Below, one piece after another: positions 1 to 64,000 of a DNA stretch of 64,000 nucleotides. The DNA comes from Helicobacteraceae bacterium (GTDB taxonomy: Bacteria > Campylobacterota > Campylobacteria > Campylobacterales > Sulfurimonadaceae), in the NCBI GenBank assembly GCA_013138865.1, contig WTBY01000058.1, positions 1-64,000 of the forward strand. The letters are read 5' to 3'. How positions within the stretch are numbered: the stretch's first letter is position 1; each line of letters opens with the position of its first letter. A program made the position numbers and the translations under genes. The notes beneath the pieces are model-generated. The model saw only the letters and a program-made list of their open reading frames with translations. It made no database searches and had not been told where the DNA came from.

Positions 1-1
1 T

Positions 2-268
2 TATTATGATAGTTTAAAAATTAATGAGGAAAATTATACTAATTCTAGTGAAAATGTAGCATATGGTAACAGGTGTTTAGGGAATTAGATTTTTGAAAAA
101 GTTGTCTTGACAATTTGGGGTGGTATACTTTTTGATATTGAAACTTTAGGAGAATTGCTTAGAGCTAGCTCCATTGATTCTGATAAAGTTAACCCAAATA
201 GTGCCATATATGATGATACAAAAACTAAAATTATTCGCATTATATTTCCTTCTCTTTTTTACCGCTAA
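2..268 (+). pseudogene. Degraded reading frame of unknown origin at the left edge
   Basis: The second forward frame is open from the window edge to a TAA at 266-268, except for one in-frame TAG at 86-88. The part after the stop includes the stretch LFDIETLGELLRASS. I do not recognise the family. The 3' end overlaps the end of the RND permease on the other strand by about 29 bp. It may be the tail of a decayed gene that begins outside the window, or chance open frame in AT-rich DNA. Confidence 0.2.
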
Positions 269-3200
269 GTGTTAGCATTAAGTACATAAGTGCTGGTGTT
301 ACTAAAATTGTAAATAGCATTGAGAGTGCAAGTCCACCTGTAATAACAGAACCTAAACCTCTATAAAACTCAGAACCAGGGCCCGGGATCAGCACTAAAG
401 GTAGCATTCCAAATACAGAAGTTAAAGAACTCATAAAAATTGGTCTAAGTCTTGTACGAGTAGCTTCAATAATTGCTTCTTTAGATTTCATAGCATGGTG
501 TCGTATGTTATTTAAAGATTGGTGTACTATTAAAATAGCGTTGTTTACAACGATACCTATAAGTATAATGAAGCCTAACATAGTTAGTACGTCTAATGGT
601 TGAGGAGCTACAAACATATTAGTAAGTTTAAGACCTACAAAACCACCTGCTGTTGCCATTGGTACTGTAAATAATATTACTAACGGGTATATAAAATTAC
701 CAAATAGAGCACTCATAAGTAAATATATTATTGCTAGTGCAAAAAGTAAGTTCCACTTCATAGACTCTATGGTTTGAGCAAGTTTATCTGCTTTACCTGC
801 TAATTTTACAGCTGTCCCATCTTGTAGCATAGTTGGAGGCACACTCTCTTTTACTATTGCCTCCAGCTTCTCAACACTCTCTTCTAGTGTCATTGTACTT
901 GGTGGAGTTACTTGAAGTGTAATAGTTCTCTTACCATCAACATGACGTATTTTTGTAATGCTAGTAGTATGTTTCAGTTGTGAAAGTTCAGACATAGGAA
1001 CAAGACCAGCTTTTGGTGTTGTAACCTGAGTCAAATAGAGTGCTTCAGGTGAGTTGATTATACCATCATATCTATAGACTTCTGACCATCTTGAGTATAC
1101 TCACTTATTTTTCTACCATCTAGTAGCACATCTGCAGCAAATCCAAAACTTCTACTATTCATTCCAACATTTGCTAATGAGTTACGATCAGGAATTATTA
1201 AAGCTTCAGGAAATAGTAACTCAATAGAAGGAACCGGACGAACTTGCGCACCTTGAATTCCTCCAGAAATTGCACCAAAAAGCATACCGCCTATTTGAGT
1301 AAGTTTAGACATATCTTGACCACTTATATCTATGTCAATATTACGTCCTTCACCAATTCCCTGCTCAAACACACCACTTTGGAGTGAAATACCAAATATA
1401 CCTGGAAAGCTATTAACCACAGGCATCATAAATGGGATATACTCAGAAGCACGGCTCTCTTCTTTTGAAATCATTCCTTGAATAATAAGATCACCAAATG
1501 AGACATAAAAACTATTCTTAATAGGTGGAATCCCATTTACTTCCTCTTTATAGTGAGGTTTCATATGTTCATATATTTTATGCCCAATATCTTTTTTCTC
1601 ATTTTCAGATAGACCTGGGGGTGGAATTAAAATATTCATAATAAGGTTTTGATTTCCTTGTGGAAGATACTCCATCTTTGGAAAAAGCATAACTATTGTA
1701 GCAATAGAAATACTACCCATAACAAGTATAGTTATGAATTGATTTGCTCTTCTTTTTAGGCTCCATGTAACACCTGACATAAATAGTGCGGCAACTTTTG
1801 TAGCAAAACGAACTAAAAATGAGTCTGGTTTTTTTGTAATTATATGCTCTTTTTCATGATCGGTAGAGCTAATTTTTATTAGCTGTGTCCAAAACATTGG
1901 TATAACTGATACCGATACGAACAGAGAAAATGTAATAGACGCCGTTACTGCAATAGCGATATCTTTAAAAAGTTGTCCTGCTTCTGATTCTAAAAATATT
2001 ACAGGTAAGAAAACTGCTATAGTAGTTAGTGCAGATGCAACTAATGCACCCCAAACTTCAACTGTTCCATCGTGCGCCGCATCGAATGGCTTTTTACCCA
2101 TTTTAAGGTGTCTATCAATATTTTCTAAAACAACGATCGCACTATCAAGTAGCATACCAACAGCAAATGAGATACCTGCAAGTGAGATAGTATTTAAACT
2201 TCTATCCATAATGTTTAAAACAATAAATGTTGCAACAATACTAATAGGAATTGCAGCAGATACAACAGCTGTTGGTAAGAATGATCGTAAAAAAAGTAAC
2301 AAAATAATAATTGCTAAAACTGCACCAACTGCAATATTTTGTTGAACTAAGTTAATAGCACCCTGAATATATCCTCTTTGATCGTAGTACCACTCTAGGT
2401 GGATATTGTGAGAAGGAAGAATTTTCTCATTTAGAAGATTCATTACTTTTTCAACTCTGTTTGTAGTATCTACAACATTAGCTGAGGGTTCCATTCTTAC
2501 ACCATATATAAGTGCTTTATTAAGTGAATCACCACTAGACTGTAAAATATTTGCTACAACCTTTTCATACCCTTTAGATATCTCGGCTACATCACCAAGA
2601 CGGATACTTTGTTCTCCATCATTAAATAGAACCATCTGCTCTAACTGATCTATAGATGTAAATCTAGCAGATGTTCTGACGCGGTAAGTACGTCTATCAA
2701 TATCTACCGTTCCTGCGGCAGTGTCTACATTTTCATTTTGTATTGCAGATGCTACAGAGTCAATTGTAAGTCCCTGAGCTGCAAGTCTTTGAGGATAAAG
2801 TTTTATATGAAGCTGATCTTTTGTACCACCTGGCACAAATATACTAGCAACTCCATTTACTCGTTCGAACTTCTCTTTTACTTCGTTGTCTAAGTATGTA
2901 AGATATGTATCAATATCTCTATTGTTACCCTCATTTACAACAAATCCCATCCAAATAGTAGGAGAAGCATTTGAACCCGCTGACTGAATAATAGGCTTTT
3001 GAACATTTTCAGGATAACTCTCAACTTGGTTTAGTTTATTTGATACTTCAAGAAGAGCTTTATTCATATCAGTACCGACTTCAAAAGTCAGAGTAATTTC
3101 TGAAAGGTTATCCGACGCAGTTGCTTTATAATTTACAAGTCCAGGAGTAGACTTTAATTGCTCTTCTTGTTTTTCAACTATGTCACGCTCTACTTCACTT

Positions 3201-3367
3201 GGAGTTGCTCCTGGCCAAAGTGTAACTACACCTATTTCAGGCTCGATCACATTTGGAGTAAGTTTATATGGTAACTGAGTCAGAGCTACCATACCAAACA
3301 TTAGAATAAGAACTATACCAACAAAAACGCTAACCGGTTTTTTGATAGATATATCAATTAAGTTCAT
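240..3367 (-). pseudogene. RND-family efflux permease split by a frameshift
   Basis: An inner-membrane, proton-driven RND (AcrB/MexF type, HAE1) drug or solvent exporter. The 5' piece (3367 down to 1058, 769 residues) starts with the typical N-terminal helix and holds the first porter domain, helices 2-8 and most of the second porter domain, ending DGQKSIDMMV. The 3' piece (open from about 1060, annotated start 1034, down to 240, 264 residues) resumes with NSPEALYLTQVTTP and carries the last helices. Together they give about 1,035 residues, the normal family length. Between them a net loss of one base puts a TAA in frame; there is no homopolymer at the break. The start codon shares its A with the adaptor stop (TAATG), so the two are translationally coupled. 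Either a real inactivating mutation or a sequencing error. Confidence 0.85.
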
Positions 3368-4413
3368 TAATCTACCTTCTCAATTACTGGCATATCTGGA
3401 AATATTCTCTCATTCCCTTTTGTAACTACACGCATTCCTACTTTTAGTCCTTGAGCTGATATTGCTGCTTCACTTTTAGTATAGTTAAGTACATTAACAG
3501 GCATCATCATAGCTTTTGAATCAGCAACACTAAACACTACAAAGTTCCCAAAACGTTTAATTACTGCGTCACGAGGTACAAGAAGAACTTTTTCTTTTTT
3601 AAGTGTAGGCACTTTAACATCTATTCTCATTCCTTCAATAAGATTATTTTGAGACTTAAATGAAAGTTTAACAGGAAAAGTACGACTAGCTTTATCTGCT
3701 AAAGGAACTATACTTTTAACACTTACTTCTACATTCCTCTTTCCGATCATAGCTTGTAGTTTCTCTCCTTTTGAGAGAGTATCTAATAGCTTACTTGGTA
3801 CATTTACTCTAGCTTCTATACTTTTTAGATCTACAATATTAAACACACTACTGCCAACTGCTACCCATTCACCAATATCTACATCTCTTTTTACAATTAC
3901 TCCATTAAAAGGTGCTTTGATACTCTTTTTTTGTAGTTCTATTTTCATAGAAAGAAGTTCTGCTTTATGTGACTCTATTTCAGCGTTTAATGCTTCTAAT
4001 GTGTAAAAAGTATTGTCATAACTGCTCTGTGCAATACTCTTTCTTTCTATAAGTGCTTCTGCACGTTTGAGATCTTTTTGTTGTTTAGTCTGCTGTGCTA
4101 AAAAAGAGTTTAAAATAGCTTGTTTTGCTTTTACTTTAGCTTCTAAAATGGAACTCTCTAGTTTTAAAAGAGTATCTCCTTTTTTTACTTTTTGTCCTTC
4201 TGTAACAAACAGTTTACTAACTACACCCGAACTATCAGAAGCAAGATCTGAGTTTCTATCGTAGTAAAGAGTTCCTACATAGTTTTGAAGAGAGTTGGCG
4301 TAACCTTCTTTAACTTTTACAGTTTTAACCAGAGATGGTGGTGGTTGTGAACCCTTAGTCTCATTTGCTTGTACACTTAAAAATAGTGTTGCTGCTAATA
4401 GTATATATTTCAT
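3367..4413 (-). CDS. RND efflux periplasmic adaptor (HlyD/MFP family)
   Basis: Periplasmic membrane-fusion protein linking the RND permease to an outer-membrane channel. Residues 1-17 look like a signal peptide (a hydrophobic run after MKY). Two lipoyl-like half motifs flank a coiled hairpin: one near residues 60-90 (SSGVVSKLFVTEGQKVKKGD) and one near 165-190 (IKAPFNGVIVKRDVDIGEW); a beta-barrel region follows. At 348 residues it is a normal, slightly short MFP. It lies first in the operon, directly ahead of the split permease (overlapping TAATG), and divergent from the MarR gene, which is the probable repressor. No outer-membrane component is seen in the window. Confidence 0.9.
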   Translation of the reverse strand: MKYILLAATLFLSVQANETKGSQPPPSLVKTVKVKEGYANSLQNYVGTLYYDRNSDLASDSSGVVSKLFVTEGQKVKKGDTLLKLESSILEAKVKAKQAILNSFLAQQTKQQKDLKRAEALIERKSIAQSSYDNTFYTLEALNAEIESHKAELLSMKIELQKKSIKAPFNGVIVKRDVDIGEWVAVGSSVFNIVDLKSIEARVNVPSKLLDTLSKGEKLQAMIGKRNVEVSVKSIVPLADKASRTFPVKLSFKSQNNLIEGMRIDVKVPTLKKEKVLLVPRDAVIKRFGNFVVFSVADSKAMMMPVNVLNYTKSEAAISAQGLKVGMRVVTKGNERIFPDMPVIEKVD

Positions 4414-4471
4414 AATTTTATACTTCCTTATTTATCTTGCTGGAAAGATAACATACTTTTTCTTAAATATG

Positions 4472-4485
4472 TCTTTCTAGAAAGA
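4472..4485. promoter_or_regulatory. Palindromic operator candidate in the marR/RND divergent region
   Basis: A perfect 14-bp palindrome TCTTTCTAGAAAGA lies in the 109-bp gap between the divergent efflux operon and the MarR-family gene. A further half-site (GGAAAGATA) sits at 4442-4450. The position, just upstream of the marR -10 and between the two starts, fits a site for the MarR dimer controlling both directions. Function is inferred from layout only. Confidence 0.55.
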
Positions 4486-4510
4486 TATTTACTTATACTA
4501 CTAATTAGAC

Positions 4511-4516
4511 TATAAT
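4511..4516 (+). promoter_or_regulatory. -10 box of the marR gene, predicting a leaderless mRNA
   Basis: A consensus TATAAT ends 6 bp before the ATG at 4523, so transcription should start at or within a base or two of the start codon. No Shine-Dalgarno sequence precedes the gene. The -35 region (about 4488-4493, TTTACT) is weak and lies next to the 14-bp palindrome. Confidence 0.5.
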
Positions 4517-4522
4517 ACGTTT

Positions 4523-5017
4523 ATGAATGCAAACGAATTAAAATTACATCTTGATAATAAAGATAAAAATCATATATGTAGTAAAAGTGATATAGGGTAC
4601 GTAACTCTTCCTTTGCTAATGCTTTCTCAAAAGCTTTTGACAAATATAGGAGATCTTTTAGATACGCAATATAATATGTCAAACAGTGAACTTGATGTAC
4701 TTGCTTCACTACACTCAGCTCATGATGAAAAACATACACTTACACCTACAAAGTTATATGAGAGACTATTTTTCTCTTCAGGTGGAATGACTAAAGTTTT
4801 AAAAAAATTAGAGCAAAAAAAGTTTATTAATAGACTCGATAATGAAGTTGATAAAAGAAGTAAACTTGTTCAGTTAACTTCAAGCGGAAAAGATATTTTA
4901 GAAAGGTCTTTATCTGATGTAATAGATCTTGAAGAAGAAATCTTTGCTCATATAAATGCTGATGAGCGAAAAAAACTTTCTGATTTAATGTTTAAAGTTT
5001 TAGAATTTACTAAATAA
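4523..5017 (+). CDS. MarR-family transcriptional regulator
   Basis: A winged-helix DNA-binding repressor of 164 residues. The helix-turn-helix region is around residues 60-100 (LTPTKLYERLFFSSGGMTKVLKKLEQ), followed by the wing with the family pattern RLDNEVDKRSKLVQLTSSGK. N- and C-terminal helices would form the dimer interface. It is divergent from the RND adaptor gene, the usual arrangement for a MarR regulator of an efflux pump that senses the exported compound. The ATG start gives a sensible N-terminus; the next methionine is about 30 residues in. It probably represses itself and the pump through the palindrome in the intergenic gap. Confidence 0.88.
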   Translation: MNANELKLHLDNKDKNHICSKSDIGYVTLPLLMLSQKLLTNIGDLLDTQYNMSNSELDVLASLHSAHDEKHTLTPTKLYERLFFSSGGMTKVLKKLEQKKFINRLDNEVDKRSKLVQLTSSGKDILERSLSDVIDLEEEIFAHINADERKKLSDLMFKVLEFTK

Positions 5018-5043
5018 GTATTTAATGAATAGTGTAAGAATAG

Positions 5044-7320
5044 TTACTCATAAATAGCAGCACAGTTTCGACCACTCTCTTTGGCTTGATACAAAGCCTT
5101 ATCTGCTTCTAAAACCACTTGCTCTACACTCTTGTTACCATTAAAGCTACTTATACCAAAACTTGCACTAATATGTAAATTTCCATCATTAAAGTTATAC
5201 TCGCTAATGATCTTTCTTAGAGTCTGTGCTAAAGATAGACTGTTATTTATATCTGTATGTGGAAGAATAATTAAAAACTCTTCTCCACCCCAACGACCAA
5301 CTATGTCAGTTGAGCGAATATGAGTCTTTATAATTGATGTAAACTCTTTTAAAACTTTATCTCCAACTAGGTGACCATAAGAGTCATTTACATTTTTAAA
5401 GTAGTCAATATCTAAAATTATTACTGCACATAAGTGTTCATATCTTTTAGACAGTTCATACTGTTCGTCTAAAATTTCATCAAGATGAAGCCTATTGTTA
5501 ATACCTGTTAGTTTATCAGTATGAGAGAGAATACGAAGTTTCTCATTTTTATCTCTTAATGTTTTATAGTGATACATAAATGCCATTAGTAAAAGAGCAA
5601 CAATAGCAAAAATTTTAATGATCGGAGTGTAGTCTATTTTTGAACTTACTTCTATAGATACCCAGTCGTTATAGACATGCTGTTTTTCTACTTCAGTTAT
5701 ACTGTTAACTAGTTTTTGAAAAATATCGTGAAGTATAGGTTGATCGTTTCTAGTTCCTATGGCTAGTTCTACATTTTCATTTAGCCTTGAACTGATTTTT
5801 AAACTTCCTGTAAAATTTTTTTGAATATATGAAGCAATAACCATTAAGTTGTCAATGTAGCCATAAAGTTGACCACTCTCTACCATCTCTAAACCTTGCG
5901 TAACAGTCTCAACATCAACTATATTAATATCACTGTACATGGCTCTCAAACTTTCAGCAATAGCATAACCTTTTACAATACCAATTCTTTTAGACCTGAT
6001 GGAAGAAAAATTTTCTATAAAGGGCTTGTCTATCTTGGTAGCAAGTACAATAGGCAAGTCAACATAAGATGTTGTAAAGTCCATGTACTTTAGCCTTTTA
6101 GGAGTTGACGCTGCTAATGTATAGACATCACACTCTCTATTTTTAGCAGCTTTTATACTCTCAGCCCAATTGGTAGTTTGGACAACCTCCATCTTAATGT
6201 TACTTTTGTCTTTTAGAATTTTAAACAGATCCGCAGCTATACCTATATGCTCACTATTTTGTATACTCTCAAATGGCATCCAATCAGGATCAACACATAG
6301 TTTAATAGGCTCTTTTTTCTTAATATATGCACGCTCTTTTTTTGTTAAAGTTATTGTTTGTGCCTTTATCTCTCTTAAAATATCGTTGAAAGTTAATTTA
6401 TCTAGTTTTTGGTTTTTTAATACTTTGTCACTTTTTACAAGCTGTTTATATAGTCTAGTAGTGTATTCACAATTTGTTTCACCTACCTCATGTAGGTCTA
6501 TAAGCATTAGACTTTTTACAATAGATGCCTCATGTAAAAGCTCATCAATAGACTTCTGCGAGGTATACTTTGTGTGAATTATTTCTACAACTTCTTGAGT
6601 ATTCTCAATTGCGTATAACCAACCTTTTTTAGTAGCTGCTAAAAAATTTTTAATCTCCAAAGAGTCAGTAGTAGCTTTTTCATAAGTGCTAAAAAGGTTA
6701 ATGGCATTCGTGACAAACCCATAATCAGCTGGATCAATAACATTAAACTCTATGTTCTCTTTTTCTAAAAAGTAGAGTTCATTTGATCTAAATGCAGCCA
6801 TAACATCAACTTCTCTGTTTTTAAATTTTTCAATATTAAATGTATGTGGTACAAAAGTACTATTTTTAGAGTTTATAAAAAAGTGATCCATTAGAAGTGA
6901 AAGTGAGCTGTTTCCTAAGTTCTCAACAGTACCCATAATTTTTTTATCAACAAATTGAGAAGGTTCTGTAATCTCTTTTTGAGTTACAAAAATAAGCGGA
7001 CTTTTTTGCAAGTACGTAGCTAATAGAACAACATCTTGAAGCTTTTTATCTCTATATATTAAAGGAGAATTCATTAACGCAAAGTCTACACGTTTTGAGA
7101 GTAACTCATCTACTAAATCTACACCATTTTTTAGCTCTACAATATCAACATCTAGTCCTAGATCTTTGTAGAAGCCTTTCTCTTTTGCAACTATAAAACC
7201 TGCAAACTCAAACTGGTACTTCCATTGAAGTTGTAGCTTTACTTTTGTTAGCTCTTCTTGGGCGTAAATGTTTGAAATTAATATAGTTACAATAGTTAAT
7301 AATTTTAAAAATAAATTCAT
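5044..7320 (-). CDS. Ligand-sensing diguanylate cyclase (NMT1 + SBP_bac_3 + GGDEF)
   Basis: A 758-residue membrane sensor. It has a signal peptide (1-20), then an NMT1/THI5-like periplasmic binding domain (about 25-240, with the typical LQLQWKYQFEFAGFIVAKEKGFYKD start), then a second solute-binding domain of the amino-acid type (SBP_bac_3, about 330-550), one transmembrane helix (about 560-580) and a C-terminal GGDEF domain with an intact active site, WGGEEF, near residue 676. It should make c-di-GMP in response to one or two small ligands bound in the periplasm; the ligands cannot be told from sequence. It is convergent with marR, with only 26 bp between the stops. Confidence 0.88.
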   Translation of the reverse strand: MNLFLKLLTIVTILISNIYAQEELTKVKLQLQWKYQFEFAGFIVAKEKGFYKDLGLDVDIVELKNGVDLVDELLSKRVDFALMNSPLIYRDKKLQDVVLLATYLQKSPLIFVTQKEITEPSQFVDKKIMGTVENLGNSSLSLLMDHFFINSKNSTFVPHTFNIEKFKNREVDVMAAFRSNELYFLEKENIEFNVIDPADYGFVTNAINLFSTYEKATTDSLEIKNFLAATKKGWLYAIENTQEVVEIIHTKYTSQKSIDELLHEASIVKSLMLIDLHEVGETNCEYTTRLYKQLVKSDKVLKNQKLDKLTFNDILREIKAQTITLTKKERAYIKKKEPIKLCVDPDWMPFESIQNSEHIGIAADLFKILKDKSNIKMEVVQTTNWAESIKAAKNRECDVYTLAASTPKRLKYMDFTTSYVDLPIVLATKIDKPFIENFSSIRSKRIGIVKGYAIAESLRAMYSDINIVDVETVTQGLEMVESGQLYGYIDNLMVIASYIQKNFTGSLKISSRLNENVELAIGTRNDQPILHDIFQKLVNSITEVEKQHVYNDWVSIEVSSKIDYTPIIKIFAIVALLLMAFMYHYKTLRDKNEKLRILSHTDKLTGINNRLHLDEILDEQYELSKRYEHLCAVIILDIDYFKNVNDSYGHLVGDKVLKEFTSIIKTHIRSTDIVGRWGGEEFLIILPHTDINNSLSLAQTLRKIISEYNFNDGNLHISASFGISSFNGNKSVEQVVLEADKALYQAKESGRNCAAIYE

Positions 7321-7362
7321 GCTTTAAGTATATCCATAATTATATAAGTTAAGTATTAAGTT

Positions 7363-8280
7363 TTAATTAATATCTTTAAACCTTTCTCTAATATTTAAAA
7401 ATTGTTCTAAGTTTTCAAAAAATATATCTATTAGTTTTGGATCAAAATGTTTATCTCTCTCATCTTTAAAAAGTTTAAAAATATCTTCATCACACCACGC
7501 TTCTTTATAAACTCTTGAACTACCAAGTGCATCGAAAACATCAGCTACAGCTGTTATTCTTGCATATATGTGTATATCATAACCCTTTAACCCATTTGGG
7601 TAACCAGAACCATCAAACTTCTCATGATGCTCATGTGCCACGATCGAAGCTGTTTTCATAAGAGGTCTGTTTGAGTGTTTTAACATATCATAACCAATAG
7701 CAGAGTGTTCTTTCATTTTTTCAAACTCTTCATATGTAAGTTTCGCTGGTTTATTTAAAATAGAGTCTGCTATACCTACTTTTCCTATGTCATGCATGGG
7801 ACTTGCTTGTTTTAGCAGTTCTGCCTCTTCCTCACAAAGACCATAATAAATAGCAAAAAGTTTAGAGTACTCTGCAACTCTTTTAACATGGTTACCAGTC
7901 TCTTTGGATCGACTTTCACCAATAGCACCCATAGTATAAACAACTTCTTTTTGAGTATTCTCTATCTCTTTTATAAGCTCTTTCTCTTTTATAAGCTCTT
8001 CTTCTAGTTTCAGCTCTAAAGATGTTTTTTCACTTAAAGTTTTAGTGCCTTGATTATCGCTATGTTTTATGATCATAGACATTCTTTTATTCGAGCGTTT
8101 ATGTTTAGCACTAGTTTTTAATCGTTTTAAAAACTCTCTATCACCCTGTCTTAATATTAGATGAGTTCTTCTATTGAGTTTATCGTATTTTTTTAAAAGT
8201 GATTTATGCTCTTCATATAGCCTGTTATAAATAGTTTTTTCAACGTTATCTTGTTCTTTTAAATATAATTTTTCAAACAT
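7363..8280 (-). CDS. HD-GYP domain phosphodiesterase
   Basis: Predicted cytoplasmic c-di-GMP phosphodiesterase of 305 residues. The N-terminal third is basic and helical, with no domain I recognise (heptads around 75-110 suggest a coiled coil). The HD-GYP domain occupies about 110-290 and keeps MHDIGKVGI (HD pair, near residue 162), the HEHH metal motif, and GSGYPNGLKG (the GYP loop). No receiver or membrane segment is seen, so how it is controlled is unknown. It is transcribed divergently from rsmH across a 62-bp gap. Confidence 0.85.
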   Translation of the reverse strand: MFEKLYLKEQDNVEKTIYNRLYEEHKSLLKKYDKLNRRTHLILRQGDREFLKRLKTSAKHKRSNKRMSMIIKHSDNQGTKTLSEKTSLELKLEEELIKEKELIKEIENTQKEVVYTMGAIGESRSKETGNHVKRVAEYSKLFAIYYGLCEEEAELLKQASPMHDIGKVGIADSILNKPAKLTYEEFEKMKEHSAIGYDMLKHSNRPLMKTASIVAHEHHEKFDGSGYPNGLKGYDIHIYARITAVADVFDALGSSRVYKEAWCDEDIFKLFKDERDKHFDPKLIDIFFENLEQFLNIRERFKDIN

Positions 8281-8342
8281 GTTTGAAGTATATCATAAAG
8301 TTATAAACAATTTTATTGTAAAATAAAACAAAAAGAGTTATT

Positions 8343-9263
8343 TTGAGTGAAGTACCCCACATACCAGTTCTATATAAAGAGGTTTTAGAAGCCTATGCTA
8401 AAATAGACGAAGGTATCATAATTGACTGTACCATGGGCTATAGTGGACATAGTTCTATGCTTCTTGATGCAAACCCTAAACTTAGACTTATAGGAATAGA
8501 CCAAGATCAGACTGCAATCGATTTTTCTACAAAGCGTTTAGCAAAATATGGTGATCGTGTAATTATTAAAAAAGGTCGCTTTTCAGATGTTATAAAAGAG
8601 ATCTTAGAAGAGTTTAACGCATTAGAAATAAAAGGCATTTTAGCAGATATAGGTGTCTCTTCACTTCAACTTGATAACCGTGAACGTGGTTTTAGTTTTG
8701 AGAGTGATACTCTTGACATGCGAATGAATCCAACTTCAGACTTTAGTGCCCTAAATGTTGTAAATGAGTACGACAGTTTAAAATTAGAGAAAATACTCAA
8801 AGAGTATGGTGAACTTAATAATGCTAAAAAACTAGCATCTTTTATAGTTGCAAACCGTCCTTTTAACTCAGCAAAAGAGCTAAGTTCAAAAATAGATCAC
8901 TTACTATTTAAAGGTAAAAAAATTCACCCTTCAACTCTTCTGTTTCAAGCAATTAGAATAGAGGTAAATGACGAACTAGGCGAATTAAACTCTCTTTTAA
9001 GTACGATCGAGAACTCAGAGCTTGAAGATACAGTAGTAGGAATTATCTCTTTTCACTCTTTAGAAGATCGTATAGTTAAACAGCGTTATGTAGAGTGGGC
9101 TAAAAAGTGTAAGTGTGATGATATAGCAATGAGATGCACTTGTGATCGTGACAACGATATAGGAAAGATTTTAACAAAAAAGCCGATTGTAGCTACTAAT
9201 GAAGAGATAAAAGCTAACCCTCGTAGTAGAAGTGCAAAGCTTAGACTTTTTAAACTATACTAA
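8343..9263 (+). CDS. rsmH: 16S rRNA (cytosine(1402)-N4)-methyltransferase RsmH (MraW)
   Basis: S-adenosylmethionine-dependent methyltransferase acting on C1402 in the decoding centre of 16S rRNA. The 306-residue length is normal. Family marks: PHIPVLYKEVL at the N-terminus, SAM motif DCTMGYSGHS near residue 28, LADIGVSSLQLDNRERGFSF near 100, and the C-terminal ISFHSLEDRIVKQ. The start is a TTG at 8343 preceded by AAAGAG; it places PHIPVL at the usual position, and no ATG lies close. It heads a tight run rsmH - FtsL-like - RND permease (gaps of 10 and 13 bp). In many bacteria rsmH opens the dcw cluster with ftsL second; here only that pair remains. Confidence 0.95.
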   Translation: MSEVPHIPVLYKEVLEAYAKIDEGIIIDCTMGYSGHSSMLLDANPKLRLIGIDQDQTAIDFSTKRLAKYGDRVIIKKGRFSDVIKEILEEFNALEIKGILADIGVSSLQLDNRERGFSFESDTLDMRMNPTSDFSALNVVNEYDSLKLEKILKEYGELNNAKKLASFIVANRPFNSAKELSSKIDHLLFKGKKIHPSTLLFQAIRIEVNDELGELNSLLSTIENSELEDTVVGIISFHSLEDRIVKQRYVEWAKKCKCDDIAMRCTCDRDNDIGKILTKKPIVATNEEIKANPRSRSAKLRLFKLY

Positions 9264-9273
9264 AGAGTAAATT

Positions 9274-9552
9274 ATGAGTGCAAAAAATGAATTATTAGAT
9301 GAGTTTGACTCCCTTAGTAAACCTATGTTTTCTCTTGATGTTCATTTTTTGATGACTACACTTTTTGTAATAGCGATCTTTTTAGGACTTCTATTTCCTA
9401 AAATTTATCTGCAGTCTCAAATTTATTACAGTAGTAGAGACATCGCTGTTATGAAAAGAGAACACAACTCACTGCAAGAAGAGCAAAAAATTTTAAAAGC
9501 AAAAGTTGAAAAAATTAAGTTTAAAAATCAAGTTTTAGATACTATTTTTTAA
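9274..9552 (+). CDS. FtsL-like single-pass membrane protein
   Basis: A 92-residue bitopic protein. About 28 cytoplasmic residues are followed by one membrane helix (FLMTTLFVIAIFLGLLFPKI) and then a periplasmic coiled coil rich in Lys and Glu (residues about 60-90). This architecture and its place directly after rsmH match the cell-division protein FtsL, which partners FtsB and FtsQ, but FtsL proteins have little sequence conservation. The call therefore rests on topology and synteny. A distinct small membrane protein cannot be excluded. Confidence 0.6.
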   Translation: MSAKNELLDEFDSLSKPMFSLDVHFLMTTLFVIAIFLGLLFPKIYLQSQIYYSSRDIAVMKREHNSLQEEQKILKAKVEKIKFKNQVLDTIF

Positions 9553-9565
9553 AGGAAAACTATTT

Positions 9566-12500
9566 ATGTTACGACGTTTCTTAGAGTTTGCAATTGATCG
9601 TCCACTTTTGAACCATATGTTTTTAATATTTATAGTCGTTCTTTCGATCTACTCTTACACAAATATACCAAAAGAGATCTTCCCCTCTATTGCTAAAGAT
9701 CAGATCTCCATAAGTGGTGGTTACCCTGGTAGTAGTGCAGATATTTTAGACAAAATGGCAGTTACTACGATCGAAGATAGTCTAAAAAATATACAAGAGA
9801 TCGAGCTTGTTAAGACGATCATTAAAAATGGATTTTTTTCTATACAAGCAGACATAAAAACAGGCTCTGAGAATATACAAGTATTGAGTGATGTTAAAGA
9901 TGTTTTAGACTCACTAAAACGTGATCTCCCTGCTGATATGAGTGATCCTAGTGCTAAAATTTTTACACATACTGTTCCTCTTTTACTAGTAGCAATTTCA
10001 GGTGAAGATGTAACAAATAAAGAGCTATTAGACCGCGCTGAAGATCTTAAAACTAAACTCTCTAACTTTGAAAATTTAAGTGAGATAACTATACGAGGTG
10101 ATGCCGATAGTGAGTTGGTAGTTACATTAAATAAACAAAAAATTAGAGCTTATAACTTAGACTATAACTTAGTTCTTTCATCATTAGGTGCCATGAGCTC
10201 TATCTTTCCGATCGGAACTATTGAGCAAAATGGAGAACATCTTTACATATCAACTTATAATGGTGCAAAAGAGAAAAGTGAAGTTGAAAACATTATTTTA
10301 AGTGTTGGCGATCGTTATATTAAAGTAGGTGAGATTGCAGATGTAGCTTTTGGACTAAGTGATCGATCGGAGATCAGCCACTATAATGGTCTAAGAAACG
10401 TCTCCGTTAATGTTACGAAGAGTAATGATGGTAATGCGATCGCACTTACAAAGCAGATTCGTACTCTTCTTGAGAAAGAGGAGCTAGAGAACCCACGCTT
10501 TCAGTTGAATATATATACCGATACCTCTATTTGGATCAAAAATCGTCTAAATACTGTTTTTGCAAATATCACTTTTGGTCTTATGTTAGTGTTTATAGCT
10601 ATGCTTATTTTTGTAAATCGCGGGATCGCTTTTGTTGTTGCTTTAGGTATTCCTCTTAGTTTTATGATCGGACTAATAGCCGCGGATAGTTTCGGTTACT
10701 CTTTGAATATGCTAACACTTTTAGGTGCACTCATAGCACTTGGAATGCTAGTTGATGAGGCGATTGTTGTTGCTGAGAATATATATAGGCATTTAGAAGA
10801 GGGAAAAAGTAGGCGTGAAGCTGTTATTGAAGGTGCTGCTGAGATGTTTCCAGCTGTTTTAACTGCAACACTCACGACTGTTTTTGCTTTTATACCACTA
10901 CTCATGCTTACTGGTGATATGGGCTCTTTTATTAAAGTATTACCGATTATCATAACCGTTTTGCTTCTTAGTTCACTTTTTGAGGCTTTTTACTTCTTAC
11001 CACTTCATGCAAATGACTTTTTAAAAGTTCGTAAAGATGAACATATGAGTCACAAAATTTGGGACAAGATCTACTCTATTTACGATCGCGTAATTCATTT
11101 TGTCTTTAAAAAGAGTGTGATCTCTTTAGTTGTGATCGTTATGTCTATACTTATAAGTACGGGTATTATGATCAAAAACTCTAAGTTTCAACTCTTCCCT
11201 GACTTTGATGCTACACAACTTTTTGTAAATGGAAAAGTAAACATAAATAACAACCTTGAAGACACTGAAAAGTTAGTAAGTGCATTAGAAGAAGTGCTAC
11301 TTGAAAAGCTTAGTACAGAAGAGTACACCTCGGTTACCTCAGTTGTAGGTATGAGACTTGACGCTAAAAACAGAGCCGAGATGGGTGAGAATCTGTTTCA
11401 GATCTTTATTGATCTACATGAAAAAGCACCAGACAACTTTTTTAACAAATATATAAATCCTATTCTTTCTATTGAGTACGATGCTGAACTTTTAAAACGA
11501 GAACGTAAAGCTCAGCTTATTACTAAGGACATCATGCTCTATTTGCAAAAGTTTAAAACTCTTAAAGTTGAGGGTGCAAATGTTTATGAAGAGCTAAATA
11601 TCATTATGCCAAAAGCTGGTGTTGTTGCTCATGATGTTGAGATCGCACTTAGTGGTAAAAATGACAAAGAAATTGTTGCAGGTCTTACTAAACTATCAAC
11701 TGCATTAGAGAACATAGAAGGCGTTTATAACGTTGAAGATGATGCCTCACTTGGAGAAAAAGAGCTAAAACTAAAAGTAAATAGCTATGGACAACGCTTA
11801 GGTTTTAACGAGCAAGTCATAAACAGAGAACTTTCGTCTTACTATCTTAAAGGTGAGCGTGGGAAAATGTTTACAGATGAGGGACTTTTGCGTATTCGTC
11901 TTGAGGGTGATCGCAAAGATCAACTTAACTCTATTTATGAGTACCAAGTTCAGATCCCACGATCGCAAAACTATGTGGCTTTAAAAGATGTTTGTAACTT
12001 TATAATGATTAGCTCATTTGTCTCTATTAAAAAAGAGAATGGCTTACGTCAAAGATCAGTTTTTGCTTCATTAGACAAAGAACTTATTACCTCTTCACAG
12101 ATGATGAGTGAGTTAAAAACTACACTAAAAGAGCTAAAAGAAGATGGCTTACGAGTCTACATAAAGGGCGAGCAAGAGGAGAATGACAAAAATAAGTCAG
12201 AGATGACAAAGTCAGCAGTTGTAGCACTATTTTTGATCTTTATAACACTAGTATGGATGTTCAACTCCATAGCACAGTCTTTGATCGTTATTAGTACCAT
12301 TCCACTTACACTTTTAGGTGTTTTTGCAGGACACTTTATAATGGGAATAAACATGACTATGCCAGGGCTTATAGGTATAGTAGGACTTATGGGTGTTGTT
12401 GTAAATGATGGTCTATTGATGGTAAGCTTCATAAAAAAAGCCCAAGATGTAGAACACCTAATAAAACTAGCAAAAACTAGACTCCGACCAATTCTTTTAA

Positions 12501-12670
12501 CTTCACTTACAACAGTTTTAGGTCTCTCAACTCTGATCTTCTTCGCAAGTGGACAAGCTCAGATCCTACAACCCATGGCTATCTCATTAGGCTTTGGTAT
12601 TTTATGGGCAACCTTTTTAAACATGGTTTACGTACCACTTCTTTATAAAGTGGTTTATAGAGTTAAATAG
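9566..12670 (+). CDS. Efflux RND transporter permease subunit (intact)
   Basis: A full-length 1,034-residue RND permease, distinct from the broken one at the left edge. It has the N-terminal membrane helix (residues about 10-30), a first porter domain, helices with the family pattern GIPLSFMIGLIAA and ALGMLVDEAIVVAENIYRH (the acidic proton-relay segment), a second porter domain and a C-terminal helix bundle ending GFGILWATFLNMVYVPLLYK. No adaptor or outer-membrane gene adjoins it, so it must borrow partners encoded elsewhere or act alone. It follows the FtsL-like gene by 13 bp with a GGA-containing ribosome site. The gene is dense in GATC and CGATCG sites, typical of the native part of the window. 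Confidence 0.92.
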   Translation: MLRRFLEFAIDRPLLNHMFLIFIVVLSIYSYTNIPKEIFPSIAKDQISISGGYPGSSADILDKMAVTTIEDSLKNIQEIELVKTIIKNGFFSIQADIKTGSENIQVLSDVKDVLDSLKRDLPADMSDPSAKIFTHTVPLLLVAISGEDVTNKELLDRAEDLKTKLSNFENLSEITIRGDADSELVVTLNKQKIRAYNLDYNLVLSSLGAMSSIFPIGTIEQNGEHLYISTYNGAKEKSEVENIILSVGDRYIKVGEIADVAFGLSDRSEISHYNGLRNVSVNVTKSNDGNAIALTKQIRTLLEKEELENPRFQLNIYTDTSIWIKNRLNTVFANITFGLMLVFIAMLIFVNRGIAFVVALGIPLSFMIGLIAADSFGYSLNMLTLLGALIALGMLVDEAIVVAENIYRHLEEGKSRREAVIEGAAEMFPAVLTATLTTVFAFIPLLMLTGDMGSFIKVLPIIITVLLLSSLFEAFYFLPLHANDFLKVRKDEHMSHKIWDKIYSIYDRVIHFVFKKSVISLVVIVMSILISTGIMIKNSKFQLFPDFDATQLFVNGKVNINNNLEDTEKLVSALEEVLLEKLSTEEYTSVTSVVGMRLDAKNRAEMGENLFQIFIDLHEKAPDNFFNKYINPILSIEYDAELLKRERKAQLITKDIMLYLQKFKTLKVEGANVYEELNIIMPKAGVVAHDVEIALSGKNDKEIVAGLTKLSTALENIEGVYNVEDDASLGEKELKLKVNSYGQRLGFNEQVINRELSSYYLKGERGKMFTDEGLLRIRLEGDRKDQLNSIYEYQVQIPRSQNYVALKDVCNFIMISSFVSIKKENGLRQRSVFASLDKELITSSQMMSELKTTLKELKEDGLRVYIKGEQEENDKNKSEMTKSAVVALFLIFITLVWMFNSIAQSLIVISTIPLTLLGVFAGHFIMGINMTMPGLIGIVGLMGVVVNDGLLMVSFIKKAQDVEHLIKLAKTRLRPILLTSLTTVLGLSTLIFFASGQAQILQPMAISLGFGILWATFLNMVYVPLLYKVVYRVK

Positions 12671-12736
12671 AGAGTTTACATATAAATGCAACTTGACTAA
12701 TAATATAGTTAAACCAACACAGAGGAATATATTAAA

Positions 12737-14710
12737 TTGCAAAGATCTTATTATTCAAATAACCTTAGTAACTTTATTCAAGAAGATACAAATAAAATTC
12801 TTGGTGAACTGGCGAGACATCATAATCATGCTTTAGAAGATTTACAAAAAAATGCTTGGATAAAACAAATTGAATTATTAAAGCAAGTATTTTATAATTA
12901 TGCAGATGGACATATATTTTTTGAATTTTCAATTCCAAGAATGGGAAAGCGTGTCGATAATATAATCATTATAAAGGACTCGATTTTTATTGTTGAATTT
13001 AAAGTTGGCTCATCTACATATGATAATATTGCAATAGAACAAGTTATAGACTATTCACAGGATTTGAAAAACTTTCATGAAGGAAGTCATGTACAAAAGC
13101 TATTTCCTATACTAATCTCAACTGAGGCCGAAAGTATAAAAAATACAATTGAGCCACTACAAGATAAGCTATATAAACCTCTTCTTGCTAATAAGAATTC
13201 TATTTTAAATGTAATTGAGGAATGTTTAAATATTGTTAAAGAACATGAAGTCTGTCCACTAACTTGGCAAAGCTCAATATATAAACCAACTCCAACTATA
13301 ATAGAAGCAGCACAAGCTCTTTACAAGGGGCACAATGTAGAAGAAATTTCTAGATCAGATTCTGGTGCGATTAACTTATCTATAACAACAGATAAAATAA
13401 ATCAAATAATTAATAGTTCAAAAAAAACACATAAAAAATCAATTTGTTTTATAACTGGTGTTCCTGGTGCAGGAAAAACATTGGCAGGCTTAAATATTGC
13501 AAATGAAAGAATGAATATAGATAAAAATGAACATGCAGTTTTTTTATCAGGAAATGGACCTCTAGTAGATGTTTTAAGAGAAGCGTTAACAAGAGATGAA
13601 GTGAATAATGCAAAAGAGCAAGGAAAAAGACTAACAAAAAAAGAAGCTGCTATAAAAACGCATGCATTTATTCAGAATATTCATCATTTTCGTGATGATT
13701 CTTTAATTAGTGATAAAGCACCTATTGAAAAAGTAGTAGTGTTTGATGAAGCTCAACGGGCTTGGAATAAAGAACAAACAAGTTCTTTTATGAAAAGAAA
13801 AAAAGGTCAAGATGACTTTGCTTCATCTGAACCAAAGTTCTTAATTGATGTTATGAATCGTCATGATGATTGGTGCACTATAATTTGTTTAATAGGTGGT
13901 GGGCAAGAAATAAATACTGGTGAGGCTGGATTAGAAGAATGGATTGACTCATTGCAAGCTTATTTTAAAGATTGGAATATATATTTATCAAGTTCAATCA
14001 TTGAAGATAAAAATTACTTGAAAGATGATACTTTAAAAGAATGGTTAACATATAATGCAAATATAGATACAAACTTACACTTATCAGTTTCGGTTAGATC
14101 ATTTAGATCAGAAAAATTATCAGACTTCATTCAGTCAATTTTAGATATTGATATCATCAAATCAAAGAACCTATATAATGACTTTTTAAAAAATGATTAT
14201 CCTATAATTTTAACAAGAGATTTTGAAAAAGCCAAAAAATGGTTAAAAGAAAAATCAATCGGAAGTGAAAGAAGTGGTGTCATAGCTTCATCTGGAGCAT
14301 ATAGATTACGGCCATTTGGAATAAATGTAAAAAACCAGGTAGACGCTCCTGTTTGGTTTTTAAATAATCGAGATGATATTAGATCTTCATACTTTAATGA
14401 AGAAGTCGCAACAGAGTTTGATATTCAAGGCCTAGAGCTCGACTGGACCTGTGTATGTTGGGATGGAGATTTTTATTTATATAATAATCAATGGATATAT
14501 AGAAAATTCAAGGGTACAAAATGGCAAAATATTAATAAAGATATTATAAGAAACTATTTACTAAATGCCTATAGAGTTTTACTTACGAGAGCTAGACAAG
14601 GAATGATTATTTTTATACCTAATGGATCAATAGATGATAAGACACGTTTACCAGAGTATTATGATGAAACATTTAACTATCTCAAGGAAATTGGTATACA
14701 AGAGGTTTAA
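12737..14710 (+). CDS. DUF2075-type P-loop helicase with N-terminal PD-(D/E)XK nuclease-like region
   Basis: A 657-residue protein. Residues about 40-130 look like a PD-(D/E)XK nuclease fold: an Asp in GKRVDNIIII and EFK about 16 residues later. The P-loop region follows, with Walker A GVPGAGKT (near 240), Walker B VVVFDEAQRA (near 334), a motif III-like IGGGQEINTGE and, near the C-terminus, VLLTRARQG, a motif VI-like arginine element of superfamily 1 helicases. This matches DUF2075 (the Schlafen group 3-like helicase domain). Such nuclease-helicase proteins are often found among defence genes; a role against foreign DNA or RNA is inference. TTG start with AGAGGA 10 bp upstream. Base composition is much more AT-rich than the RND gene before it, and CGATCG is absent, suggesting acquisition. 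Confidence 0.75.
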   Translation: MQRSYYSNNLSNFIQEDTNKILGELARHHNHALEDLQKNAWIKQIELLKQVFYNYADGHIFFEFSIPRMGKRVDNIIIIKDSIFIVEFKVGSSTYDNIAIEQVIDYSQDLKNFHEGSHVQKLFPILISTEAESIKNTIEPLQDKLYKPLLANKNSILNVIEECLNIVKEHEVCPLTWQSSIYKPTPTIIEAAQALYKGHNVEEISRSDSGAINLSITTDKINQIINSSKKTHKKSICFITGVPGAGKTLAGLNIANERMNIDKNEHAVFLSGNGPLVDVLREALTRDEVNNAKEQGKRLTKKEAAIKTHAFIQNIHHFRDDSLISDKAPIEKVVVFDEAQRAWNKEQTSSFMKRKKGQDDFASSEPKFLIDVMNRHDDWCTIICLIGGGQEINTGEAGLEEWIDSLQAYFKDWNIYLSSSIIEDKNYLKDDTLKEWLTYNANIDTNLHLSVSVRSFRSEKLSDFIQSILDIDIIKSKNLYNDFLKNDYPIILTRDFEKAKKWLKEKSIGSERSGVIASSGAYRLRPFGINVKNQVDAPVWFLNNRDDIRSSYFNEEVATEFDIQGLELDWTCVCWDGDFYLYNNQWIYRKFKGTKWQNINKDIIRNYLLNAYRVLLTRARQGMIIFIPNGSIDDKTRLPEYYDETFNYLKEIGIQEV

Positions 14711-14714
14711 AAAG

Positions 14715-14748
14715 TTTAGTAGTGAACGCATAGCGTCACTGAACTAAA
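14715..14748 (+). terminator. Stem-loop after the DUF2075 gene
   Basis: An imperfect inverted repeat (TTTAGT and ACTAAA outer arms, GTGA.CGC and GCGTCAC inner arms around ATA) lies a few bases after the stop and is followed by an AT-rich run ending in TTTT. It probably ends the DUF2075 transcript. Confidence 0.45.
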
Positions 14749-14807
14749 ATATTATAGTTTTACCATTATGCCACCATAAGAAAGTGCTTAGTTACAAATT
14801 ATACTTG

Positions 14808-14816
14808 TGATATAAT
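14808..14816 (+). promoter_or_regulatory. Extended -10 promoter for the small membrane protein pair
   Basis: TGATATAAT is an extended -10 (TGnTATAAT). The ATG at 14823 follows 6 bp after the box, so the message would be leaderless, the same spacing as at marR. There is no purine-rich ribosome site between promoter and start. Confidence 0.5.
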
Positions 14817-14822
14817 TACAGC

Positions 14823-15050
14823 ATGGGTAAATTAGATAAAGAAAAAGAAGAAATTGGTTGGATTAAGTTTTGGATAGGTGTTAGTGTTGCTTCTATTATG
14901 GGACTTATAAGTTGGTTTGTAAATAATTATGAATCAGCAAATGAATTAATGTTATTCTTAGATATCATATCTGTTTTATTAATAGCGGTATTTATTGTTA
15001 TTTTGAATAAAATTGGACTTGAAAAAATAAAAGAGTTAGAGGATATTTAG
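14823..15050 (+). CDS. Small two-helix membrane protein of unknown function
   Basis: A 75-residue protein: a charged N-terminus (GKLDKEKEEIGWIKFW), a membrane helix (about 16-35), a short acidic loop, a second helix (about 42-62), and a charged tail ending LEKIKELEDI. I do not recognise a named family, though small proteins with this K.DK.KEEIGW start occur as hypothetical genes in accessory regions of proteobacteria. The TAG stop is followed at once by the ATG of a 30-residue ORF, so the two are probably coupled. A type of membrane toxin, antitoxin or phage-response protein are all possible; none is shown. Confidence 0.6.
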   Translation: MGKLDKEKEEIGWIKFWIGVSVASIMGLISWFVNNYESANELMLFLDIISVLLIAVFIVILNKIGLEKIKELEDI

Positions 15051-15143
15051 ATGGATTTATTATATGCAATTGGAATTATAGCATTTGTTGGCTCTTTAGT
15101 TTATAGTATGTACAAGACTTTGCAAAGTTTTTCGCACTCATAA
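15051..15143 (+). CDS. 30-residue membrane peptide, coupled to the upstream gene
   Basis: ATG directly abuts the preceding stop codon (TAGATG). The peptide has one membrane helix (LLYAIGIIAFVGSLVYSMY) and a short polar tail QSFSHS. The tight coupling argues that it is translated; it has no ribosome site of its own. Function is unknown; it may form a small membrane complex with the 75-residue protein. It ends just before the thiL gene, which converges from the other strand. Confidence 0.45.
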   Translation: MDLLYAIGIIAFVGSLVYSMYKTLQSFSHS

Positions 15144-15149
15144 AATAGA

Positions 15150-15965
15150 TTAAAAATGGTGTGCTTTACACCTATTTGTATAGCTACTTCTTGAAGTTAT
15201 TGCAAAAATGTTTAGTTTAACTCTATGTTTTTTTGCGATCGCTAAGAGTCTATTTTTAGCACTTTTGCTAAAGCCTATTAACATCTCATACTCTTCACCG
15301 CTACAACCTACACTTTTAGGCATCTTTTTTAAAAACTTAAAACCTACTCTGTTTGCTTTTGAGAGTTTTTGTAGATCTGAGTAGACTCCATCAGAAATAT
15401 CCATACCACAGCTTAGGTGTTTAGTCGCCTCTTTTATGAACTGCGATCGTAGTTTTATATTTATAAACTTTGAGTTTTTGTGGATCTTTTTACCACTTAG
15501 CAGGTAGCGTAGCTCTTTTGCACTTTTTCCAAGTTCACCTGTATAAGCCATAAAGTGGTTTACTTTTAGACCTTTTCTAAGTAGTGGTTTTTCAGTTTTG
15601 GAGATGATTGTTACTGTTATGTCTAGTTTAGTATTAGAGATCGTATCGCCTCCTACGATCTGTACATTAAACTCATTTGCAGCTTTAGTGAAACCACTAT
15701 TTAGCTCTCTCATTTGTGTCGCATTTAGGCGTGGCATTGCAACACTTAAAAGAGCGTACTTTGGAGTTGCATTCATAGCGATCGCATCTGAAATATTTAC
15801 AATCATCGCTTTATATGCGATCTGCTCTAAACTAAGCCAAGATCTTTTAAAGTGTACATTTTCAAAAAAAGCATCTTTGGAGTATACGAAGCCATCTATT
15901 ACAGCTCCATCATCACCAATATATGAGTTTTTAAAAGTAGATATAAAATAGTTTTCAGTATTCAT
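15150..15965 (-). CDS. thiL: Thiamine-monophosphate kinase
   Basis: ATP-dependent kinase that converts thiamine phosphate to the active cofactor thiamine diphosphate. The 271-residue protein (the family is commonly about 300-330) shows the AIR synthase-like fold: IGDDGAVIDGFVYSKDAFFENVHF at the N-terminus with metal-binding Asp residues, VNISDAIAMNATPKYALLS near 55, IVGGDTISNTKLDITVTII near 100 and CGMDISDGVYSDLQKL near 190. The slightly short C-terminus is typical of compact ThiL proteins. It stands alone, convergent with the small membrane pair and divergent from the degenerate GGDEF gene. Confidence 0.9.
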   Translation of the reverse strand: MNTENYFISTFKNSYIGDDGAVIDGFVYSKDAFFENVHFKRSWLSLEQIAYKAMIVNISDAIAMNATPKYALLSVAMPRLNATQMRELNSGFTKAANEFNVQIVGGDTISNTKLDITVTIISKTEKPLLRKGLKVNHFMAYTGELGKSAKELRYLLSGKKIHKNSKFINIKLRSQFIKEATKHLSCGMDISDGVYSDLQKLSKANRVGFKFLKKMPKSVGCSGEEYEMLIGFSKSAKNRLLAIAKKHRVKLNIFAITSRSSYTNRCKAHHF

Positions 15966-16000
15966 GGGTATGATTATAGCTCATATAAAAGGAAAATATT

Positions 16001-17041
16001 GTGAATATATCAATAAAAAAAGTTTTTAACAACATTAGTATCGCATTAATGGTTATAGTAGTTTTACTCTCCGCACTTACTTACTTAATAATAACACAAG
16101 GCAACTCATACAGTGCTTTGCAGAGTGTTCAAAAACAAAAAGCTCTTGTATTAGCTATAAACTCTATAGACTACTCACACAAGGAGTTGTCTGTAATTCA
16201 GCTTGATGGTAAGTCAAATGAACTAACTTTTGAGATCGATAAACTTGCAAATAGTGTTAATATTGAGAGTTCTATTAGTGAACTAAGAGCATTAAAAGAG
16301 CTTTTTGTAAATGATGTAGAACACTCTGCTGTAGCTTTTAACAACCAGCTAAACACTATTAATACTAAAGTTATAAATAGTATGAGTGATCAGTTTTCAT
16401 ATATTGAGATATTGAGTTATTTAACATTTTTATATGTGATCATTTTAATGATCTTTTATACTAAGCGTTTAGGTTTAGTCTATGAAGATATAGCACACCT
16501 TTTTGCTGTTAAAGATAGTAATACTTACCTTATAAAAACAGATGAAGTAAATACGATCACTAAAAGAATAAACCAAAAACAAGATTCTCTTAAAACTCCT
16601 GATATGCTTGATCGTGTCACTGCACTTTATAATAAAGATGGAATGTTAAGTACTTTTAATGAGAAAAAATATAGCCTCTCAACGCAGTCACAAATAATTG
16701 CTATTTTTAAAATAGATGGTATAAAAAACCTAAGAGATCAATACCCTGACACGATCTTAAACAAGGTATTTAAAAAAGTAGCATTTACGATTTCATTACA
16801 TGAACAACATAATGACTTAAGTGCTTATTTAGAAGAGAATAGGTTTGCACTTCTTTTAACAAATAGAAATAAAAAAGAGGCAAAAGAGATTTTTGAGCTT
16901 ATTAAAAGTAGTCTGAATGAGTTTAAAGTAGATAGTGAAAATAGTGTTGAACTTACTTTAGTTTATGAGTCTATACAAAAAGCACCAGTAGAGTCACTAG
17001 AAAATGTACTTATATCTTTAAAAGATAACCTTAATGACTAA
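16001..17041 (+). CDS. Membrane protein with degenerate GGDEF domain
   Basis: 346 residues with a membrane helix (about 10-33), a periplasmic domain (about 34-130, helical), a second helix (about 137-155) and a cytoplasmic domain resembling GGDEF. The active-site motif is lost: the expected GGDEF position reads LEENRFALLL, so cyclase activity is unlikely and a receptor or scaffold role is more plausible. GTG start with AAAGGAAAA ahead of it. The stop overlaps the bioA start by 8 bp (ATGACTAA), so the two are co-translated, an odd pairing for a biotin gene. Confidence 0.7.
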   Translation: MNISIKKVFNNISIALMVIVVLLSALTYLIITQGNSYSALQSVQKQKALVLAINSIDYSHKELSVIQLDGKSNELTFEIDKLANSVNIESSISELRALKELFVNDVEHSAVAFNNQLNTINTKVINSMSDQFSYIEILSYLTFLYVIILMIFYTKRLGLVYEDIAHLFAVKDSNTYLIKTDEVNTITKRINQKQDSLKTPDMLDRVTALYNKDGMLSTFNEKKYSLSTQSQIIAIFKIDGIKNLRDQYPDTILNKVFKKVAFTISLHEQHNDLSAYLEENRFALLLTNRNKKEAKEIFELIKSSLNEFKVDSENSVELTLVYESIQKAPVESLENVLISLKDNLND

Positions 17042-18329
17042 TGCTCAAATAGTAGAACAAGATCTAAAGTACATTTTTCACCCATGTACTCAAATGAAAG
17101 ATCATGAGTCACAACTACCGCTAATTCCGATCAAAAAAGCTAAGGGAGTCTACCTTTATGACTTTGATGGTAACCGTTATCTTGACGCTGTTAGTAGTTG
17201 GTGGGTAAACCTTTTTGGTCACTCTAACTCTTACATAAATGAGAAAGTAAAAGATCAGTTAGAGACTTTAGAGCATATTATTTTTGCTGGTTTTACACAT
17301 GAGAGTGCTTTGAATGTTGCAAAGCGTTTGGTTAAGTTAACACCAAAAGGGCTAGACAAAGTTTTCTTTGCAGACAATGGCTCAAGTGCAGTAGAGATCG
17401 CACTTAAGATGAGTTTTCAGTACTTTAAAAACAGAGGTGAAAGTAGACCTATATTTGTCTCACTTGAAAATAGTTACCATGGTGAGACTATGGGTGCCTT
17501 AGCTGTTGGCGATGTTAAGCTATACAAAGAGATCTACGATGAGATCTTAATAAAAACTATTCAAGCTAAGTCGCCCTCTCTTCACTCAGAAGAAGAAGCT
17601 TTAGCAGATATGAGAAGAGTTTTGAGTGAGAATAGAGGTAGAGTCTCTTCTGTGATCATAGAGCCTTTAGTTCAGTGTGCAGGTTCTATGGCTATGTACG
17701 ACGCGACCTATATTACGGCTCTTAAAAAACTATGTGAAGAGTTTAACGTTCATCTGATCGCAGATGAGATCGCGGTTGGTTTTGGTAGAACTGGCTCTCT
17801 TTTTGCATGTGAACAAGCTAAGATCACACCAGACTTTTTATGCCTCTCAAAAGGGATCACAGGTGGTTACTTACCACTTTCAGTAACAATGTTTAGCGAT
17901 GAGGTCTATAGTGCTTTTTATTGTGATTACAACGAAGGCAAATCGTTCTTAGACTCTCATAGTTACACTGGTAATGCTTTGGCGTGTGCGGCTGCAAACG
18001 CTACTTTAGATATCTTTGAAAAAGATAATGTTATAGAGAAGAATAGAGAAACTATAGAGCTAATGAGTGAGTTACTAAAAGAGTTTAACTCACTTAAACA
18101 TGTAAAAGAGACAAGACAGCGAGGGATGATCGCAGCAATAGAGTTAGACGAGTTTCCACTAAACAAAAGAGTTAATTTAGAAATTTACCAATATGCTTTA
18201 AAAAATGAAGTTTTACTACGCCCACTTGGAAATGTAGTCTACTTCATGCCACCTTACACAATGAGTAAAAGTGAAATAGAAAAAATGTTTAAAGTAGCTT
18301 TCGATGCAATAACCAATTTAAGGTATTGA
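17034..18329 (+). CDS. bioA: Adenosylmethionine-8-amino-7-oxononanoate aminotransferase
   Basis: PLP-dependent aminotransferase of biotin synthesis: it transfers the amino group of S-adenosylmethionine to 7-keto-8-aminopelargonate to give 7,8-diaminopelargonate. At 431 residues it is of normal length. Family marks: FHPCTQMKDHE at the N-terminus, AVSSWWVNLFGHSN near 45, SYHGETMGALAVGD near 145, IADEIAVGFGRTG near 240 and LSKGITGGYLPLS near 270, whose Lys is the PLP Schiff-base residue. It starts inside the end of the degenerate GGDEF gene and is followed by the acnB regulatory region. Confidence 0.95.
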   Translation: MTNAQIVEQDLKYIFHPCTQMKDHESQLPLIPIKKAKGVYLYDFDGNRYLDAVSSWWVNLFGHSNSYINEKVKDQLETLEHIIFAGFTHESALNVAKRLVKLTPKGLDKVFFADNGSSAVEIALKMSFQYFKNRGESRPIFVSLENSYHGETMGALAVGDVKLYKEIYDEILIKTIQAKSPSLHSEEEALADMRRVLSENRGRVSSVIIEPLVQCAGSMAMYDATYITALKKLCEEFNVHLIADEIAVGFGRTGSLFACEQAKITPDFLCLSKGITGGYLPLSVTMFSDEVYSAFYCDYNEGKSFLDSHSYTGNALACAAANATLDIFEKDNVIEKNRETIELMSELLKEFNSLKHVKETRQRGMIAAIELDEFPLNKRVNLEIYQYALKNEVLLRPLGNVVYFMPPYTMSKSEIEKMFKVAFDAITNLRY

Positions 18330-18341
18330 TTTTTAAATAGT

Positions 18342-18356
18342 GTTACTTTTAGTGAC
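18342..18356. promoter_or_regulatory. First GTTAC-N5-GTGAC dyad upstream of acnB
   Basis: An inverted repeat GTTAC, 5 bp, GTGAC, followed by GC. It matches a second dyad 41 bp downstream in arm sequence, spacer length and trailing GC, so the two look like paired sites for one dimeric regulator. Alternatively it could form a weak hairpin after bioA, but no T-run follows. Confidence 0.45.
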
Positions 18357-18382
18357 GCTAAAATAACTAATATTCACACTTT

Positions 18383-18397
18383 GTTACTATTCGTAAC
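18383..18397. promoter_or_regulatory. Second GTTAC-N5-GTAAC dyad upstream of the acnB promoter
   Basis: A perfect hyphenated palindrome GTTAC-TATTC-GTAAC, followed by GC, centred about 50 bp upstream of the predicted acnB transcription start. Its centre is 41 bp (close to four helical turns) from that of the first dyad. Likely operator pair for control of aconitase; the regulator is unknown. Confidence 0.5.
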
Positions 18398-18423
18398 GCC
18401 ACTGTTTTTTACTCTCTTTTTTA

Positions 18424-18432
18424 TGATATAAT
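18424..18432 (+). promoter_or_regulatory. Extended -10 promoter of acnB
   Basis: TGATATAAT is a full extended -10 element. The start codon of acnB lies at 18465, giving a leader of about 25 nt that contains TTGGAG as the ribosome site. The -35 region is a T-rich run, common in Campylobacterota. Confidence 0.6.
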
Positions 18433-18464
18433 CTTCCAACAAAAATTAATGTATTGGAGCCAAC

Positions 18465-21014
18465 ATGGCATTTATTGAAGATTACAAAAAACACGTGAGT
18501 GAGCGTGAAACACTAGGTGTTCCACCACTTCCACTTTCAGCTGAACAAACGGCTGAACTTATAGAAATTATAAAAAAAGATAAAGGTAACACTGAAGAAA
18601 ATTTAGAATTACTTTTTAACCGTGTTGCACCAGGTGTTGATGATGCTGCTTATGTTAAAGCTGCATTTTTAAATGACGTAGCTAATGGTAATACTACTGT
18701 AGCTTCAATAGCTCCTGAAAAAGCTATAGAAGTTCTTGGTAAAATGCTAGGTGGTTACAACGTTAAGCCTATGATCGATGGTTTAACAAGTTCAAACACT
18801 ACTGTTGTAGATGCATCTGTTGACGCATTAAGCAAAACACTTCTTGTTTATGATGCTTTCAATGATGTTGAAGATTTACATAAAGCTGGTAATGCTGCTG
18901 CTACTAAAGTTATGACTTCTTGGGCAAATGCTGAGTGGTTTACTTCTAAAGATGAGCTAGCTGAAAAAATTACTATAACAGTATTTAAAGTAGCTGGTGA
19001 GACTAATACAGATGATCTTTCTCCTGCTTCTGAAGCGTTTACTCGTTCAGACATTCCACTTCACGCTAACTCAATGCTAGTTGCTAAAATGGACGACCCA
19101 ATGGGTACGATCGCTGAACTTAAGAAAAAAGGTAACACTGTTGCTTATGTTGGTGATGTTGTTGGTACTGGTAGTTCAAGAAAATCAGGTATTAACTCTG
19201 TTCAATGGCACATGGGTGAGGACATCAATGGTGTTCCCAACAAGCGTACTGGTGGTGTTGTTCTTGGTGGAATTATCGCTCCGATCTTCTTTGCAACTGC
19301 TGAAGATTCAGGTGCACTTCCATTAGAGCTTGATGTAAGTCAAATGGAAACAGGCGATGTTATCGATCTTTATCCGTACAAAGGCGAAGCTCATAAAGAT
19401 GGCGCATGTATCGCTACTTTTAACTTACGTCCTAATACTATTACAGACGAAGTACGTGCAGGTGGACGTATTCCACTGATTATTGGTCGTGGTTTAACTA
19501 AAAAAGCTCGTGGCGTTTTAGCTATGGGTGACGATGAGATCTTTTTACGTGCAGAACAACCTGCTGACAATGGTAAAGGTTTTACTCTTGCTCAAAAAAT
19601 GGTTGGTAAAGCTTGTGGTATGAAAGGTGTTAAGCCTGGAATGTACGTTGAGCCTGAAACTTCAACAGTAGGTTCACAAGATACAACAGGACCTATGACT
19701 AGAGATGAGATCAAAGAGCTTGCAGCACTTGGTTTTAATGCTGACTTAGTTATGCAGTCTTTTTGTCATACAGCGGCTTACCCTAAGCCATCAGATGTAA
19801 CTATGCACCATACACTTCCTGACTTTATTTCAAACAGAAGTGGTGTTGCTCTTCGTCCTGGTGATGGAGTTATTCACTCTTGGTTAAATAGAATGGTTCT
19901 TCCAGATACTGTTGGAACTGGTGCTGATAGCCATACACGTTTCCCAATCGGGATCTCTTTTCCTGGTGGATCTGGAATAGTTGCATTTGCAGGTGTTACA
20001 GGAAGTATGCCTTTAAGTATGCCTGAGTCTGTTTTAGTTAAATTCTCTGGTGAGTTACAACCAGGTATTACTCTTCGTGACCTTGTAAATGCGATCCCAC
20101 ACCAAGCGATCAAAGAGGGTCACTTAACAGTTCCTAAAAAAGGTAAGGTAAATATTTTTGCTGGACGTGTTTTAGAGATTGAAGGTCTTCCAGATCTTAA
20201 ATGTGAGCAAGCTTTTGAGCTTTCTGATGCAAGTGCTGAGCGTTCAGCTGCTGCGTGTACAGTTAAGTTAAACAAAGAACCAGTGATCGAGTACATTAAA
20301 TCTAATGTAACTCTTTTAGAGCAGATGGTAATTGAGGGTTATGAAAATAAAACTACAATAGAGCGTAGAATTACAAAAATGAAAGAGTGGTTAGCTAATC
20401 CAGTTCTTATGGAAGCTGATAGTGATGCTGAATATGCTGCTGTTATTAACATTGACCTTAATACAATTAAAGAGCCTATTTTAGCTTGTCCTAATGATCC
20501 AGATGATGTTGCTACATTAACTGAAATTTTAGCAAGTGATCGTCCAAGTAAAATTGATGAAGTATTTGTTGGTTCTTGTATGACTAACATCGGTCACTAC
20601 CGTGCGTTAGGTGAAGTACTAAGAGGCGAGGGTGCAGTTCCAACTAAACTATGGGTTTGTCCTCCAACTAAAATGGATGAGAAACAACTTATAGAAGATG
20701 GTTACTACTCAGTATTTGGAACAGCTGGAGCTAGAACAGAAATTCCTGGTTGTTCTTTATGTATGGGTAATCAAGCTCGTGTTAGTGATGGTTCTATTGT
20801 ATTCTCAACGTCTACAAGAAACTTTGACAACCGTTTAGGTAACAACACTCAAGTTTACTTAGGATCTGCAGAACTAGCTGCTGTATGTGCGATGTTAGGT
20901 CGTATTCCAACTGCTCAAGAGTACTTAGATATTGCACCTAAGAAAATTGCTGGTAAAGAAGATGAGATCTATAAATACCTTAACTTCAACCTTATTAAAG
21001 ACTACAAGCTCTAG
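18465..21014 (+). CDS. acnB: Aconitate hydratase B
   Basis: Fe-S enzyme interconverting citrate and isocitrate; AcnB often also acts as 2-methylisocitrate dehydratase. The 849-residue length and domain order (N-terminal HEAT-like domain, swivel domain near 160-375, then the catalytic domains) fit the B type. The cluster cysteines are visible in [14 protein letters not shown] (near 704) and [10 protein letters not shown] (near 762-766). [11 protein letters not shown]-type substrate loop is present as [21 protein letters not shown]. It stands as a single gene under its own promoter with two dyads upstream and a hairpin after the stop. It serves the TCA or reductive TCA cycle together with the icd-oor operon further right. 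Confidence 0.97.
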
Positions 21015-21025
21015 TAGCTTGTATG

Positions 21026-21050
21026 TGAGCCACTTGGCTCATATATTTTA
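21026..21050 (+). terminator. Terminator hairpin after acnB
   Basis: A perfect 6-bp stem TGAGCC-ACTT-GGCTCA followed by TATATTTTA. It ends only 1 bp before the start codon of the next gene, so it may act as a partial terminator that also limits translation of that gene. Confidence 0.65.
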
Positions 21051-21051
21051 A

Positions 21052-21267
21052 ATGGAAAATAACCCTAATAACCCACTTCATGGTTTAAAACTTAAAGATA
21101 TTGTAACTTCACTTGTAGAGAAATATGGCTTTGAAGAGTTAGACAAACGTTTTAAGATGAACTGTTTTAGCTCAAAGCCTTCTATAAATTCGACACTTAA
21201 ATTTTTACGTAAGACTGATTGGGCGAGAGCTAAGATAGAGAAGTTTTACTTAGAAACTTTTAAATAG
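21052..21267 (+). CDS. VF530 (DUF2132) family small DNA-binding protein
   Basis: A 71-residue protein matching the VF530 family: NPLHGLKLKDIVTSLVEKYGFEELDKRF then FKMNCFSSKPSINSTLKFLRKTDWARAKIEKFYL, the conserved core over nearly its whole length. Members are small helical proteins annotated as DNA-binding; a physiological role is not known. The start is fixed by the family N-terminus (M..NPNNPLHG), yet no ribosome site exists because the acnB terminator sits directly before it. It may be translated from readthrough mRNA at a low level. Confidence 0.85.
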   Translation: MENNPNNPLHGLKLKDIVTSLVEKYGFEELDKRFKMNCFSSKPSINSTLKFLRKTDWARAKIEKFYLETFK

Positions 21268-21274
21268 GTAGTTA

Positions 21275-21298
21275 TAGAGACTCCTTAGGAGCTCTATA
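21275..21298. terminator. Bidirectional hairpin between VF530 and mscS genes
   Basis: Arms ATAGAG-A-CTCC and GGAG-CTCTAT around TTA form a stem with one bulged base between two convergent genes. Flanking T-runs are weak on both sides. Confidence 0.45.
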
Positions 21299-22453
21299 TT
21301 AATTAGCTAGTGGAGAGTTTTTAACGTCTTCTATATTTTCTATGTATATAGACTGAGAAGGGAATGCTATAGTTGAGTTGTTATTTTCAACAATACTCAT
21401 AAGCTCTAAGTATACTTCTTCTCTAGCTTGAAGCCACGGCTCCCAGTTTGGATCTTTCGTAAAACAGTAAACCATAATATTTAACGAGCTATCTGCAAGT
21501 TCACTAAAGTACACTAAGATCTGCTCTTGATGAATTTTAGGATTATTTTTTAGGTATGTTCTTATATCTGTTAAAATATTTTTCATCTGAGCACCAGATG
21601 TACTATAACTTACACCTAGCATCATCTTAATTCTTCTTTTAGGACGAACTGACCAATTTAAAATATTTGCATTTGCTAAAGTACCATTTGGAACACTAAT
21701 GATCGACTTCTCAAATGTTCTAATTTTTGTTGATCTAATACCTATCTCTTCTACTGTTCCATCGACACTACCTACTGTGATCCAGTCACCAACAACAAAA
21801 GGACGATCACCGAAAAGAACTATTGAACCCCAAAAATGTCTAATAGTATCTTGTGAAGATAGAGAAATACCAACACCTAAAATACCAAAAGAGGCAACAA
21901 TTGCCATCGCATCAAAACCCCAGTCGTTAGCGATGGTAATAAGAGCAATTATAACTATCAAAGTTTTTACTATTTTTAAAGCTAGTCCAGCAATAGCCCC
22001 ACCAAGTCCAGCTCTATGCTTTTCTGCTTTTGTCTTTAGGTCTTCGCCATATGTATTTAGGACACTAATTATTGTCCAATAAATTAAAATAGTTATAAGT
22101 GTTTTTAAGATGCCTGTGTAAAAAGTCTCAAATGATGCATTGCTTGAAAGTAGCATTGCAACAAAGTAGTAAGACATAAGTACAGCAACTAACTTTAGTG
22201 TATGCTCAAGAACTTTTACTAGCTTGTCATCAAGCATATTTGTAGTTTTAGCAACGTAAATCTTTAACGGTTTTAAAATAATACCTACTACTAAAGAGCG
22301 TATTGAGAGTAGAAAAATAAAAAGTGTTAGTGCTACTATCCACATAAAAAGAGAGTTTGCAAAAATATGAAAGTTTAAAATATTTGCAACTTCTTCAGGT
22401 ACATAAGATGTAATAGCCTCGGTTAGTGATTGAACTTGTTTTAGTTGTTCCAT
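21299..22453 (-). CDS. MscS-family mechanosensitive ion channel
   Basis: A 384-residue inner-membrane channel that releases solutes on osmotic downshock. About four membrane helices span residues 30-200; the pore-lining helix is GGAIAGLALKIVKTL through MAIVASFGILGVGISLSSQDTIRHFWGS, followed by the beta domain FVVGDWITVGSVDGTVEEIGIRSTKIRTFEKSII and the alpha/beta C-terminal domain. It is longer than E. coli MscS (286) through an extra N-terminal helix pair, like several paralogues. It is a single gene, divergent from a small membrane protein gene. Confidence 0.93.
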   Translation of the reverse strand: MEQLKQVQSLTEAITSYVPEEVANILNFHIFANSLFMWIVALTLFIFLLSIRSLVVGIILKPLKIYVAKTTNMLDDKLVKVLEHTLKLVAVLMSYYFVAMLLSSNASFETFYTGILKTLITILIYWTIISVLNTYGEDLKTKAEKHRAGLGGAIAGLALKIVKTLIVIIALITIANDWGFDAMAIVASFGILGVGISLSSQDTIRHFWGSIVLFGDRPFVVGDWITVGSVDGTVEEIGIRSTKIRTFEKSIISVPNGTLANANILNWSVRPKRRIKMMLGVSYSTSGAQMKNILTDIRTYLKNNPKIHQEQILVYFSELADSSLNIMVYCFTKDPNWEPWLQAREEVYLELMSIVENNNSTIAFPSQSIYIENIEDVKNSPLAN

Positions 22454-22519
22454 GAAATATGAATTCCTCGATTTTTAAAATTTAGTGTACAATTATAGCA
22501 AAAAAAAACAGGTGAATTT

Positions 22520-23020
22520 ATGGAAACTAAAAAGAGTTGGAAGTACTACCTAGGTATGGTATTGTTATTCGGATCAGCTATCCCATATATTGTTTTATTT
22601 GCTGTTTTACCATATTTGCAGGTTAGTACAGCAGAGTCACTTTCGATCGCATCTGCACTAGTTGTTTCCTCTGAAGTAATGTTTTTGGCTTCATTGGCTT
22701 TTTTAGGTAAGGAGTTTATTAATTCAGTTAAAGAGAAAGTTATGTCAATTTTCTCGTTTTCTAAAACTTCAAAACCAATAAGTAGAGTGAGGTTTAGTAT
22801 AGGGATGACTCTGTTTGTGATCTCTATATTTACTCCAACTGTTTTAGTAGAGAGTATAATTTTATTTGGTTTTACTGATTATTTTTCTGATAAAGATATT
22901 TTATACACTCTGATCGCTTTTGATGTTATATTTATTAGCAGTATTTTTATTTTAGGAGAAGATTTCTTACACAAGTTAAAAAATCTTTTTACATTTCCTA
23001 CTCAGAGTTCGAATCTCTGA
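22520..23020 (+). CDS. Four-helix membrane protein with internal duplication
   Basis: 166 residues with two similar halves: YLGMVLLFGSAIPYIVLF ... MFLASLAFLGKEFINSVK and FSIGMTLFVISIFTPTVL ... IFISSIFILGEDFLHKLK. Each half has two helices and ends in a Gly-(K/E)-(E/D)-F motif with a basic tail. It resembles small proteins annotated as having a transporter suffix domain; no function is known to me. Its last few residues (about QSSNL) and its stop are encoded by a tRNA 3'-end remnant, so the original C-terminus was probably altered by an integration event. A CGATCG site within it suggests the rest is native. Confidence 0.65.
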   Translation: METKKSWKYYLGMVLLFGSAIPYIVLFAVLPYLQVSTAESLSIASALVVSSEVMFLASLAFLGKEFINSVKEKVMSIFSFSKTSKPISRVRFSIGMTLFVISIFTPTVLVESIILFGFTDYFSDKDILYTLIAFDVIFISSIFILGEDFLHKLKNLFTFPTQSSNL

Positions 23021-23030
23021 GTGTCCACCA
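23003..23030 (+). other. tRNA 3'-end remnant (T-arm, acceptor strand, CCA): likely att site
   Basis: The sequence has exact tRNA geometry: T-stem CAGAG, loop TTCGAAT, CTCTG, then seven acceptor bases AGTGTCC, discriminator A and CCA. The 5' half of a tRNA (expected to begin GGACACT) is missing: upstream is coding sequence of the small membrane protein. Partial tRNA 3' ends like this are the usual scar of tyrosine-recombinase integration. Confidence 0.75.
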
Positions 23031-23087
23031 CTTCAATCCCTTAATATAGGGCTTTATAACACCTTTTAAACAATCAAAAACTTAATT

Positions 23088-23118
23088 GTAACAGTAAAGT
23101 AACAGTTATTACACTTTT
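23088..23118 (+). repeat. GTAACAG direct repeats and TTACACTTTT beside the tRNA remnant
   Basis: GTAACAG occurs at 23088-23094 and 23099-23105, 11 bp apart, followed by TTACACTTTT at 23109-23118. The same 7-mer and 10-mer occur, in the same order and at a similar distance, beside the rnpB-derived repeat at 43560. They look like arm-type binding sites of an integrase. Confidence 0.4.
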
Positions 23119-23134
23119 AAATCTATATATTTCT

Positions 23135-23359
23135 ATGTATTTTGTAATATTTTCAATAATTATATGTCCACGGACATACTTTTTAATCCAAATAATTTTT
23201 TACTATACACTCCTAAAATATAGACATAGGACAAATGGATTTTACACAGAAGATAGTCTACAAGGGTATTTAACTATACTAAGTATAAAACAAAGTTGTA
23301 CATATCAAAATATAAATTTTTTAGATTATTTAAAATCAAATTTTCCTGAAAATCTTTAA
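23135..23359 (+). pseudogene. Transposase C-terminal remnant, IS66-like
   Basis: The last 40 or so residues (RTNGFYTEDSLQGYLTILSI followed by KQSCTYQNINFLDYL) resemble the C-terminal end of IS66-group transposases. The preceding part is low-complexity and hydrophobic and does not look like transposase, so only the tail survives. No terminal inverted repeats or other transposase parts were found nearby. The family call is from pattern memory and is uncertain. Confidence 0.35.
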
Positions 23360-23479
23360 AAATATTTGTAAACCACATCCCTTAAAAGGTCATAGGTAAT
23401 AGAAATATAAGTGTTCTACTGAATTGTTAAGTTAATTAACAAATTTATATAGTGAGCTAGGAGAGAAGAAGTTTAAATT

Positions 23480-24097
23480 TTATTGGATAACTTTTTTTAA
23501 CCCATTTTCTATGATATTTTTCATCTTATCACAATTGGTTTCCATACAATCAATTGAAGCTGAGATATATTCATCAGTATTTAAAGTTGATTTGTAGTCA
23601 ACATACTTGTAACCATTAAAAGTAACTATCATATCAAAGAATAATCTGATACTTCTTCCATTACCCTCACTAAATGGGTGCAAAACAATTAACTCACACA
23701 TATAATATGACAATTTTTCAATAAATTCATCTCTTAATGATATATCTTCATAACCTTTAAGATAATTATCACTTTTGAGTTTTGTAAATATATCATTTTA
23801 GAAACTATCCAAATTCATATATGGACAAAATATACTATCACCCTTAGAAATATTTACACTTCTATATTTTCCACCCCATTCATAAAGTGATGAAAAAATA
23901 CTATGGTGAGTTTTACAAAGATATTCTTCATCAAATGTTACTAATTCTTCTAAATCATTGTGGAGAGCTTCATAGGATTTTATAATTAACTCTTTTTCAA
24001 TCTCAGTTATGATTTGTATATCTTTAATATTTAGTTTATTGATAGCAACATCACTATTTTCATAGTAGATATGGTTTGAAAGAGGATAATACTTCAT
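23480..24097 (-). pseudogene. Fic-domain toxin interrupted by one in-frame stop
   Basis: A Fic (AMP-transferase type) toxin frame of about 205 codons broken only by a TAA at 23798-23800. The piece before it (99 residues from the ATG at 24097) has the N-terminal Fic helices and the flap (YEWGGKYRSVNISKGDSIFCP is its region). After the stop the same frame continues without a break for 105 residues and contains the catalytic FIC loop HPFSEGNGRSIR, matching HPFx(D/E)GNGRxxR. So the gene is one base change from full length. As it stands the catalytic motif lies beyond the stop, so activity needs readthrough or a restart. It follows directly on an intact antitoxin ORF (TAAATG). Confidence 0.82.
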
Positions 24098-24232
24098 TTA
24101 TTTTAGCAGAGTCAAATACTCTTTTACTTTTTTTAAAACATCTTTATCTTTTGTAGGTTGATAGCCCTCTATTTGATTAGAAATCGTAGCAGTTTTAACA
24201 GCTTCTTTATGTGAAAAAGGTGGTTTACTCAT
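24098..24232 (-). CDS. Small Fic antitoxin (VbhA-like, class I inhibitory motif)
   Basis: A 44-residue ORF whose stop directly abuts the Fic start codon (TAAATG). It contains SNQIEG within TATISNQIEGYQPT, which fits the (S/T)xxxE(G/N) inhibitory-helix motif of Fic antitoxins; the Glu would block ATP gamma-phosphate placement in the toxin. The rest is a short basic helix. AGGAG lies at good distance before the ATG, and a TATAAT -10 and an inverted repeat lie just upstream. Unlike the toxin it is intact. Confidence 0.7.
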   Translation of the reverse strand: MSKPPFSHKEAVKTATISNQIEGYQPTKDKDVLKKVKEYLTLLK

Positions 24233-24241
24233 ATCATTACT

Positions 24242-24265
24242 CCTAATTTGTATTAGGTCATTATA
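24242..24265 (-). promoter_or_regulatory. Fic operon promoter with overlapping inverted repeat
   Basis: Read on the minus strand, TATAAT (24265-24260) is followed 2 bp later by CCTAAT-ACAA-ATTAGG (24257-24242). The repeat spans the expected transcription start and its right arm runs into the AGGAG ribosome site. It could be an autoregulatory operator or an mRNA hairpin limiting translation. Confidence 0.5.
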
Positions 24266-24690
24266 TCAAAAATATAGTTTAAATTCTCTTTGGTGTCTTT
24301 TAACTATTTTACAATTTCTGAAATGATTTTAAGTTGTTTTTCTCAAAGTATGAATCCCTAATTATCCAGCACACTCTTCATTCAATTCTTACTCTTCACT
24401 ACAATAATTCCATAGTAAACTCCATCAAAAACATCAACTGTTACTGTAATGTCAAGCGATCAGTTAAAATAAGCAGGTAGAGAGTTTAAAAAACTTCATA
24501 CAAAAATCTTAAACCTTAAAAAAACAAATTAGTTTGTTAAACTCTCTTTTTAGATAAAAAGAGGGAGTTAAGTGTTACAAAAAGGTGAAGTAAGAATGAT
24601 TGACCTAATTGAATCAACAATTCCAGCTTTCCTATTATAATTGTGTTATAGTCCTAAAATTTTTAGAGAAACTATAATTTTAATTGAAAA

Positions 24691-24699
24691 TGCTATAAT
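24691..24699 (+). promoter_or_regulatory. Extended -10 promoter of the mntA-hepT operon
   Basis: TGCTATAAT is a full extended -10. The mntA ATG is at 24730, with GAGAGG as ribosome site about 8 bp before it. No obvious operator palindrome is seen around it. Confidence 0.55.
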
Positions 24700-24729
24700 G
24701 ACAGTAATTAAGTTGAAGAGAGGTTTATT

Positions 24730-25020
24730 ATGACAAAATCTGATATATTAAACTATCTTAACGAACACTATCAAGAATTCCGTAATAAATATAATGTAGA
24801 AAAGATTGGTTTATTTGGAAGCTATGCAAGAGATGAAGAAACAAAAGATAGCGATATAGATATATTTGTACAAATGCACCCAAAACTTTTAGATATGATA
24901 GCTATTAAGCAACTAATAGAAGAAGACCTTCATCTAAAAGTAGATATTGTTAGACTAAGAGATAAAATGAACCCTTACTTAAAAAAACGAATTTTACGAG
25001 ATGGTATCTATGCAGTATGA
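24730..25020 (+). CDS. mntA: MntA-type nucleotidyltransferase antitoxin
   Basis: A 96-residue minimal nucleotidyltransferase. The catalytic motif GSYARDEETKDSDID fits GSx10DxD exactly, with a further Asp in KVDIVRL. In characterised MntA-HepT systems the antitoxin adenylylates a tyrosine of the HEPN toxin and so silences it. The downstream hepT gene overlaps it by about 20 bp, as expected for the pair. It is complete and looks functional, in contrast to the fic gene next door. Confidence 0.85.
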   Translation: MTKSDILNYLNEHYQEFRNKYNVEKIGLFGSYARDEETKDSDIDIFVQMHPKLLDMIAIKQLIEEDLHLKVDIVRLRDKMNPYLKKRILRDGIYAV

Positions 25021-25390
25021 CAAGGAATTGGTTCTTGATATACTAGAGCAAATTAGAGATGCTTTAGTTGTAGTTGAGAAAAGATGTTCTTATGCAAAAA
25101 GTGCTGATGATTTTTGTGATACAGAAGAGGGGCAAGAAAAGCTTGATAGTATTTGTATGAAACTTATCGCTGTTGGTGAGAGTTTGAAAAATATAGACAA
25201 ACTAACAGATAAAAAATTACTTGTACAATATCCACATATAAAATGGAAAGAGATTAAAGGAATTAGAGATATTTTATCGCACCATTATTTTGATTTAGAT
25301 GCAGTTGTTATTTTTGAGATCTGTAATGATGAGATAGTTGATTTACTTATAGCGATTAATCAAATAATTGAAGATATTAATAAAAAATAA
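25001..25390 (+). CDS. hepT: HepT-type HEPN toxin (DUF86)
   Basis: A 129-residue HEPN-domain protein, predicted RNase toxin. The active-site segment GIRDILSHHYFDLD matches RX4HXY: Arg and His for RNA cleavage, Tyr the target of AMPylation by MntA. Starts at 25001 or the second ATG at 25010 are both possible; each overlaps the end of mntA, so translation is coupled. The pair is self-contained and may stabilise this accessory segment or act in phage defence. Confidence 0.85.
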   Translation: MVSMQYDKELVLDILEQIRDALVVVEKRCSYAKSADDFCDTEEGQEKLDSICMKLIAVGESLKNIDKLTDKKLLVQYPHIKWKEIKGIRDILSHHYFDLDAVVIFEICNDEIVDLLIAINQIIEDINKK

Positions 25391-25416
25391 AATAAATTTT
25401 TAAAGGGTATTCACTT

Positions 25417-26973
25417 TTAGTCAATAGTTAGTAGAGGTTTATCTATATAAAAACCTTGTGAGTAGTCTATTCCTAACTCTTTTATTTTGTCCATAACAGT
25501 ACTTGAGTGAACAAACTCTGCAACGGTTTTAATATTTAGTTTTTTTGCAAAGTCTACGATCGTCTCTACTACTAAAGCAGCACTCTTGTCTGTGTCTATG
25601 TCTTTTATAAGTGAACCATCTATTTTAATAAAGTCAACACTCATTTTGGTTAAGTATGAGAAGTTTGAGTAACCACTTCCAAAGTCATCGATTGCTATTT
25701 TAGCGCCATAACGTTTTACTTCGTTTATAAACCTATTTACCTTTTTAAAGTCTTCGATCGCCTCTGATTCTAAAAGTTCAAAAGTTACTCTTGAAGATGC
25801 TTTACAAGTTTTTAATTTTTCTATTATAAATGCAAATATTTCACTGCTCATTATGTCTTCGATCGAGAGATTTATGTTGAACTCATACTCATTGTCTTTA
25901 AATGCCTCAAAGCTTTTGTCTATGATTATTTTAGTAACTAAGTTGTAAACCTTGATCTGTTTTGCGATCGGAATGAATAGTACAGGACTTATAATATTTC
26001 CACTCTCATCAAGAAGACGAGCTAGTGATTCGTATTTAGCTATTTTACCGCTGTTGTTATCTAAAATAGGCTGAAAATAAGGGATTATATTTGAACTTTC
26101 AACGGCTGATCGCACCATGTTTGACATTTCTAGGTTATTTGCATACTCATTTTCAAAGTGCATTCGATCTTCGTAGATCCAAAAAGTAAGGTTGTTCTCT
26201 TTTGCATACTTTAGAGCCATTGCAACTTTTGAAAAGATCTCACTATTTGTAGAGTTGGAGCATGATGCTAGAGTGAAATTTATAAATATTTTACTCTGTT
26301 GGTAGTTAATAGACGTATTTTCAAGTTTTGTATATAGAGTAGTTAAAAGCTCTTTTAGCTCATAAAACCCTAAAGAGTTTTCTAAGCAAAGTGCAAACTC
26401 ATTAATGGAGAGTCTATAAATTTTATACCCCTCAAGTTTTACTTTTAAAAGCTCACTTACCTGCTCGATCACAAAGTCACCAATGTTGAAGCCATAAAAG
26501 TTGTTAATAGTTTTAAAGTTATCTATGTTTAGAATAATTAAACCTGCTTCTGCATTTTCAAGTAGATCTTTTCTTAGTCGATAAATATTTGGAAGGTGTG
26601 TTAAGTCATCTCGGAAATAACTTTCAAGTAAATTGTTTTTGCTCTTTTTTAAACTTAGTGCTTGTTCATCATAGTTGTTATGTAGTTGTGCTAAAACTAT
26701 ATCGCTAATATCTTGACCATCTTCAAGCGCGTCAACTCCATAAAGTGTAACAACAGTTTTGGATCGATCCTCGGAGTGTACACAGCTAATTTTACTATTT
26801 GGTAGTTTCTCTTGTAGGGTACTTTTTAGTGTTTGAACTAAAACGGTATTTAACATATATGAACTAATATGTACTAAAGTATTTTTTAACTCAACTTGTA
26901 AGATCTCATCTACGATCGAGTTAACCTCTGTTGAATGCTCTAGTGAAAAAGTAGTTATTTTTAAGTTGTTCAT
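25417..26973 (-). CDS. GGDEF-EAL protein, likely c-di-GMP phosphodiesterase
   Basis: 518 residues without clear membrane segments. The N-terminal 115 residues are an unrecognised helical region. The GGDEF domain (about 125-265) is degenerate: the active site reads LSINEFALCL, so no synthesis is expected. The EAL domain (about 275-515) looks active: YESLARL, NINLSIEDI, FELLESEAI, AIDDFGSGYSNF with the paired Asp, FIKIDGSLIKD and QGFYIDKP. The degenerate GGDEF may bind GTP as an allosteric switch. It is a single gene after hepT, convergent with it. Confidence 0.85.
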   Translation of the reverse strand: MNNLKITTFSLEHSTEVNSIVDEILQVELKNTLVHISSYMLNTVLVQTLKSTLQEKLPNSKISCVHSEDRSKTVVTLYGVDALEDGQDISDIVLAQLHNNYDEQALSLKKSKNNLLESYFRDDLTHLPNIYRLRKDLLENAEAGLIILNIDNFKTINNFYGFNIGDFVIEQVSELLKVKLEGYKIYRLSINEFALCLENSLGFYELKELLTTLYTKLENTSINYQQSKIFINFTLASCSNSTNSEIFSKVAMALKYAKENNLTFWIYEDRMHFENEYANNLEMSNMVRSAVESSNIIPYFQPILDNNSGKIAKYESLARLLDESGNIISPVLFIPIAKQIKVYNLVTKIIIDKSFEAFKDNEYEFNINLSIEDIMSSEIFAFIIEKLKTCKASSRVTFELLESEAIEDFKKVNRFINEVKRYGAKIAIDDFGSGYSNFSYLTKMSVDFIKIDGSLIKDIDTDKSAALVVETIVDFAKKLNIKTVAEFVHSSTVMDKIKELGIDYSQGFYIDKPLLTID

Positions 26974-27024
26974 TATCTGTCTTTATAATTTTGTTTGTGT
27001 GGATTGTAGCAAAAAAATACCAAC

Positions 27025-27846
27025 TTAGTTGTATTCTGCCATATCAAGTTTATAAAATGAGTTTAGAGCGTTATATATGTCGGGAAATTTGTTTTGTAAA
27101 TGTTTTGCTCGCTCAAAATATAGTTCACTTACTACCGCAAAAAATTCAGCTTCATTCAGACTTGCATACTCACCTATAAGTTTATACTTTCCTATGTAAC
27201 GCCCTTGTTGATAAGTGCTGTTTAAAAGTTCAAAGCGTCTAAACATTACTGCTGCAAATGAGTGGTATTTAGCATTTTCAAGTAGTGGCATACCATCGAA
27301 CAAACCATCTGCAAAGTCTAGTTCATGTGCAAACTCATGTACTATAACGTTGCTATGGCTTAGGTGGTAGATCTGTCTCTTCGCATCATTCCAAGCGATC
27401 ACTATGGTAGAACCTGTATTAATACCTTCTAAAATTAAGTTAGAGTGTTGGTTAAAGTGTCTAATGTTGTCCACTACTAAATGGTGTGGGTAGATCACAA
27501 CTTCATTTAAGCGATCGTAATACTCATCTTTCATGTGAAGTGTCATAAAACAGGCGTAAAAAGCTATGCTAACTCTCATTTCATCTGTAACGCTTACTTC
27601 TACACCAGAGAACTTTTTAAAATGTAAAAAACGTAAAATGAGGTAGTGCAGATGTTTTTTATCTTCATCATTAAGAAGTTTATAGTGAGGAATATGCTCA
27701 ATAATTTTTAAATAATCTGTAGGAAACTCTTTGTGTTTTAACTCCTCTATGCTCTTTTTTGTTTCGTATTTTTCTTTAAGAATATAGTAAACATAGTAGG
27801 TAGTAAAAAAGAGTAGAAATAGTAAAAAAAGCTCAAGTATATTCAT
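27025..27846 (-). CDS. mtfA: MtfA-family (M90) zinc metallopeptidase
   Basis: A 273-residue protein with an N-terminal membrane helix (about 3-23) and the M90 core: HEFAHELDFADGLFDGMP (zinc ligands and catalytic Glu, near residue 172) and a downstream Glu in LNEAEFFAVVSELYFER. E. coli MtfA is a cytosolic aminopeptidase linked to Mlc control of sugar uptake; the membrane anchor here is different and the partner is unknown. It is third in a tight operon after a secreted dipeptidase and a porin, which hints at a role in peptide use. Confidence 0.85.
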   Translation of the reverse strand: MNILELFLLFLLFFTTYYVYYILKEKYETKKSIEELKHKEFPTDYLKIIEHIPHYKLLNDEDKKHLHYLILRFLHFKKFSGVEVSVTDEMRVSIAFYACFMTLHMKDEYYDRLNEVVIYPHHLVVDNIRHFNQHSNLILEGINTGSTIVIAWNDAKRQIYHLSHSNVIVHEFAHELDFADGLFDGMPLLENAKYHSFAAVMFRRFELLNSTYQQGRYIGKYKLIGEYASLNEAEFFAVVSELYFERAKHLQNKFPDIYNALNSFYKLDMAEYN

Positions 27847-27852
27847 AATCGT

Positions 27853-29226
27853 TTAAAAAGTGTAATTCATAATAAAGCGTACTTCACTGATCGTGTTATT
27901 AATATGTGCTATATCGTACCCATGTACTCTTTCATACTCTGCAAAATCATAGTTTGTTTTGAAGTCAACATATATAAGTTTTAGTGCAATATTTAAGCTT
28001 TCATCAAAATGAGCCTTGTAGTTTAGAACAATGTCATACTCATTGTTGTCTTGTGTTGTGTAACGATCGTTTAAATCATTTGGAAAGTCGAACTTTGATG
28101 CAACTAAGTGCAGCGATGTGTTATATTTTAAAGAGTCATAAGTTGCTGTAATAGAGTTACTAAAAGCACCTGCTTCTTGAGAATCGTTGTAGTACAAAGA
28201 GTTAAATAGGCGGTTGTTTCCCCAGTTTATAATAAGCTCTCCACCATTATATGAGTTTTCATTGTACCTAGTTTTGTTCAGTGCATATTTTAGTGAAAAG
28301 TTTTTATATTTACTTTTGAGTTTAAGACCAAGAGCGTAAGTATCAATTTGACCTATAACATGATCACCAACACTATCTTGTTTAACACCTTGAACTCCAA
28401 TACTATTTTTAAAATCTCCCATAGTTTTACTGTGAGTGAGCGTAGTGTAAAAAGAGTTTACAAAGTTTTCACAGTAGTAGTTCCAAGCTTCAAAATTAGT
28501 GCTCTCATCGGTAAACACAAATGATGCTAAATATAAGTTTTGGTTTGGACCTATGTATTGTCCACTAGCATTAAAGTTATTAGGATCGTAACTTCCTACA
28601 AAATTATGACGATCACTACTATTATGTTTTAGAGTATTTCCAGAAGCATTTATGAAGTCAGTAAAACCAACAGCGTTAAGAGGTTTTACTTTGAAAATAT
28701 CACCAACTCTTAGTGTTATGTTCTTGAAGTCTCTATTTTCAATTACAACACCCTCATATGTGTAAGGTGTCATACGAATGTCTTTATCGGACAAAAAACC
28801 ATACTCACTAAGCAGTTGGCGACCAGCTTTTATAAAACTATTTTTGTATCTGTATTTTACAAAAGCCTCTCCTAAAACGCTATAACCATCTTGGTTGTCT
28901 CGTAAAAGGTCTAAGCCACCTTCACTTTTAGGATTGTTAAATATTGGTTGTGATGTATAACCCCTTACACCAATATTCAAGCCATTAAAAGTTGGAGTCA
29001 CAAAACCTATGTACCCACCTACAGCGTTAGAAGCTTTTGTAGATTTTAGATGATTTTCATAAACTCCAGCAGGCTCTTCATTAAGTTCGTCTATATTAAC
29101 TCTCATGCTGAAATATCTTAGTTGAGACTCTACTTTAGTGTTTTTAAGTGCACTTATAAAACTTTCATTAGCACTTATTAAAGTACTGCTTAGTAAAGTT
29201 AATAGCACTATATAAAACATTTTCAT
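27853..29226 (-). CDS. OprD-type outer-membrane porin
   Basis: 457 residues with a signal peptide (1-19, ending ISAN) and alternating beta strands throughout, ending in the aromatic strand EVRFIMNYTF with a terminal Phe for barrel assembly. The pattern SQLRYFSMRVN, then YIGFVTPTFNGLNIGVRGYTSQPIF and FIKAGRQLLSEYGFLSDKDIRMTPYTYEGV, is that of the OprD/Opr porin family, whose members import amino acids and small peptides. It lies 2 bp downstream of the C69 dipeptidase gene and 6 bp upstream of mtfA. Confidence 0.85.
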   Translation of the reverse strand: MKMFYIVLLTLLSSTLISANESFISALKNTKVESQLRYFSMRVNIDELNEEPAGVYENHLKSTKASNAVGGYIGFVTPTFNGLNIGVRGYTSQPIFNNPKSEGGLDLLRDNQDGYSVLGEAFVKYRYKNSFIKAGRQLLSEYGFLSDKDIRMTPYTYEGVVIENRDFKNITLRVGDIFKVKPLNAVGFTDFINASGNTLKHNSSDRHNFVGSYDPNNFNASGQYIGPNQNLYLASFVFTDESTNFEAWNYYCENFVNSFYTTLTHSKTMGDFKNSIGVQGVKQDSVGDHVIGQIDTYALGLKLKSKYKNFSLKYALNKTRYNENSYNGGELIINWGNNRLFNSLYYNDSQEAGAFSNSITATYDSLKYNTSLHLVASKFDFPNDLNDRYTTQDNNEYDIVLNYKAHFDESLNIALKLIYVDFKTNYDFAEYERVHGYDIAHINNTISEVRFIMNYTF

Positions 29227-29228
29227 CT

Positions 29229-30953
29229 CTATTTTTCCTTATGATTTTTGTATGACGTTGGACCATCTGAGTAGTTTGAGTATTTATACCACTCTTTTGG
29301 GTAACCAACCTCTTGAGCCATCTTATTTGGTTCATTTACATAACCATCACTATACTTTGCAACAAGTCTCCATGCAAGTGCCCACCATGTGTTTACAACT
29401 TTACTCGCTTCGCTATTAGAGAAGTGTGTTAACATCTCTTTGGCTACGAGCGGACGTTTTTCATATACTTTTAAAGCTTTATGATCCATTATTTTAACAT
29501 TTTTCATAGAAGCTAACTCTAGTTCATTCTGCTTTAGTTGAATATCTTTAATAATGTAACTATACTTAATAGCCGCCCAGTTAGCAACAAAGTTAAAAGC
29601 CCACCATGCACTTTGCTGATCGAACTTATCACTAAACCCCGTATAGTAAGCTTTTGGTATAGAGTTTACTCCAACATAAAAAGGAGTAAGAACACTACTC
29701 ATAGGCTCATCTGGTGCAAACCAAACTATACCTCCTATTGGATCTGGCAACCAGCTTCTAGCTTGTAGTACAAAACTATAACCACTTCTGTAAATAGACA
29801 GAGGTCTCTCCCATGCACCGCTCAGTTTTGCATCTGGGTTACCAGTATCATTTCCTGCGTCCATGACTCCAGGGTATCTGTAGGGGTTACCAAAAGGACC
29901 TGCACTCATGCCTTTACTTAGATCAAACTGAGTCTCTTGGTAGTAGTCACGGTAAAGTTTAGCAACATCTCTAGCATCTAACTTTTTGTCTGGTTTGATA
30001 GAGAATGGATAATACGTAGTAAAACCATCTTTTACCCAAGGTGAAAGGTTCTTAGACGGTGCTAGTTTGGACTGAACTCTCCAGACTCTGCGTAAAGAGT
30101 AGTAAGGGTGAGAATACTCTCCTTCACTTACAGTTCGTAACCAGTCTAGCTTTCCACTTTTTGGATCCCACCAACCATGCTTTTGTGCAATTTTATGAAG
30201 ATCTTTTGAGTAGATCATATTTTTATCATCTGGGTCTACTTCACGAATTCTAAACTCATTTGCTGCTACAAAAACTTCTCCATCGGGAACTCTTTTTGCA
30301 ACCCAAAGACCGCCTTTTTTCTCAGGTGATGGTGCTATTTCTATAACCCAACCCTCATTCTTATCAGCTACAGGAATAGTCTCACCTGTTCCATAGTAAC
30401 CATAAGTTTCGATTAAATGACCTATGAGCTTGATCGCTTCTTGCGCCGTTTTACATCTCTCTAATGCAACACGAGTTAACTCAGCACTATAAAAAATGAG
30501 TTTGTTAGGTTCTGGCTCCGCTGTTATTTTTGCACCATTTGTAGCTTCACCAAACATAAGTTGATGCTCATTCATGATCCCATAGTTACCATCAAAATAA
30601 GCATAAGTGTGAGCAACTTGTGGAATATGTCCTAAAGGTATGCTTTGAGGTAAGTTGTTGTCACTATAAACTGGACTTCTGTCTTTACCTACATAACGAT
30701 GAAGTACATTAGAATTAAACTTTTTTCTATTGCCTAAAGAAGATGGATCGTAATAGACTGCCCTTTTTGAGCCTGCTTTATGATCTGCGGCAGGAACGTA
30801 GACTAACCTATTATCAAACATCTCACTATCATCTGAATGTGCCACAAAAACTGAACCATCTTTTGAAGCACCTTTTGTGATGATCATAGTTGTACATGCC
30901 CATAATAAACTTACTGTACTAAAGAGTAAAAAAACTACAAATAACTTCTTCAT
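29229..30953 (-). CDS. Secreted C69-family dipeptidase
   Basis: 574 residues. A signal peptide ends in LLWA, placing Cys20 (CTTMIITKGASKDGSVFVAHSDD) at the mature N-terminus, the nucleophile position of the C69 Ntn-hydrolase family (PepD-like dipeptidases). Further family segments are NYGIMNEHQLMFGEAT near 125 and YGYYGTGETIPVADKNEGWVIEI near 195. It should cleave dipeptides in the periplasm or outside. It heads the operon with the OprD-type porin and MtfA, a plausible peptide-scavenging unit. Confidence 0.88.
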   Translation of the reverse strand: MKKLFVVFLLFSTVSLLWACTTMIITKGASKDGSVFVAHSDDSEMFDNRLVYVPAADHKAGSKRAVYYDPSSLGNRKKFNSNVLHRYVGKDRSPVYSDNNLPQSIPLGHIPQVAHTYAYFDGNYGIMNEHQLMFGEATNGAKITAEPEPNKLIFYSAELTRVALERCKTAQEAIKLIGHLIETYGYYGTGETIPVADKNEGWVIEIAPSPEKKGGLWVAKRVPDGEVFVAANEFRIREVDPDDKNMIYSKDLHKIAQKHGWWDPKSGKLDWLRTVSEGEYSHPYYSLRRVWRVQSKLAPSKNLSPWVKDGFTTYYPFSIKPDKKLDARDVAKLYRDYYQETQFDLSKGMSAGPFGNPYRYPGVMDAGNDTGNPDAKLSGAWERPLSIYRSGYSFVLQARSWLPDPIGGIVWFAPDEPMSSVLTPFYVGVNSIPKAYYTGFSDKFDQQSAWWAFNFVANWAAIKYSYIIKDIQLKQNELELASMKNVKIMDHKALKVYEKRPLVAKEMLTHFSNSEASKVVNTWWALAWRLVAKYSDGYVNEPNKMAQEVGYPKEWYKYSNYSDGPTSYKNHKEK

Positions 30954-31059
30954 ACCTATCCTTTTTAGTGATCTTAGAGCAACTTTACTTACTAATAACT
31001 GAGTTACGAGAAGCTCTTAAACATATTTCGCTAAACTTGCACAAATATATGGAGCTATT

Positions 31060-32436
31060 ATGAGCAACAACTTTTCAAACCTATCTTTAAGCGAGCCAAT
31101 GATCGCAAACCTTACTAAAATAGGTTACACAACTATGACACCAGTTCAAGAAGAGGCACTTCCGATCGCACTTGAAGGAAATGACTTAATAGCTCAAGCA
31201 AAAACAGGAAGTGGAAAGACTGCTGCTTTTGGTATACCTATCTTACATACTCTAAAAACAGAAGAGTTCAAACTTCAAGCTGTGATCATGTGTCCGACTC
31301 GTGAGCTTTCCCACCAAGTTGCAGATGAATTACGTTCACTTGGAAAGTTTAAAGAGAACATTAAAATACTCTCACTTGTTGGTGGTGAACCTGTATATGG
31401 ACAGCAAAAAGCACTAGAGAGTGGAGTTCATATAGCTGTTGGAACACCTGGGCGAATAATGGATCACATCACTAAAGGAAACCTGAAGTTTGATAGTATG
31501 AAAATGCTTGTTTTAGACGAAGCTGATCGTATGTTAGACATGGGTTTTTTAGATGACATAAAAGCGATTATAGAGTATATGCCAGCTCAAAGACAAACAC
31601 TTCTTTTTTCTGCTACTTTTGAAGATGAGATAGAAAAACTTTCAAAGCAGTTTCAGCGTGATGCAAAGTTTGTAAAAGTGAGCTCGGATGATGACGAAGT
31701 AAATGTAGAACAGCACTTTTTCAAAGTAAGAGAAAACGAAAAAATAGATCTAGTAGAAGCTCTTTTAACATCAAATAAAATAAGTGCATGTCTGATCTTT
31801 TGTAATATGAAAATAACTTGTGACGAAGTTGCTAAGTCTCTTTACGATCGAGGTTTTGACTCTATGGCACTTCATGGTGATTTAGAACAGCGTGATCGCA
31901 ATGAGGCTTTAACACTCTTTAGTAATGGAACTATAAATATCCTAGTAGCAACAGACGTAGCTGCACGTGGACTTGACATAAAAGAGTTACCTTGTGTTAT
32001 AAACTACGATATATCTCATAAGGCTGAGGTTCATATTCACCGTATAGGAAGAACAGCTCGCGCTGGTGCTGAGGGTGTTGCTTACACCATGTTTAGCGAT
32101 CGTGAACAGAAATTTTGTGACGCGATCGAAGAGTATAGCGATCGTAGCTTTGAACTACAAAACCAAAATAGTGTTCAAAATAATAAAAAATTTAATAAAA
32201 ATGCACCAAATGTAACTATTAAAATTCTTGGTGGTAAAAAAAATAAACTTAGAGCAGGGGACTTGGTTGGAGCTTTGATCGCAGAGTTTAAAATAAAAAG
32301 TGAGAACTTAGGTAAAATAACGGTTTTAGACAAGGTAAGTTATGTTGCGATCGATCGCGATGCATCGAGTAAAATAAGTTTTAGAGGCGATCGCATAAAA
32401 GTTAAGGGTAAAATTTTTAGATTTATAAACATATAA
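31060..32436 (+). CDS. dbpA: ATP-dependent RNA helicase DbpA
   Basis: A DEAD-box helicase of 458 residues. Motifs in order: Q motif, AQAKTGSGKT (45-54), PTRELSHQ, VLDEADRMLD (near 150), SATFEDE, then LVATDVAARGLDI and HRIGRTARAG in the second RecA domain. The C-terminal 75 residues (VTIKILGGKKNKLRAGDLVGAL and KGKIFRFINI) form the DbpA RNA-binding domain, which targets hairpin 92 of 23S rRNA during large-subunit assembly. GGAG ribosome site. The gene is unusually rich in CGATCG palindromes. It is followed 9 bp later by a DUF6172 gene. Confidence 0.93.
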   Translation: MSNNFSNLSLSEPMIANLTKIGYTTMTPVQEEALPIALEGNDLIAQAKTGSGKTAAFGIPILHTLKTEEFKLQAVIMCPTRELSHQVADELRSLGKFKENIKILSLVGGEPVYGQQKALESGVHIAVGTPGRIMDHITKGNLKFDSMKMLVLDEADRMLDMGFLDDIKAIIEYMPAQRQTLLFSATFEDEIEKLSKQFQRDAKFVKVSSDDDEVNVEQHFFKVRENEKIDLVEALLTSNKISACLIFCNMKITCDEVAKSLYDRGFDSMALHGDLEQRDRNEALTLFSNGTINILVATDVAARGLDIKELPCVINYDISHKAEVHIHRIGRTARAGAEGVAYTMFSDREQKFCDAIEEYSDRSFELQNQNSVQNNKKFNKNAPNVTIKILGGKKNKLRAGDLVGALIAEFKIKSENLGKITVLDKVSYVAIDRDASSKISFRGDRIKVKGKIFRFINI

Positions 32437-32445
32437 AGGAAAAAT

Positions 32446-32736
32446 ATGAAAAAAGTATTTCAATTAGTTGAGAGTAATAAACATCGTGATCGTACATTAG
32501 AAGCTATCAAAAGCGACATTAGAAAGTATTTAAAACGTGAGCGTAAAAAGAAGTTACCAGCAGATGCAACGTACTGGGAATTTGAGTGTCGTTTTGGAAA
32601 GAGTGATACTGAGGTAGAAGAGCTACTTGCTCCTGAAATTATAACTGCTTTAGACAAGGCTCACTCAGAGGAGTGGAGTGAGTGTTATGTTGAGATTATC
32701 TCAAAGCCTGTGAGTACTAAAGAAGAGTCTATTTAG
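32446..32736 (+). CDS. DUF6172 family protein
   Basis: A 96-residue conserved protein of unknown function. The core FQLVESNKHRDRTLEAIKSD then IRKYLKRERKKKLPADATYW and EFECRFG, with CYVEIISKP near the end, matches DUF6172, a small family found in many proteobacteria. Its basic middle could bind nucleic acid. It is 9 bp after dbpA and preceded by AAAGGAAAA, so probably co-transcribed. It overlaps the end of the converging sensor gene by 8 bp. Confidence 0.8.
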   Translation: MKKVFQLVESNKHRDRTLEAIKSDIRKYLKRERKKKLPADATYWEFECRFGKSDTEVEELLAPEIITALDKAHSEEWSECYVEIISKPVSTKEESI

Positions 32737-34894
32737 CTATAGGGTATGGGCTAGGTTCTGAAAATAGATAGCCTTGAGAAAATGTAATATCTAACTCTTC
32801 TATAATATTTTGAACCGCCTCATTATGTACAAACTCTGCTATACATGGAATATTTGCATTTTGTGCAAAAAAGGCTATAGCACGAGTTATTTCATAACTT
32901 TTCTTATTTGTATCTATATCTTTAATGTACTGTGCATCTATTTTTAAGAAGTCTATATCTAGATCTAAAATACGCTCAAAGTTAGAGTATTCAGATCCAA
33001 AGTCATCAATGGCTATACTATAACCACTCTTTTTAAAAGAATTCAACTGCTCTAAATGATTTGTTTTGGCACTAGTGCTCACACCCTCCAAAATTTCTAA
33101 AATAACACGAGAAGGATCAACCTTGTACTCTTTAGCTTTCGTATCTAAATAAGCAATAAGGTAGTTTTTAGATAAGTCATCTTGAGTGATGTTTATAGAG
33201 AATGTATAGCTATTTTTAGACATTATTTTAAAACTTTTATCGATCATTATTTTAGTTATTTCGGGAAGCATTCCTGAGAGTTTTGCTGTCTCTAAAAATT
33301 CAAATGGCGATACTATTTTTGAACCTTCTTTAATTCTAACTAATGCTTCAAACTTTGTTATTTCATCTGTTTTATTATTTTTAATTCCTTGAAAATATGG
33401 AACTACACGATCCTCTTTGATAGCTAAGTGTAAAAGATTGTTAGAAGATATGAATTTTTCTCTACTTGAGTGATCAATACTATCACTATCTTTGTTAAAT
33501 ATATGAACGCTATTCTTACCACTCTCTTTTGCTTGTTTTAAAGCTAAAGCAGAATTTCTTAAAATATTTTTATCTCCATATGCTACACCATAAGAGAACG
33601 ATATGTGAATATTAATATTGTCTAACTCTATTACATTATCATAAAAGAAGTTATTGATTGTATCGATCGTTTCATTTATCTCTATTTTAGAGTCAAAAAG
33701 TAGAGCAAACTCATCAGAGTTTATTCTAAATGTATATTCAGCTTCAAAGTTAGTTTTTAGTAGTTGTGCTACTTTTACTAATAGTTTATCACCAAGTTCA
33801 AAACCATAGGCTGTATTTATATAACTAAAGTTGTTTATATTTAACAGTATTAGGGTTTTATGAGAGTCCACTTTTAAAAGTTTTTCTAGTTTAGTTTTAT
33901 TATATAAGCCACAAAGTTGATCTATATAAGCCATCTCTTCTAGTTTTTGTTGAGTTTTTTTAAGCTCGCTCATATCTGTAAATATACCTAAGTAGTTATG
34001 ATCATTACTGTCTTCATCGTATAGTGCTGTTATATTTGTCCATTGGTGCACTAAAGAGCCATCTTTAGCCATGTTTGTTATTTCACCATTCCATGATGAT
34101 TTTTCTTTTAGATCTGACCACATTTTTTTATAAAAAGATTTAGCATACTTTTTTGAAGATATTACATTAGGATCTTTACCTAAAACATCTGACTCACTAA
34201 GACCATAGATATCTTCAAATGCTTTATTAACTTCAATGATTTTATTTTTAGAGTTGGTAAGAATTATACCTTGAGAAGCGTTTTCCATAGCGTTATAAAA
34301 TAGCTCTAGTCTTTTTTCATTAGCTCTATTTTTTAATACAACATTTACAATAGCAGCAGCAGTTTGAAGAAGCTTTTTGTGAAATGGAGCAGGGGTGCGG
34401 TGCTCAAATGATGAGAGAGCAAAAGAGCCAATAGCATTTTTAGCTTCATCTCTTACTGGCATAGACCAACATGCACAAAGGTTAAAGTCCTGAGCGATAT
34501 GACGTATATCTTTCCACCTTAGATCAGTAAATGTGTCTGTAACAAACTGAGCATCATTATGAAAAACTGCATTTCCACAAGAACCACCATATGGACCAGG
34601 TTGTAAGTTTGCAAGAGCATCATGTCCAACTTTAGGTATACTAGGAGCTGCAACAACACTCATAAGGCTTGTACTATCATCTACTAACATTAAAGAAGCT
34701 ACTGAATTGGGAAGAAGTTTTTCTGCTAAAGTACAAAGTGCATTTAAAATTTTTTGACTCTTCTCATGTGAAGCGATCATACGTAAAATTTCTTGTTGAT
34801 AATCTAAAATATCATTATACTCTTTGGGTGTTATTTGAACTTCATCTATATCATTCTCATCTAAAACATTACAAGTAGTGGTTTGTGCTGGCAT
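32729..34894 (-). CDS. GAF-PAS-GGDEF-EAL sensor protein
   Basis: 721 residues, no membrane helix. A GAF domain (about 30-190, with GGSCGNAVFHNDAQFVTDTF and CACWSMPVRD), a PAS domain (about 200-310, GIILTNSKNKIIEVNKAFEDIYG), a degenerate GGDEF (about 325-470, active site RINSDEFALLF) and an EAL domain (about 480-715) with KFEALVRI, IDDFGSEYSNF, DFLKIDAQYIKDID and FSQGYLFSEP. The EAL residues needed for c-di-GMP hydrolysis are present. Likely a soluble phosphodiesterase tuned by small molecules or redox cues; the signal is unknown. Single gene downstream of dsbB. Confidence 0.87.
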   Translation of the reverse strand: MPAQTTTCNVLDENDIDEVQITPKEYNDILDYQQEILRMIASHEKSQKILNALCTLAEKLLPNSVASLMLVDDSTSLMSVVAAPSIPKVGHDALANLQPGPYGGSCGNAVFHNDAQFVTDTFTDLRWKDIRHIAQDFNLCACWSMPVRDEAKNAIGSFALSSFEHRTPAPFHKKLLQTAAAIVNVVLKNRANEKRLELFYNAMENASQGIILTNSKNKIIEVNKAFEDIYGLSESDVLGKDPNVISSKKYAKSFYKKMWSDLKEKSSWNGEITNMAKDGSLVHQWTNITALYDEDSNDHNYLGIFTDMSELKKTQQKLEEMAYIDQLCGLYNKTKLEKLLKVDSHKTLILLNINNFSYINTAYGFELGDKLLVKVAQLLKTNFEAEYTFRINSDEFALLFDSKIEINETIDTINNFFYDNVIELDNINIHISFSYGVAYGDKNILRNSALALKQAKESGKNSVHIFNKDSDSIDHSSREKFISSNNLLHLAIKEDRVVPYFQGIKNNKTDEITKFEALVRIKEGSKIVSPFEFLETAKLSGMLPEITKIMIDKSFKIMSKNSYTFSINITQDDLSKNYLIAYLDTKAKEYKVDPSRVILEILEGVSTSAKTNHLEQLNSFKKSGYSIAIDDFGSEYSNFERILDLDIDFLKIDAQYIKDIDTNKKSYEITRAIAFFAQNANIPCIAEFVHNEAVQNIIEELDITFSQGYLFSEPSPYPIAK

Positions 34895-34906
34895 TTATAC
34901 TCTTTT

Positions 34907-35467
34907 CTAGTTAATTAAATATTTGTAGTGTGTCGGGTTGTCTGGACAAGGACTGAATCCGCACTCTAAAAATGCACCTATTGTATTTGCTAGGGCAACT
35001 ATTATAAAAATAAAGAAGACTGCTTTTTCTATTTTGTTTAGAACTTGCTTCTCTTCTGCTAAGTTTTTAGCCCATTTCATAAAGATCATTAATAGTGCAA
35101 TAGCAAAAATTGAGACTAAAAATACTACTAATGCCCAAGTATATAGGTGTAGTCCTAGAACAGGGTCACCAAAACCAGTTGAGCCATCAACTTTTGGTGC
35201 TACATGAAGTAATACTTGTCTTGTTGAGACGGCTGCTCCTATAAGTGCTGAGACAATTGAGATCCCATAGTGAAGAGGATGAATACCAAACTTTAAGTTC
35301 ATTAAAATTCCAACTGCTACACCAAACATACCAACTCGTTGAAGCAGACAGAGTGGACAGGGTATTTCACTATCTATAATTTGAATACCAAAAGCACCAA
35401 CTAGTGGAGTTAAAAGTAAAAAAAGACTTATAAGGTTTATTTTTCTGACAGTGTCAATAGATAACAT
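34907..35467 (-). CDS. dsbB: Disulfide bond formation protein DsbB
   Basis: 186 residues with four membrane helices. The two periplasmic cysteine pairs are seen in IPCPLCLLQRVGMF (near 36-39) and CGFSPCPDNPTHY near the C-terminus. DsbB reoxidises DsbA-type oxidases and passes electrons to quinone. It is preceded by a 51-residue membrane protein gene with a 10-bp gap containing AAGGAG, so the two are an operon. Confidence 0.9.
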   Translation of the reverse strand: MLSIDTVRKINLISLFLLLTPLVGAFGIQIIDSEIPCPLCLLQRVGMFGVAVGILMNLKFGIHPLHYGISIVSALIGAAVSTRQVLLHVAPKVDGSTGFGDPVLGLHLYTWALVVFLVSIFAIALLMIFMKWAKNLAEEKQVLNKIEKAVFFIFIIVALANTIGAFLECGFSPCPDNPTHYKYLIN

Positions 35468-35477
35468 CCATAACTCC

Positions 35478-35633
35478 TTATAAGTTTATGTTTAGTTTGT
35501 CATCTGCATGATAACTAAACCAGTATATATAAATTAGCATTGTTACTCCAAAAGTAACGATAGCGGGTTTTCTTTTTCCGATATAAATTAAGACAAAAGT
35601 AATTGTCAATAATAAAAATAGTAGTACGTCCAT
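35478..35633 (-). CDS. DUF5993-like small membrane protein next to dsbB
   Basis: A 51-residue ORF with two membrane helices (VLLFLLLTITFVLIYIG and PAIVTFGVTMLIYIYWFSYH) and the tail HADDKLNINL. This layout, with a charged KRK turn and a terminal H.DDKL.I.L motif, matches the DUF5993 family, usually encoded next to DsbB. Its role is unknown; it may assist DsbB in the membrane. It is 10 bp upstream of dsbB on the same strand. Confidence 0.7.
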   Translation of the reverse strand: MDVLLFLLLTITFVLIYIGKRKPAIVTFGVTMLIYIYWFSYHADDKLNINL

Positions 35634-35671
35634 TTCAAGTCCTTAATATTCTGGTTATTATATCTTCTTTT

Positions 35672-37120
35672 TTACTCAAAGACTATAGCCTCATATATAT
35701 AAAGTTCAGCATCTTTGTATCCATCTTTTCCTAACTTAGCTTTCTCTTGCGAGGCACTTTCAACAAACTCTTTTACATTCCAATTCATTTGCGTTGCAAC
35801 ATGTGGTAAATAAGTCCCAGTTTTAGTGCCTTTTTTAATGTAGATACCATGTTTTCCTATAGTTATTTCATCTAGTGAAAATATTCGTTTTCTTGGTGTT
35901 AAAACTGAAATTTCTATATCAATATTTTTTAGCTCATCAGCTGTAACCTTGTTAAATCTTGTATCAAAAAGAGCTGCTGAAATTGCCATCTCTATTACAA
36001 CTTTGTAAAGGGGCATAGTTGGTTCAAAAGTTCCTATACATCCTCTAAGTTTATGATCTTTATTTAGTGTAACAAAAGCACCAACACTCTCCTTCAACTT
36101 AGGGGAGACACTATTTTCATCTATAACTAACCTTTTGTTATTTACGATCGCTTCATCTAAAGCTTCTTTAGCAATTTTAAGTAACTCTTTTTTTTCACTC
36201 TTATTTAGTGAAAACTCATCTTTTTGTTTAAAAATTCTCATGGCTCCGTATCCTACTACTCTTTTTATATCTCCATACTTACTCTGAGCAGAGTTTTTAT
36301 ACTCTAAAACTTCATAGGTATATGGTCTATCTTTTGTTAGGTATAAAAGTGTTAGTACGGAACTCCAACCACAAGCAGAAGTTTTAAGTGCTTTTACATT
36401 CGAATTTTGAGCAGTTGCAAGTGCTTTAACAAAGTTTTCTGGAGAGTTTGTTGCGATCGCGTTTAATATTTTTCTATCTTGAATATTTGCGTCTTGAAAT
36501 GATGGGTAGTGAGAGAGATCACTACTTATAACAAATAGGTTCTGCTCATTAAAGTAGGGTGAGAGTGTTTTAGCTATTTTAGAGATAGTTTTATACTCTG
36601 AGGTGGCTATTATGATCGGGACAATGTTTAAGTCTTCACCATATATAGTTTGTAAAAAAGGGAGTTGTACCTCTAGTGAATGCTCTTTTTTATGTGCGTT
36701 AGGCTCGTAAATGAACTCTTTTGAACTTTTAATTAGCTTAGTAGCTAGAGTAGTGTTTACTTTAACTACTCCTAGTGGAGTTTGGTAATTACCTTGGTTG
36801 TAAATAGATGCACCATTAAAGTTAACGTAGTGACTAGATCCAATTAGAAAAATATTTTTATACTTATTATTTAAACTTTTATAAGCGATCGCAGCCACAT
36901 CTGCTGAGAAAATATAACCAGCATGAGGAACTATAAGTGCATTTATAGACTCTTTTTTTTGTTTTGGTGAATTTTTTAAAAGATTTTTAACTTGTGTAGA
37001 TAACTTAGTTTTGTCGTTTGTGTAGAATGAACCAGCAACCGAAGTTGCTCGTAGTGCATAAATATTTTCTACTAAAAGAAATAGTAAAAAAAGTTGTGTT
37101 ATTTTGAGCTTTGAACACAT
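35672..37120 (-). CDS. Secreted MEMO-AMMECR1 fusion (AmmeMemoRadiSam proteins B and A)
   Basis: 482 residues joining two domains. After an N-terminal hydrophobic signal-like segment (about 8-23), a MEMO1-type domain (about 24-290) has VPHAGYIFSADVAA, IGSSHYVNFNG, HSLEVQLPFL, ISSDLSHY and TSACGWSSVL, the His and Cys positions that bind metal in MEMO1. Then an AMMECR1 domain (about 305-480) has the hallmark LRGCIGTFEP and FDTRFNKVTADEL. In other bacteria the two proteins occur with a radical SAM enzyme as the AmmeMemoRadiSam system, normally cytoplasmic. Here a signal peptide is predicted and no radical SAM gene adjoins. It starts 22 bp inside the preceding DUF1566 gene. Confidence 0.85.
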   Translation of the reverse strand: MCSKLKITQLFLLFLLVENIYALRATSVAGSFYTNDKTKLSTQVKNLLKNSPKQKKESINALIVPHAGYIFSADVAAIAYKSLNNKYKNIFLIGSSHYVNFNGASIYNQGNYQTPLGVVKVNTTLATKLIKSSKEFIYEPNAHKKEHSLEVQLPFLQTIYGEDLNIVPIIIATSEYKTISKIAKTLSPYFNEQNLFVISSDLSHYPSFQDANIQDRKILNAIATNSPENFVKALATAQNSNVKALKTSACGWSSVLTLLYLTKDRPYTYEVLEYKNSAQSKYGDIKRVVGYGAMRIFKQKDEFSLNKSEKKELLKIAKEALDEAIVNNKRLVIDENSVSPKLKESVGAFVTLNKDHKLRGCIGTFEPTMPLYKVVIEMAISAALFDTRFNKVTADELKNIDIEISVLTPRKRIFSLDEITIGKHGIYIKKGTKTGTYLPHVATQMNWNVKEFVESASQEKAKLGKDGYKDAELYIYEAIVFE

Positions 37121-37512
37121 CTTACATGTCGATCGTAGTGTTTGTCTTTTACTGTTCTTTCACCTTTTTTAAAGTGAATAAGCCATACTACTTTTTGTGG
37201 ATCATCAGCAAAAGGCGTAGTTGTCCAGTAGTATTCGTTGCTGACATAGTCAAAACCTTTTAAAATAGCAGGGTCATACTGTTTATAGTCAACTATGCTT
37301 TGTAGCTCATTCATAGTAGGAAGACGAAAGTTACTATACTTGCCTATAACTAACTCGTCACAATAAGTTTGACTCTTAGGATAGGTAATAGATAGGTTTA
37401 CATTATCTTGATGATCTTGCCAAATTAGAGATGTAGCTTTGTCTTTAAAAATACGTTCTGCGTTTAGAGTTGAAGCTACAAGTAGCAGAATTGTGAAAAT
37501 AAGTGTTTTCAT
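37099..37512 (-). CDS. Secreted DUF1566 (Lcl C-terminal) domain protein
   Basis: 137 residues with a signal peptide (1-18, ending LNAE) and a DUF1566/Lcl C-terminal domain: ATSLIWQDHQ, FRLPTMNELQSIVD, YYWTTTPFAD and HVRCVQSS. The two Cys residues (in YCDEL and RCVQ) could form a disulfide. The domain is common in secreted proteins of unknown role. The 3' end overlaps the MEMO-AMMECR1 start by 22 bp, so they are co-expressed. Confidence 0.8.
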   Translation of the reverse strand: MKTLIFTILLLVASTLNAERIFKDKATSLIWQDHQDNVNLSITYPKSQTYCDELVIGKYSNFRLPTMNELQSIVDYKQYDPAILKGFDYVSNEYYWTTTPFADDPQKVVWLIHFKKGERTVKDKHYDRHVRCVQSSK

Positions 37513-37621
37513 TAGTTTACCTTACTTGAAATATTGAGTTATTATAACGAAATTAAATAAAATAAAATATTTAAGAAAGTAAGTTTTATGTTATAATAAA
37601 TATAAAATTTAAAATATAAAA

Positions 37622-38011
37622 GTGAGTAAAGTAATGATAAAACTATTTTTTGATACAACAGATGAGTTTTTATATAAAAGAGTAAGAGATACTTTTGAAA
37701 AAGTTGAAAGAGGGTATAAACGAAGACATTTGGAAGTTGATTTAGAAGTAGAATATGAAAATTTTGAGTTTGACCCTTTAATTGTTACAACTGGAAGTAA
37801 GTCTAACTTTGAAAAAGATCTAAAATATAAGTTAAAAATAATATTAGGTATCTATTTTGTAGCAGTACCATTCATGGGTGCTATATTTGTAGCAAGTCTA
37901 CTAGGTTTTAGTTTTTCGTATGCTGCTGTATTTACTTTTGTTGTAGCAGTACTTTCAGCTAGTAGAATGGAAGAGATCGCAAGACGTTATGTTGAATTTA
38001 GAAAGAGATAG
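37622..38011 (+). CDS. Unrecognised two-helix membrane protein
   Basis: 129 residues. The first 75 are charged and soluble (FFDTTDEFLYKRVRDTFEKV and following), then two membrane helices (IILGIYFVAVPFMGAIFVAS and FSYAAVFTFVVAVLSAS) and a basic tail ARRYVEFRKR. I do not recognise the family. The GTG at 37622 has no ribosome site; the ATG at 37634 is an equally possible start. TGTTATAAT at 37589-37597 is an extended -10. The gene contains no GGDEF or kinase domain although its neighbours do. Confidence 0.6.
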   Translation: MSKVMIKLFFDTTDEFLYKRVRDTFEKVERGYKRRHLEVDLEVEYENFEFDPLIVTTGSKSNFEKDLKYKLKIILGIYFVAVPFMGAIFVASLLGFSFSYAAVFTFVVAVLSASRMEEIARRYVEFRKR

Positions 38012-38027
38012 TTTAGAGTTATAAAAC

Positions 38028-38050
38028 CTACCTAAAATTAGAGTAGGTAG
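38028..38050. terminator. Hairpin between convergent genes
   Basis: CTACCTA and TAGGTAG arms (7 bp) flank a 9-bp loop. Read on the minus strand the stem is followed by TTTTAT, so it best serves the hybrid kinase gene. Confidence 0.5.
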
Positions 38051-38060
38051 ATAAAAAAGT

Positions 38061-40187
38061 TTATAGAGATTTTAACTTAAGATTAATATCTTCTAAAATA
38101 AGAAATATATGTTCAATATCGAATGCTTCTATATAGGCGTTCAATTTTTCTACTTTCTGATCTAAGCTTGATATAGAATGCTCTTCTAAAAACTCTTGAA
38201 GTAGTGTAGAAAAGTCGCTTATTTTATCCATATCCCCACTATCTTTACAATCATTTAATTTAGGTATTAGCTCATTATTTATAAACTCTATAGCTTCAGG
38301 AGTGAGTTCTATTTTAATTTCTTCATCACTATTTTCACTAAGTTCATTCGAAATGGTTAATTTCTCTTCATTCATCTTACAAGGAAGCACAGTTGCGATC
38401 TCTTCTATCAGACTTTTTTTATCTATAGGTTTACAGAGGAAACTATCAAATATTTCATTTTTCACTTTTGCCGTTTCGTTTACTAACACAGAGGCAGTTA
38501 AAGCAAATATTGGAATATTTTTCGTTTCAATGTTAGATTTAATTATATTAGTAGCTTCATATCCATCCATAATAGGCATTTTAATATCCATTAAAATCAG
38601 ATCAAAACCTTTAGTTGATAGTCTTACCGCGTCAGCACCATTGTCAGCTTCAGTAATTTCAAAATCATAATAAGCTAAATAATTTTTAATAAGTACACGA
38701 TTAGTTTCTATATCATCAACTAGAAGAATTTTGGCATGTTCAAATTTATATGATTTTAATTTTTCATATTCAAAAATATCTGTCTCTTCTGCTACAGCTG
38801 AACTAACGGAAATATTGTCTATTTGTATAGTAAAAATAGAACCTTCCCCAACAATACTTTCTAAAGTTATATCACCACCCATTAAAGTTGTTAACTTTTT
38901 ACTAATTGATAACCCTAACCCTGTGCCACCAAATTTATTTGTTGATTGTTCTTTTTGTTGTATGAATGGATCAAAAATTCCATCTTGCTCTTTTAGATTC
39001 ACCCCTATACCGGTATCTTTTACTTTTATTATGAAATCTAAGATACTTTTATCTTCATCACGATAAATTTTTGTAGCAGTAACTTTTATAAACCCTGTTT
39101 CAGTAAATTTTACTGCGTTACCAAGTATGTTAAACAGCACTTGTCTAACTCTAACTTCATCTAGTAGTAAAGATTTTGGAAGCTCATTATCAATATCAAA
39201 AATAAATTTTATATTTTTTTCATCAATTTTAACTTTAAAAATACTATGTAAATCTTTTAATAGTGCGTATGGATTAACTGGTGTTAAATGTATATCCATT
39301 TTACCAGCTTGAACTTTTGATATTTCCAAAATATCATTGATTATTTGCAACAGTTGTCTACCACTACTTCTAATTGATTTGAGAAATCCTCTATGTTTAG
39401 AATCGGTAATATCTTCATATAGTAAGTCTGTAAAACCAAGCACTGCATTCATTGGTGTTCTTATCTCATGACTCATGTTTGCTAAAAATTCTTCTTTTAT
39501 TCTTGCAGACTCTTCTGCTTTATCTTTTGCATCTACAAGTTCTTCTGTACGTTTTAAAATAGTACTTTCAAGGTTTGCATTTATTTCATTTATCTCATAT
39601 TTTGTTTTTATAAACGCTAAAAATTGAATAATTTGTTTATTTAAAATATATACTAATACACTTAACTCAAAGAGTACAAAAAAAGCATGCATAAGTACAA
39701 TATTCCATCCACATCCATAGTTAAAGATTATTATCTGTTCATTAAAAATAGATAAATCATTATTTTGCAAAATAAAAAATAGAACATGATGCACTATTAT
39801 AAAAAGTGCAGCAACAATAACAGGCTTTAGATCTTTATATATCATTAAAAAGGAGAGGGCAATAAAAATATGAAAATGTAGTTCTATTCTCCCAAATTGC
39901 TGCTGTATAAAAAGTATGGAAAAGCTTAAAAGAGAAATTGCAGCAACTGTTCTGTAAATGCTTTTACCACGAAAATTTTTAAAGGTATAAATATTTATTA
40001 TAAGAATAAGAGTAGAGACTGTAATGCCTAAAAAATATGTATTATACGCTATTGAAAAAACAAATGAAGCCAAGAACCAATGTATAAACATAAGAAAGAG
40101 CATTGTCTGATCTGCTGATTTATAGTGTTCATCTAAATCACCATGCATTGTTTTAGGTAAATTATTATAAGTATTGAATATTATCAT
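38061..40187 (-). CDS. Hybrid histidine kinase with receiver domain
   Basis: 708 residues. About six membrane helices (residues 30-200) form the input; a short coil leads to the HisKA domain (FLANMSHEIRTPMNAVLGF, with the phospho-His), an HATPase domain with N, G1 and G2 boxes (NAVKF, DTGIGVN, GTGLGLSISKKL), a receiver domain (VDDIETNRVL and phospho-acceptor Asp in LILMDIKMPIMDGYEA) and a 100-residue C-terminal helical tail that is not a clear Hpt. No periplasmic sensor domain is visible, so the cue is likely in the membrane. It is divergent from a REC-PAS-HD-GYP gene across 110 bp, a likely phosphotransfer partner. Confidence 0.88.
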   Translation of the reverse strand: MIIFNTYNNLPKTMHGDLDEHYKSADQTMLFLMFIHWFLASFVFSIAYNTYFLGITVSTLILIINIYTFKNFRGKSIYRTVAAISLLSFSILFIQQQFGRIELHFHIFIALSFLMIYKDLKPVIVAALFIIVHHVLFFILQNNDLSIFNEQIIIFNYGCGWNIVLMHAFFVLFELSVLVYILNKQIIQFLAFIKTKYEINEINANLESTILKRTEELVDAKDKAEESARIKEEFLANMSHEIRTPMNAVLGFTDLLYEDITDSKHRGFLKSIRSSGRQLLQIINDILEISKVQAGKMDIHLTPVNPYALLKDLHSIFKVKIDEKNIKFIFDIDNELPKSLLLDEVRVRQVLFNILGNAVKFTETGFIKVTATKIYRDEDKSILDFIIKVKDTGIGVNLKEQDGIFDPFIQQKEQSTNKFGGTGLGLSISKKLTTLMGGDITLESIVGEGSIFTIQIDNISVSSAVAEETDIFEYEKLKSYKFEHAKILLVDDIETNRVLIKNYLAYYDFEITEADNGADAVRLSTKGFDLILMDIKMPIMDGYEATNIIKSNIETKNIPIFALTASVLVNETAKVKNEIFDSFLCKPIDKKSLIEEIATVLPCKMNEEKLTISNELSENSDEEIKIELTPEAIEFINNELIPKLNDCKDSGDMDKISDFSTLLQEFLEEHSISSLDQKVEKLNAYIEAFDIEHIFLILEDINLKLKSL

Positions 40188-40297
40188 TTAATCTCCTTTA
40201 GATCAACATTTAATATTAACATAATCTATTAATATAATATATTAATTTAAGTTTTTTGTTGTAGTATAACTTTAAACAATATAGAAGGTTATAAAAA

Positions 40298-41674
40298 ATG
40301 TATAATATATTGATAGTAGATGACACACTAAAAAACATACAGCTTGCATCAACCATTCTAAAACAAGAGGGCTATAAAATTGTTTTTGCTACATCAGGTG
40401 AGCAGGCAATTGAGAGATTAAATGGACATGATTTTGATACTATATTATTAGATATAATGATGCCTGGAATAGATGGATATGAAACAGCCACAATAATTAA
40501 AAACGATGAGAATACAGAAGAGATACCAATCATTTTTTTAACAGCCAACGCAGATCAAGATAGTATAGTTAAAGGGTTTGAATCTGGTGCATCAGACTAT
40601 ATAAGTAAACCTTTTAATCCAGTAGAATTAAAACTTCGTGTTAAAACACAATGTGAGTTATTTAATGCAAAAAAACAGATTAAAGAGCAGTTAGATGATA
40701 ATTTAACACTTCTAAAACAGTATAAAAAAATGGTAGATGAAGGCTCCATAGTATCTAAGACTGACTTAAGTGGAAAAATTACTTATGTAAATGATAAGTT
40801 TATAGCAATTAGCGGATACGCTAAAGAAGAACTTTTAGGTGAACCTCACAATATAGTACGACATGATGCAGCTCAAGAATCTATATATAAAGATATGTGG
40901 CAAAAAATATCTAATCAAAAATGCTGGAGAGGGATAATTAAAAACCGTAAAAAAAATGGTGATACATATGTTGTAAACTCTTCTATTATGCCAATTTTAG
41001 ATAAAGATAATAATACGCAAGAATATATGAGTATTAGAACAGATATTACAGAAGCATATGAGCTTAAAGAAGAGATCCAATCGACACAAAAAGAGATAAT
41101 TTCACGCTTTGGAGAGGCAATAGAGAGCCGATCAAAAGAGACAGGAGCTCATGTAAAAAGAGTTGCAGAATACTCTTATATGATGGCAACTTTATGTGGT
41201 CTTAGCGAAAGTGAAGCACAACTATTAAAAAATTCATCTCCTATGCATGATATAGGTAAGATAGCTATTCCTGATCATGTATTATTGAAAGCAGGTAAAT
41301 TAACCTCAGAAGAGTTTGACATTATTAAAACACATCCTGAAATTGGATATGAAATTTTGAAAACTTCTGAGCGTCCAATGCTTAGAACTGCTGCAATTGT
41401 GTCACAACAACATCATGAAAAATGGGATGGTTCAGGCTACCCAAGTGGTTTAAAAGGTGAAGATATCCATATATATGGACGTATTACAGCTATTGCAGAT
41501 GTTTTTGATGCTTTAGGGCATGAGAGAGTGTACAAAAAAGCATGGCCTGAAGAGAAAATAATTTCACTTTTCAAAGAAGAGAGAGGAAAACACTTTGATC
41601 CTAATTTAGTTGATCTATTTTTAGATAATATTGACACGGTGCGAGAAATTCAAAATAAATGCTCTGCTTTATAG
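40298..41674 (+). CDS. REC-PAS-HD-GYP response regulator
   Basis: 458 residues. A receiver domain (1-120, phospho-acceptor Asp52 in ILLDIMMPGIDGYE, conserved Lys in ISKPFNP), a PAS domain (about 140-255, the aerotaxis-like VSKTDLSGKITYVNDKFIAISGY with HNIVRHDA) and an HD-GYP domain (about 265-455) with MHDIGKIAIPDHVL, QQHHEKWDGSGYPSGLKG. It should hydrolyse c-di-GMP when phosphorylated. The hybrid kinase encoded divergently next to it is the natural candidate for control. The PAS type suggests a redox or oxygen-linked cofactor, but no binding residue can be proved. Confidence 0.88.
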   Translation: MYNILIVDDTLKNIQLASTILKQEGYKIVFATSGEQAIERLNGHDFDTILLDIMMPGIDGYETATIIKNDENTEEIPIIFLTANADQDSIVKGFESGASDYISKPFNPVELKLRVKTQCELFNAKKQIKEQLDDNLTLLKQYKKMVDEGSIVSKTDLSGKITYVNDKFIAISGYAKEELLGEPHNIVRHDAAQESIYKDMWQKISNQKCWRGIIKNRKKNGDTYVVNSSIMPILDKDNNTQEYMSIRTDITEAYELKEEIQSTQKEIISRFGEAIESRSKETGAHVKRVAEYSYMMATLCGLSESEAQLLKNSSPMHDIGKIAIPDHVLLKAGKLTSEEFDIIKTHPEIGYEILKTSERPMLRTAAIVSQQHHEKWDGSGYPSGLKGEDIHIYGRITAIADVFDALGHERVYKKAWPEEKIISLFKEERGKHFDPNLVDLFLDNIDTVREIQNKCSAL

Positions 41675-41681
41675 CCTTTAT

Positions 41682-43520
41682 TTAATAACTCTCTCCAACC
41701 TCTTTATCTTCTAGCATCTCTTCATTAAAACTAACTACTTTGTTTCTTCCACTATTTTTTGCTTGATATAGAGAGATATCTGCAAATTTAATACATTTCC
41801 AAATAGAGTCACTATCTTTTGGAAAGTTTGAACAACCAACACTTAATGTCTTAGAAAAAGATTCTTCATCAGCATGTATATTTTGTTTAGAAAATTCAGT
41901 TCTTATAGCCTCAGCTATTTTAATTATATTCTCTTCTTCACAATTGTAAAGAAGTACTAAAAACTCTTCTCCACCATATCTAATTGCTATATCAGCTTTA
42001 CGAATTTTATTTTTTATTACACCCGAGACAATACGAATAGCTTCATCACCAACGTCATGACCATAGTTGTCATTAATCATTTTAAAATAATCTACATCTA
42101 TCATAAGTACACCATACGTTGTACCTGTCCTAGTTGCTTGAGGAATAGAAACATCAACAAACTCATCTAGAAACTTACGATTATACATATTAGTTAGTTG
42201 ATCTACTCTAGCCATTTGATTAAGAGTTTGCATTAACTTTTTACTTACTATAGCTGGTCTTGCAGTAGTAATATAATCTTCAATATCACTTGTGACAGAT
42301 CTGACATATTCAGTTTGTTCATCACTTTTTGTCACAATAGTAAGAACCAATGTTAACTCATTTGAAATAGAATATGGTAGACATATATGATCTGTTCCCT
42401 CAAAAGTATATAACGGACAAGAATTTTTAAATATGCTTGAATCAACACTAGCATGAATTCGATCTGCTCTACACTCGCCATCTATAATCTCACAGTGACA
42501 ACCTTTTTCTGAGTATACAATTTTCTTAATTTTGTTCATAGTATCTATTTCTATCATTGTAAAATCATCTAGTTTAAAATGATCTCCTAGCACGGATGCT
42601 ATTCTATTATATATATCTTCTATCTCTTTATCATTCTCTATAGTTTGCTTAAACTTATAAATATCTGAGAGTCTTTCTATAGTTGAGTTTATATTTATGA
42701 GAGGATCTTGCTCTTTAATATAGTTTTTATTTTTAATAAATATATATACTTTTTTATCTAACTCTTCAAATGTGTGTTGAAGTTTTTCAAGCATAGTATT
42801 TAACATATTTGCTACAGCACTACTCTCTTTGTTTTGATGTCCTGTTATTCTTGCAGAATAGTCTCCATGATATGCTTTTTGCATAACATCTCTAATAGAG
42901 TAAAAAATGTTCACAAAGGGTTGTATAAACCTATTAATAACTATAAATACAAATATAATAGTAAGAATTGTAATTGCTATGTTGTAAAGGACGGTCTTAA
43001 AACTACTACTTCGTATATCTGTAATATCAATAACCATACTAACAACACCTAACACTTCTCCCTCTTTTGCTTCATGACATGTCATACAGTTTGGAGTTCC
43101 ATATTCAGTAGCTGTAAATGGAATACTAACGCGCATTACGCTTTTATTTGCAGTTTCAGTAGTTAAAGATGCTATTTTCCCCGTTTTTAATACTTGAGTA
43201 TCTATTTTATCTCTTGGGGTTTCATTATTATGACCCTCACCATATTGCTTTATAACGGTAGGTGATCTGGCAATCCAAAGCTCACTAATTTTTTCTGCTG
43301 TTCCAATTTTATCTAGAAAATAATCTCTTTGATCCATTACTCCATTAACCATATGAGAGGTTAACCCAATTTTAACAATTTCAGCAGTTAAGCTTGCTTT
43401 GCTTTCAGCTGTTTTTATTCCGTATTCTCTAAAGTTTACAACAGTACTTACAACCATTGCAATAAAAAATATAGAAAAAATGATAATTAATGATGTAATA
43501 ACTTTTTGTCTTGATTCCAT
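41682..43520 (-). CDS. Membrane diguanylate cyclase with c-type heme sensor domain
   Basis: 612 residues. Membrane helix (about 8-28), a periplasmic DUF3365/Tll0287-like domain with a heme c attachment motif CMTCH (near 147), a second helix (about 178-198), a HAMP-like linker (200-260), a GAF-like region (about 290-420, Cys-rich) and a GGDEF domain with an intact IRYGGEEF (near 517). It should make c-di-GMP in response to redox state or a gas ligand at the heme. It converges on the REC-PAS-HD-GYP gene with 7 bp between stops. Its promoter side now faces the island at 43560, where rnpB would have been its neighbour before the insertion. Confidence 0.87.
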   Translation of the reverse strand: MESRQKVITSLIIIFSIFFIAMVVSTVVNFREYGIKTAESKASLTAEIVKIGLTSHMVNGVMDQRDYFLDKIGTAEKISELWIARSPTVIKQYGEGHNNETPRDKIDTQVLKTGKIASLTTETANKSVMRVSIPFTATEYGTPNCMTCHEAKEGEVLGVVSMVIDITDIRSSSFKTVLYNIAITILTIIFVFIVINRFIQPFVNIFYSIRDVMQKAYHGDYSARITGHQNKESSAVANMLNTMLEKLQHTFEELDKKVYIFIKNKNYIKEQDPLININSTIERLSDIYKFKQTIENDKEIEDIYNRIASVLGDHFKLDDFTMIEIDTMNKIKKIVYSEKGCHCEIIDGECRADRIHASVDSSIFKNSCPLYTFEGTDHICLPYSISNELTLVLTIVTKSDEQTEYVRSVTSDIEDYITTARPAIVSKKLMQTLNQMARVDQLTNMYNRKFLDEFVDVSIPQATRTGTTYGVLMIDVDYFKMINDNYGHDVGDEAIRIVSGVIKNKIRKADIAIRYGGEEFLVLLYNCEEENIIKIAEAIRTEFSKQNIHADEESFSKTLSVGCSNFPKDSDSIWKCIKFADISLYQAKNSGRNKVVSFNEEMLEDKEVGESY

Positions 43521-43559
43521 TTGTACTTTTCCTGTTTATTTTAAATAATTATTTTATAG

Positions 43560-43573
43560 TAGGTACAGCATAA
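43560..43573 (-). repeat. Distal copy of the rnpB 3' end (attachment site repeat)
   Basis: TAGGTACAGCATAA here is identical to 45939-45952, where it is the complement of the last bases of RNase P RNA and two bases beyond. Flanks differ on both sides. Two copies in the same orientation 2.4 kb apart, one at the end of an RNA gene, are the expected product of site-specific integration. Confidence 0.65.
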
Positions 43574-43619
43574 ATTGAGTTGTAAAACATACCTATAACA
43601 AGTGCTTTCGGGCTAAACT

Positions 43620-43674
43620 GTAACAGATTTACTATGATTTGTTGTGTTTACAGTTACAGTTCTGTTACACTTTT
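43620..43674. repeat. GTAACAG-type repeats near the left end of the mini-island
   Basis: GTAACAG at 43620-43626, its reverse complement CTGTTAC at 43662-43668, a variant GTTACAG at 43653-43659, and TTACACTTTT at 43665-43674. The set lies 47-101 bp inside the left repeat. Likely recombinase arm sites; the shared TTACACTTTT with 23109-23118 supports this. Confidence 0.4.
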
Positions 43675-43733
43675 CTTAATCGAATTCTATCATAAATTAT
43701 ATTTAATTTTAGATATACTTTCATTGTTACAAG

Positions 43734-43810
43734 TAGTGTGTTTCTTGGATAGGCTTGGGTGTATTTAGGGAATGGAGTTAGTTGGGTGTCTCCAGAAAGG
43801 AAACACACTA
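43734..43810 (+). promoter_or_regulatory. Translation-masking hairpin over a micro-ORF start
   Basis: TAGTGTGTTTC (43734-43744) and GAAACACACTA (43800-43810) are a perfect 11-bp inverted repeat. The right arm begins at the end of the AAAGG ribosome site and includes the A of the ATG at 43810. In mRNA this long-range stem would hide ribosome site and start codon. GGA/TCC inside extends it. A TATACT -10 at 43714-43719 would start the transcript just before the left arm. Confidence 0.5.
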
Positions 43811-43866
43811 TGAATTTATTCTTTGTGTTAGTGGTTTTAATGGTATTAGCCGTACCTTTATATTAA
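43810..43866 (+). CDS. 18-residue hydrophobic peptide with masked start
   Basis: ATG with AGAAAGGA 7-14 bp upstream encodes MNLFFVLVVLMVLAVPLY, nearly all hydrophobic: a single short membrane helix. Size, hydrophobicity and the masking stem over its ribosome site resemble type I toxins, which in Campylobacterota include the AapA peptides of Helicobacter, though the sequence is not similar to those. A regulatory leader or chance ORF is possible. A GAGC/GCTC hairpin follows at about 43871-43886. Confidence 0.4.
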   Translation: MNLFFVLVVLMVLAVPLY

Positions 43867-43916
43867 AACTTGGGAGCTTTTCGCTCTCAATCCACTAATG
43901 CAATTGTAACATAATT

Positions 43917-44369
43917 TTAACTCATCGGTATATTAATATATTCAACTACTCTATTATCTCTAAGAAAATATTTTGCTGAATTGTCTAAAATATTATGAGG
44001 TGTTATATATAACCTTTTAATTTTATACCCCTCTGCTTCTTTATTATTGTTCTCTAAAAATGCTGTTGTATTTCCTACAAACTCTTTTAAAAGCTTATGA
44101 GTTATTTTGTATTTACTATCTTGTTTCCAGTTCTTACACTGTATTAATGAAATTTCTTTATCTTTCATAATGATTACATCAATACCTTTGTCTTTTCTAC
44201 CATGTATAGTTTCTTTGCTTCTATTTTTCTGTTCCAACTCTTTAAACCATGTACCTCTATTTACTTTTAACAGTTTTCCAACTTCTTTGTAAGTGTATAA
44301 AAATACTATAAACATCATTAATAATGAAACAAGTGCATAAACTCCATAACTCATACTAAACTCAATCAT
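43917..44369 (-). CDS. Membrane-anchored Mrr-like restriction endonuclease
   Basis: 150 residues. One N-terminal membrane helix (about 8-26, YALVSLLMMFIVFLYTY), then a compact PD-(D/E)XK domain of the Mrr_cat type: GRKDKGIDVIIMKDKEISLI (with the catalytic Asp in GIDVI) followed by QCKNW (the Q-C-K form of the motif typical of Mrr). Mrr enzymes cleave modified or foreign DNA; one fixed to the membrane could act on incoming DNA. There is no partner methylase. It starts 8 bp after the pentapeptide gene, so they form an operon. Confidence 0.72.
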   Translation of the reverse strand: MIEFSMSYGVYALVSLLMMFIVFLYTYKEVGKLLKVNRGTWFKELEQKNRSKETIHGRKDKGIDVIIMKDKEISLIQCKNWKQDSKYKITHKLLKEFVGNTTAFLENNNKEAEGYKIKRLYITPHNILDNSAKYFLRDNRVVEYINIPMS

Positions 44370-44377
44370 TATTTGCC

Positions 44378-45679
44378 CTACTTCCTTGTATCTTTTCTAA
44401 CTGCTGTTATAAATTGATAATACAAGTAACCTAGTGATACTTTGTTAAATAAAAAAATTATTGGATGATTTTCAAAATGATTAAACTTCAATATTGACAT
44501 ATATTTAAATCCATCGTATAGTAATTCTAATGGTGTTTTTAAACAATTGTAATTAACTATTGTACTTGTTATATTACCAATAATTATAATCCAAATTATT
44601 GGATATAGCCAATTAGTTGCAAATTTTGAAGTCATCCAATTTATATTAAATACTATTGTTTCAAGAGGTTTTTCCATAAATTTTAAATTATCTTTTTGTT
44701 TTTCAAGCTCTAATGCATGATACTTATTTGCATCAATAATATTCCCTATTTTTTCTAAATTATATTTTATTATTCTATATGTTTCTTGAGAAGTTAATAT
44801 CTTACTTTGTTCACTTTCTAGTTCTTTTATATTATAAAAGTTCATTGCTTTTTCTGTATTTGTTCTATCTAAGTCTAGTCCATTATGAAATGTAGCCCCT
44901 CTAAATTGTACTAAATCTTCAAATGTTATATATTGAAAAGTTAGTTTATTTAAAAATTCACATTCTTCAAATATTGTAATTTTTTTGAAGTTAGTTCCCT
45001 CAATTATTATGTCTTTTTTATCTCCTTGATTAACTTTTGATTTATAGAAATCTGCATTTTTATTGAAATCTACATCACTTAATTTAAATAAATTTATATC
45101 AGTATTATGAAGTTTAAAATTTTCATTAAAAGTATTTTCTTGTATTTCTAAATAATTAATCTTGACTTTTGATTTATTTGATTTTTGTTCATTGATATAG
45201 AACTTTCCAGTAAATTCACATTTATTAATATTGAATTTGTTTCTAAAAGTTCCGCCAATAAATTTTATGTCATATTTATTTTGAGTTATTTCATTACTTG
45301 CAATGACATCCTTAAAAGATATTTCATCAAAGTTACAATGATTAAATATATAATTGTATTTAAGTTCTCCAGTTATTTTTGTTATTCCATTAAATTGACA
45401 ACCAGCAAAGTATATAGTACTTCCACCATAATTACATATATCAGTAATTTTTATTATTTCTTTTTTATTATTTCTTGTAAATTCTATTACATCACTATTT
45501 ATTATTATAGAATTTAAAATTGTTATTCCAATATGTAGGACGGTTCTTCTATTAGCTATACCGTCATAGCTTGCGACACCTTCTCGTCTACTTATTTCAA
45601 TCCAGTGTTTATCAATAAATAATATTTCTTGTTCATCTTTTTTTTTTGATTTAATTATACTATTAAAAGGTATTTTCAT
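44378..45679 (-). CDS. Pentapeptide-repeat membrane protein
   Basis: 433 residues. The middle (about 80-280) shows degenerate pentapeptide repeats of the A/F(N/D)xxF kind (for instance FNKNADFYKS, TNFKKITIFEECEF, VQFRGATFHNGLDLDRTNTE), a right-handed beta-helix. The C-terminus has two membrane helices (FATNWLYPIIWIIIIGNIT and IIFLFNKVSLGYLYYQFITA) ending in AVRKDTRK, a tail common in membrane pentapeptide proteins. Function unknown. AT content is very high even for this genome. It is preceded by a 28-residue ORF and followed by the Mrr-like gene. Confidence 0.72.
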   Translation of the reverse strand: MKIPFNSIIKSKKKDEQEILFIDKHWIEISRREGVASYDGIANRRTVLHIGITILNSIIINSDVIEFTRNNKKEIIKITDICNYGGSTIYFAGCQFNGITKITGELKYNYIFNHCNFDEISFKDVIASNEITQNKYDIKFIGGTFRNKFNINKCEFTGKFYINEQKSNKSKVKINYLEIQENTFNENFKLHNTDINLFKLSDVDFNKNADFYKSKVNQGDKKDIIIEGTNFKKITIFEECEFLNKLTFQYITFEDLVQFRGATFHNGLDLDRTNTEKAMNFYNIKELESEQSKILTSQETYRIIKYNLEKIGNIIDANKYHALELEKQKDNLKFMEKPLETIVFNINWMTSKFATNWLYPIIWIIIIGNITSTIVNYNCLKTPLELLYDGFKYMSILKFNHFENHPIIFLFNKVSLGYLYYQFITAVRKDTRK

Positions 45680-45685
45680 TTTACT

Positions 45686-45772
45686 TCAACTTAAACTTGC
45701 CATTACTAGCTTCTCTAAATGCTTTCTCGTAGCTTCTATACTTTCATCTAGTGCTAAACCTTGGTTGTTCAT
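45686..45772 (-). CDS. 28-residue ORF ahead of the pentapeptide gene
   Basis: ATG at 45772 with AAGAG upstream and a TATAAT box (rc) at 45806-45811 encodes a mostly helical, charged peptide containing LALDESIEATRKHLEKLVMA. It ends 6 bp before the pentapeptide start, so translation could be coupled. It may be a leader peptide, a small antitoxin-like protein or the remnant of a longer gene. I do not recognise it. Confidence 0.35.
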   Translation of the reverse strand: MNNQGLALDESIEATRKHLEKLVMASLS

Positions 45773-45805
45773 ATATTGCTCTTTTTAATAGTAAATTATG
45801 TGACT

Positions 45806-45811
45806 ATTATA
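45806..45811 (-). promoter_or_regulatory. -10 box of the mini-island operon
   Basis: TATAAT on the minus strand, 33 bp before the ATG of the 28-residue ORF. It would drive that ORF, the pentapeptide gene and the Mrr-like gene as one unit. Confidence 0.45.
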
Positions 45812-45938
45812 CCATTAACTTTTAGTAAAATTAGATTGATTTAAAAGTGATAAATATATCTTCTATCTTTAATCTTTACAGCTACAATAGATAAGAAAAT
45901 GAGATTAGTTCCCTTGAAAACAGGGGTTTAGAAGGTTT

Positions 45939-45952
45939 TAGGTACAGCATAA
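45939..45952 (-). repeat. Proximal attachment repeat at the 3' end of rnpB
   Basis: TAGGTACAGCATAA, the complement of the rnpB 3' end (TTATGCTGTACC) plus two bases. It matches 43560-43573 exactly. Confidence 0.65.
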
Positions 45953-46270
45953 GCCGGATTCTGTCTTGGGTAATTATTAATCTATAATACTTTTTACAAA
46001 GTATCTCTAGCGAAACAATAGCATTGATATAAATATCATGTAAGATGCTAACCATCTGTTTCTTGCTGCCAAGTTGGGTTTACAAGCTCTAAGTATTGCT
46101 ACAAAGACTGGTGGGCTCTTACTCCACCTTTTCACCTTTACCACAGTTGTGGAAGTAATATTTCTGTTGCACTTTCCCTCAGCTTACGCCGGTCATCAGT
46201 TAGATGAAACTCTCTCTTACAGCAGCCCGGACTTTCCTCTTGAATAATTCAAGCAATTACCAGCTGTACC
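45941..46270 (-). ncRNA. rnpB: RNase P RNA component
   Basis: Catalytic RNA that trims the 5' leader from pre-tRNAs. Read on the minus strand it begins GGTACAGCTGG, followed by GAGGAAAGTCCGGGC (conserved region I), GAGGGAAAGTGCAACAGAAA, AGGTGAAAAGGTGGAGTAAG, and ends ACAGAATCCGGCTTA then TGCTGTACC. The first and last eight bases (GGTACAGC and GCTGTACC) pair to form helix P1. Length is about 330 nt, normal for the A type. Its 3' end serves as the attachment site of the mini-island. Confidence 0.93.
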
Positions 46271-46276
46271 TATGAA

Positions 46277-46282
46277 AGTATA
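46277..46282 (-). promoter_or_regulatory. -10 box of rnpB
   Basis: TATACT on the minus strand lies 6 bp before the first base of the mature RNA. Upstream is the T-rich, -35-poor sequence typical of the phylum. Confidence 0.55.
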
Positions 46283-46320
46283 TATAAAAAAGTTTAAAGA
46301 GATATTTTAAAAGGAAAGAA

Positions 46321-46341
46321 TAAGTGGCAAAAAGCCACTTA
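46321..46341 (-). terminator. Terminator of the reductive TCA operon
   Basis: A perfect 8-bp stem (TAAGTGGC and GCCACTTA) around a 5-nt loop lies 25 bp after the oorC stop and before the rnpB promoter; on the minus strand a T-rich stretch (TTCTTTCCTTTT) follows. Confidence 0.75.
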
Positions 46342-46365
46342 AGGTAGAAATGTATTAGTTAAGAG

Positions 46366-46920
46366 CTAAGCCATATCCGCTTTTGCATATTTTTCACCAA
46401 GCTCGTAAGCTTTTTTATTAACATCGTGAACTTTAGCAGGTACTTTTGAAAGCATAACTTCGATCAATTGATCTTTATCAAGTGCTTTCATCATTGTATT
46501 TGCAATAGCAAGCGCAACTACTGACTGAGTAATTACATTTCCTACTTCTTCTTTAGCAATAGTAATAATTGGAATCTCATGAATATTCCAAGTTTTTCTA
46601 TCTTCATCAGTTGGATGTACAAGGTTAGGATCAACAACAATTGTTCCACCTTTAGAAACACCATCTTTAAATAGGTCATAACTTTTTTGTGCAACTGAAA
46701 GCATAAAGTCAATTTCACCATCATTTGCATAAGGGTAATAGATCTCTTTATCATCTAGTTGAATATCAACAACAGTTGCTCCACCACGAACTTGTGATGT
46801 ATACGTTGCAGTTTTTAATCCATGACCACCAGCTTTAATTTTTGCAGCTGCAAAAATTTCTCCAGCAAGAAGAACACCTTGTCCACCAACACCTGTAAAT
46901 CTCATTAATATTTTACTCAT
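46366..46920 (-). CDS. oorC: 2-oxoglutarate:ferredoxin oxidoreductase, gamma subunit
   Basis: 184 residues of the pyruvate/ketoisovalerate oxidoreductase catalytic (gamma) domain: FTGVGGQGVLLAGEIFAAAK at the N-terminus and SQVRGGATVVDIQLDD near 43, both typical. With OorA, B and D it forms the enzyme that reversibly joins succinyl-CoA, CO2 and reduced ferredoxin to 2-oxoglutarate, a key carboxylation of the reductive TCA cycle. Last gene of the operon, 9 bp after oorB, with the hairpin terminator behind it. Confidence 0.93.
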   Translation of the reverse strand: MSKILMRFTGVGGQGVLLAGEIFAAAKIKAGGHGLKTATYTSQVRGGATVVDIQLDDKEIYYPYANDGEIDFMLSVAQKSYDLFKDGVSKGGTIVVDPNLVHPTDEDRKTWNIHEIPIITIAKEEVGNVITQSVVALAIANTMMKALDKDQLIEVMLSKVPAKVHDVNKKAYELGEKYAKADMA

Positions 46921-46929
46921 AGTGTCTCC

Positions 46930-47787
46930 TTATATCTTTTTCACAAAGTCATCTTGAGTGATTCGCTTACGCTCACCTTGATGTACTTTTTGCACTTCTG
47001 CATATAAATCACAATACTCATCTGCATCTGTATCTTCTTTTAGAATACCAGTAGGAAGTAAGTTAAGTTGCTCTTCTGGTGTCATAGCATCATATTTCTT
47101 TTTAGAAACAGTAATACTATCAATCCATTCAAGGTTTTCCATCGCATTTTTCATACCATTTTTACGACCAAGGTTAATATGACAGTTCGAAAGAACTTCA
47201 GCCATAGAGAAACCTTTATGTTGCATAGCTTTAATAAGCATTTTCTCTAATTTTTTAGGGTCAAGCATAGTCTCGCGAGCAACAAAAGAAGCTCCAGAAG
47301 CTATAGCTAAATCACAAGTATCAAAAGTAGGATCAATATTACCAACCTTTTGAGTTACTGTCCACATACCTTGAGGAGTTGTTGGACTTGTTTGTGAATT
47401 AGTTAAACCATAAATAAAGTTATTAATAACAATTAAAGTCATATCAATATTTCTTCTACAACCATGAATTGTGTGGTTACCACCAATTGCAAGTGCATCA
47501 CCATCACCAGCAACACAAATAACAAGTTTGTCTGGATTAGCAAGTTTAACACCAGTTGCATAAGCTACTGTTCTACCGTGAGTTGTATGAATAGTATTGA
47601 AGTCCACATAAGATGAAAATCTACCTGAACAACCAATTCCAGAAACAACACAAACGTCATCTTGTTTAACACCCATTTTATCAATTGCTCTAATAAATGC
47701 TTTTAAAATAACACCATCACCACATCCCCAACACCATAGTGTTGGCATTTTTTCAAGTCTTAAATATTTATCATAATCAAATGCCAT
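46930..47787 (-). CDS. oorB: 2-oxoglutarate:ferredoxin oxidoreductase, beta subunit
   Basis: 285-residue thiamine-diphosphate-binding subunit. Marks: LWCWGCGDGVILKAFIRAI, VSGIGCSGRFSSYVDF (with a conserved Cys), THGRTVAYATGVKLANPD and the GDGDALAIGGNH...NNFIYGLT segment that binds Mg-ThDP. Cys pairs in the first motif and later CHINLGRKN may contribute an Fe-S cluster, as in related enzymes. It is 1 bp after oorA. Confidence 0.94.
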   Translation of the reverse strand: MAFDYDKYLRLEKMPTLWCWGCGDGVILKAFIRAIDKMGVKQDDVCVVSGIGCSGRFSSYVDFNTIHTTHGRTVAYATGVKLANPDKLVICVAGDGDALAIGGNHTIHGCRRNIDMTLIVINNFIYGLTNSQTSPTTPQGMWTVTQKVGNIDPTFDTCDLAIASGASFVARETMLDPKKLEKMLIKAMQHKGFSMAEVLSNCHINLGRKNGMKNAMENLEWIDSITVSKKKYDAMTPEEQLNLLPTGILKEDTDADEYCDLYAEVQKVHQGERKRITQDDFVKKI

Positions 47788-47788
47788 C

Positions 47789-48922
47789 TTATAACTCCTT
47801 TACTTTGCTTACGATCTCATGAGGAGAAAGTGCTCTACCATTAACTTTAAATAGACCATCAATATCAAGTCTTGCAGCTGCACGTTGAATTTCGCTATGG
47901 TACTGACCAATATTTAGTTCAGCAACTAATACTTTTTCAATTTTGTCTGTGTATTCCTTGATTTTCTTAGCAGGACTTGGCCAGATAGTAATTGGTCTAA
48001 ATAGACCAGCTTTAATACCTTCAGCTCTTAAGTGACGAATTGACTCTTTAGCTGCTAGTGAAACTGAACCATAAGCAATGATCATGATTTCAGCATCGTC
48101 CATCATAAACTCTTCATAAGATTCAAGTTCATCTTCATGCATAGCAACTTTGTCTTCTAAACGTTGAATAAGTTTTCTACATGTTTCAATTTCCTCAGTT
48201 GGGAAACCATTTTTATCATGGTGAAGACCTGTATAGTGGTATCTGTAGCCTTCGAACATTGGGTTAAGAACCGCTGGCTCAGTTGGACCACACTCATATG
48301 GAAAATACTCTTCAGCAGGACCATCAAAAGATTTACGAGGTACGATACCTGCAGTAACTTCTTCTTGCGTTGGAAGATCAGCTTTACCATGCATATGACC
48401 AATTGTTTCATCTAGTAAAACAATAACTGGTTGCATAAATCTATCAGCTAAGTTGAATGCTCTTACAGTTTCTGTATAACACTCAGCTAATGAACCAGCA
48501 CATAACGTGATTGATTTGTAATCACCATGAGATGGATTTTTAGACTGAAGGATATCACCTTGAGAAACACGAGTTGGAAGACCAGTTGATGGACCACCAC
48601 GCATAACATTAACACAAACTAAAGGTACTTCAGCCATTTGAGCTAAACCTAAGTTTTCAGCTTTAAGACTCATACCTGGACCTGAAGTTGCAGTTAGTGC
48701 ACGTTGTCCACTCATAGCAGCACCAATAACAGTACATATACCTGCTATTTCGTCTTCCATTTGAATTGCTACACCACCAACCTTTGGTAAAAGATCAGAG
48801 ATAACATGCATTACTTCACTTGATGGTGTTAGTGGGTAACCACCAAAAAACTTACAACCAGCATCAACGGCTGCCATTGCTGATAATTCATTACCAGTAG
48901 ATATAACTTCTCTAGTAGCCAT
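47789..48922 (-). CDS. oorA: 2-oxoglutarate:ferredoxin oxidoreductase, alpha subunit
   Basis: 377 residues. The N-terminal domain (STGNELSAMAAVDAGCKFFG and GYPLTPSSEVMHVISD, TATSGPGMSLKAENLGLA) and the transketolase C-like domain (IIAYGSVSLAAKESIRHLRA, AELNIGQYHSEIQRA) are those of KorA/OorA. It binds substrate together with the beta subunit. It shares its first base pair with the oorD stop region (1-bp overlap), so it is tightly coupled. Confidence 0.94.
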   Translation of the reverse strand: MATREVISTGNELSAMAAVDAGCKFFGGYPLTPSSEVMHVISDLLPKVGGVAIQMEDEIAGICTVIGAAMSGQRALTATSGPGMSLKAENLGLAQMAEVPLVCVNVMRGGPSTGLPTRVSQGDILQSKNPSHGDYKSITLCAGSLAECYTETVRAFNLADRFMQPVIVLLDETIGHMHGKADLPTQEEVTAGIVPRKSFDGPAEEYFPYECGPTEPAVLNPMFEGYRYHYTGLHHDKNGFPTEEIETCRKLIQRLEDKVAMHEDELESYEEFMMDDAEIMIIAYGSVSLAAKESIRHLRAEGIKAGLFRPITIWPSPAKKIKEYTDKIEKVLVAELNIGQYHSEIQRAAARLDIDGLFKVNGRALSPHEIVSKVKEL

Positions 48923-49272
48923 TATTTAACTCCTTTTTCACTAAGTGACATATAATTGTTTGCAACAATTTTAGATTGACGATCTTTTGATTCATCAGTT
49001 AATTTTGCAAAACTAAAACCAGCAGCTTTATACTCTGCTTTATCAGCTACATAAATAGCAAAATCTGGACAAGTAAGTTCACACTCATTACATCCAATAC
49101 AAGCTTCAGGATGATCAATAGAGATCATTGCACCTAAAGTTGAAGTTGATTCATATTTCATACCTAGTACACCAGATGGACATACTGATACACAAATATC
49201 ACATGCTTTACAGTTACTTGTATTAACCCAAACAGGTTGGTTACCTGGGTTTACAGTTTTATAAGTTCCCAT
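48922..49272 (-). CDS. oorD: 2-oxoglutarate:ferredoxin oxidoreductase, delta (ferredoxin-like) subunit
   Basis: 116 residues with two [4Fe-4S] sites: CKACDICVSVCPSGVLGM and CIGCNECELTCPDFAIYV. It passes electrons between ferredoxin and the catalytic subunits. The order oorDABC is that of Helicobacter and Campylobacter. It follows a small HMA-domain gene by 29 bp. Confidence 0.94.
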   Translation of the reverse strand: MGTYKTVNPGNQPVWVNTSNCKACDICVSVCPSGVLGMKYESTSTLGAMISIDHPEACIGCNECELTCPDFAIYVADKAEYKAAGFSFAKLTDESKDRQSKIVANNYMSLSEKGVK

Positions 49273-49301
49273 TTATTCTCCTACTTTTTAAATTTACGTA
49301 T

Positions 49302-49601
49302 CTATTTAGTTTCACTATCTTGGTTAAACTTACCAATTGCACAAGAAACAAAGCTTTTAGCTTTCATTTCAGCACCATCAATAAAACCAAAATTATCATC
49401 AACTAAAGGATAACCTAGTTTTCTTAAAGTTGATTTTAAAAGTGCTTCATGCGCTTCGTCAATAACATCAAGTGTTACTTTTCTAGGCTCGCACGTTAGA
49501 TCTACTTCTATATCTTTAAAGCCTTCAGCTATTAATTTTTTTGTAAGTGTTGAGCTACAACCGCCACATTTAACATTTAAGACTTCAAAAGTTTTGATCA
49601 T
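49302..49601 (-). CDS. HMA-fold protein inside the rTCA operon
   Basis: 99 residues. The first 70 match the heavy-metal-associated fold: [19 protein letters not shown] with a CxxC pair (CGGC), strand [15 protein letters not shown] and a second helix [12 protein letters not shown]. The C-terminal 25 residues add one more Cys (FVSCAIGKF). Such proteins carry Cu, Zn or other soft metals; a chaperone for the Fe-S or metal needs of the neighbouring enzymes is only a guess. The ATG overlaps the sucD stop (ATGA), so it is part of the operon rather than an insertion. Confidence 0.75.
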
Positions 49602-50473
49602 ATTTTAGCCATCATCTCCGCAACAGCTTTACCAATATCAGCAGGACTTACAACAACTTTTACACCAGCTGCTTCAAGAGCTTCCATTTTCTCTTTTGCA
49701 GTACCAGCAGAGCCAGAAACAATTGCACCTGCATGACCCATTGTTTTACCTTTAGGAGCTGTTTGACCAGCAATAAAAGCAACTACTGGTTTAGTGATTT
49801 GTTCTTTAATTAGTTTAGCAGCTTGAATTTCAAGATCACCACCAATCTCACCAATCATAACGATACATTTTGTATCTGGATCGGCTTCAAACATTGGTAA
49901 AATTTGGTTATATGAAAGACCAATAATTGGATCTCCACCAATTCCAATAGCTGTTGTAATACCATAACCAGCTTGGACAACTTGGTTTGTACCCTCATAA
50001 GTAAGTGTACCAGATTTAGAGATAAGTCCAACATTACCTTTTTTGAAAATCATACCAGGCATAATACCTATTTTACACTCTTCAGCAGTAATAATACCAG
50101 GACAATTTGGCCCAAGTGTTTTCATACCATGTTTAGTAGCATGAGCCTTAGCCATTTGCATATCTTTAACCGGAGCACCTTCTGTAATAATTACAGCAAG
50201 TTCAATCCCTGCTTCAGCCGCTTCCATTACAGCGTCACCAACAAATGCAGGTGGAACAAAAATCATACTTACAGTAGCACCAGTTGTTTTTACTGCTTCA
50301 GCCACAGTATTAAAAACTGGTTGACCTAAGTGTACTTGACCACCCTTGTTAGGTGTAACACCACCAACAATTTTAGTTCCATAAGCTAAACACTGTTCAG
50401 CATGAAAAGTTCCCTCTTTACCTGTAAAACCTTGAACGATAACTTTTGTATCTTTATTTACTAAAATAGACAT
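49598..50473 (-). CDS. sucD: Succinyl-CoA synthetase, alpha subunit
   Basis: 291 residues. CoA-binding Rossmann domain ([20 protein letters not shown]), [19 protein letters not shown] and the active-site histidine region [17 protein letters not shown] near 245. In the reductive direction it makes succinyl-CoA from succinate, CoA and ATP. It is 3 bp after sucC. Confidence 0.96.
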
Positions 50474-50476
50474 CTA

Positions 50477-51649
50477 TTAGTTTCCTTTCGCTGCTGCTAC
50501 AGCTTTTGCTGCACCATCACCTAGATCATCGCCAACAATAAGGTTAGAAATGTTTGCATTTTTAAGAATAATCGCAGCCTCTGGAGCATTTGTTCCATCA
50601 AGACGTACAATAACTGGGACATTAACATCAGTTATTTTAGTTGCTTCAATAATACCATTTGCAATACGATCACAACGTACAATACCACCAAAGATATTAA
50701 CAAAAATTGCTTTTACATTAGGATTTTTAAGAATAATCTCAAAACCTTTTGCAACAGTTTCAGCATTAGCAGATCCACCTACATCTAAAAAGTTAGCTGG
50801 AGTTCCACCCATGTGGTTAATTGTATCCATAGTACCCATAGCTAGACCAGCACCATTTACCATACAACCAATTTCACCATCTAGTGCTACATATGAAAGA
50901 CCATATTTAGCAGCTTCAACTTCATCAGCATCTTCTTCACTAAAATCTCTCATCTCAGCGATCTGAGGTTGACGTCCTAGAGCAGAGTTGTCAAATCCCA
51001 TTTTTCCATCAAGTGCAATAAAATCACCAGAACCTGTTCTAACTAATGGATTGATTTCGATCATCTCTGCATCATTTTCCATATATAGTTTAAAAAGCTT
51101 TTGTGCAAAAGATATAATCTTTTTTTGCTCTGCTTTATCAGTAATACCAAGACCAAAAGCTAACTTACGTCCATGAAAACCTTGGAAACCAATTGCTGGA
51201 TCAACAGGAATTGTAATGATTTTTTCAGGTGTATTTTCAGCAACATCTTCGATGTTCATTCCACCCTCTGTAGAAGCCATAATTAGAGGCATCTCTAATT
51301 TACGATCAAGAACAACAGAGAGATAGAACTCGTCTTTAATATCAGCACCATCTTCGATGTATAGCTTTTGAACAAGTTTACCCGCAGCATCAGTTTGATG
51401 TGTAACTAAAGTCATACCTAAAATTTCATCTGCTAATTCTCTTACTTCATCTAAAGTCTTAGCTAGTTTAACACCACCACCAAGACCACGACCACCTGCA
51501 TGAATTTGAGCTTTAACAACCCAAACAGGACCACCTAACTCTTTTGCTGCTTCAACAGCTGCATCAACGCTCTCAACCATAATACCTTTTGGTACTGGCA
51601 CATCATATTTAGCAAAAACTTGTTTTGCTTGATATTCATGAATATTCAT
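50477..51649 (-). CDS. sucC: ADP-forming succinyl-CoA synthetase, beta subunit
   Basis: 390 residues with an ATP-grasp domain (NIHEYQAKQVFAKYDVPVPKG, VVKAQIHAGGRGLGGGVKLAK) and the C-terminal ligase/CoA-binding domain (INPLVRTGSGDFIALDGKMGFDNSAL, NIFGGIVRCDRIANGI). Normal length. It follows the fumarase beta gene by 23 bp and pairs with sucD. Confidence 0.96.
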   Translation of the reverse strand: MNIHEYQAKQVFAKYDVPVPKGIMVESVDAAVEAAKELGGPVWVVKAQIHAGGRGLGGGVKLAKTLDEVRELADEILGMTLVTHQTDAAGKLVQKLYIEDGADIKDEFYLSVVLDRKLEMPLIMASTEGGMNIEDVAENTPEKIITIPVDPAIGFQGFHGRKLAFGLGITDKAEQKKIISFAQKLFKLYMENDAEMIEINPLVRTGSGDFIALDGKMGFDNSALGRQPQIAEMRDFSEEDADEVEAAKYGLSYVALDGEIGCMVNGAGLAMGTMDTINHMGGTPANFLDVGGSANAETVAKGFEIILKNPNVKAIFVNIFGGIVRCDRIANGIIEATKITDVNVPVIVRLDGTNAPEAAIILKNANISNLIVGDDLGDGAAKAVAAAKGN

Positions 51650-51672
51650 TTACTCTCCTCTTTTAAGATTGA

Positions 51673-52230
51673 CTATTTAACTTCGTATTGAGCTCTACCA
51701 ATTTTGTAAAGATCAGCACCGTAAGTATCATTAACAACAGTTACTGGAAAGTCAACTACTTCTAGTTTTCTAACAGCTTCTGGACCTAGCTCTTCATAAG
51801 CGATAACTTCAGCACTTACAATCTGCTTTCCAAGTAGAGCACCAGCTCCACCAGTTGCACCAAAATAGACTGCTTTATGCTCTTGACAAGCATCAGTTAC
51901 ATCTTTATTTCTTTTACCTTTACCAATCATACCTTTTAGCCCTTCAGCTATAAGACGTGGAGAGTAACTATCCATTCTGTAAGAAGTTGTAGGACCTGCA
52001 CTTCCGATCGGATCTCCTGGTTTTGGTGGAGTTGGACCAACAAAGTAGATTATTGCACCTTTTATATCGAAAGGCAACTCTTTACCAGCGTCAAGAAGAT
52101 CTACAAGACGTTTATGTGCTGCGTCACGAGCAGTAAAAATAGTTCCACTTAAATAGACGATATCACCACTTTTAAGTTTATTTACATCTTCATCACTAAG
52201 TGGAGTTGTTAAGTTATATGTTGTACTCAT
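51673..52230 (-). CDS. Class I fumarate hydratase, beta (C-terminal) subunit
   Basis: 185 residues matching the fumarase C-terminal domain: LKSGDIVYLSGTIFTARDAAHKR, IIYFVGPTPPKPGDPIGSAGPTTSYRMDSY and GGAGALLGKQIVSAEVIAYEELGPEAVRKLEV. It partners the alpha subunit upstream (11-bp gap) to make the Fe-S fumarase that interconverts malate and fumarate. The L(+)-tartrate dehydratase pair has the same fold, but the operon context favours fumarase. Confidence 0.92.
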   Translation of the reverse strand: MSTTYNLTTPLSDEDVNKLKSGDIVYLSGTIFTARDAAHKRLVDLLDAGKELPFDIKGAIIYFVGPTPPKPGDPIGSAGPTTSYRMDSYSPRLIAEGLKGMIGKGKRNKDVTDACQEHKAVYFGATGGAGALLGKQIVSAEVIAYEELGPEAVRKLEVVDFPVTVVNDTYGADLYKIGRAQYEVK

Positions 52231-52241
52231 TTTATAGACTC

Positions 52242-53093
52242 CTAAAGTGTAATGTGTGTGTGTCTTGAACTATGACACTGCACATTAACTGAAACTGGAA
52301 GAGAAGCGATATGACAAGGGTTAGACTCTATATGAACAGCAAGAACTGTCTCAGTTCCACCCATACCCATAGTACCAATTCCTAGTTTATTTAACTCTTT
52401 TAAAATAACACCTTCAAGCTCATCCATCTCAGGATCTTCATTTTTTGAACCAATATCACGAAATAGTGCATGTTTTGAGCTTATTACAGCTTTCTCAAAA
52501 GTACCACCAATTCCAACACCAACAGTAAGTGGAGGACATGGGTTAGGACCAGCGTCAGAGATACACTCTTTAACATACTCGATCACACCCTCTTTCCCAG
52601 CAGCTGGAGGAAAAACTCTTGCTCGAGATACATTTTCGGATCCACCACCTTTAGCAGCGTATTCGATGTCGATTTTATCACCTTCAACTATATCTAAATG
52701 GATAATTGCAGGTAAGTTATAACCAACTGTATCTTTATTGTTAGCACGAGTGAATGGGTGACAAGTTGAAGCTCTTAAATACCCTTCAACGTAACCTTTC
52801 TCAGTTCCTTCATTAATAGCATCTTTTAAAAGACCACCAACAACTTTAACATCAGCACCAATTTTTACAAAAAATACAGCTAAACCTGTATCTTGACAGA
52901 GTGGTCGTTTCTCAGAAGATGCTATATCAGCATTCTCTAAAAGTTGTTTTAAAACCTCTTTTGAAACAGGGCTTTTTTCATTCTCATAAGCATTTTTCAT
53001 AGCATTAAGAGCATCTTCTGGTAAATTTGAAGCAGAGTAAACTATGATATCTCTAACATTTTTTACAATCTCTTCGTAAGCAATTTCTCTCAT
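52242..53093 (-). CDS. Class I fumarate hydratase, alpha subunit
   Basis: 283 residues. The three cluster cysteines are in RPLCQDTGLAVFF (near 63), STCHPFTRANNKDTVGYN and DAGPNPCPPLTVGVGIGGT (near 182-190). The ending GTMGMGGTETVLAVHIES and CHIASLPVSVNVQCHSSRHT is standard. Oxygen-sensitive Fe-S enzymes like this suit microaerobic or anaerobic cells. It is 17 bp after mdh. Confidence 0.93.
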   Translation of the reverse strand: MREIAYEEIVKNVRDIIVYSASNLPEDALNAMKNAYENEKSPVSKEVLKQLLENADIASSEKRPLCQDTGLAVFFVKIGADVKVVGGLLKDAINEGTEKGYVEGYLRASTCHPFTRANNKDTVGYNLPAIIHLDIVEGDKIDIEYAAKGGGSENVSRARVFPPAAGKEGVIEYVKECISDAGPNPCPPLTVGVGIGGTFEKAVISSKHALFRDIGSKNEDPEMDELEGVILKELNKLGIGTMGMGGTETVLAVHIESNPCHIASLPVSVNVQCHSSRHTHITL

Positions 53094-53110
53094 TTTATCT
53101 CCCTTATAGT

Positions 53111-54055
53111 TTAAGTAAAAAAGTTATTATCTTTTAGTACGTTGATACCATTCTCAATAGAACGAAGTGAAATATCGAATTTCTCTTTTGTATCTGCATC
53201 TAACTCTAACTCAATAATTTTCTCAACACCATTTGCACCAAGAACAACTGGTACACCAACAGTTACATCTTTATGTCCATACTCACCATCTAACAAGACA
53301 GAAGATGAAACAATAGTTTTAGTATCATTCAAAATAGCTTCAACCATAAATGCGATCGCACGTCCTGGTCCATAATAACCTGATGTTCCAAGATGTTTAA
53401 CTATTTCAGCACCACCATTTTTAGTTCTGTTAATAATCTGTTCCATCTGCTCTTTTGAAACTAATTCAGAAAGAGGAATATCACCAACAGAAATTTTATG
53501 AGGAAGTGGAATCATATTCTCACCATGATCACCAATTACAAGTGAACCAATTTGTCCAGCGTTATAACCTGTAAGTTGTTGAATTTGGTAAGCCATTCGA
53601 GAGCCATCAAGTGCTCCAGCCATACCAACTATTCTATTTCTACTCCAACCAGTTATCTGATGACAAACATAAGTCATAACGTCTAATGGGTTTGAAACAC
53701 AAATAATAATAGCTTCAGGAGAGTTCTCTTTAATATTTGTTACAACTTCTTTCATGATTTTTGCATTAATCATAAGAAGATCTGCTCTAGTCATGTCACC
53801 TTTACGTGGTACACCAGCAGTTATTACAACAACGTCACAATCTTTAATATCGCTAGCACTCTCAGCAGCATTTACAATTGTACCTTGTGGAGCGTAGTAA
53901 GAAGCTTGAGAAATATCAATAGCTTTACCTTTTGCAACACCATCTGCAATGTCAAAAAGAACTATCTCATGACATGTTCCCATCATACTTAGAGTATATG
54001 CAGCAGTTGCACCTACAGCTCCTGCTCCTATTATTCCTACTTTTCTGCCTCTCAT
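53111..54055 (-). CDS. mdh: Malate dehydrogenase
   Basis: 314 residues of the LDH-like MDH group. NAD-binding GIIGAGAVGATAAYTLS, the substrate loop VPRKGDMTRADLL with Arg at the position that selects malate, SNPLDVMTYV, GMAGALDGSRM and the catalytic His in IGDHGENMIPL. In the reductive cycle it turns oxaloacetate into malate. The loop reads RKGDMTR instead of the usual RKPGMTR. A second MDH-like gene sits 2 bp upstream. Confidence 0.9.
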   Translation of the reverse strand: MRGRKVGIIGAGAVGATAAYTLSMMGTCHEIVLFDIADGVAKGKAIDISQASYYAPQGTIVNAAESASDIKDCDVVVITAGVPRKGDMTRADLLMINAKIMKEVVTNIKENSPEAIIICVSNPLDVMTYVCHQITGWSRNRIVGMAGALDGSRMAYQIQQLTGYNAGQIGSLVIGDHGENMIPLPHKISVGDIPLSELVSKEQMEQIINRTKNGGAEIVKHLGTSGYYGPGRAIAFMVEAILNDTKTIVSSSVLLDGEYGHKDVTVGVPVVLGANGVEKIIELELDADTKEKFDISLRSIENGINVLKDNNFFT

Positions 54056-54057
54056 AA

Positions 54058-55017
54058 TTACTTCTTATCTTCAAAAAAGTTATTTTGATCAAGTGAATCA
54101 ACCATCTCTTGAACAGAAGCAACAGAGTTTTTGAATCTAGTTTTTTGAAGAGTTTTTAGTGTCATCTCAATAATTTGCTCAGCACCACCAGCACCGATCA
54201 TCACTGGAACTCCACTTACAATATCGCTGTAACCATATTCACCTTTTAGCATAACCGCACATGAGTGAATCTGTTTTGTATCTCTGAGAATTGCATCAAC
54301 CATAACAGTTGTTGATTTTGCAGGTGCGTAATAAGCTGAACCATCACCTAATAGGTTGACAATTTGAGCTCCACCTTCTCTAGTCTTTTTAACAATCTCA
54401 CCAATTTCTTCAGAATCAAGAAGATCATCGATAGGAACACCAGCAACTGTCGTAAACTTAGGAAGTGGAACCATAGTATCACCATGACCACCCATAACTG
54501 TTGCTCTAATTTGTCCTGCACCATAACCTAGTTTTTCATAAATAAAGTGAGCCATTCTTGCAGAATCTAAAATACCTGCCATTCCTAAAACTCTCTCTCT
54601 AGGGAAACCTGTCTCTTTTAGAACAACATAAGTCATAACATCAAGAGGATTACTTACAACTACTACGATCGAATTTGGTGCATACTCTTTTACTTCACGA
54701 GCATACCCTTTTACAATGTCTGCATTCATACTAAGTAGGTCATCTCTACTCATACCTGGAGTTCTTGGAGCACCTGCTGTAATTACAACAATGTCACTAT
54801 CAGCAATATCTTCAGGTCCATTTGCAGCTTTTACAATCGTATGTTGGCGAGCAGCGTTAGCAGCTTGAGACATATCAAGAGCTTTACCTTGCGCTACTGC
54901 AATATTTCTACCTCTTAAAACTACTTGATGACAAGCACCATTCATTGAGAGAATGAATGCAACTGTTGAGCCAAAATTACCAGTACCAATAACTGTTACT
55001 TTTTTACCTTTACCCAT
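54058..55017 (-). CDS. Second malate/lactate dehydrogenase-family protein
   Basis: 319 residues, clearly homologous to the neighbour but well diverged. TVIGTGNFGSTVAFILS (Gly-rich motif), the loop APRTPGMSRDDLL with canonical PGMSR and the malate-type Arg, SNPLDVMTYVVLK, GMAGILDSARM and the catalytic His in MGGHGDTMVPL. By motif it is the more typical MDH of the two. The tandem may reflect different cofactors (NADH and NADPH) or opposite directions, which cannot be told from sequence. It lies between icd and mdh in the operon. Confidence 0.85.
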   Translation of the reverse strand: MGKGKKVTVIGTGNFGSTVAFILSMNGACHQVVLRGRNIAVAQGKALDMSQAANAARQHTIVKAANGPEDIADSDIVVITAGAPRTPGMSRDDLLSMNADIVKGYAREVKEYAPNSIVVVVSNPLDVMTYVVLKETGFPRERVLGMAGILDSARMAHFIYEKLGYGAGQIRATVMGGHGDTMVPLPKFTTVAGVPIDDLLDSEEIGEIVKKTREGGAQIVNLLGDGSAYYAPAKSTTVMVDAILRDTKQIHSCAVMLKGEYGYSDIVSGVPVMIGAGGAEQIIEMTLKTLQKTRFKNSVASVQEMVDSLDQNNFFEDKK

Positions 55018-55123
55018 ATAGTCTCCTAAACTTAAATATTTAATTTTCTGTTTTTAGCTACCTAATTTAGCTAAAAAGAAAAAACTATTTTATTTTGTGG
55101 GACGACAAGCGCCCACAAAAAAA

Positions 55124-57292
55124 CTAAATACTATCTATAATCTTATTTAGTGTAGCAGATGGACGCATTGCAGCTTCTGCTTTAGCATCGTCTGGCTTGA
55201 AGTAACCACCGATGTCTTGAGCTTTACCTTCAACAGCTAATAACTCAGCGATAATTGTATCTTCATTCTCAGTTAATGCTTTTGCCACTGGAGCAAATTT
55301 AGCAGCTAGTTCAGCATTATCACCTTCAGCAAGTGCTTTAGCCCAGTATTGTGCTAAGAAAAAGTGAGAAGCTTTATTATCTGGCTGACCACATTTTCTA
55401 CCTGGCTCTTTATTGTTAGAAAGGTAACCATCATTAGCAACGTCGAGAGCAGCTGTAAGAGCAGCTAGTTTTGCATCAGAATTTTTGTTACCTATAAAAC
55501 GTAAAGACTCAGCTAATGCTAAGAACTCTCCAAGTGAATCCCAACGTAAGTGACCCTCTTCAATAAATTGATCAACATGTTTAGGAGCAGAACCACCAGC
55601 ACCAGTTTCAAAAAGACCACCACCAGCTAATAAAGGAACGATAGAAAGCATTTTAGCAGATGTTCCAAGCTCTAAAATTGGGTACATATCAGTTAAGTGA
55701 TCACGTAAAACGTTACCAGTAACAGAAATAGTATCTTTACCTTCACGAACACGAGCATTTGAAAATTTCGTTGCATCAGTAACATTCATGATTGGCATCT
55801 GTAAACCTGATGTATCATAGTTTTTAAGGTACTCATTAACTTTTGTAATCATGTTAGCATCGTGAGCACGATTTTCATCTAACCAAAATACTGCTGGATT
55901 ACCTGTAAGACGAGCACGTTCAACTGCAAGTCTAACCCAGTCTTGAATTGGAATATCTTTAACACGAGAAAGTCTCCAGATATCACCTTTTTCAACTGTA
56001 TGACTCATTAATACTTTACCATTTTGTTTAACTTCAACTGTACCAGCTTCAGCTATTTCAAATGTAGTTGGGTGAGAACCATACTCTTCTGCTTTTTGTG
56101 CCATAAGACCAACATTTGCAACGTTACCCATAGTTGTAACATCATACATACCATTAGCAACACAATCATCAACCATAGCTTTGTGAAAAACTGCGTAAGA
56201 TGCATCAGGAATAACACAAACTACATCTTCAGCTTTGTCATCCCAGTTCCACATTTTACAACCAGTTTTAACAGCAGCTGGCATAGAAGCATCAATAATT
56301 ACATCATTAGAAGCGTGTAAGTTAGTAATACCTTTAGATGAGTCAACCATAGCAATACGAGGCTGAGTTGGGTAAACAGCTTCGATCGCAGCTATAATTT
56401 CATCTTTTTGATCAGAGTTTTCTAATTTTTTGTATAAGTCACCAAGACCCATGTTTGAGTTGTAACCTAATTTATCAAATTCACCTTGATACGCAGCAAA
56501 TACATCTTTGAAAAATATTTCAGTTGCATGACCAAACATAATTGGATCAGAAACTTTCATCATTGTAGCTTTAAGGTGTAATGACCATAAAGTATCAGTT
56601 GATTTAGCACTATCAATAGTCTCTTGATAGAAATTTCTAAGAGCAGAAACTGACATAAATGTAGCATCTATAATCTCTTTATCTTTTATATCACTTAACT
56701 CTTTAAGACATTTACCATTTAACTCAATTGTAACATTTGCATTATTATCAAGAATTACTGATTTTTCATTTGAGAAGAAGTCTCCACCGTCCATGTGTAA
56801 AACACGTGATTGAGAGTTGTCACTCATTGCACTTAATCTATGAGGATTATTTTGAGCAAACTTTTTAACAGCAGCTGCAGCACGACGATCAGAGTTACCT
56901 TCACGAAGAACAGGATTAACAGCTGAACCTAAACAAGTAGAATATTTAGCTTGAATCTCTTTTTGGGCATCATTAGCAGGAGCTTCAGGATAGTTAGGAA
57001 TATCAAAACCACCAGTTTGAAGTTCTGTAATACAATCAATAAGTTGACCAACTGATGCAGAAACATTTGGAAGTTTAATGATGTTTCCATCAGCTTCTAA
57101 AACAACTTCACCTAATTTTGATAACTCATCTGTTGCTTTTCCCATAGAAGAAAGAACTCTATTTGCAAGTGAAATATCACTTACAACCACTTCTACACCT
57201 GCAGCTTTAGTAAAAGCGTTTACGATAGGTAATAACGAATAAGTTGCCAAAGCCGGAGCTTCATCAATTTTTGACCAAATAATTTTCGACAT
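55124..57292 (-). CDS. icd: NADP-dependent isocitrate dehydrogenase, monomeric type
   Basis: 722 residues, the size of the monomeric (about 80 kDa) enzyme. It starts [20 protein letters not shown] and holds the family segments [66 protein letters not shown] and [16 protein letters not shown]. It catalyses carboxylation of 2-oxoglutarate to isocitrate in the reductive cycle or the reverse. It is the first gene of the rTCA operon: promoter and a dyad are upstream, mdh-like follows after about 106 bp. AAGGA lies 8 bp before the ATG. Confidence 0.96.
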
Positions 57293-57307
57293 TTTTTTTC
57301 CTTGAGT

Positions 57308-57328
57308 GTTCTACGAAATATATAGAAC
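57308..57328. promoter_or_regulatory. GTTCTA-N9-TAGAAC dyad at the icd operon start
   Basis: A 6-bp perfect inverted repeat with a 9-bp spacer. A TAAAAT -10 (minus strand, 57339-57334) would start transcription at about 57327, so the dyad covers the first bases of the message. Possible operator or 5' stem of the leader of the rTCA operon. Confidence 0.4.
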
Positions 57329-57416
57329 TTAGTATTTTATGAGAGCAAGAATAACATGATGTTTTAAAAAAAATGTTTATTGTCGATAAGGAATGTGTTA
57401 AAATTATAACAACGTG

Positions 57417-58355
57417 TCATTTAGTAGCATTCTTTATGTTACGTAGATGTGTAGAATAGTAACGTGTAAAGTCGTGTGTTCCATTTTTTGATTTCATAAA
57501 ATATAGATAATTTGTAGTAGCTGGAAAAATTGCTGCTTTTATAGCTTCAAGGCTTACATTGCAGACAGGTAGGTGTGGAACACCTTTGTACTTATATGTA
57601 TTATATTTACTTTTATCATTACGAATTCTATAAGGTGTTACTTTTTGATGTGAATATTTTCCATAATTCAGTGTACCATCCATTTGAAGTTTCATACCCT
57701 TCTTAATTCTGTTGTAAATCACCGAACTTACTAGTGCCATCTCCTCATTTGAAGCAGCTTCTTTTTGAATTACAGAGGCAATTGTTACAAATTGAAACCA
57801 TTTGTCTATATTGAAGGTTCCAAAAATCTTTTGTGACCACTTCTTCATTTTGCGTAGTGACTGAGAAAGTAAGATTCGTACAGCTTGTTTTTCAGTAATA
57901 CCTATTGGTAAACTATAGGTGTTTGGTACAATGGCACCTTCTAATATAGGAGTGTACTTTATATAATATTTCTGAAGTAGTTTCCTATTTAAACTATATT
58001 TAGATGCTAACTCATTTAAAAATATTGTTGTTGTTTCACCTGGAACTAATGTAATATTTTGCATAGGTGCTTTAGCAGTTGTAAGTTTATATAAAAAATC
58101 TCCTCGGCTTAAATTTGTCTCTGCTATTGCGATCCAACCACTTTGTGGTTGACCAATAAAACGTAAAAGAAAAGAGTCTAATTTAGTTACTCTAAACTTC
58201 CTTTTTTCTAAATATGTTACAATCTTATTTATAGAGCCCTTTGGTATATAAAGTGCTTTAGGTGAGTAAACTTTTTGATTTAGGTAGTAGATGAGCGACA
58301 ATACAATTAGAAGTATTATACTGAAGACCCATTTTATTATTGTTTTTTTATTCAT
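57417..58355 (-). CDS. mltG: Endolytic peptidoglycan transglycosylase MltG
   Basis: 312 residues: N-terminal membrane helix (about 9-25), LysM-like region, and the YceG/MltG catalytic domain with the key Glu in SVIQKEAASNEEMALVSSVIYNR near 195, LQMDGTLNYG, and HLPVCNVSLEAIKAAIFPA. It cuts nascent glycan strands to set their length. The first 65 bp overlap, head to head, the start of the AsmA-like gene on the other strand; both N-terminal helices are encoded there. No good ribosome site precedes the ATG at 58355. Confidence 0.92.
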   Translation of the reverse strand: MNKKTIIKWVFSIILLIVLSLIYYLNQKVYSPKALYIPKGSINKIVTYLEKRKFRVTKLDSFLLRFIGQPQSGWIAIAETNLSRGDFLYKLTTAKAPMQNITLVPGETTTIFLNELASKYSLNRKLLQKYYIKYTPILEGAIVPNTYSLPIGITEKQAVRILLSQSLRKMKKWSQKIFGTFNIDKWFQFVTIASVIQKEAASNEEMALVSSVIYNRIKKGMKLQMDGTLNYGKYSHQKVTPYRIRNDKSKYNTYKYKGVPHLPVCNVSLEAIKAAIFPATTNYLYFMKSKNGTHDFTRYYSTHLRNIKNATK

Positions 58356-61300
58356 ATTGGTTGCTGTTATTTTCTCTTATATCTATTTTGCTATCAAATG
58401 TGGTATCTCTTTTGATCGTTTAACACTGCCAAATTTTAAAGCTGAGAAATTATACATAAAGTTTGATAACAAACTAATTTTAAGTGCTAAAACTATTCAT
58501 ATAAACTCTTCACACAAAAAAAATGTTACGAATAAAAAAGTAGAACTTTTAAATTCTCACGAGCTTTTCAATATAGTAGATGCATTTTACAACCATATAG
58601 AAAAGATAGATATTTTAAAACTAACTATGAATAATAGTAACATAGAAGAGATAACATATTCAAACTCACAACAGCTCTCACTTCTTATAGATACACAAAA
58701 ATTAAAAATTGCTCTAAATAGAGTTGATGACTCATTTACTATTATTTCTAATAATTTATATTTTAAAAAGAGAGCGTTTTCACTTAAATTGAAAAGTGTT
58801 ATAAGTAAAGATAGCAGTTATTTAACACTAAATGTTAAAAATAAAAAGATAGCTTTGAATACAACGCTATTTGGTAAATTAAATGAAAATATAGAGTTTA
58901 AAATACGAGCCAAAACTGATGTAACTAATATATCTCCGATCGTAGATCTATTTGGATTAGATTCTGATCTTCGTAATTGGGTGGATAAATATGGAGTTTA
59001 TGAGAGAGCTGAACTTAAATTGATTTATGCAAAAGCACCTGTTAATAATTTTACTAAACTTTTTGATTCACTCTATATAGTTGGAATTGCAAAGGGAGTT
59101 GCTTACACTTTTCAAGAAGGATTTGAACCAATTTATGCAGATAATGTAAAAATTTTATTTAAAGATAAAACTCTCTCATTTTATCCAGATGCTAATGCTA
59201 CATTTTATGGACAAATAATAGCTGATAGTGATATAAGTATTAAGTTTGAGGAGCCGCTATTCTCACTTCTTGTTAAATTCAATACCTATGTAAAATTAGA
59301 TAATCATATACAAGATCTTATAGAGAGTTATGATGTTGAGCTTCCAATTAAAGATACTAAAGGTATACAAGGAGAGGTACAGTTTAATTTAGACCTAATT
59401 TTTGACACTCTTGATGTTGAACTACTTTGTAATGTGGATCTGAATGAAAGTATTGTAGATATTGCTGACTCTAAGTTTGACTTGCACGCTGGTAATGTAC
59501 TTATAACAACTAAAGATATTTCAATTAATAAACTCATAGTTGCAGATGGACAAAATTACGTCACTTTAACTAATGGTCTAATTGACTTTGTAAAAGAAGA
59601 AGGTAGTTTAAAGATTGACGTTACAAGTTCAAAGCTTCCACTATCTCAAAGTGAGCATGTTACTCTATTAAATAGTGATGAGCTAAAACTATCTATAAAG
59701 TATGATATATTTAAAAAAAATCAAACATTAGAAGTGACGCCTAGTAAATGGAAGGTCTTCAATGAAGAGTTATATATTAAACCATTTATACTACACTCAA
59801 ATACTAAAAATTCTAACGATTTTGCTTTAAGTGAGTTAAAGTTACCTCCAACTGAGTTTTTTATAAACAATACTATATCAGGCAAAGTTAATGGTGACAT
59901 ATCTATTGGTAAAAATATACTTGATTTTAAAGTTGATATAGATAAATTCACGTACAAAACTATCACTTTAAAAGATGATTCTCTAAAGCTTAACATACTT
60001 AATAATAATACCACTCTTACAATATCTAATAAGAAAAAATCAAACTGGAATATTAATGAGTTTAATATTACACTAGATCCAATACATATAAATAAAAATG
60101 AAGAGTATGTAAATTTAGAAACTACACATGTAGATATAGAAGCTTTATTTCACAGTGATTTGAGTGCTAAATATTCTTTAGAATATGATATATATGATCT
60201 AAGTTTTAAAAACAGTGCTAGTAACAGTAACGATCTATCCTTTAAAAACCTTAAGAGTGAAGAGTTAAATGTTACACTAACCACTAACTTTCATCAAACA
60301 TTTTTATACATACAAAGCTTAGCACTTGCTGGCTGTCTATTTAATGATAGATATGAAGTACATCTACATGATCTAAACAAAAGTATGCACCTTGTCCCAT
60401 TTTTTAAAGAGTATCACTTAGATCATGGAAGTGCTGTTGTGAGTTCTTTATATGATATAGATGCAATTACATTTGATATTGATTTAGAATACCCATATAA
60501 CTTACTAGTAAAAAATAATAAAAGCTTTAACAATTACTCTATTACTGCTGCTAAAATAAAAGATCAATATTTTTTCTCTATTGAAGATAGTATATATGCT
60601 GAATATAAAAATGATTTAACTATTAACTCAAAAGATATTGGCTTTAACCTTATTGAGTTAAATAAAATCATTAGTGATCTAAATAGTACTTCTAATAGTA
60701 ATACCACACTTGAATTTAATATAGACTCTAAAAGTAGTATATTGCAAATTAATGATGAGCGATCCATTCTATTTGATGAGTTAAATATTTACAGTAATAA
60801 AGATATGATTGATCTAAATTTAACATATCATAACTCTAAAGCGAATATGCAAATAGATGGTGAGAAATTTGAATTAGTAGGTGAAGATTTTGATGACTCT
60901 TTTATGAATGCACTCTCTAGTTTAGCTGATTTTCACAAAGGCAAAATGAATTTTGGATTATATGGTAGTTTTAGTGACTATGATGGTTATATTAATGTTG
61001 ATGAAACTACATTGAAAAATTATGTAGGCTTAAATAACTTACTTGCTTTTATAAATACTATTCCTTCATTACTTACATTTTCTGTTCCTGAGTATAATTC
61101 TAAGGGACTTGACGCTAAAAGAATTGATGTTACTTTTGAAGCTAAGAATGGAGAAGTTCGTATGAACACACTCTATTTAGACTCAGAGGAGTTAAATATT
61201 TTAGGTGAAGGAAGGCTAAATTATAGAAAAGATGATATAGATATTTTAATAGAGCTAAAGACTGATGTTGGAAGTAGTTTAAATAAAATACCTCTTATTG

Positions 61301-61539
61301 GTTATGTAATATTAGGAGATAATAACTCTACGGTCTCTACGATCGTTAATATAGATGGGAATCTAAGTGATCCAACAGTTACAACAAACCTTACAAAAGA
61401 TCTTATAACTGCTCCTTTAAATATTTTAGGAAGAATACTTCTTCTTCCTTTTAAAATTCTAGGTTTAAGTGCTGACTCTAATAGTACTCACTTGGAGAAT
61501 AACTTTGAAGATAGTCCTATTCCTACTACTCATTTCTAA
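58291..61539 (+). CDS. Large AsmA-like (DUF3971/YhdP type) protein
   Basis: 1,082 residues with one N-terminal membrane helix (about 15-34), then a long beta-rich periplasmic region made of repeated strands, ending in an AsmA-like C-terminal domain (VGLNNLLAFINTIPSLLTFS, LDAKRIDVTFEAKNGEVRM, GEGRLNYRKDDIDILIELKT) and a TAPLNILGRILLLPFKILGL tail. Proteins of this kind (YhdP, TamB, AsmA) bridge inner and outer membrane and are thought to carry phospholipids. The start at 58291 is inside mltG on the other strand; later starts would lose the membrane helix. The 3' end overlaps the next gene by 14 bp on the opposite strand. Confidence 0.82.
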   Translation: MSDNTIRSIILKTHFIIVFLFILVAVIFSYIYFAIKCGISFDRLTLPNFKAEKLYIKFDNKLILSAKTIHINSSHKKNVTNKKVELLNSHELFNIVDAFYNHIEKIDILKLTMNNSNIEEITYSNSQQLSLLIDTQKLKIALNRVDDSFTIISNNLYFKKRAFSLKLKSVISKDSSYLTLNVKNKKIALNTTLFGKLNENIEFKIRAKTDVTNISPIVDLFGLDSDLRNWVDKYGVYERAELKLIYAKAPVNNFTKLFDSLYIVGIAKGVAYTFQEGFEPIYADNVKILFKDKTLSFYPDANATFYGQIIADSDISIKFEEPLFSLLVKFNTYVKLDNHIQDLIESYDVELPIKDTKGIQGEVQFNLDLIFDTLDVELLCNVDLNESIVDIADSKFDLHAGNVLITTKDISINKLIVADGQNYVTLTNGLIDFVKEEGSLKIDVTSSKLPLSQSEHVTLLNSDELKLSIKYDIFKKNQTLEVTPSKWKVFNEELYIKPFILHSNTKNSNDFALSELKLPPTEFFINNTISGKVNGDISIGKNILDFKVDIDKFTYKTITLKDDSLKLNILNNNTTLTISNKKKSNWNINEFNITLDPIHINKNEEYVNLETTHVDIEALFHSDLSAKYSLEYDIYDLSFKNSASNSNDLSFKNLKSEELNVTLTTNFHQTFLYIQSLALAGCLFNDRYEVHLHDLNKSMHLVPFFKEYHLDHGSAVVSSLYDIDAITFDIDLEYPYNLLVKNNKSFNNYSITAAKIKDQYFFSIEDSIYAEYKNDLTINSKDIGFNLIELNKIISDLNSTSNSNTTLEFNIDSKSSILQINDERSILFDELNIYSNKDMIDLNLTYHNSKANMQIDGEKFELVGEDFDDSFMNALSSLADFHKGKMNFGLYGSFSDYDGYINVDETTLKNYVGLNNLLAFINTIPSLLTFSVPEYNSKGLDAKRIDVTFEAKNGEVRMNTLYLDSEELNILGEGRLNYRKDDIDILIELKTDVGSSLNKIPLIGYVILGDNNSTVSTIVNIDGNLSDPTVTTNLTKDLITAPLNILGRILLLPFKILGLSADSNSTHLENNFEDSPIPTTHF

Positions 61540-62728
61540 GAACAGTTAAAATATCAACCTCACTAGCTTTTTTAGCAGGGTAATAAGCAGAAGCTACAAC
61601 GATTACAAATGCACCTATAATAATAGAGAAAAAGTCAACCATACTTAGCTCTAATGGTAAAGTAGAAGTTGGATAAACATCTACAGGAAGTGAAACTATA
61701 TCAAAAGTTGATAGGATCCATAAGCCACTTAGACCTAATGTAGTTCCAGCTATAATACCACTAATTCCGATTACAATACCTAAATATAAAAATACTTTTT
61801 TGATCTCTAACTTAGAAGCACCAAGTGAAAGTAAAAGGGCTATTTCACTTCTTCTATTCATAACTGTCATCAAAAGTGATGAGATAATATTTATAGATGC
61901 TATTAAAATAATTAACATTAAAACTATAAAAAGAGATTTTTTTTCTAGCTCTAAAGCGGCAAAAAAGTTCATATTATCTTCCCACCAGCCTTTAACTAAG
62001 ACTGATTGTGGAAGAGTTTTTTGAATACGCTCTAGATCTTTATGTGGATTACTGCTAAAAATATGAATACCATCATATTGATGTGATGGTATGCGTAAAA
62101 CTTTTTGTAAAGACTCTAGTGTTGTATAGTTATATGCTTTGTCATAAGCAGAAAGTCCTGAATCAAATACACCTTTAACTTTGAAGCGTTTTAGTTTTGG
62201 TGTTGAGACTAAGCCACCTGGTTCCATCTGAGTGAAAATATAAGTTAGACGTTTATCTAACTCTAAATTAAATTCATCATATAGTGTCTTGCCAATCATA
62301 ACATCAAACTTCTCTAGCTTAGTTTTGTCCACAGCTCTTGCTAAGATCTCATTAACCTCTATTTCATCTTTAAAATTAACACCAAACAGGTAACCGCCCT
62401 CTAGCTTTGAGCCATATCTTGATATGACAGCAGAACTAACATATGGACTAAATTTAAGCTCTGGAAAGTCAGCACGTAGATCTTCTAGTAAGTTCTCATG
62501 AACACTTCCATAATATTTTGGCATAACCGTAAGTGGATAATTCATAATAGTTAGCTTTTTTTTGAACTCTTTATCGAAACCATTCATAAGTGACATAGCA
62601 ATAATTAAAACCATAACACCAAGAGAAATACCTAAAAAAGCAAGTAAGGCAGAGAGAAATATGAAAGGTTGGTCATTATCAAAGCGTAAAAAACGCTTTA
62701 ATAAATAAGGAACTATAGTTTTACTCAA
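61526..62728 (-). CDS. LolC/LolE-type ABC permease (FtsX-like)
   Basis: 400 residues: membrane helix (about 20-45, SALLAFLGISLGVMVLIIAMSLMNGFDKEF), a periplasmic MacB-like core (50-255), then three helices of the FtsX domain (ALELEKKSLFIVLMLIILIASINIISSLLMTV and following) ending in PAKKASEVDILTVLRNE. It matches the lipoprotein-releasing permeases. A single LolF-like permease serves as a homodimer in many epsilonproteobacteria, with the ATPase LolD encoded elsewhere. Its start overlaps the secA stop by 4 bp. Confidence 0.86.
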   Translation of the reverse strand: MSKTIVPYLLKRFLRFDNDQPFIFLSALLAFLGISLGVMVLIIAMSLMNGFDKEFKKKLTIMNYPLTVMPKYYGSVHENLLEDLRADFPELKFSPYVSSAVISRYGSKLEGGYLFGVNFKDEIEVNEILARAVDKTKLEKFDVMIGKTLYDEFNLELDKRLTYIFTQMEPGGLVSTPKLKRFKVKGVFDSGLSAYDKAYNYTTLESLQKVLRIPSHQYDGIHIFSSNPHKDLERIQKTLPQSVLVKGWWEDNMNFFAALELEKKSLFIVLMLIILIASINIISSLLMTVMNRRSEIALLLSLGASKLEIKKVFLYLGIVIGISGIIAGTTLGLSGLWILSTFDIVSLPVDVYPTSTLPLELSMVDFFSIIIGAFVIVVASAYYPAKKASEVDILTVLRNE

Positions 62729-64000
62729 GAAGCAAAGTGCCCTTTTTTAGGCCCGCTAACACCACAACACTGTTTATACTTTTTTCCACTTCCACAAGGA
62801 CAAGGGTCATTCCTTTTTACTTTAGGAGTAACTACTTGGTTACCCATATCTTCATGTAAGTTCTCATGTCTTAATCTTTCAAGTTGGGCTTGCTCTTGTG
62901 CTAACTGCTTAGCATACGCTTTGGCTTCAGCTTCCGCATCTTCCATATTAAACTGTAGAACTTGAAGTGTTTTTATAGTGTCATATTTAATAGTTTCTAC
63001 AAGTTCACTAAAGAGGTTAAAACTCTCCTTTTTGTACTCAACAAGTGGATCTTTTTGATTATATGCACGAAGACGAATACCTGTCTTCATACTGTCCATT
63101 TGGTAAAGATGTTCTCTCCAAGCTGTGTCAATAGTTTTTAAGTAAATTTCACGCTCAATATTTACTTTTGTCTCATTATCAACAACACTCATTTTTTCAG
63201 TGTAATCGTTAAGAAGTATTTTTGCTAACTCTTCACCTAACGCGTCAAAGTCTTTAGCCTTAAGCTCGCCTTCACTAAGCTCAACATTCATCTCTTCTTT
63301 TAAAAGGTGAACTAATTTTTCTAAGTTGTAGTCTTCTTCGATTGCACCATCAAAAATATCACATTTTTTTAATAAATGTGCAACGTATTCAGATCTAACA
63401 GCGTTAAGTTTACTCTCAATGTCAAACTCAGTATCTAAAAGCTCATTTCTGAATTTGTAAACAATTTTTCTCTGCTCATTTGCAACATCATCATACTCAA
63501 CGATATTTTTACGACCTTCAAAGTGCATGTTTTCAACTTTTTTCTGAGCTTTCTCAACGGCGCGTGTAACCATTTTAGACTCTATAAACTCTCCTTCTTC
63601 TACACCTAAACGTTCCATAATACCTTTGATCTTATCTGAACCAAAAATACGTAAAAGGTTATCTTCAAGGCTTAAGTAAAATTGTGAACTACCCGCATCA
63701 CCTTGACGACCAGTACGTCCACGTAGTTGGTTGTCTATACGGCGATTTTCATGTCTTTCTGTTCCTAAAATACATAGACCACCAAGTGCTTTTACTTCGT
63801 CACTAACTTTAATATCAACACCACGACCTGCCATATTTGTAGCAATTGTAACAGCACCTTTAGCACCAGCACTTTTAATGATCTCACCCTCTTGTTCATG
63901 GTTCTTAGCATTTAAAACAGTATGAGCAATCTTCTCTTTTTTAAGTAGTAAGTGAAGGTCTTCTGACTTTTCGATAGAAGCTGTACCTATAAGCATAGGA
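62725..64000 (-). CDS. secA: Preprotein translocase ATPase SecA (3' part, cut by window edge)
   Basis: The last 420 or so residues of SecA; the start lies beyond base 64000. Seen here: nucleotide-binding domain 2 (VTIATNMAGRGVDIKVSDE, GGLCILGTERHENRRIDNQL, RGRTGRQGDAGSSQFYLSLE), the helical scaffold and wing (ERLGVEEGEFIESKMVTRAV, WREHLYQMDSMKTGIRLRAY) and the C-terminal zinc site DPCPCGSGKKYKQCCG that binds SecB or phospholipid. It drives protein export through SecYEG. Its stop overlaps the start of the LolC/E-type gene by 4 bp. Confidence 0.96.
   Translation of the reverse strand, partial: PMLIGTASIEKSEDLHLLLKKEKIAHTVLNAKNHEQEGEIIKSAGAKGAVTIATNMAGRGVDIKVSDEVKALGGLCILGTERHENRRIDNQLRGRTGRQGDAGSSQFYLSLEDNLLRIFGSDKIKGIMERLGVEEGEFIESKMVTRAVEKAQKKVENMHFEGRKNIVEYDDVANEQRKIVYKFRNELLDTEFDIESKLNAVRSEYVAHLLKKCDIFDGAIEEDYNLEKLVHLLKEEMNVELSEGELKAKDFDALGEELAKILLNDYTEKMSVVDNETKVNIEREIYLKTIDTAWREHLYQMDSMKTGIRLRAYNQKDPLVEYKKESFNLFSELVETIKYDTIKTLQVLQFNMEDAEAEAKAYAKQLAQEQAQLERLRHENLHEDMGNQVVTPKVKRNDPCPCGSGKKYKQCCGVSGPKKGHFAS

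What the first reader, a model, noticed from the sequence alone, without database searches (positions are those of the whole stretch)
43560..45952. rnpB 3' end used as an integration site by a 2.4-kb mini-island
A 14-bp sequence (TAGGTACAGCATAA) occurs exactly at the 3' end of RNase P RNA and again 2.4 kb away in the same orientation. Everything between is very AT-rich, lacks the CGATCG palindrome common in native genes here, and holds accessory genes. tRNA and tmRNA genes are the usual targets of such integration; rnpB is rarely noted. The integrase is absent, so this would be a satellite or decayed element.
Basis: partly seen in the sequence, partly recalled or inferred. Interest (0 to 1): 0.75.

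Follow-up and report, generated by a model that had tools for sequence, protein, structure and literature searches.

The report
Phage remnant docked at RNase-P gene
[quoted passage not shown] it is most likely the integrase-less leftover of an element from a phage family that, in related bacteria, uses this essential RNA gene as its chromosomal docking site, a target for which I found no published description.

Summary
Confirmed and extended. The two 14-mers are exact and the only copies in the genome; shuffled DNA gives so long a repeat in 2 of 3000 trials. The copy at rnpB is the 3' strand of helix P1. Complete elements bounded by repeats of the rnpB 3' end are 7.4, 35.3 and 37.0 kb long, and a 38.6-kb viral contig runs from host rnpB to a repeat. 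These integrases cluster in one clade. A profile of the att arm from two viral contigs, core excluded, has one significant hit in the 64-kb window: beside the distal 14-mer (E 7e-7), so the distal end is a phage attR. The window element lacks an integrase. It carries an 18-aa toxin-like peptide gene and a shortened Mrr-like nuclease, placed as next to att in filamentous prophages of a relative, plus a pentapeptide-repeat membrane protein whose homologues often lie in restriction-modification loci. Best reading: a decayed prophage or satellite; a helper-dependent satellite is not excluded. No empty site for this species was available.

The parts
45935..46272 (-). rnpB, RNase P RNA class A; target gene
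   Evidence: RF00010, 239.4 bits, positions 1-367 of 367
45939..45952 (-). core copy at rnpB (attL side), TTATGCTGTACCTA, 3' strand of helix P1
   Evidence: exact repeat; GCTGTACCTA is complementary to the rnpB 5' end TAGGTACAGC
45911..45926 (-). hairpin CCCCTGTTTTCAAGGG after rnpB, probable terminator; integrase-bearing elements have a hairpin at the same distance
   Evidence: alignment and folding; not significant on its own
45881..45886 (-). TGTAGC, possible remaining left arm site, in register with the first arm site of integrase-bearing elements
   Evidence: alignment; suggestive only
45686..45772 (-). 28-codon open reading frame before the pentapeptide gene; coding status unknown
   Evidence: read from the sequence
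44378..45679 (-). 433-aa pentapeptide-repeat protein with hydrophobic C-terminal segments
   Evidence: PF13576 E 4.8e-9; homologues in R-M loci
43917..44369 (-). 150-aa Mrr-like nuclease, shortened
   Evidence: PF13156/PF04471; 82% identical over residues 55-150 to a 273-aa Mrr protein of own contig C58
43810..43866 (+). 18-aa hydrophobic peptide gene MNLFFVLVVLMVLAVPLY, type I toxin-like
   Evidence: peptide conserved in G405 (two copies) and G293
43728..43829 (+). 5' hairpin that covers the ribosome-binding site of the peptide gene
   Evidence: fold -45.9 kcal/mol for 43725-43890, z -2.7; similar pairing in both G405 copies
43586..43675 (-). distal att arm, homologous to att ends of viral contigs; includes CATAGTAAATCTGTTACA at 43619-43636
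   Evidence: profile of G475 and G476 arms without core: only significant hit in the window, E 6.8e-7
43560..43573 (-). distal core copy (attR)
   Evidence: exact repeat
41682..43520 (-). heme-type GGDEF gene; chromosomal flank beyond attR
   Evidence: PF00990; orthologues of 71-83% identity in relatives, not near rnpB
46366..46920 (-). oorC-like gene; chromosomal flank before rnpB
   Evidence: lies upstream of rnpB in many relatives

Best explanation
The stretch 43560-45952 is what is left of a mobile element that entered by tyrosine-recombinase integration at the 3' end of rnpB. The element's core copies the 3' strand of helix P1, so insertion leaves RNase P RNA whole, pushes the native downstream DNA away and supplies a new tail and terminator. 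Afterwards nearly all of the body, integrase included, was lost. The attR-side accessory genes (toxin-like peptide, Mrr-like nuclease) and a pentapeptide-repeat gene remain. Shown: the repeat, the arm homology, the absent integrase, and complete rnpB-integrated relatives with integrase. Inferred: the integration event in this lineage, the loss of the body, and that the cargo serves defence or maintenance.
For: Exact repeat unique in the genome, 2 of 3000 shuffles as long. Integrase at rnpB in G050, G023, G033, G008, G037, G427, G101 and viral contig G474, remnant in G025. Second copies of the rnpB end 7.36 kb (G050), 36.96 kb (G023) and 35.34 kb (G033) away, and at the far end of the 38.6-kb contig G474. 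att-arm profile hits only the DNA beside the distal 14-mer, E 6.8e-7. Integrases cluster in one supported group. Peptide and Mrr genes in the same place beside att in G405 prophages.
Against: No empty site or congener was available. The repeat is only 14 bp. The left arm is barely recognisable. The pentapeptide gene has no phage homologue found. The GGDEF flank is not next to rnpB in other species, so local rearrangement cannot be excluded.
Confidence: 0.88

Rival explanations
1. A functional integrase-free satellite (cis-mobilisable element): both att sites are kept, and an rnpB-type integrase of a co-infecting phage excises and moves it in trans.
For: Both cores are exact and the distal arm is well conserved; three accessory genes remain open; rnpB-type integrases are frequent in the family.
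Against: Own integrases closest to this type (C58, C40; about 32% identity) fall outside the rnpB clade. Only one of two left arm sites is recognisable. The Mrr gene is shortened against its relatives. No second copy in another genome was found.
Confidence: 0.2
2. A composite remnant: the peptide-Mrr end comes from one phage and the pentapeptide gene arrived separately, for example from a restriction-modification locus, by recombination at the rnpB hotspot.
For: Pentapeptide homologues often lie in restriction-modification loci and were not found in phages, while the peptide and Mrr genes at the attR end are of phage type.
Against: No junction or further repeat inside the element was identified; GC is low throughout. 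It refines the best explanation rather than opposing it.
Confidence: 0.4
3. No mobile element: a chance 14-bp repeat, or a small duplication of the rnpB end, flanking ordinary AT-rich accessory genes.
For: The repeat is short; no empty site is known; DNA downstream of rnpB varies in all relatives.
Against: 2 of 3000 shuffles; the repeat coincides with the core used by integrase-bearing elements and is flanked by their att arm.
Confidence: 0.04

Closest known systems
Temperate phages of deep-sea Campylobacterota, Nitratiruptor NrS-1 to NrS-5
   Same: Tyrosine integrase of the same broad type (33-36% identity to the G050 integrase) that inserts in a structural RNA gene
   Different: They use tRNA-Asn, tRNA-Arg and tRNA-Ser genes (PMC9723563), carry whole phage genomes and have an integrase
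[quoted passage not shown]
   Same: Insertion at the 3' end of an RNA gene, which is restored by the element's own copy; direct repeat at the far end
   Different: The target is rnpB; no integrase in the window copy; Islander itself searches tRNA and tmRNA genes only (PMC12424338)
Cis-mobilisable or remnant elements derived from ICEs and phages (CIME, cryptic prophage; from memory)
   Same: att sites at both ends, no integrase, accessory genes kept
   Different: The site is rnpB; mobilisation in trans has not been shown
Filamentous (inovirus-type) prophages of Sulfurimonadaceae, here G405
   Same: Peptide gene and Mrr gene beside att, in the same order
   Different: G405 copies are at tRNA-Ser, with Zot, pIV-type secretin, replication protein and integrase, none of which the window element has
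Type I toxins such as Ibs of E. coli (from memory)
   Same: Hydrophobic peptide of 18 aa; mRNA hairpin over the ribosome-binding site
   Different: No sequence relation tested, no antisense RNA shown; found beside phage att ends

Membership tests
rnpB-integrating elements with tyrosine integrase (as found here in relatives) | Direct repeat of the rnpB 3' end at both boundaries | tested here: met
   14-bp exact repeat; relatives have 19-20 bp
rnpB-integrating elements with tyrosine integrase (as found here in relatives) | att arm of the family beside the distal core | tested here: met
   Profile hit 43586-43675, E 6.8e-7
rnpB-integrating elements with tyrosine integrase (as found here in relatives) | Integrase gene next to rnpB | tested here: not met
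   No integrase or remnant in the window, so it is not an autonomous member, only a derivative
rnpB-integrating elements with tyrosine integrase (as found here in relatives) | Two left arm sites about 45-60 bp from the core | tested here: inconclusive
   One TGTAGC in register, second site missing; profile not significant alone
Cis-mobilisable satellite | att sites at both ends without an integrase | tested here: met
Cis-mobilisable satellite | Excision and transfer by a helper integrase | not testable with these tools
   Needs cells and a helper phage; no rnpB-clade integrase was found in the own genome
Inovirus-type prophage | Zot-like ATPase, replication and structural genes | tested here: not met
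   None among the open frames of the element; no Zot match in the own genome
Inovirus-type prophage | Same accessory genes beside att | tested here: met
   Peptide and Mrr order as in G405
Type I toxin-antitoxin | Short hydrophobic peptide whose mRNA hides the ribosome-binding site | tested here: met
   Conserved peptide; hairpins predicted
Type I toxin-antitoxin | Antisense RNA that blocks the toxin mRNA | not testable with these tools
   No transcript data

The most novel reading that the evidence does not exclude
A clade of phage integrases in Campylobacterota uses rnpB as attB, so that each insertion exchanges a P1 strand and the terminator of RNase P RNA; the 2.4-kb element is an integrase-free satellite that rides on these integrases to spread a defence cargo (toxin-like peptide, Mrr nuclease, restriction-associated pentapeptide protein).
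Probability: 0.2. Interest if true: 0.75.

Novelty: new variant of a known kind. Interest (0 to 1): 0.58.

Why it matters
Integration at tRNA and tmRNA genes is textbook knowledge. [quoted passage not shown] The att core is one strand of helix P1, so a phage must fit its host's rnpB to keep RNase P working; that makes co-evolution of att sites with an essential ribozyme directly testable. The integrases might also serve as site-specific tools in Campylobacterota.

Tried and rejected
Empty site: none found; no congener is held, and in the relatives fetched the GGDEF gene is not near rnpB. The pentapeptide protein gave no match in phage records and none in viral contigs. CGATCG absence was judged uninformative. 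A left-end profile was built and is not significant alone. The own-genome integrases C58 and C40 as possible helpers were set aside because they fall outside the rnpB clade. G339, the second-best integrase match, is in a prophage with Zot- and secretin-like genes (by eye) and no rnpB near it. A 17-mer search of viral contigs gave three att-bearing contigs and three chance-like hits inside unrelated sequence. Rnp flanks L055 and L062 scored with the left-end profile but show no integrase or distal core. Ten literature searches found no report of rnpB as an attachment site; these cover open-access papers only, and the TIGER paper was not held.

Full report
WHAT WAS CLAIMED. A 14-bp sequence at the 3' end of rnpB recurs 2.4 kb away in the same orientation, and the AT-rich, integrase-free DNA between was read as an island integrated at rnpB.

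OBSERVATION. rnpB is a full-length class A RNase P RNA at 45935-46272 on the minus strand. The 14-mer is at 43560-43573 and 45939-45952, exact, and nowhere else in the 3.03-Mb genome. Read on the rnpB strand it is TTATGCTGTACCTA; its GCTGTACCTA is complementary to the first bases of rnpB, TAGGTACAGC, so the copy at rnpB is the 3' strand of helix P1. Dinucleotide shuffles of the 10 kb downstream give a repeat of 14 or more with the last 30 nt of rnpB in 2 of 3000 trials. GC is 25% inside and 33% outside. CGATCG occurs 41 times in the window and not inside, where about 1.5 would be expected, so that argument is weak.

RELATIVES. Protein matches place the window near Sulfurimonas and other Sulfurimonadaceae. 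No second genome of its genus appeared among 100 relatives. I fetched rnpB with up to about 10 kb of its 3' side from 48 genomes of the family. The order oorC-rnpB is widely kept, but no window gene from the far side follows rnpB in any of them.

rnpB IS AN ATTACHMENT SITE IN THIS FAMILY. In genome G050 the 19 bases CGGCTTACGTTGTACCTAT at the rnpB end recur 7.36 kb downstream. Between them lie a 354-aa tyrosine integrase whose stop codon is 71 bp after rnpB, small proteins, a 609-aa protein that looks like an ATPase, and a Mrr-like protein just before the distal repeat. Integrases of the same type lie directly at the rnpB end in G023 and G033, and contig-cut ones in G008 and G037; G025 has a degenerate one. 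In G023 and G033 the distal repeat was found 36.96 and 35.34 kb away. G427 of the same family has an integrase fragment between rnpB and a contig end. G101 of another family has an integrase at rnpB, with genes that look like conjugation genes (by eye) further in. A 38.6-kb viral contig (G474) starts in host rnpB, continues with an integrase 63% identical to that of G050, and ends in a slightly changed copy of the core. A 7.7-kb viral contig (G478) holds the core beside the integrase without rnpB, as an attP would. In a tree the rnpB integrases fall in one supported group of ten rows (SH-aLRT 99); two of the ten are not shown to be at rnpB, one because its contig ends at the integrase and one (G339) because no rnpB lies near it. 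The nearest described phage integrases, of Nitratiruptor phages, use tRNA genes (PMC9723563).

THE WINDOW'S DISTAL END IS A PHAGE att END. Two viral contigs (G475, G476) carry the core with an arm upstream. A profile of these two arms, core left out, was run over the 64-kb window: the one significant hit is 43586-43675, E 6.8e-7, directly beside the distal 14-mer; the next has E 4.8. It includes CATAGTAAATCTGTTACA, and AACTC stands just before the core region as in the phages. On the rnpB side the picture is weaker: a hairpin and one TGTAGC stand where integrase-bearing elements have a hairpin and two arm sites, but the left-end profile is not significant alone.

CONTENT. From attR inward: (1) An 18-codon gene, MNLFFVLVVLMVLAVPLY, behind a hairpin that covers its ribosome-binding site. 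Relatives with the pattern VVLMVLAxPL[YF] occur only in G405 (two copies) and G293 among 399 genomes of the order besides the window's own. In G405 they sit beside the att of tandem prophages with Zot, pIV-type secretin and a replication protein, integrated at tRNA-Ser. (2) A 150-aa Mrr-like nuclease, 82% identical over residues 55-150 to a 273-aa Mrr protein on a 3.8-kb contig of the same genome that also has an integrase; a Mrr gene follows the peptide gene in G405 too. The window copy lacks the front part of that protein. (3) A 433-aa pentapeptide-repeat protein with hydrophobic C-terminal segments. Of ten homologues inspected, two adjoin MmeI-type enzymes, one lies between mod-like and res-like genes of a type III system, and one follows a type I HsdR gene, which suggests a restriction-linked role. 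No integrase or phage structural gene is left.

MECHANISM. Most likely a phage or satellite with an rnpB-type integrase inserted at the P1 strand, its own core restoring the RNA and its left end supplying a terminator. Later deletions removed the integrase and body and left the accessory end. Shown: repeat, arm, absence of integrase, complete relatives. Inferred: the event in this lineage, the loss, and the role of the cargo. Whether the remnant can still be moved by a helper is open; the reduced left arm and the shortened Mrr gene favour decay.

NOVELTY. Ten searches of an open-access full-text library gave no report of rnpB as an integration site; subscription papers were not covered. The kind of process is known; the target, and its recurrence in one integrase clade across two families, appears new. 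The window element itself is a remnant.

Noticed in passing
L037, L039, L042, L044, L052, L053, L056, L061, L066, L071 (rnpB genes of relatives): Many Sulfurimonadaceae rnpB genes are 440-595 nt long, with highly paired inserts near position 125; most share GCTTTAGTGCCATAGCGGCCAGCGTAGG, twice in three of them, and the motif was not seen outside rnpB in 2.9 Mb of fetched DNA (the L275 hit is the rnpB of L039 again).
   Followed up: partly
window 43810-43866; L254 about 5736-5792 and 18362-18418; L257 about 4195-4250: A small family of 18-aa hydrophobic peptides (VVLMVLAxPL[YF]) beside phage att ends, with hairpins over the ribosome-binding site; a candidate type I toxin family.
   Followed up: partly
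window 44378-45679; L227, L230, L234, L235: Pentapeptide-repeat membrane protein family that recurs inside or beside type I, type III and MmeI-type restriction-modification loci in Campylobacterales.
   Followed up: partly
L276 (own genome contig C58, 3755 bp): A small contig with an integrase, a Mrr-like gene close to the window's, and about 120 bp of inverted repeat at its two ends, which may be an assembly effect.
   Followed up: no
L254-L256 (G405): At least two tandem filamentous-type prophages ending at tRNA-Ser, with a third integrase copy in the array.
   Followed up: partly
L221 (G101): An element with genes resembling TraH and TraG (by eye, not tested) ends in an integrase at rnpB, so conjugative elements may use the site too.
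   Followed up: no
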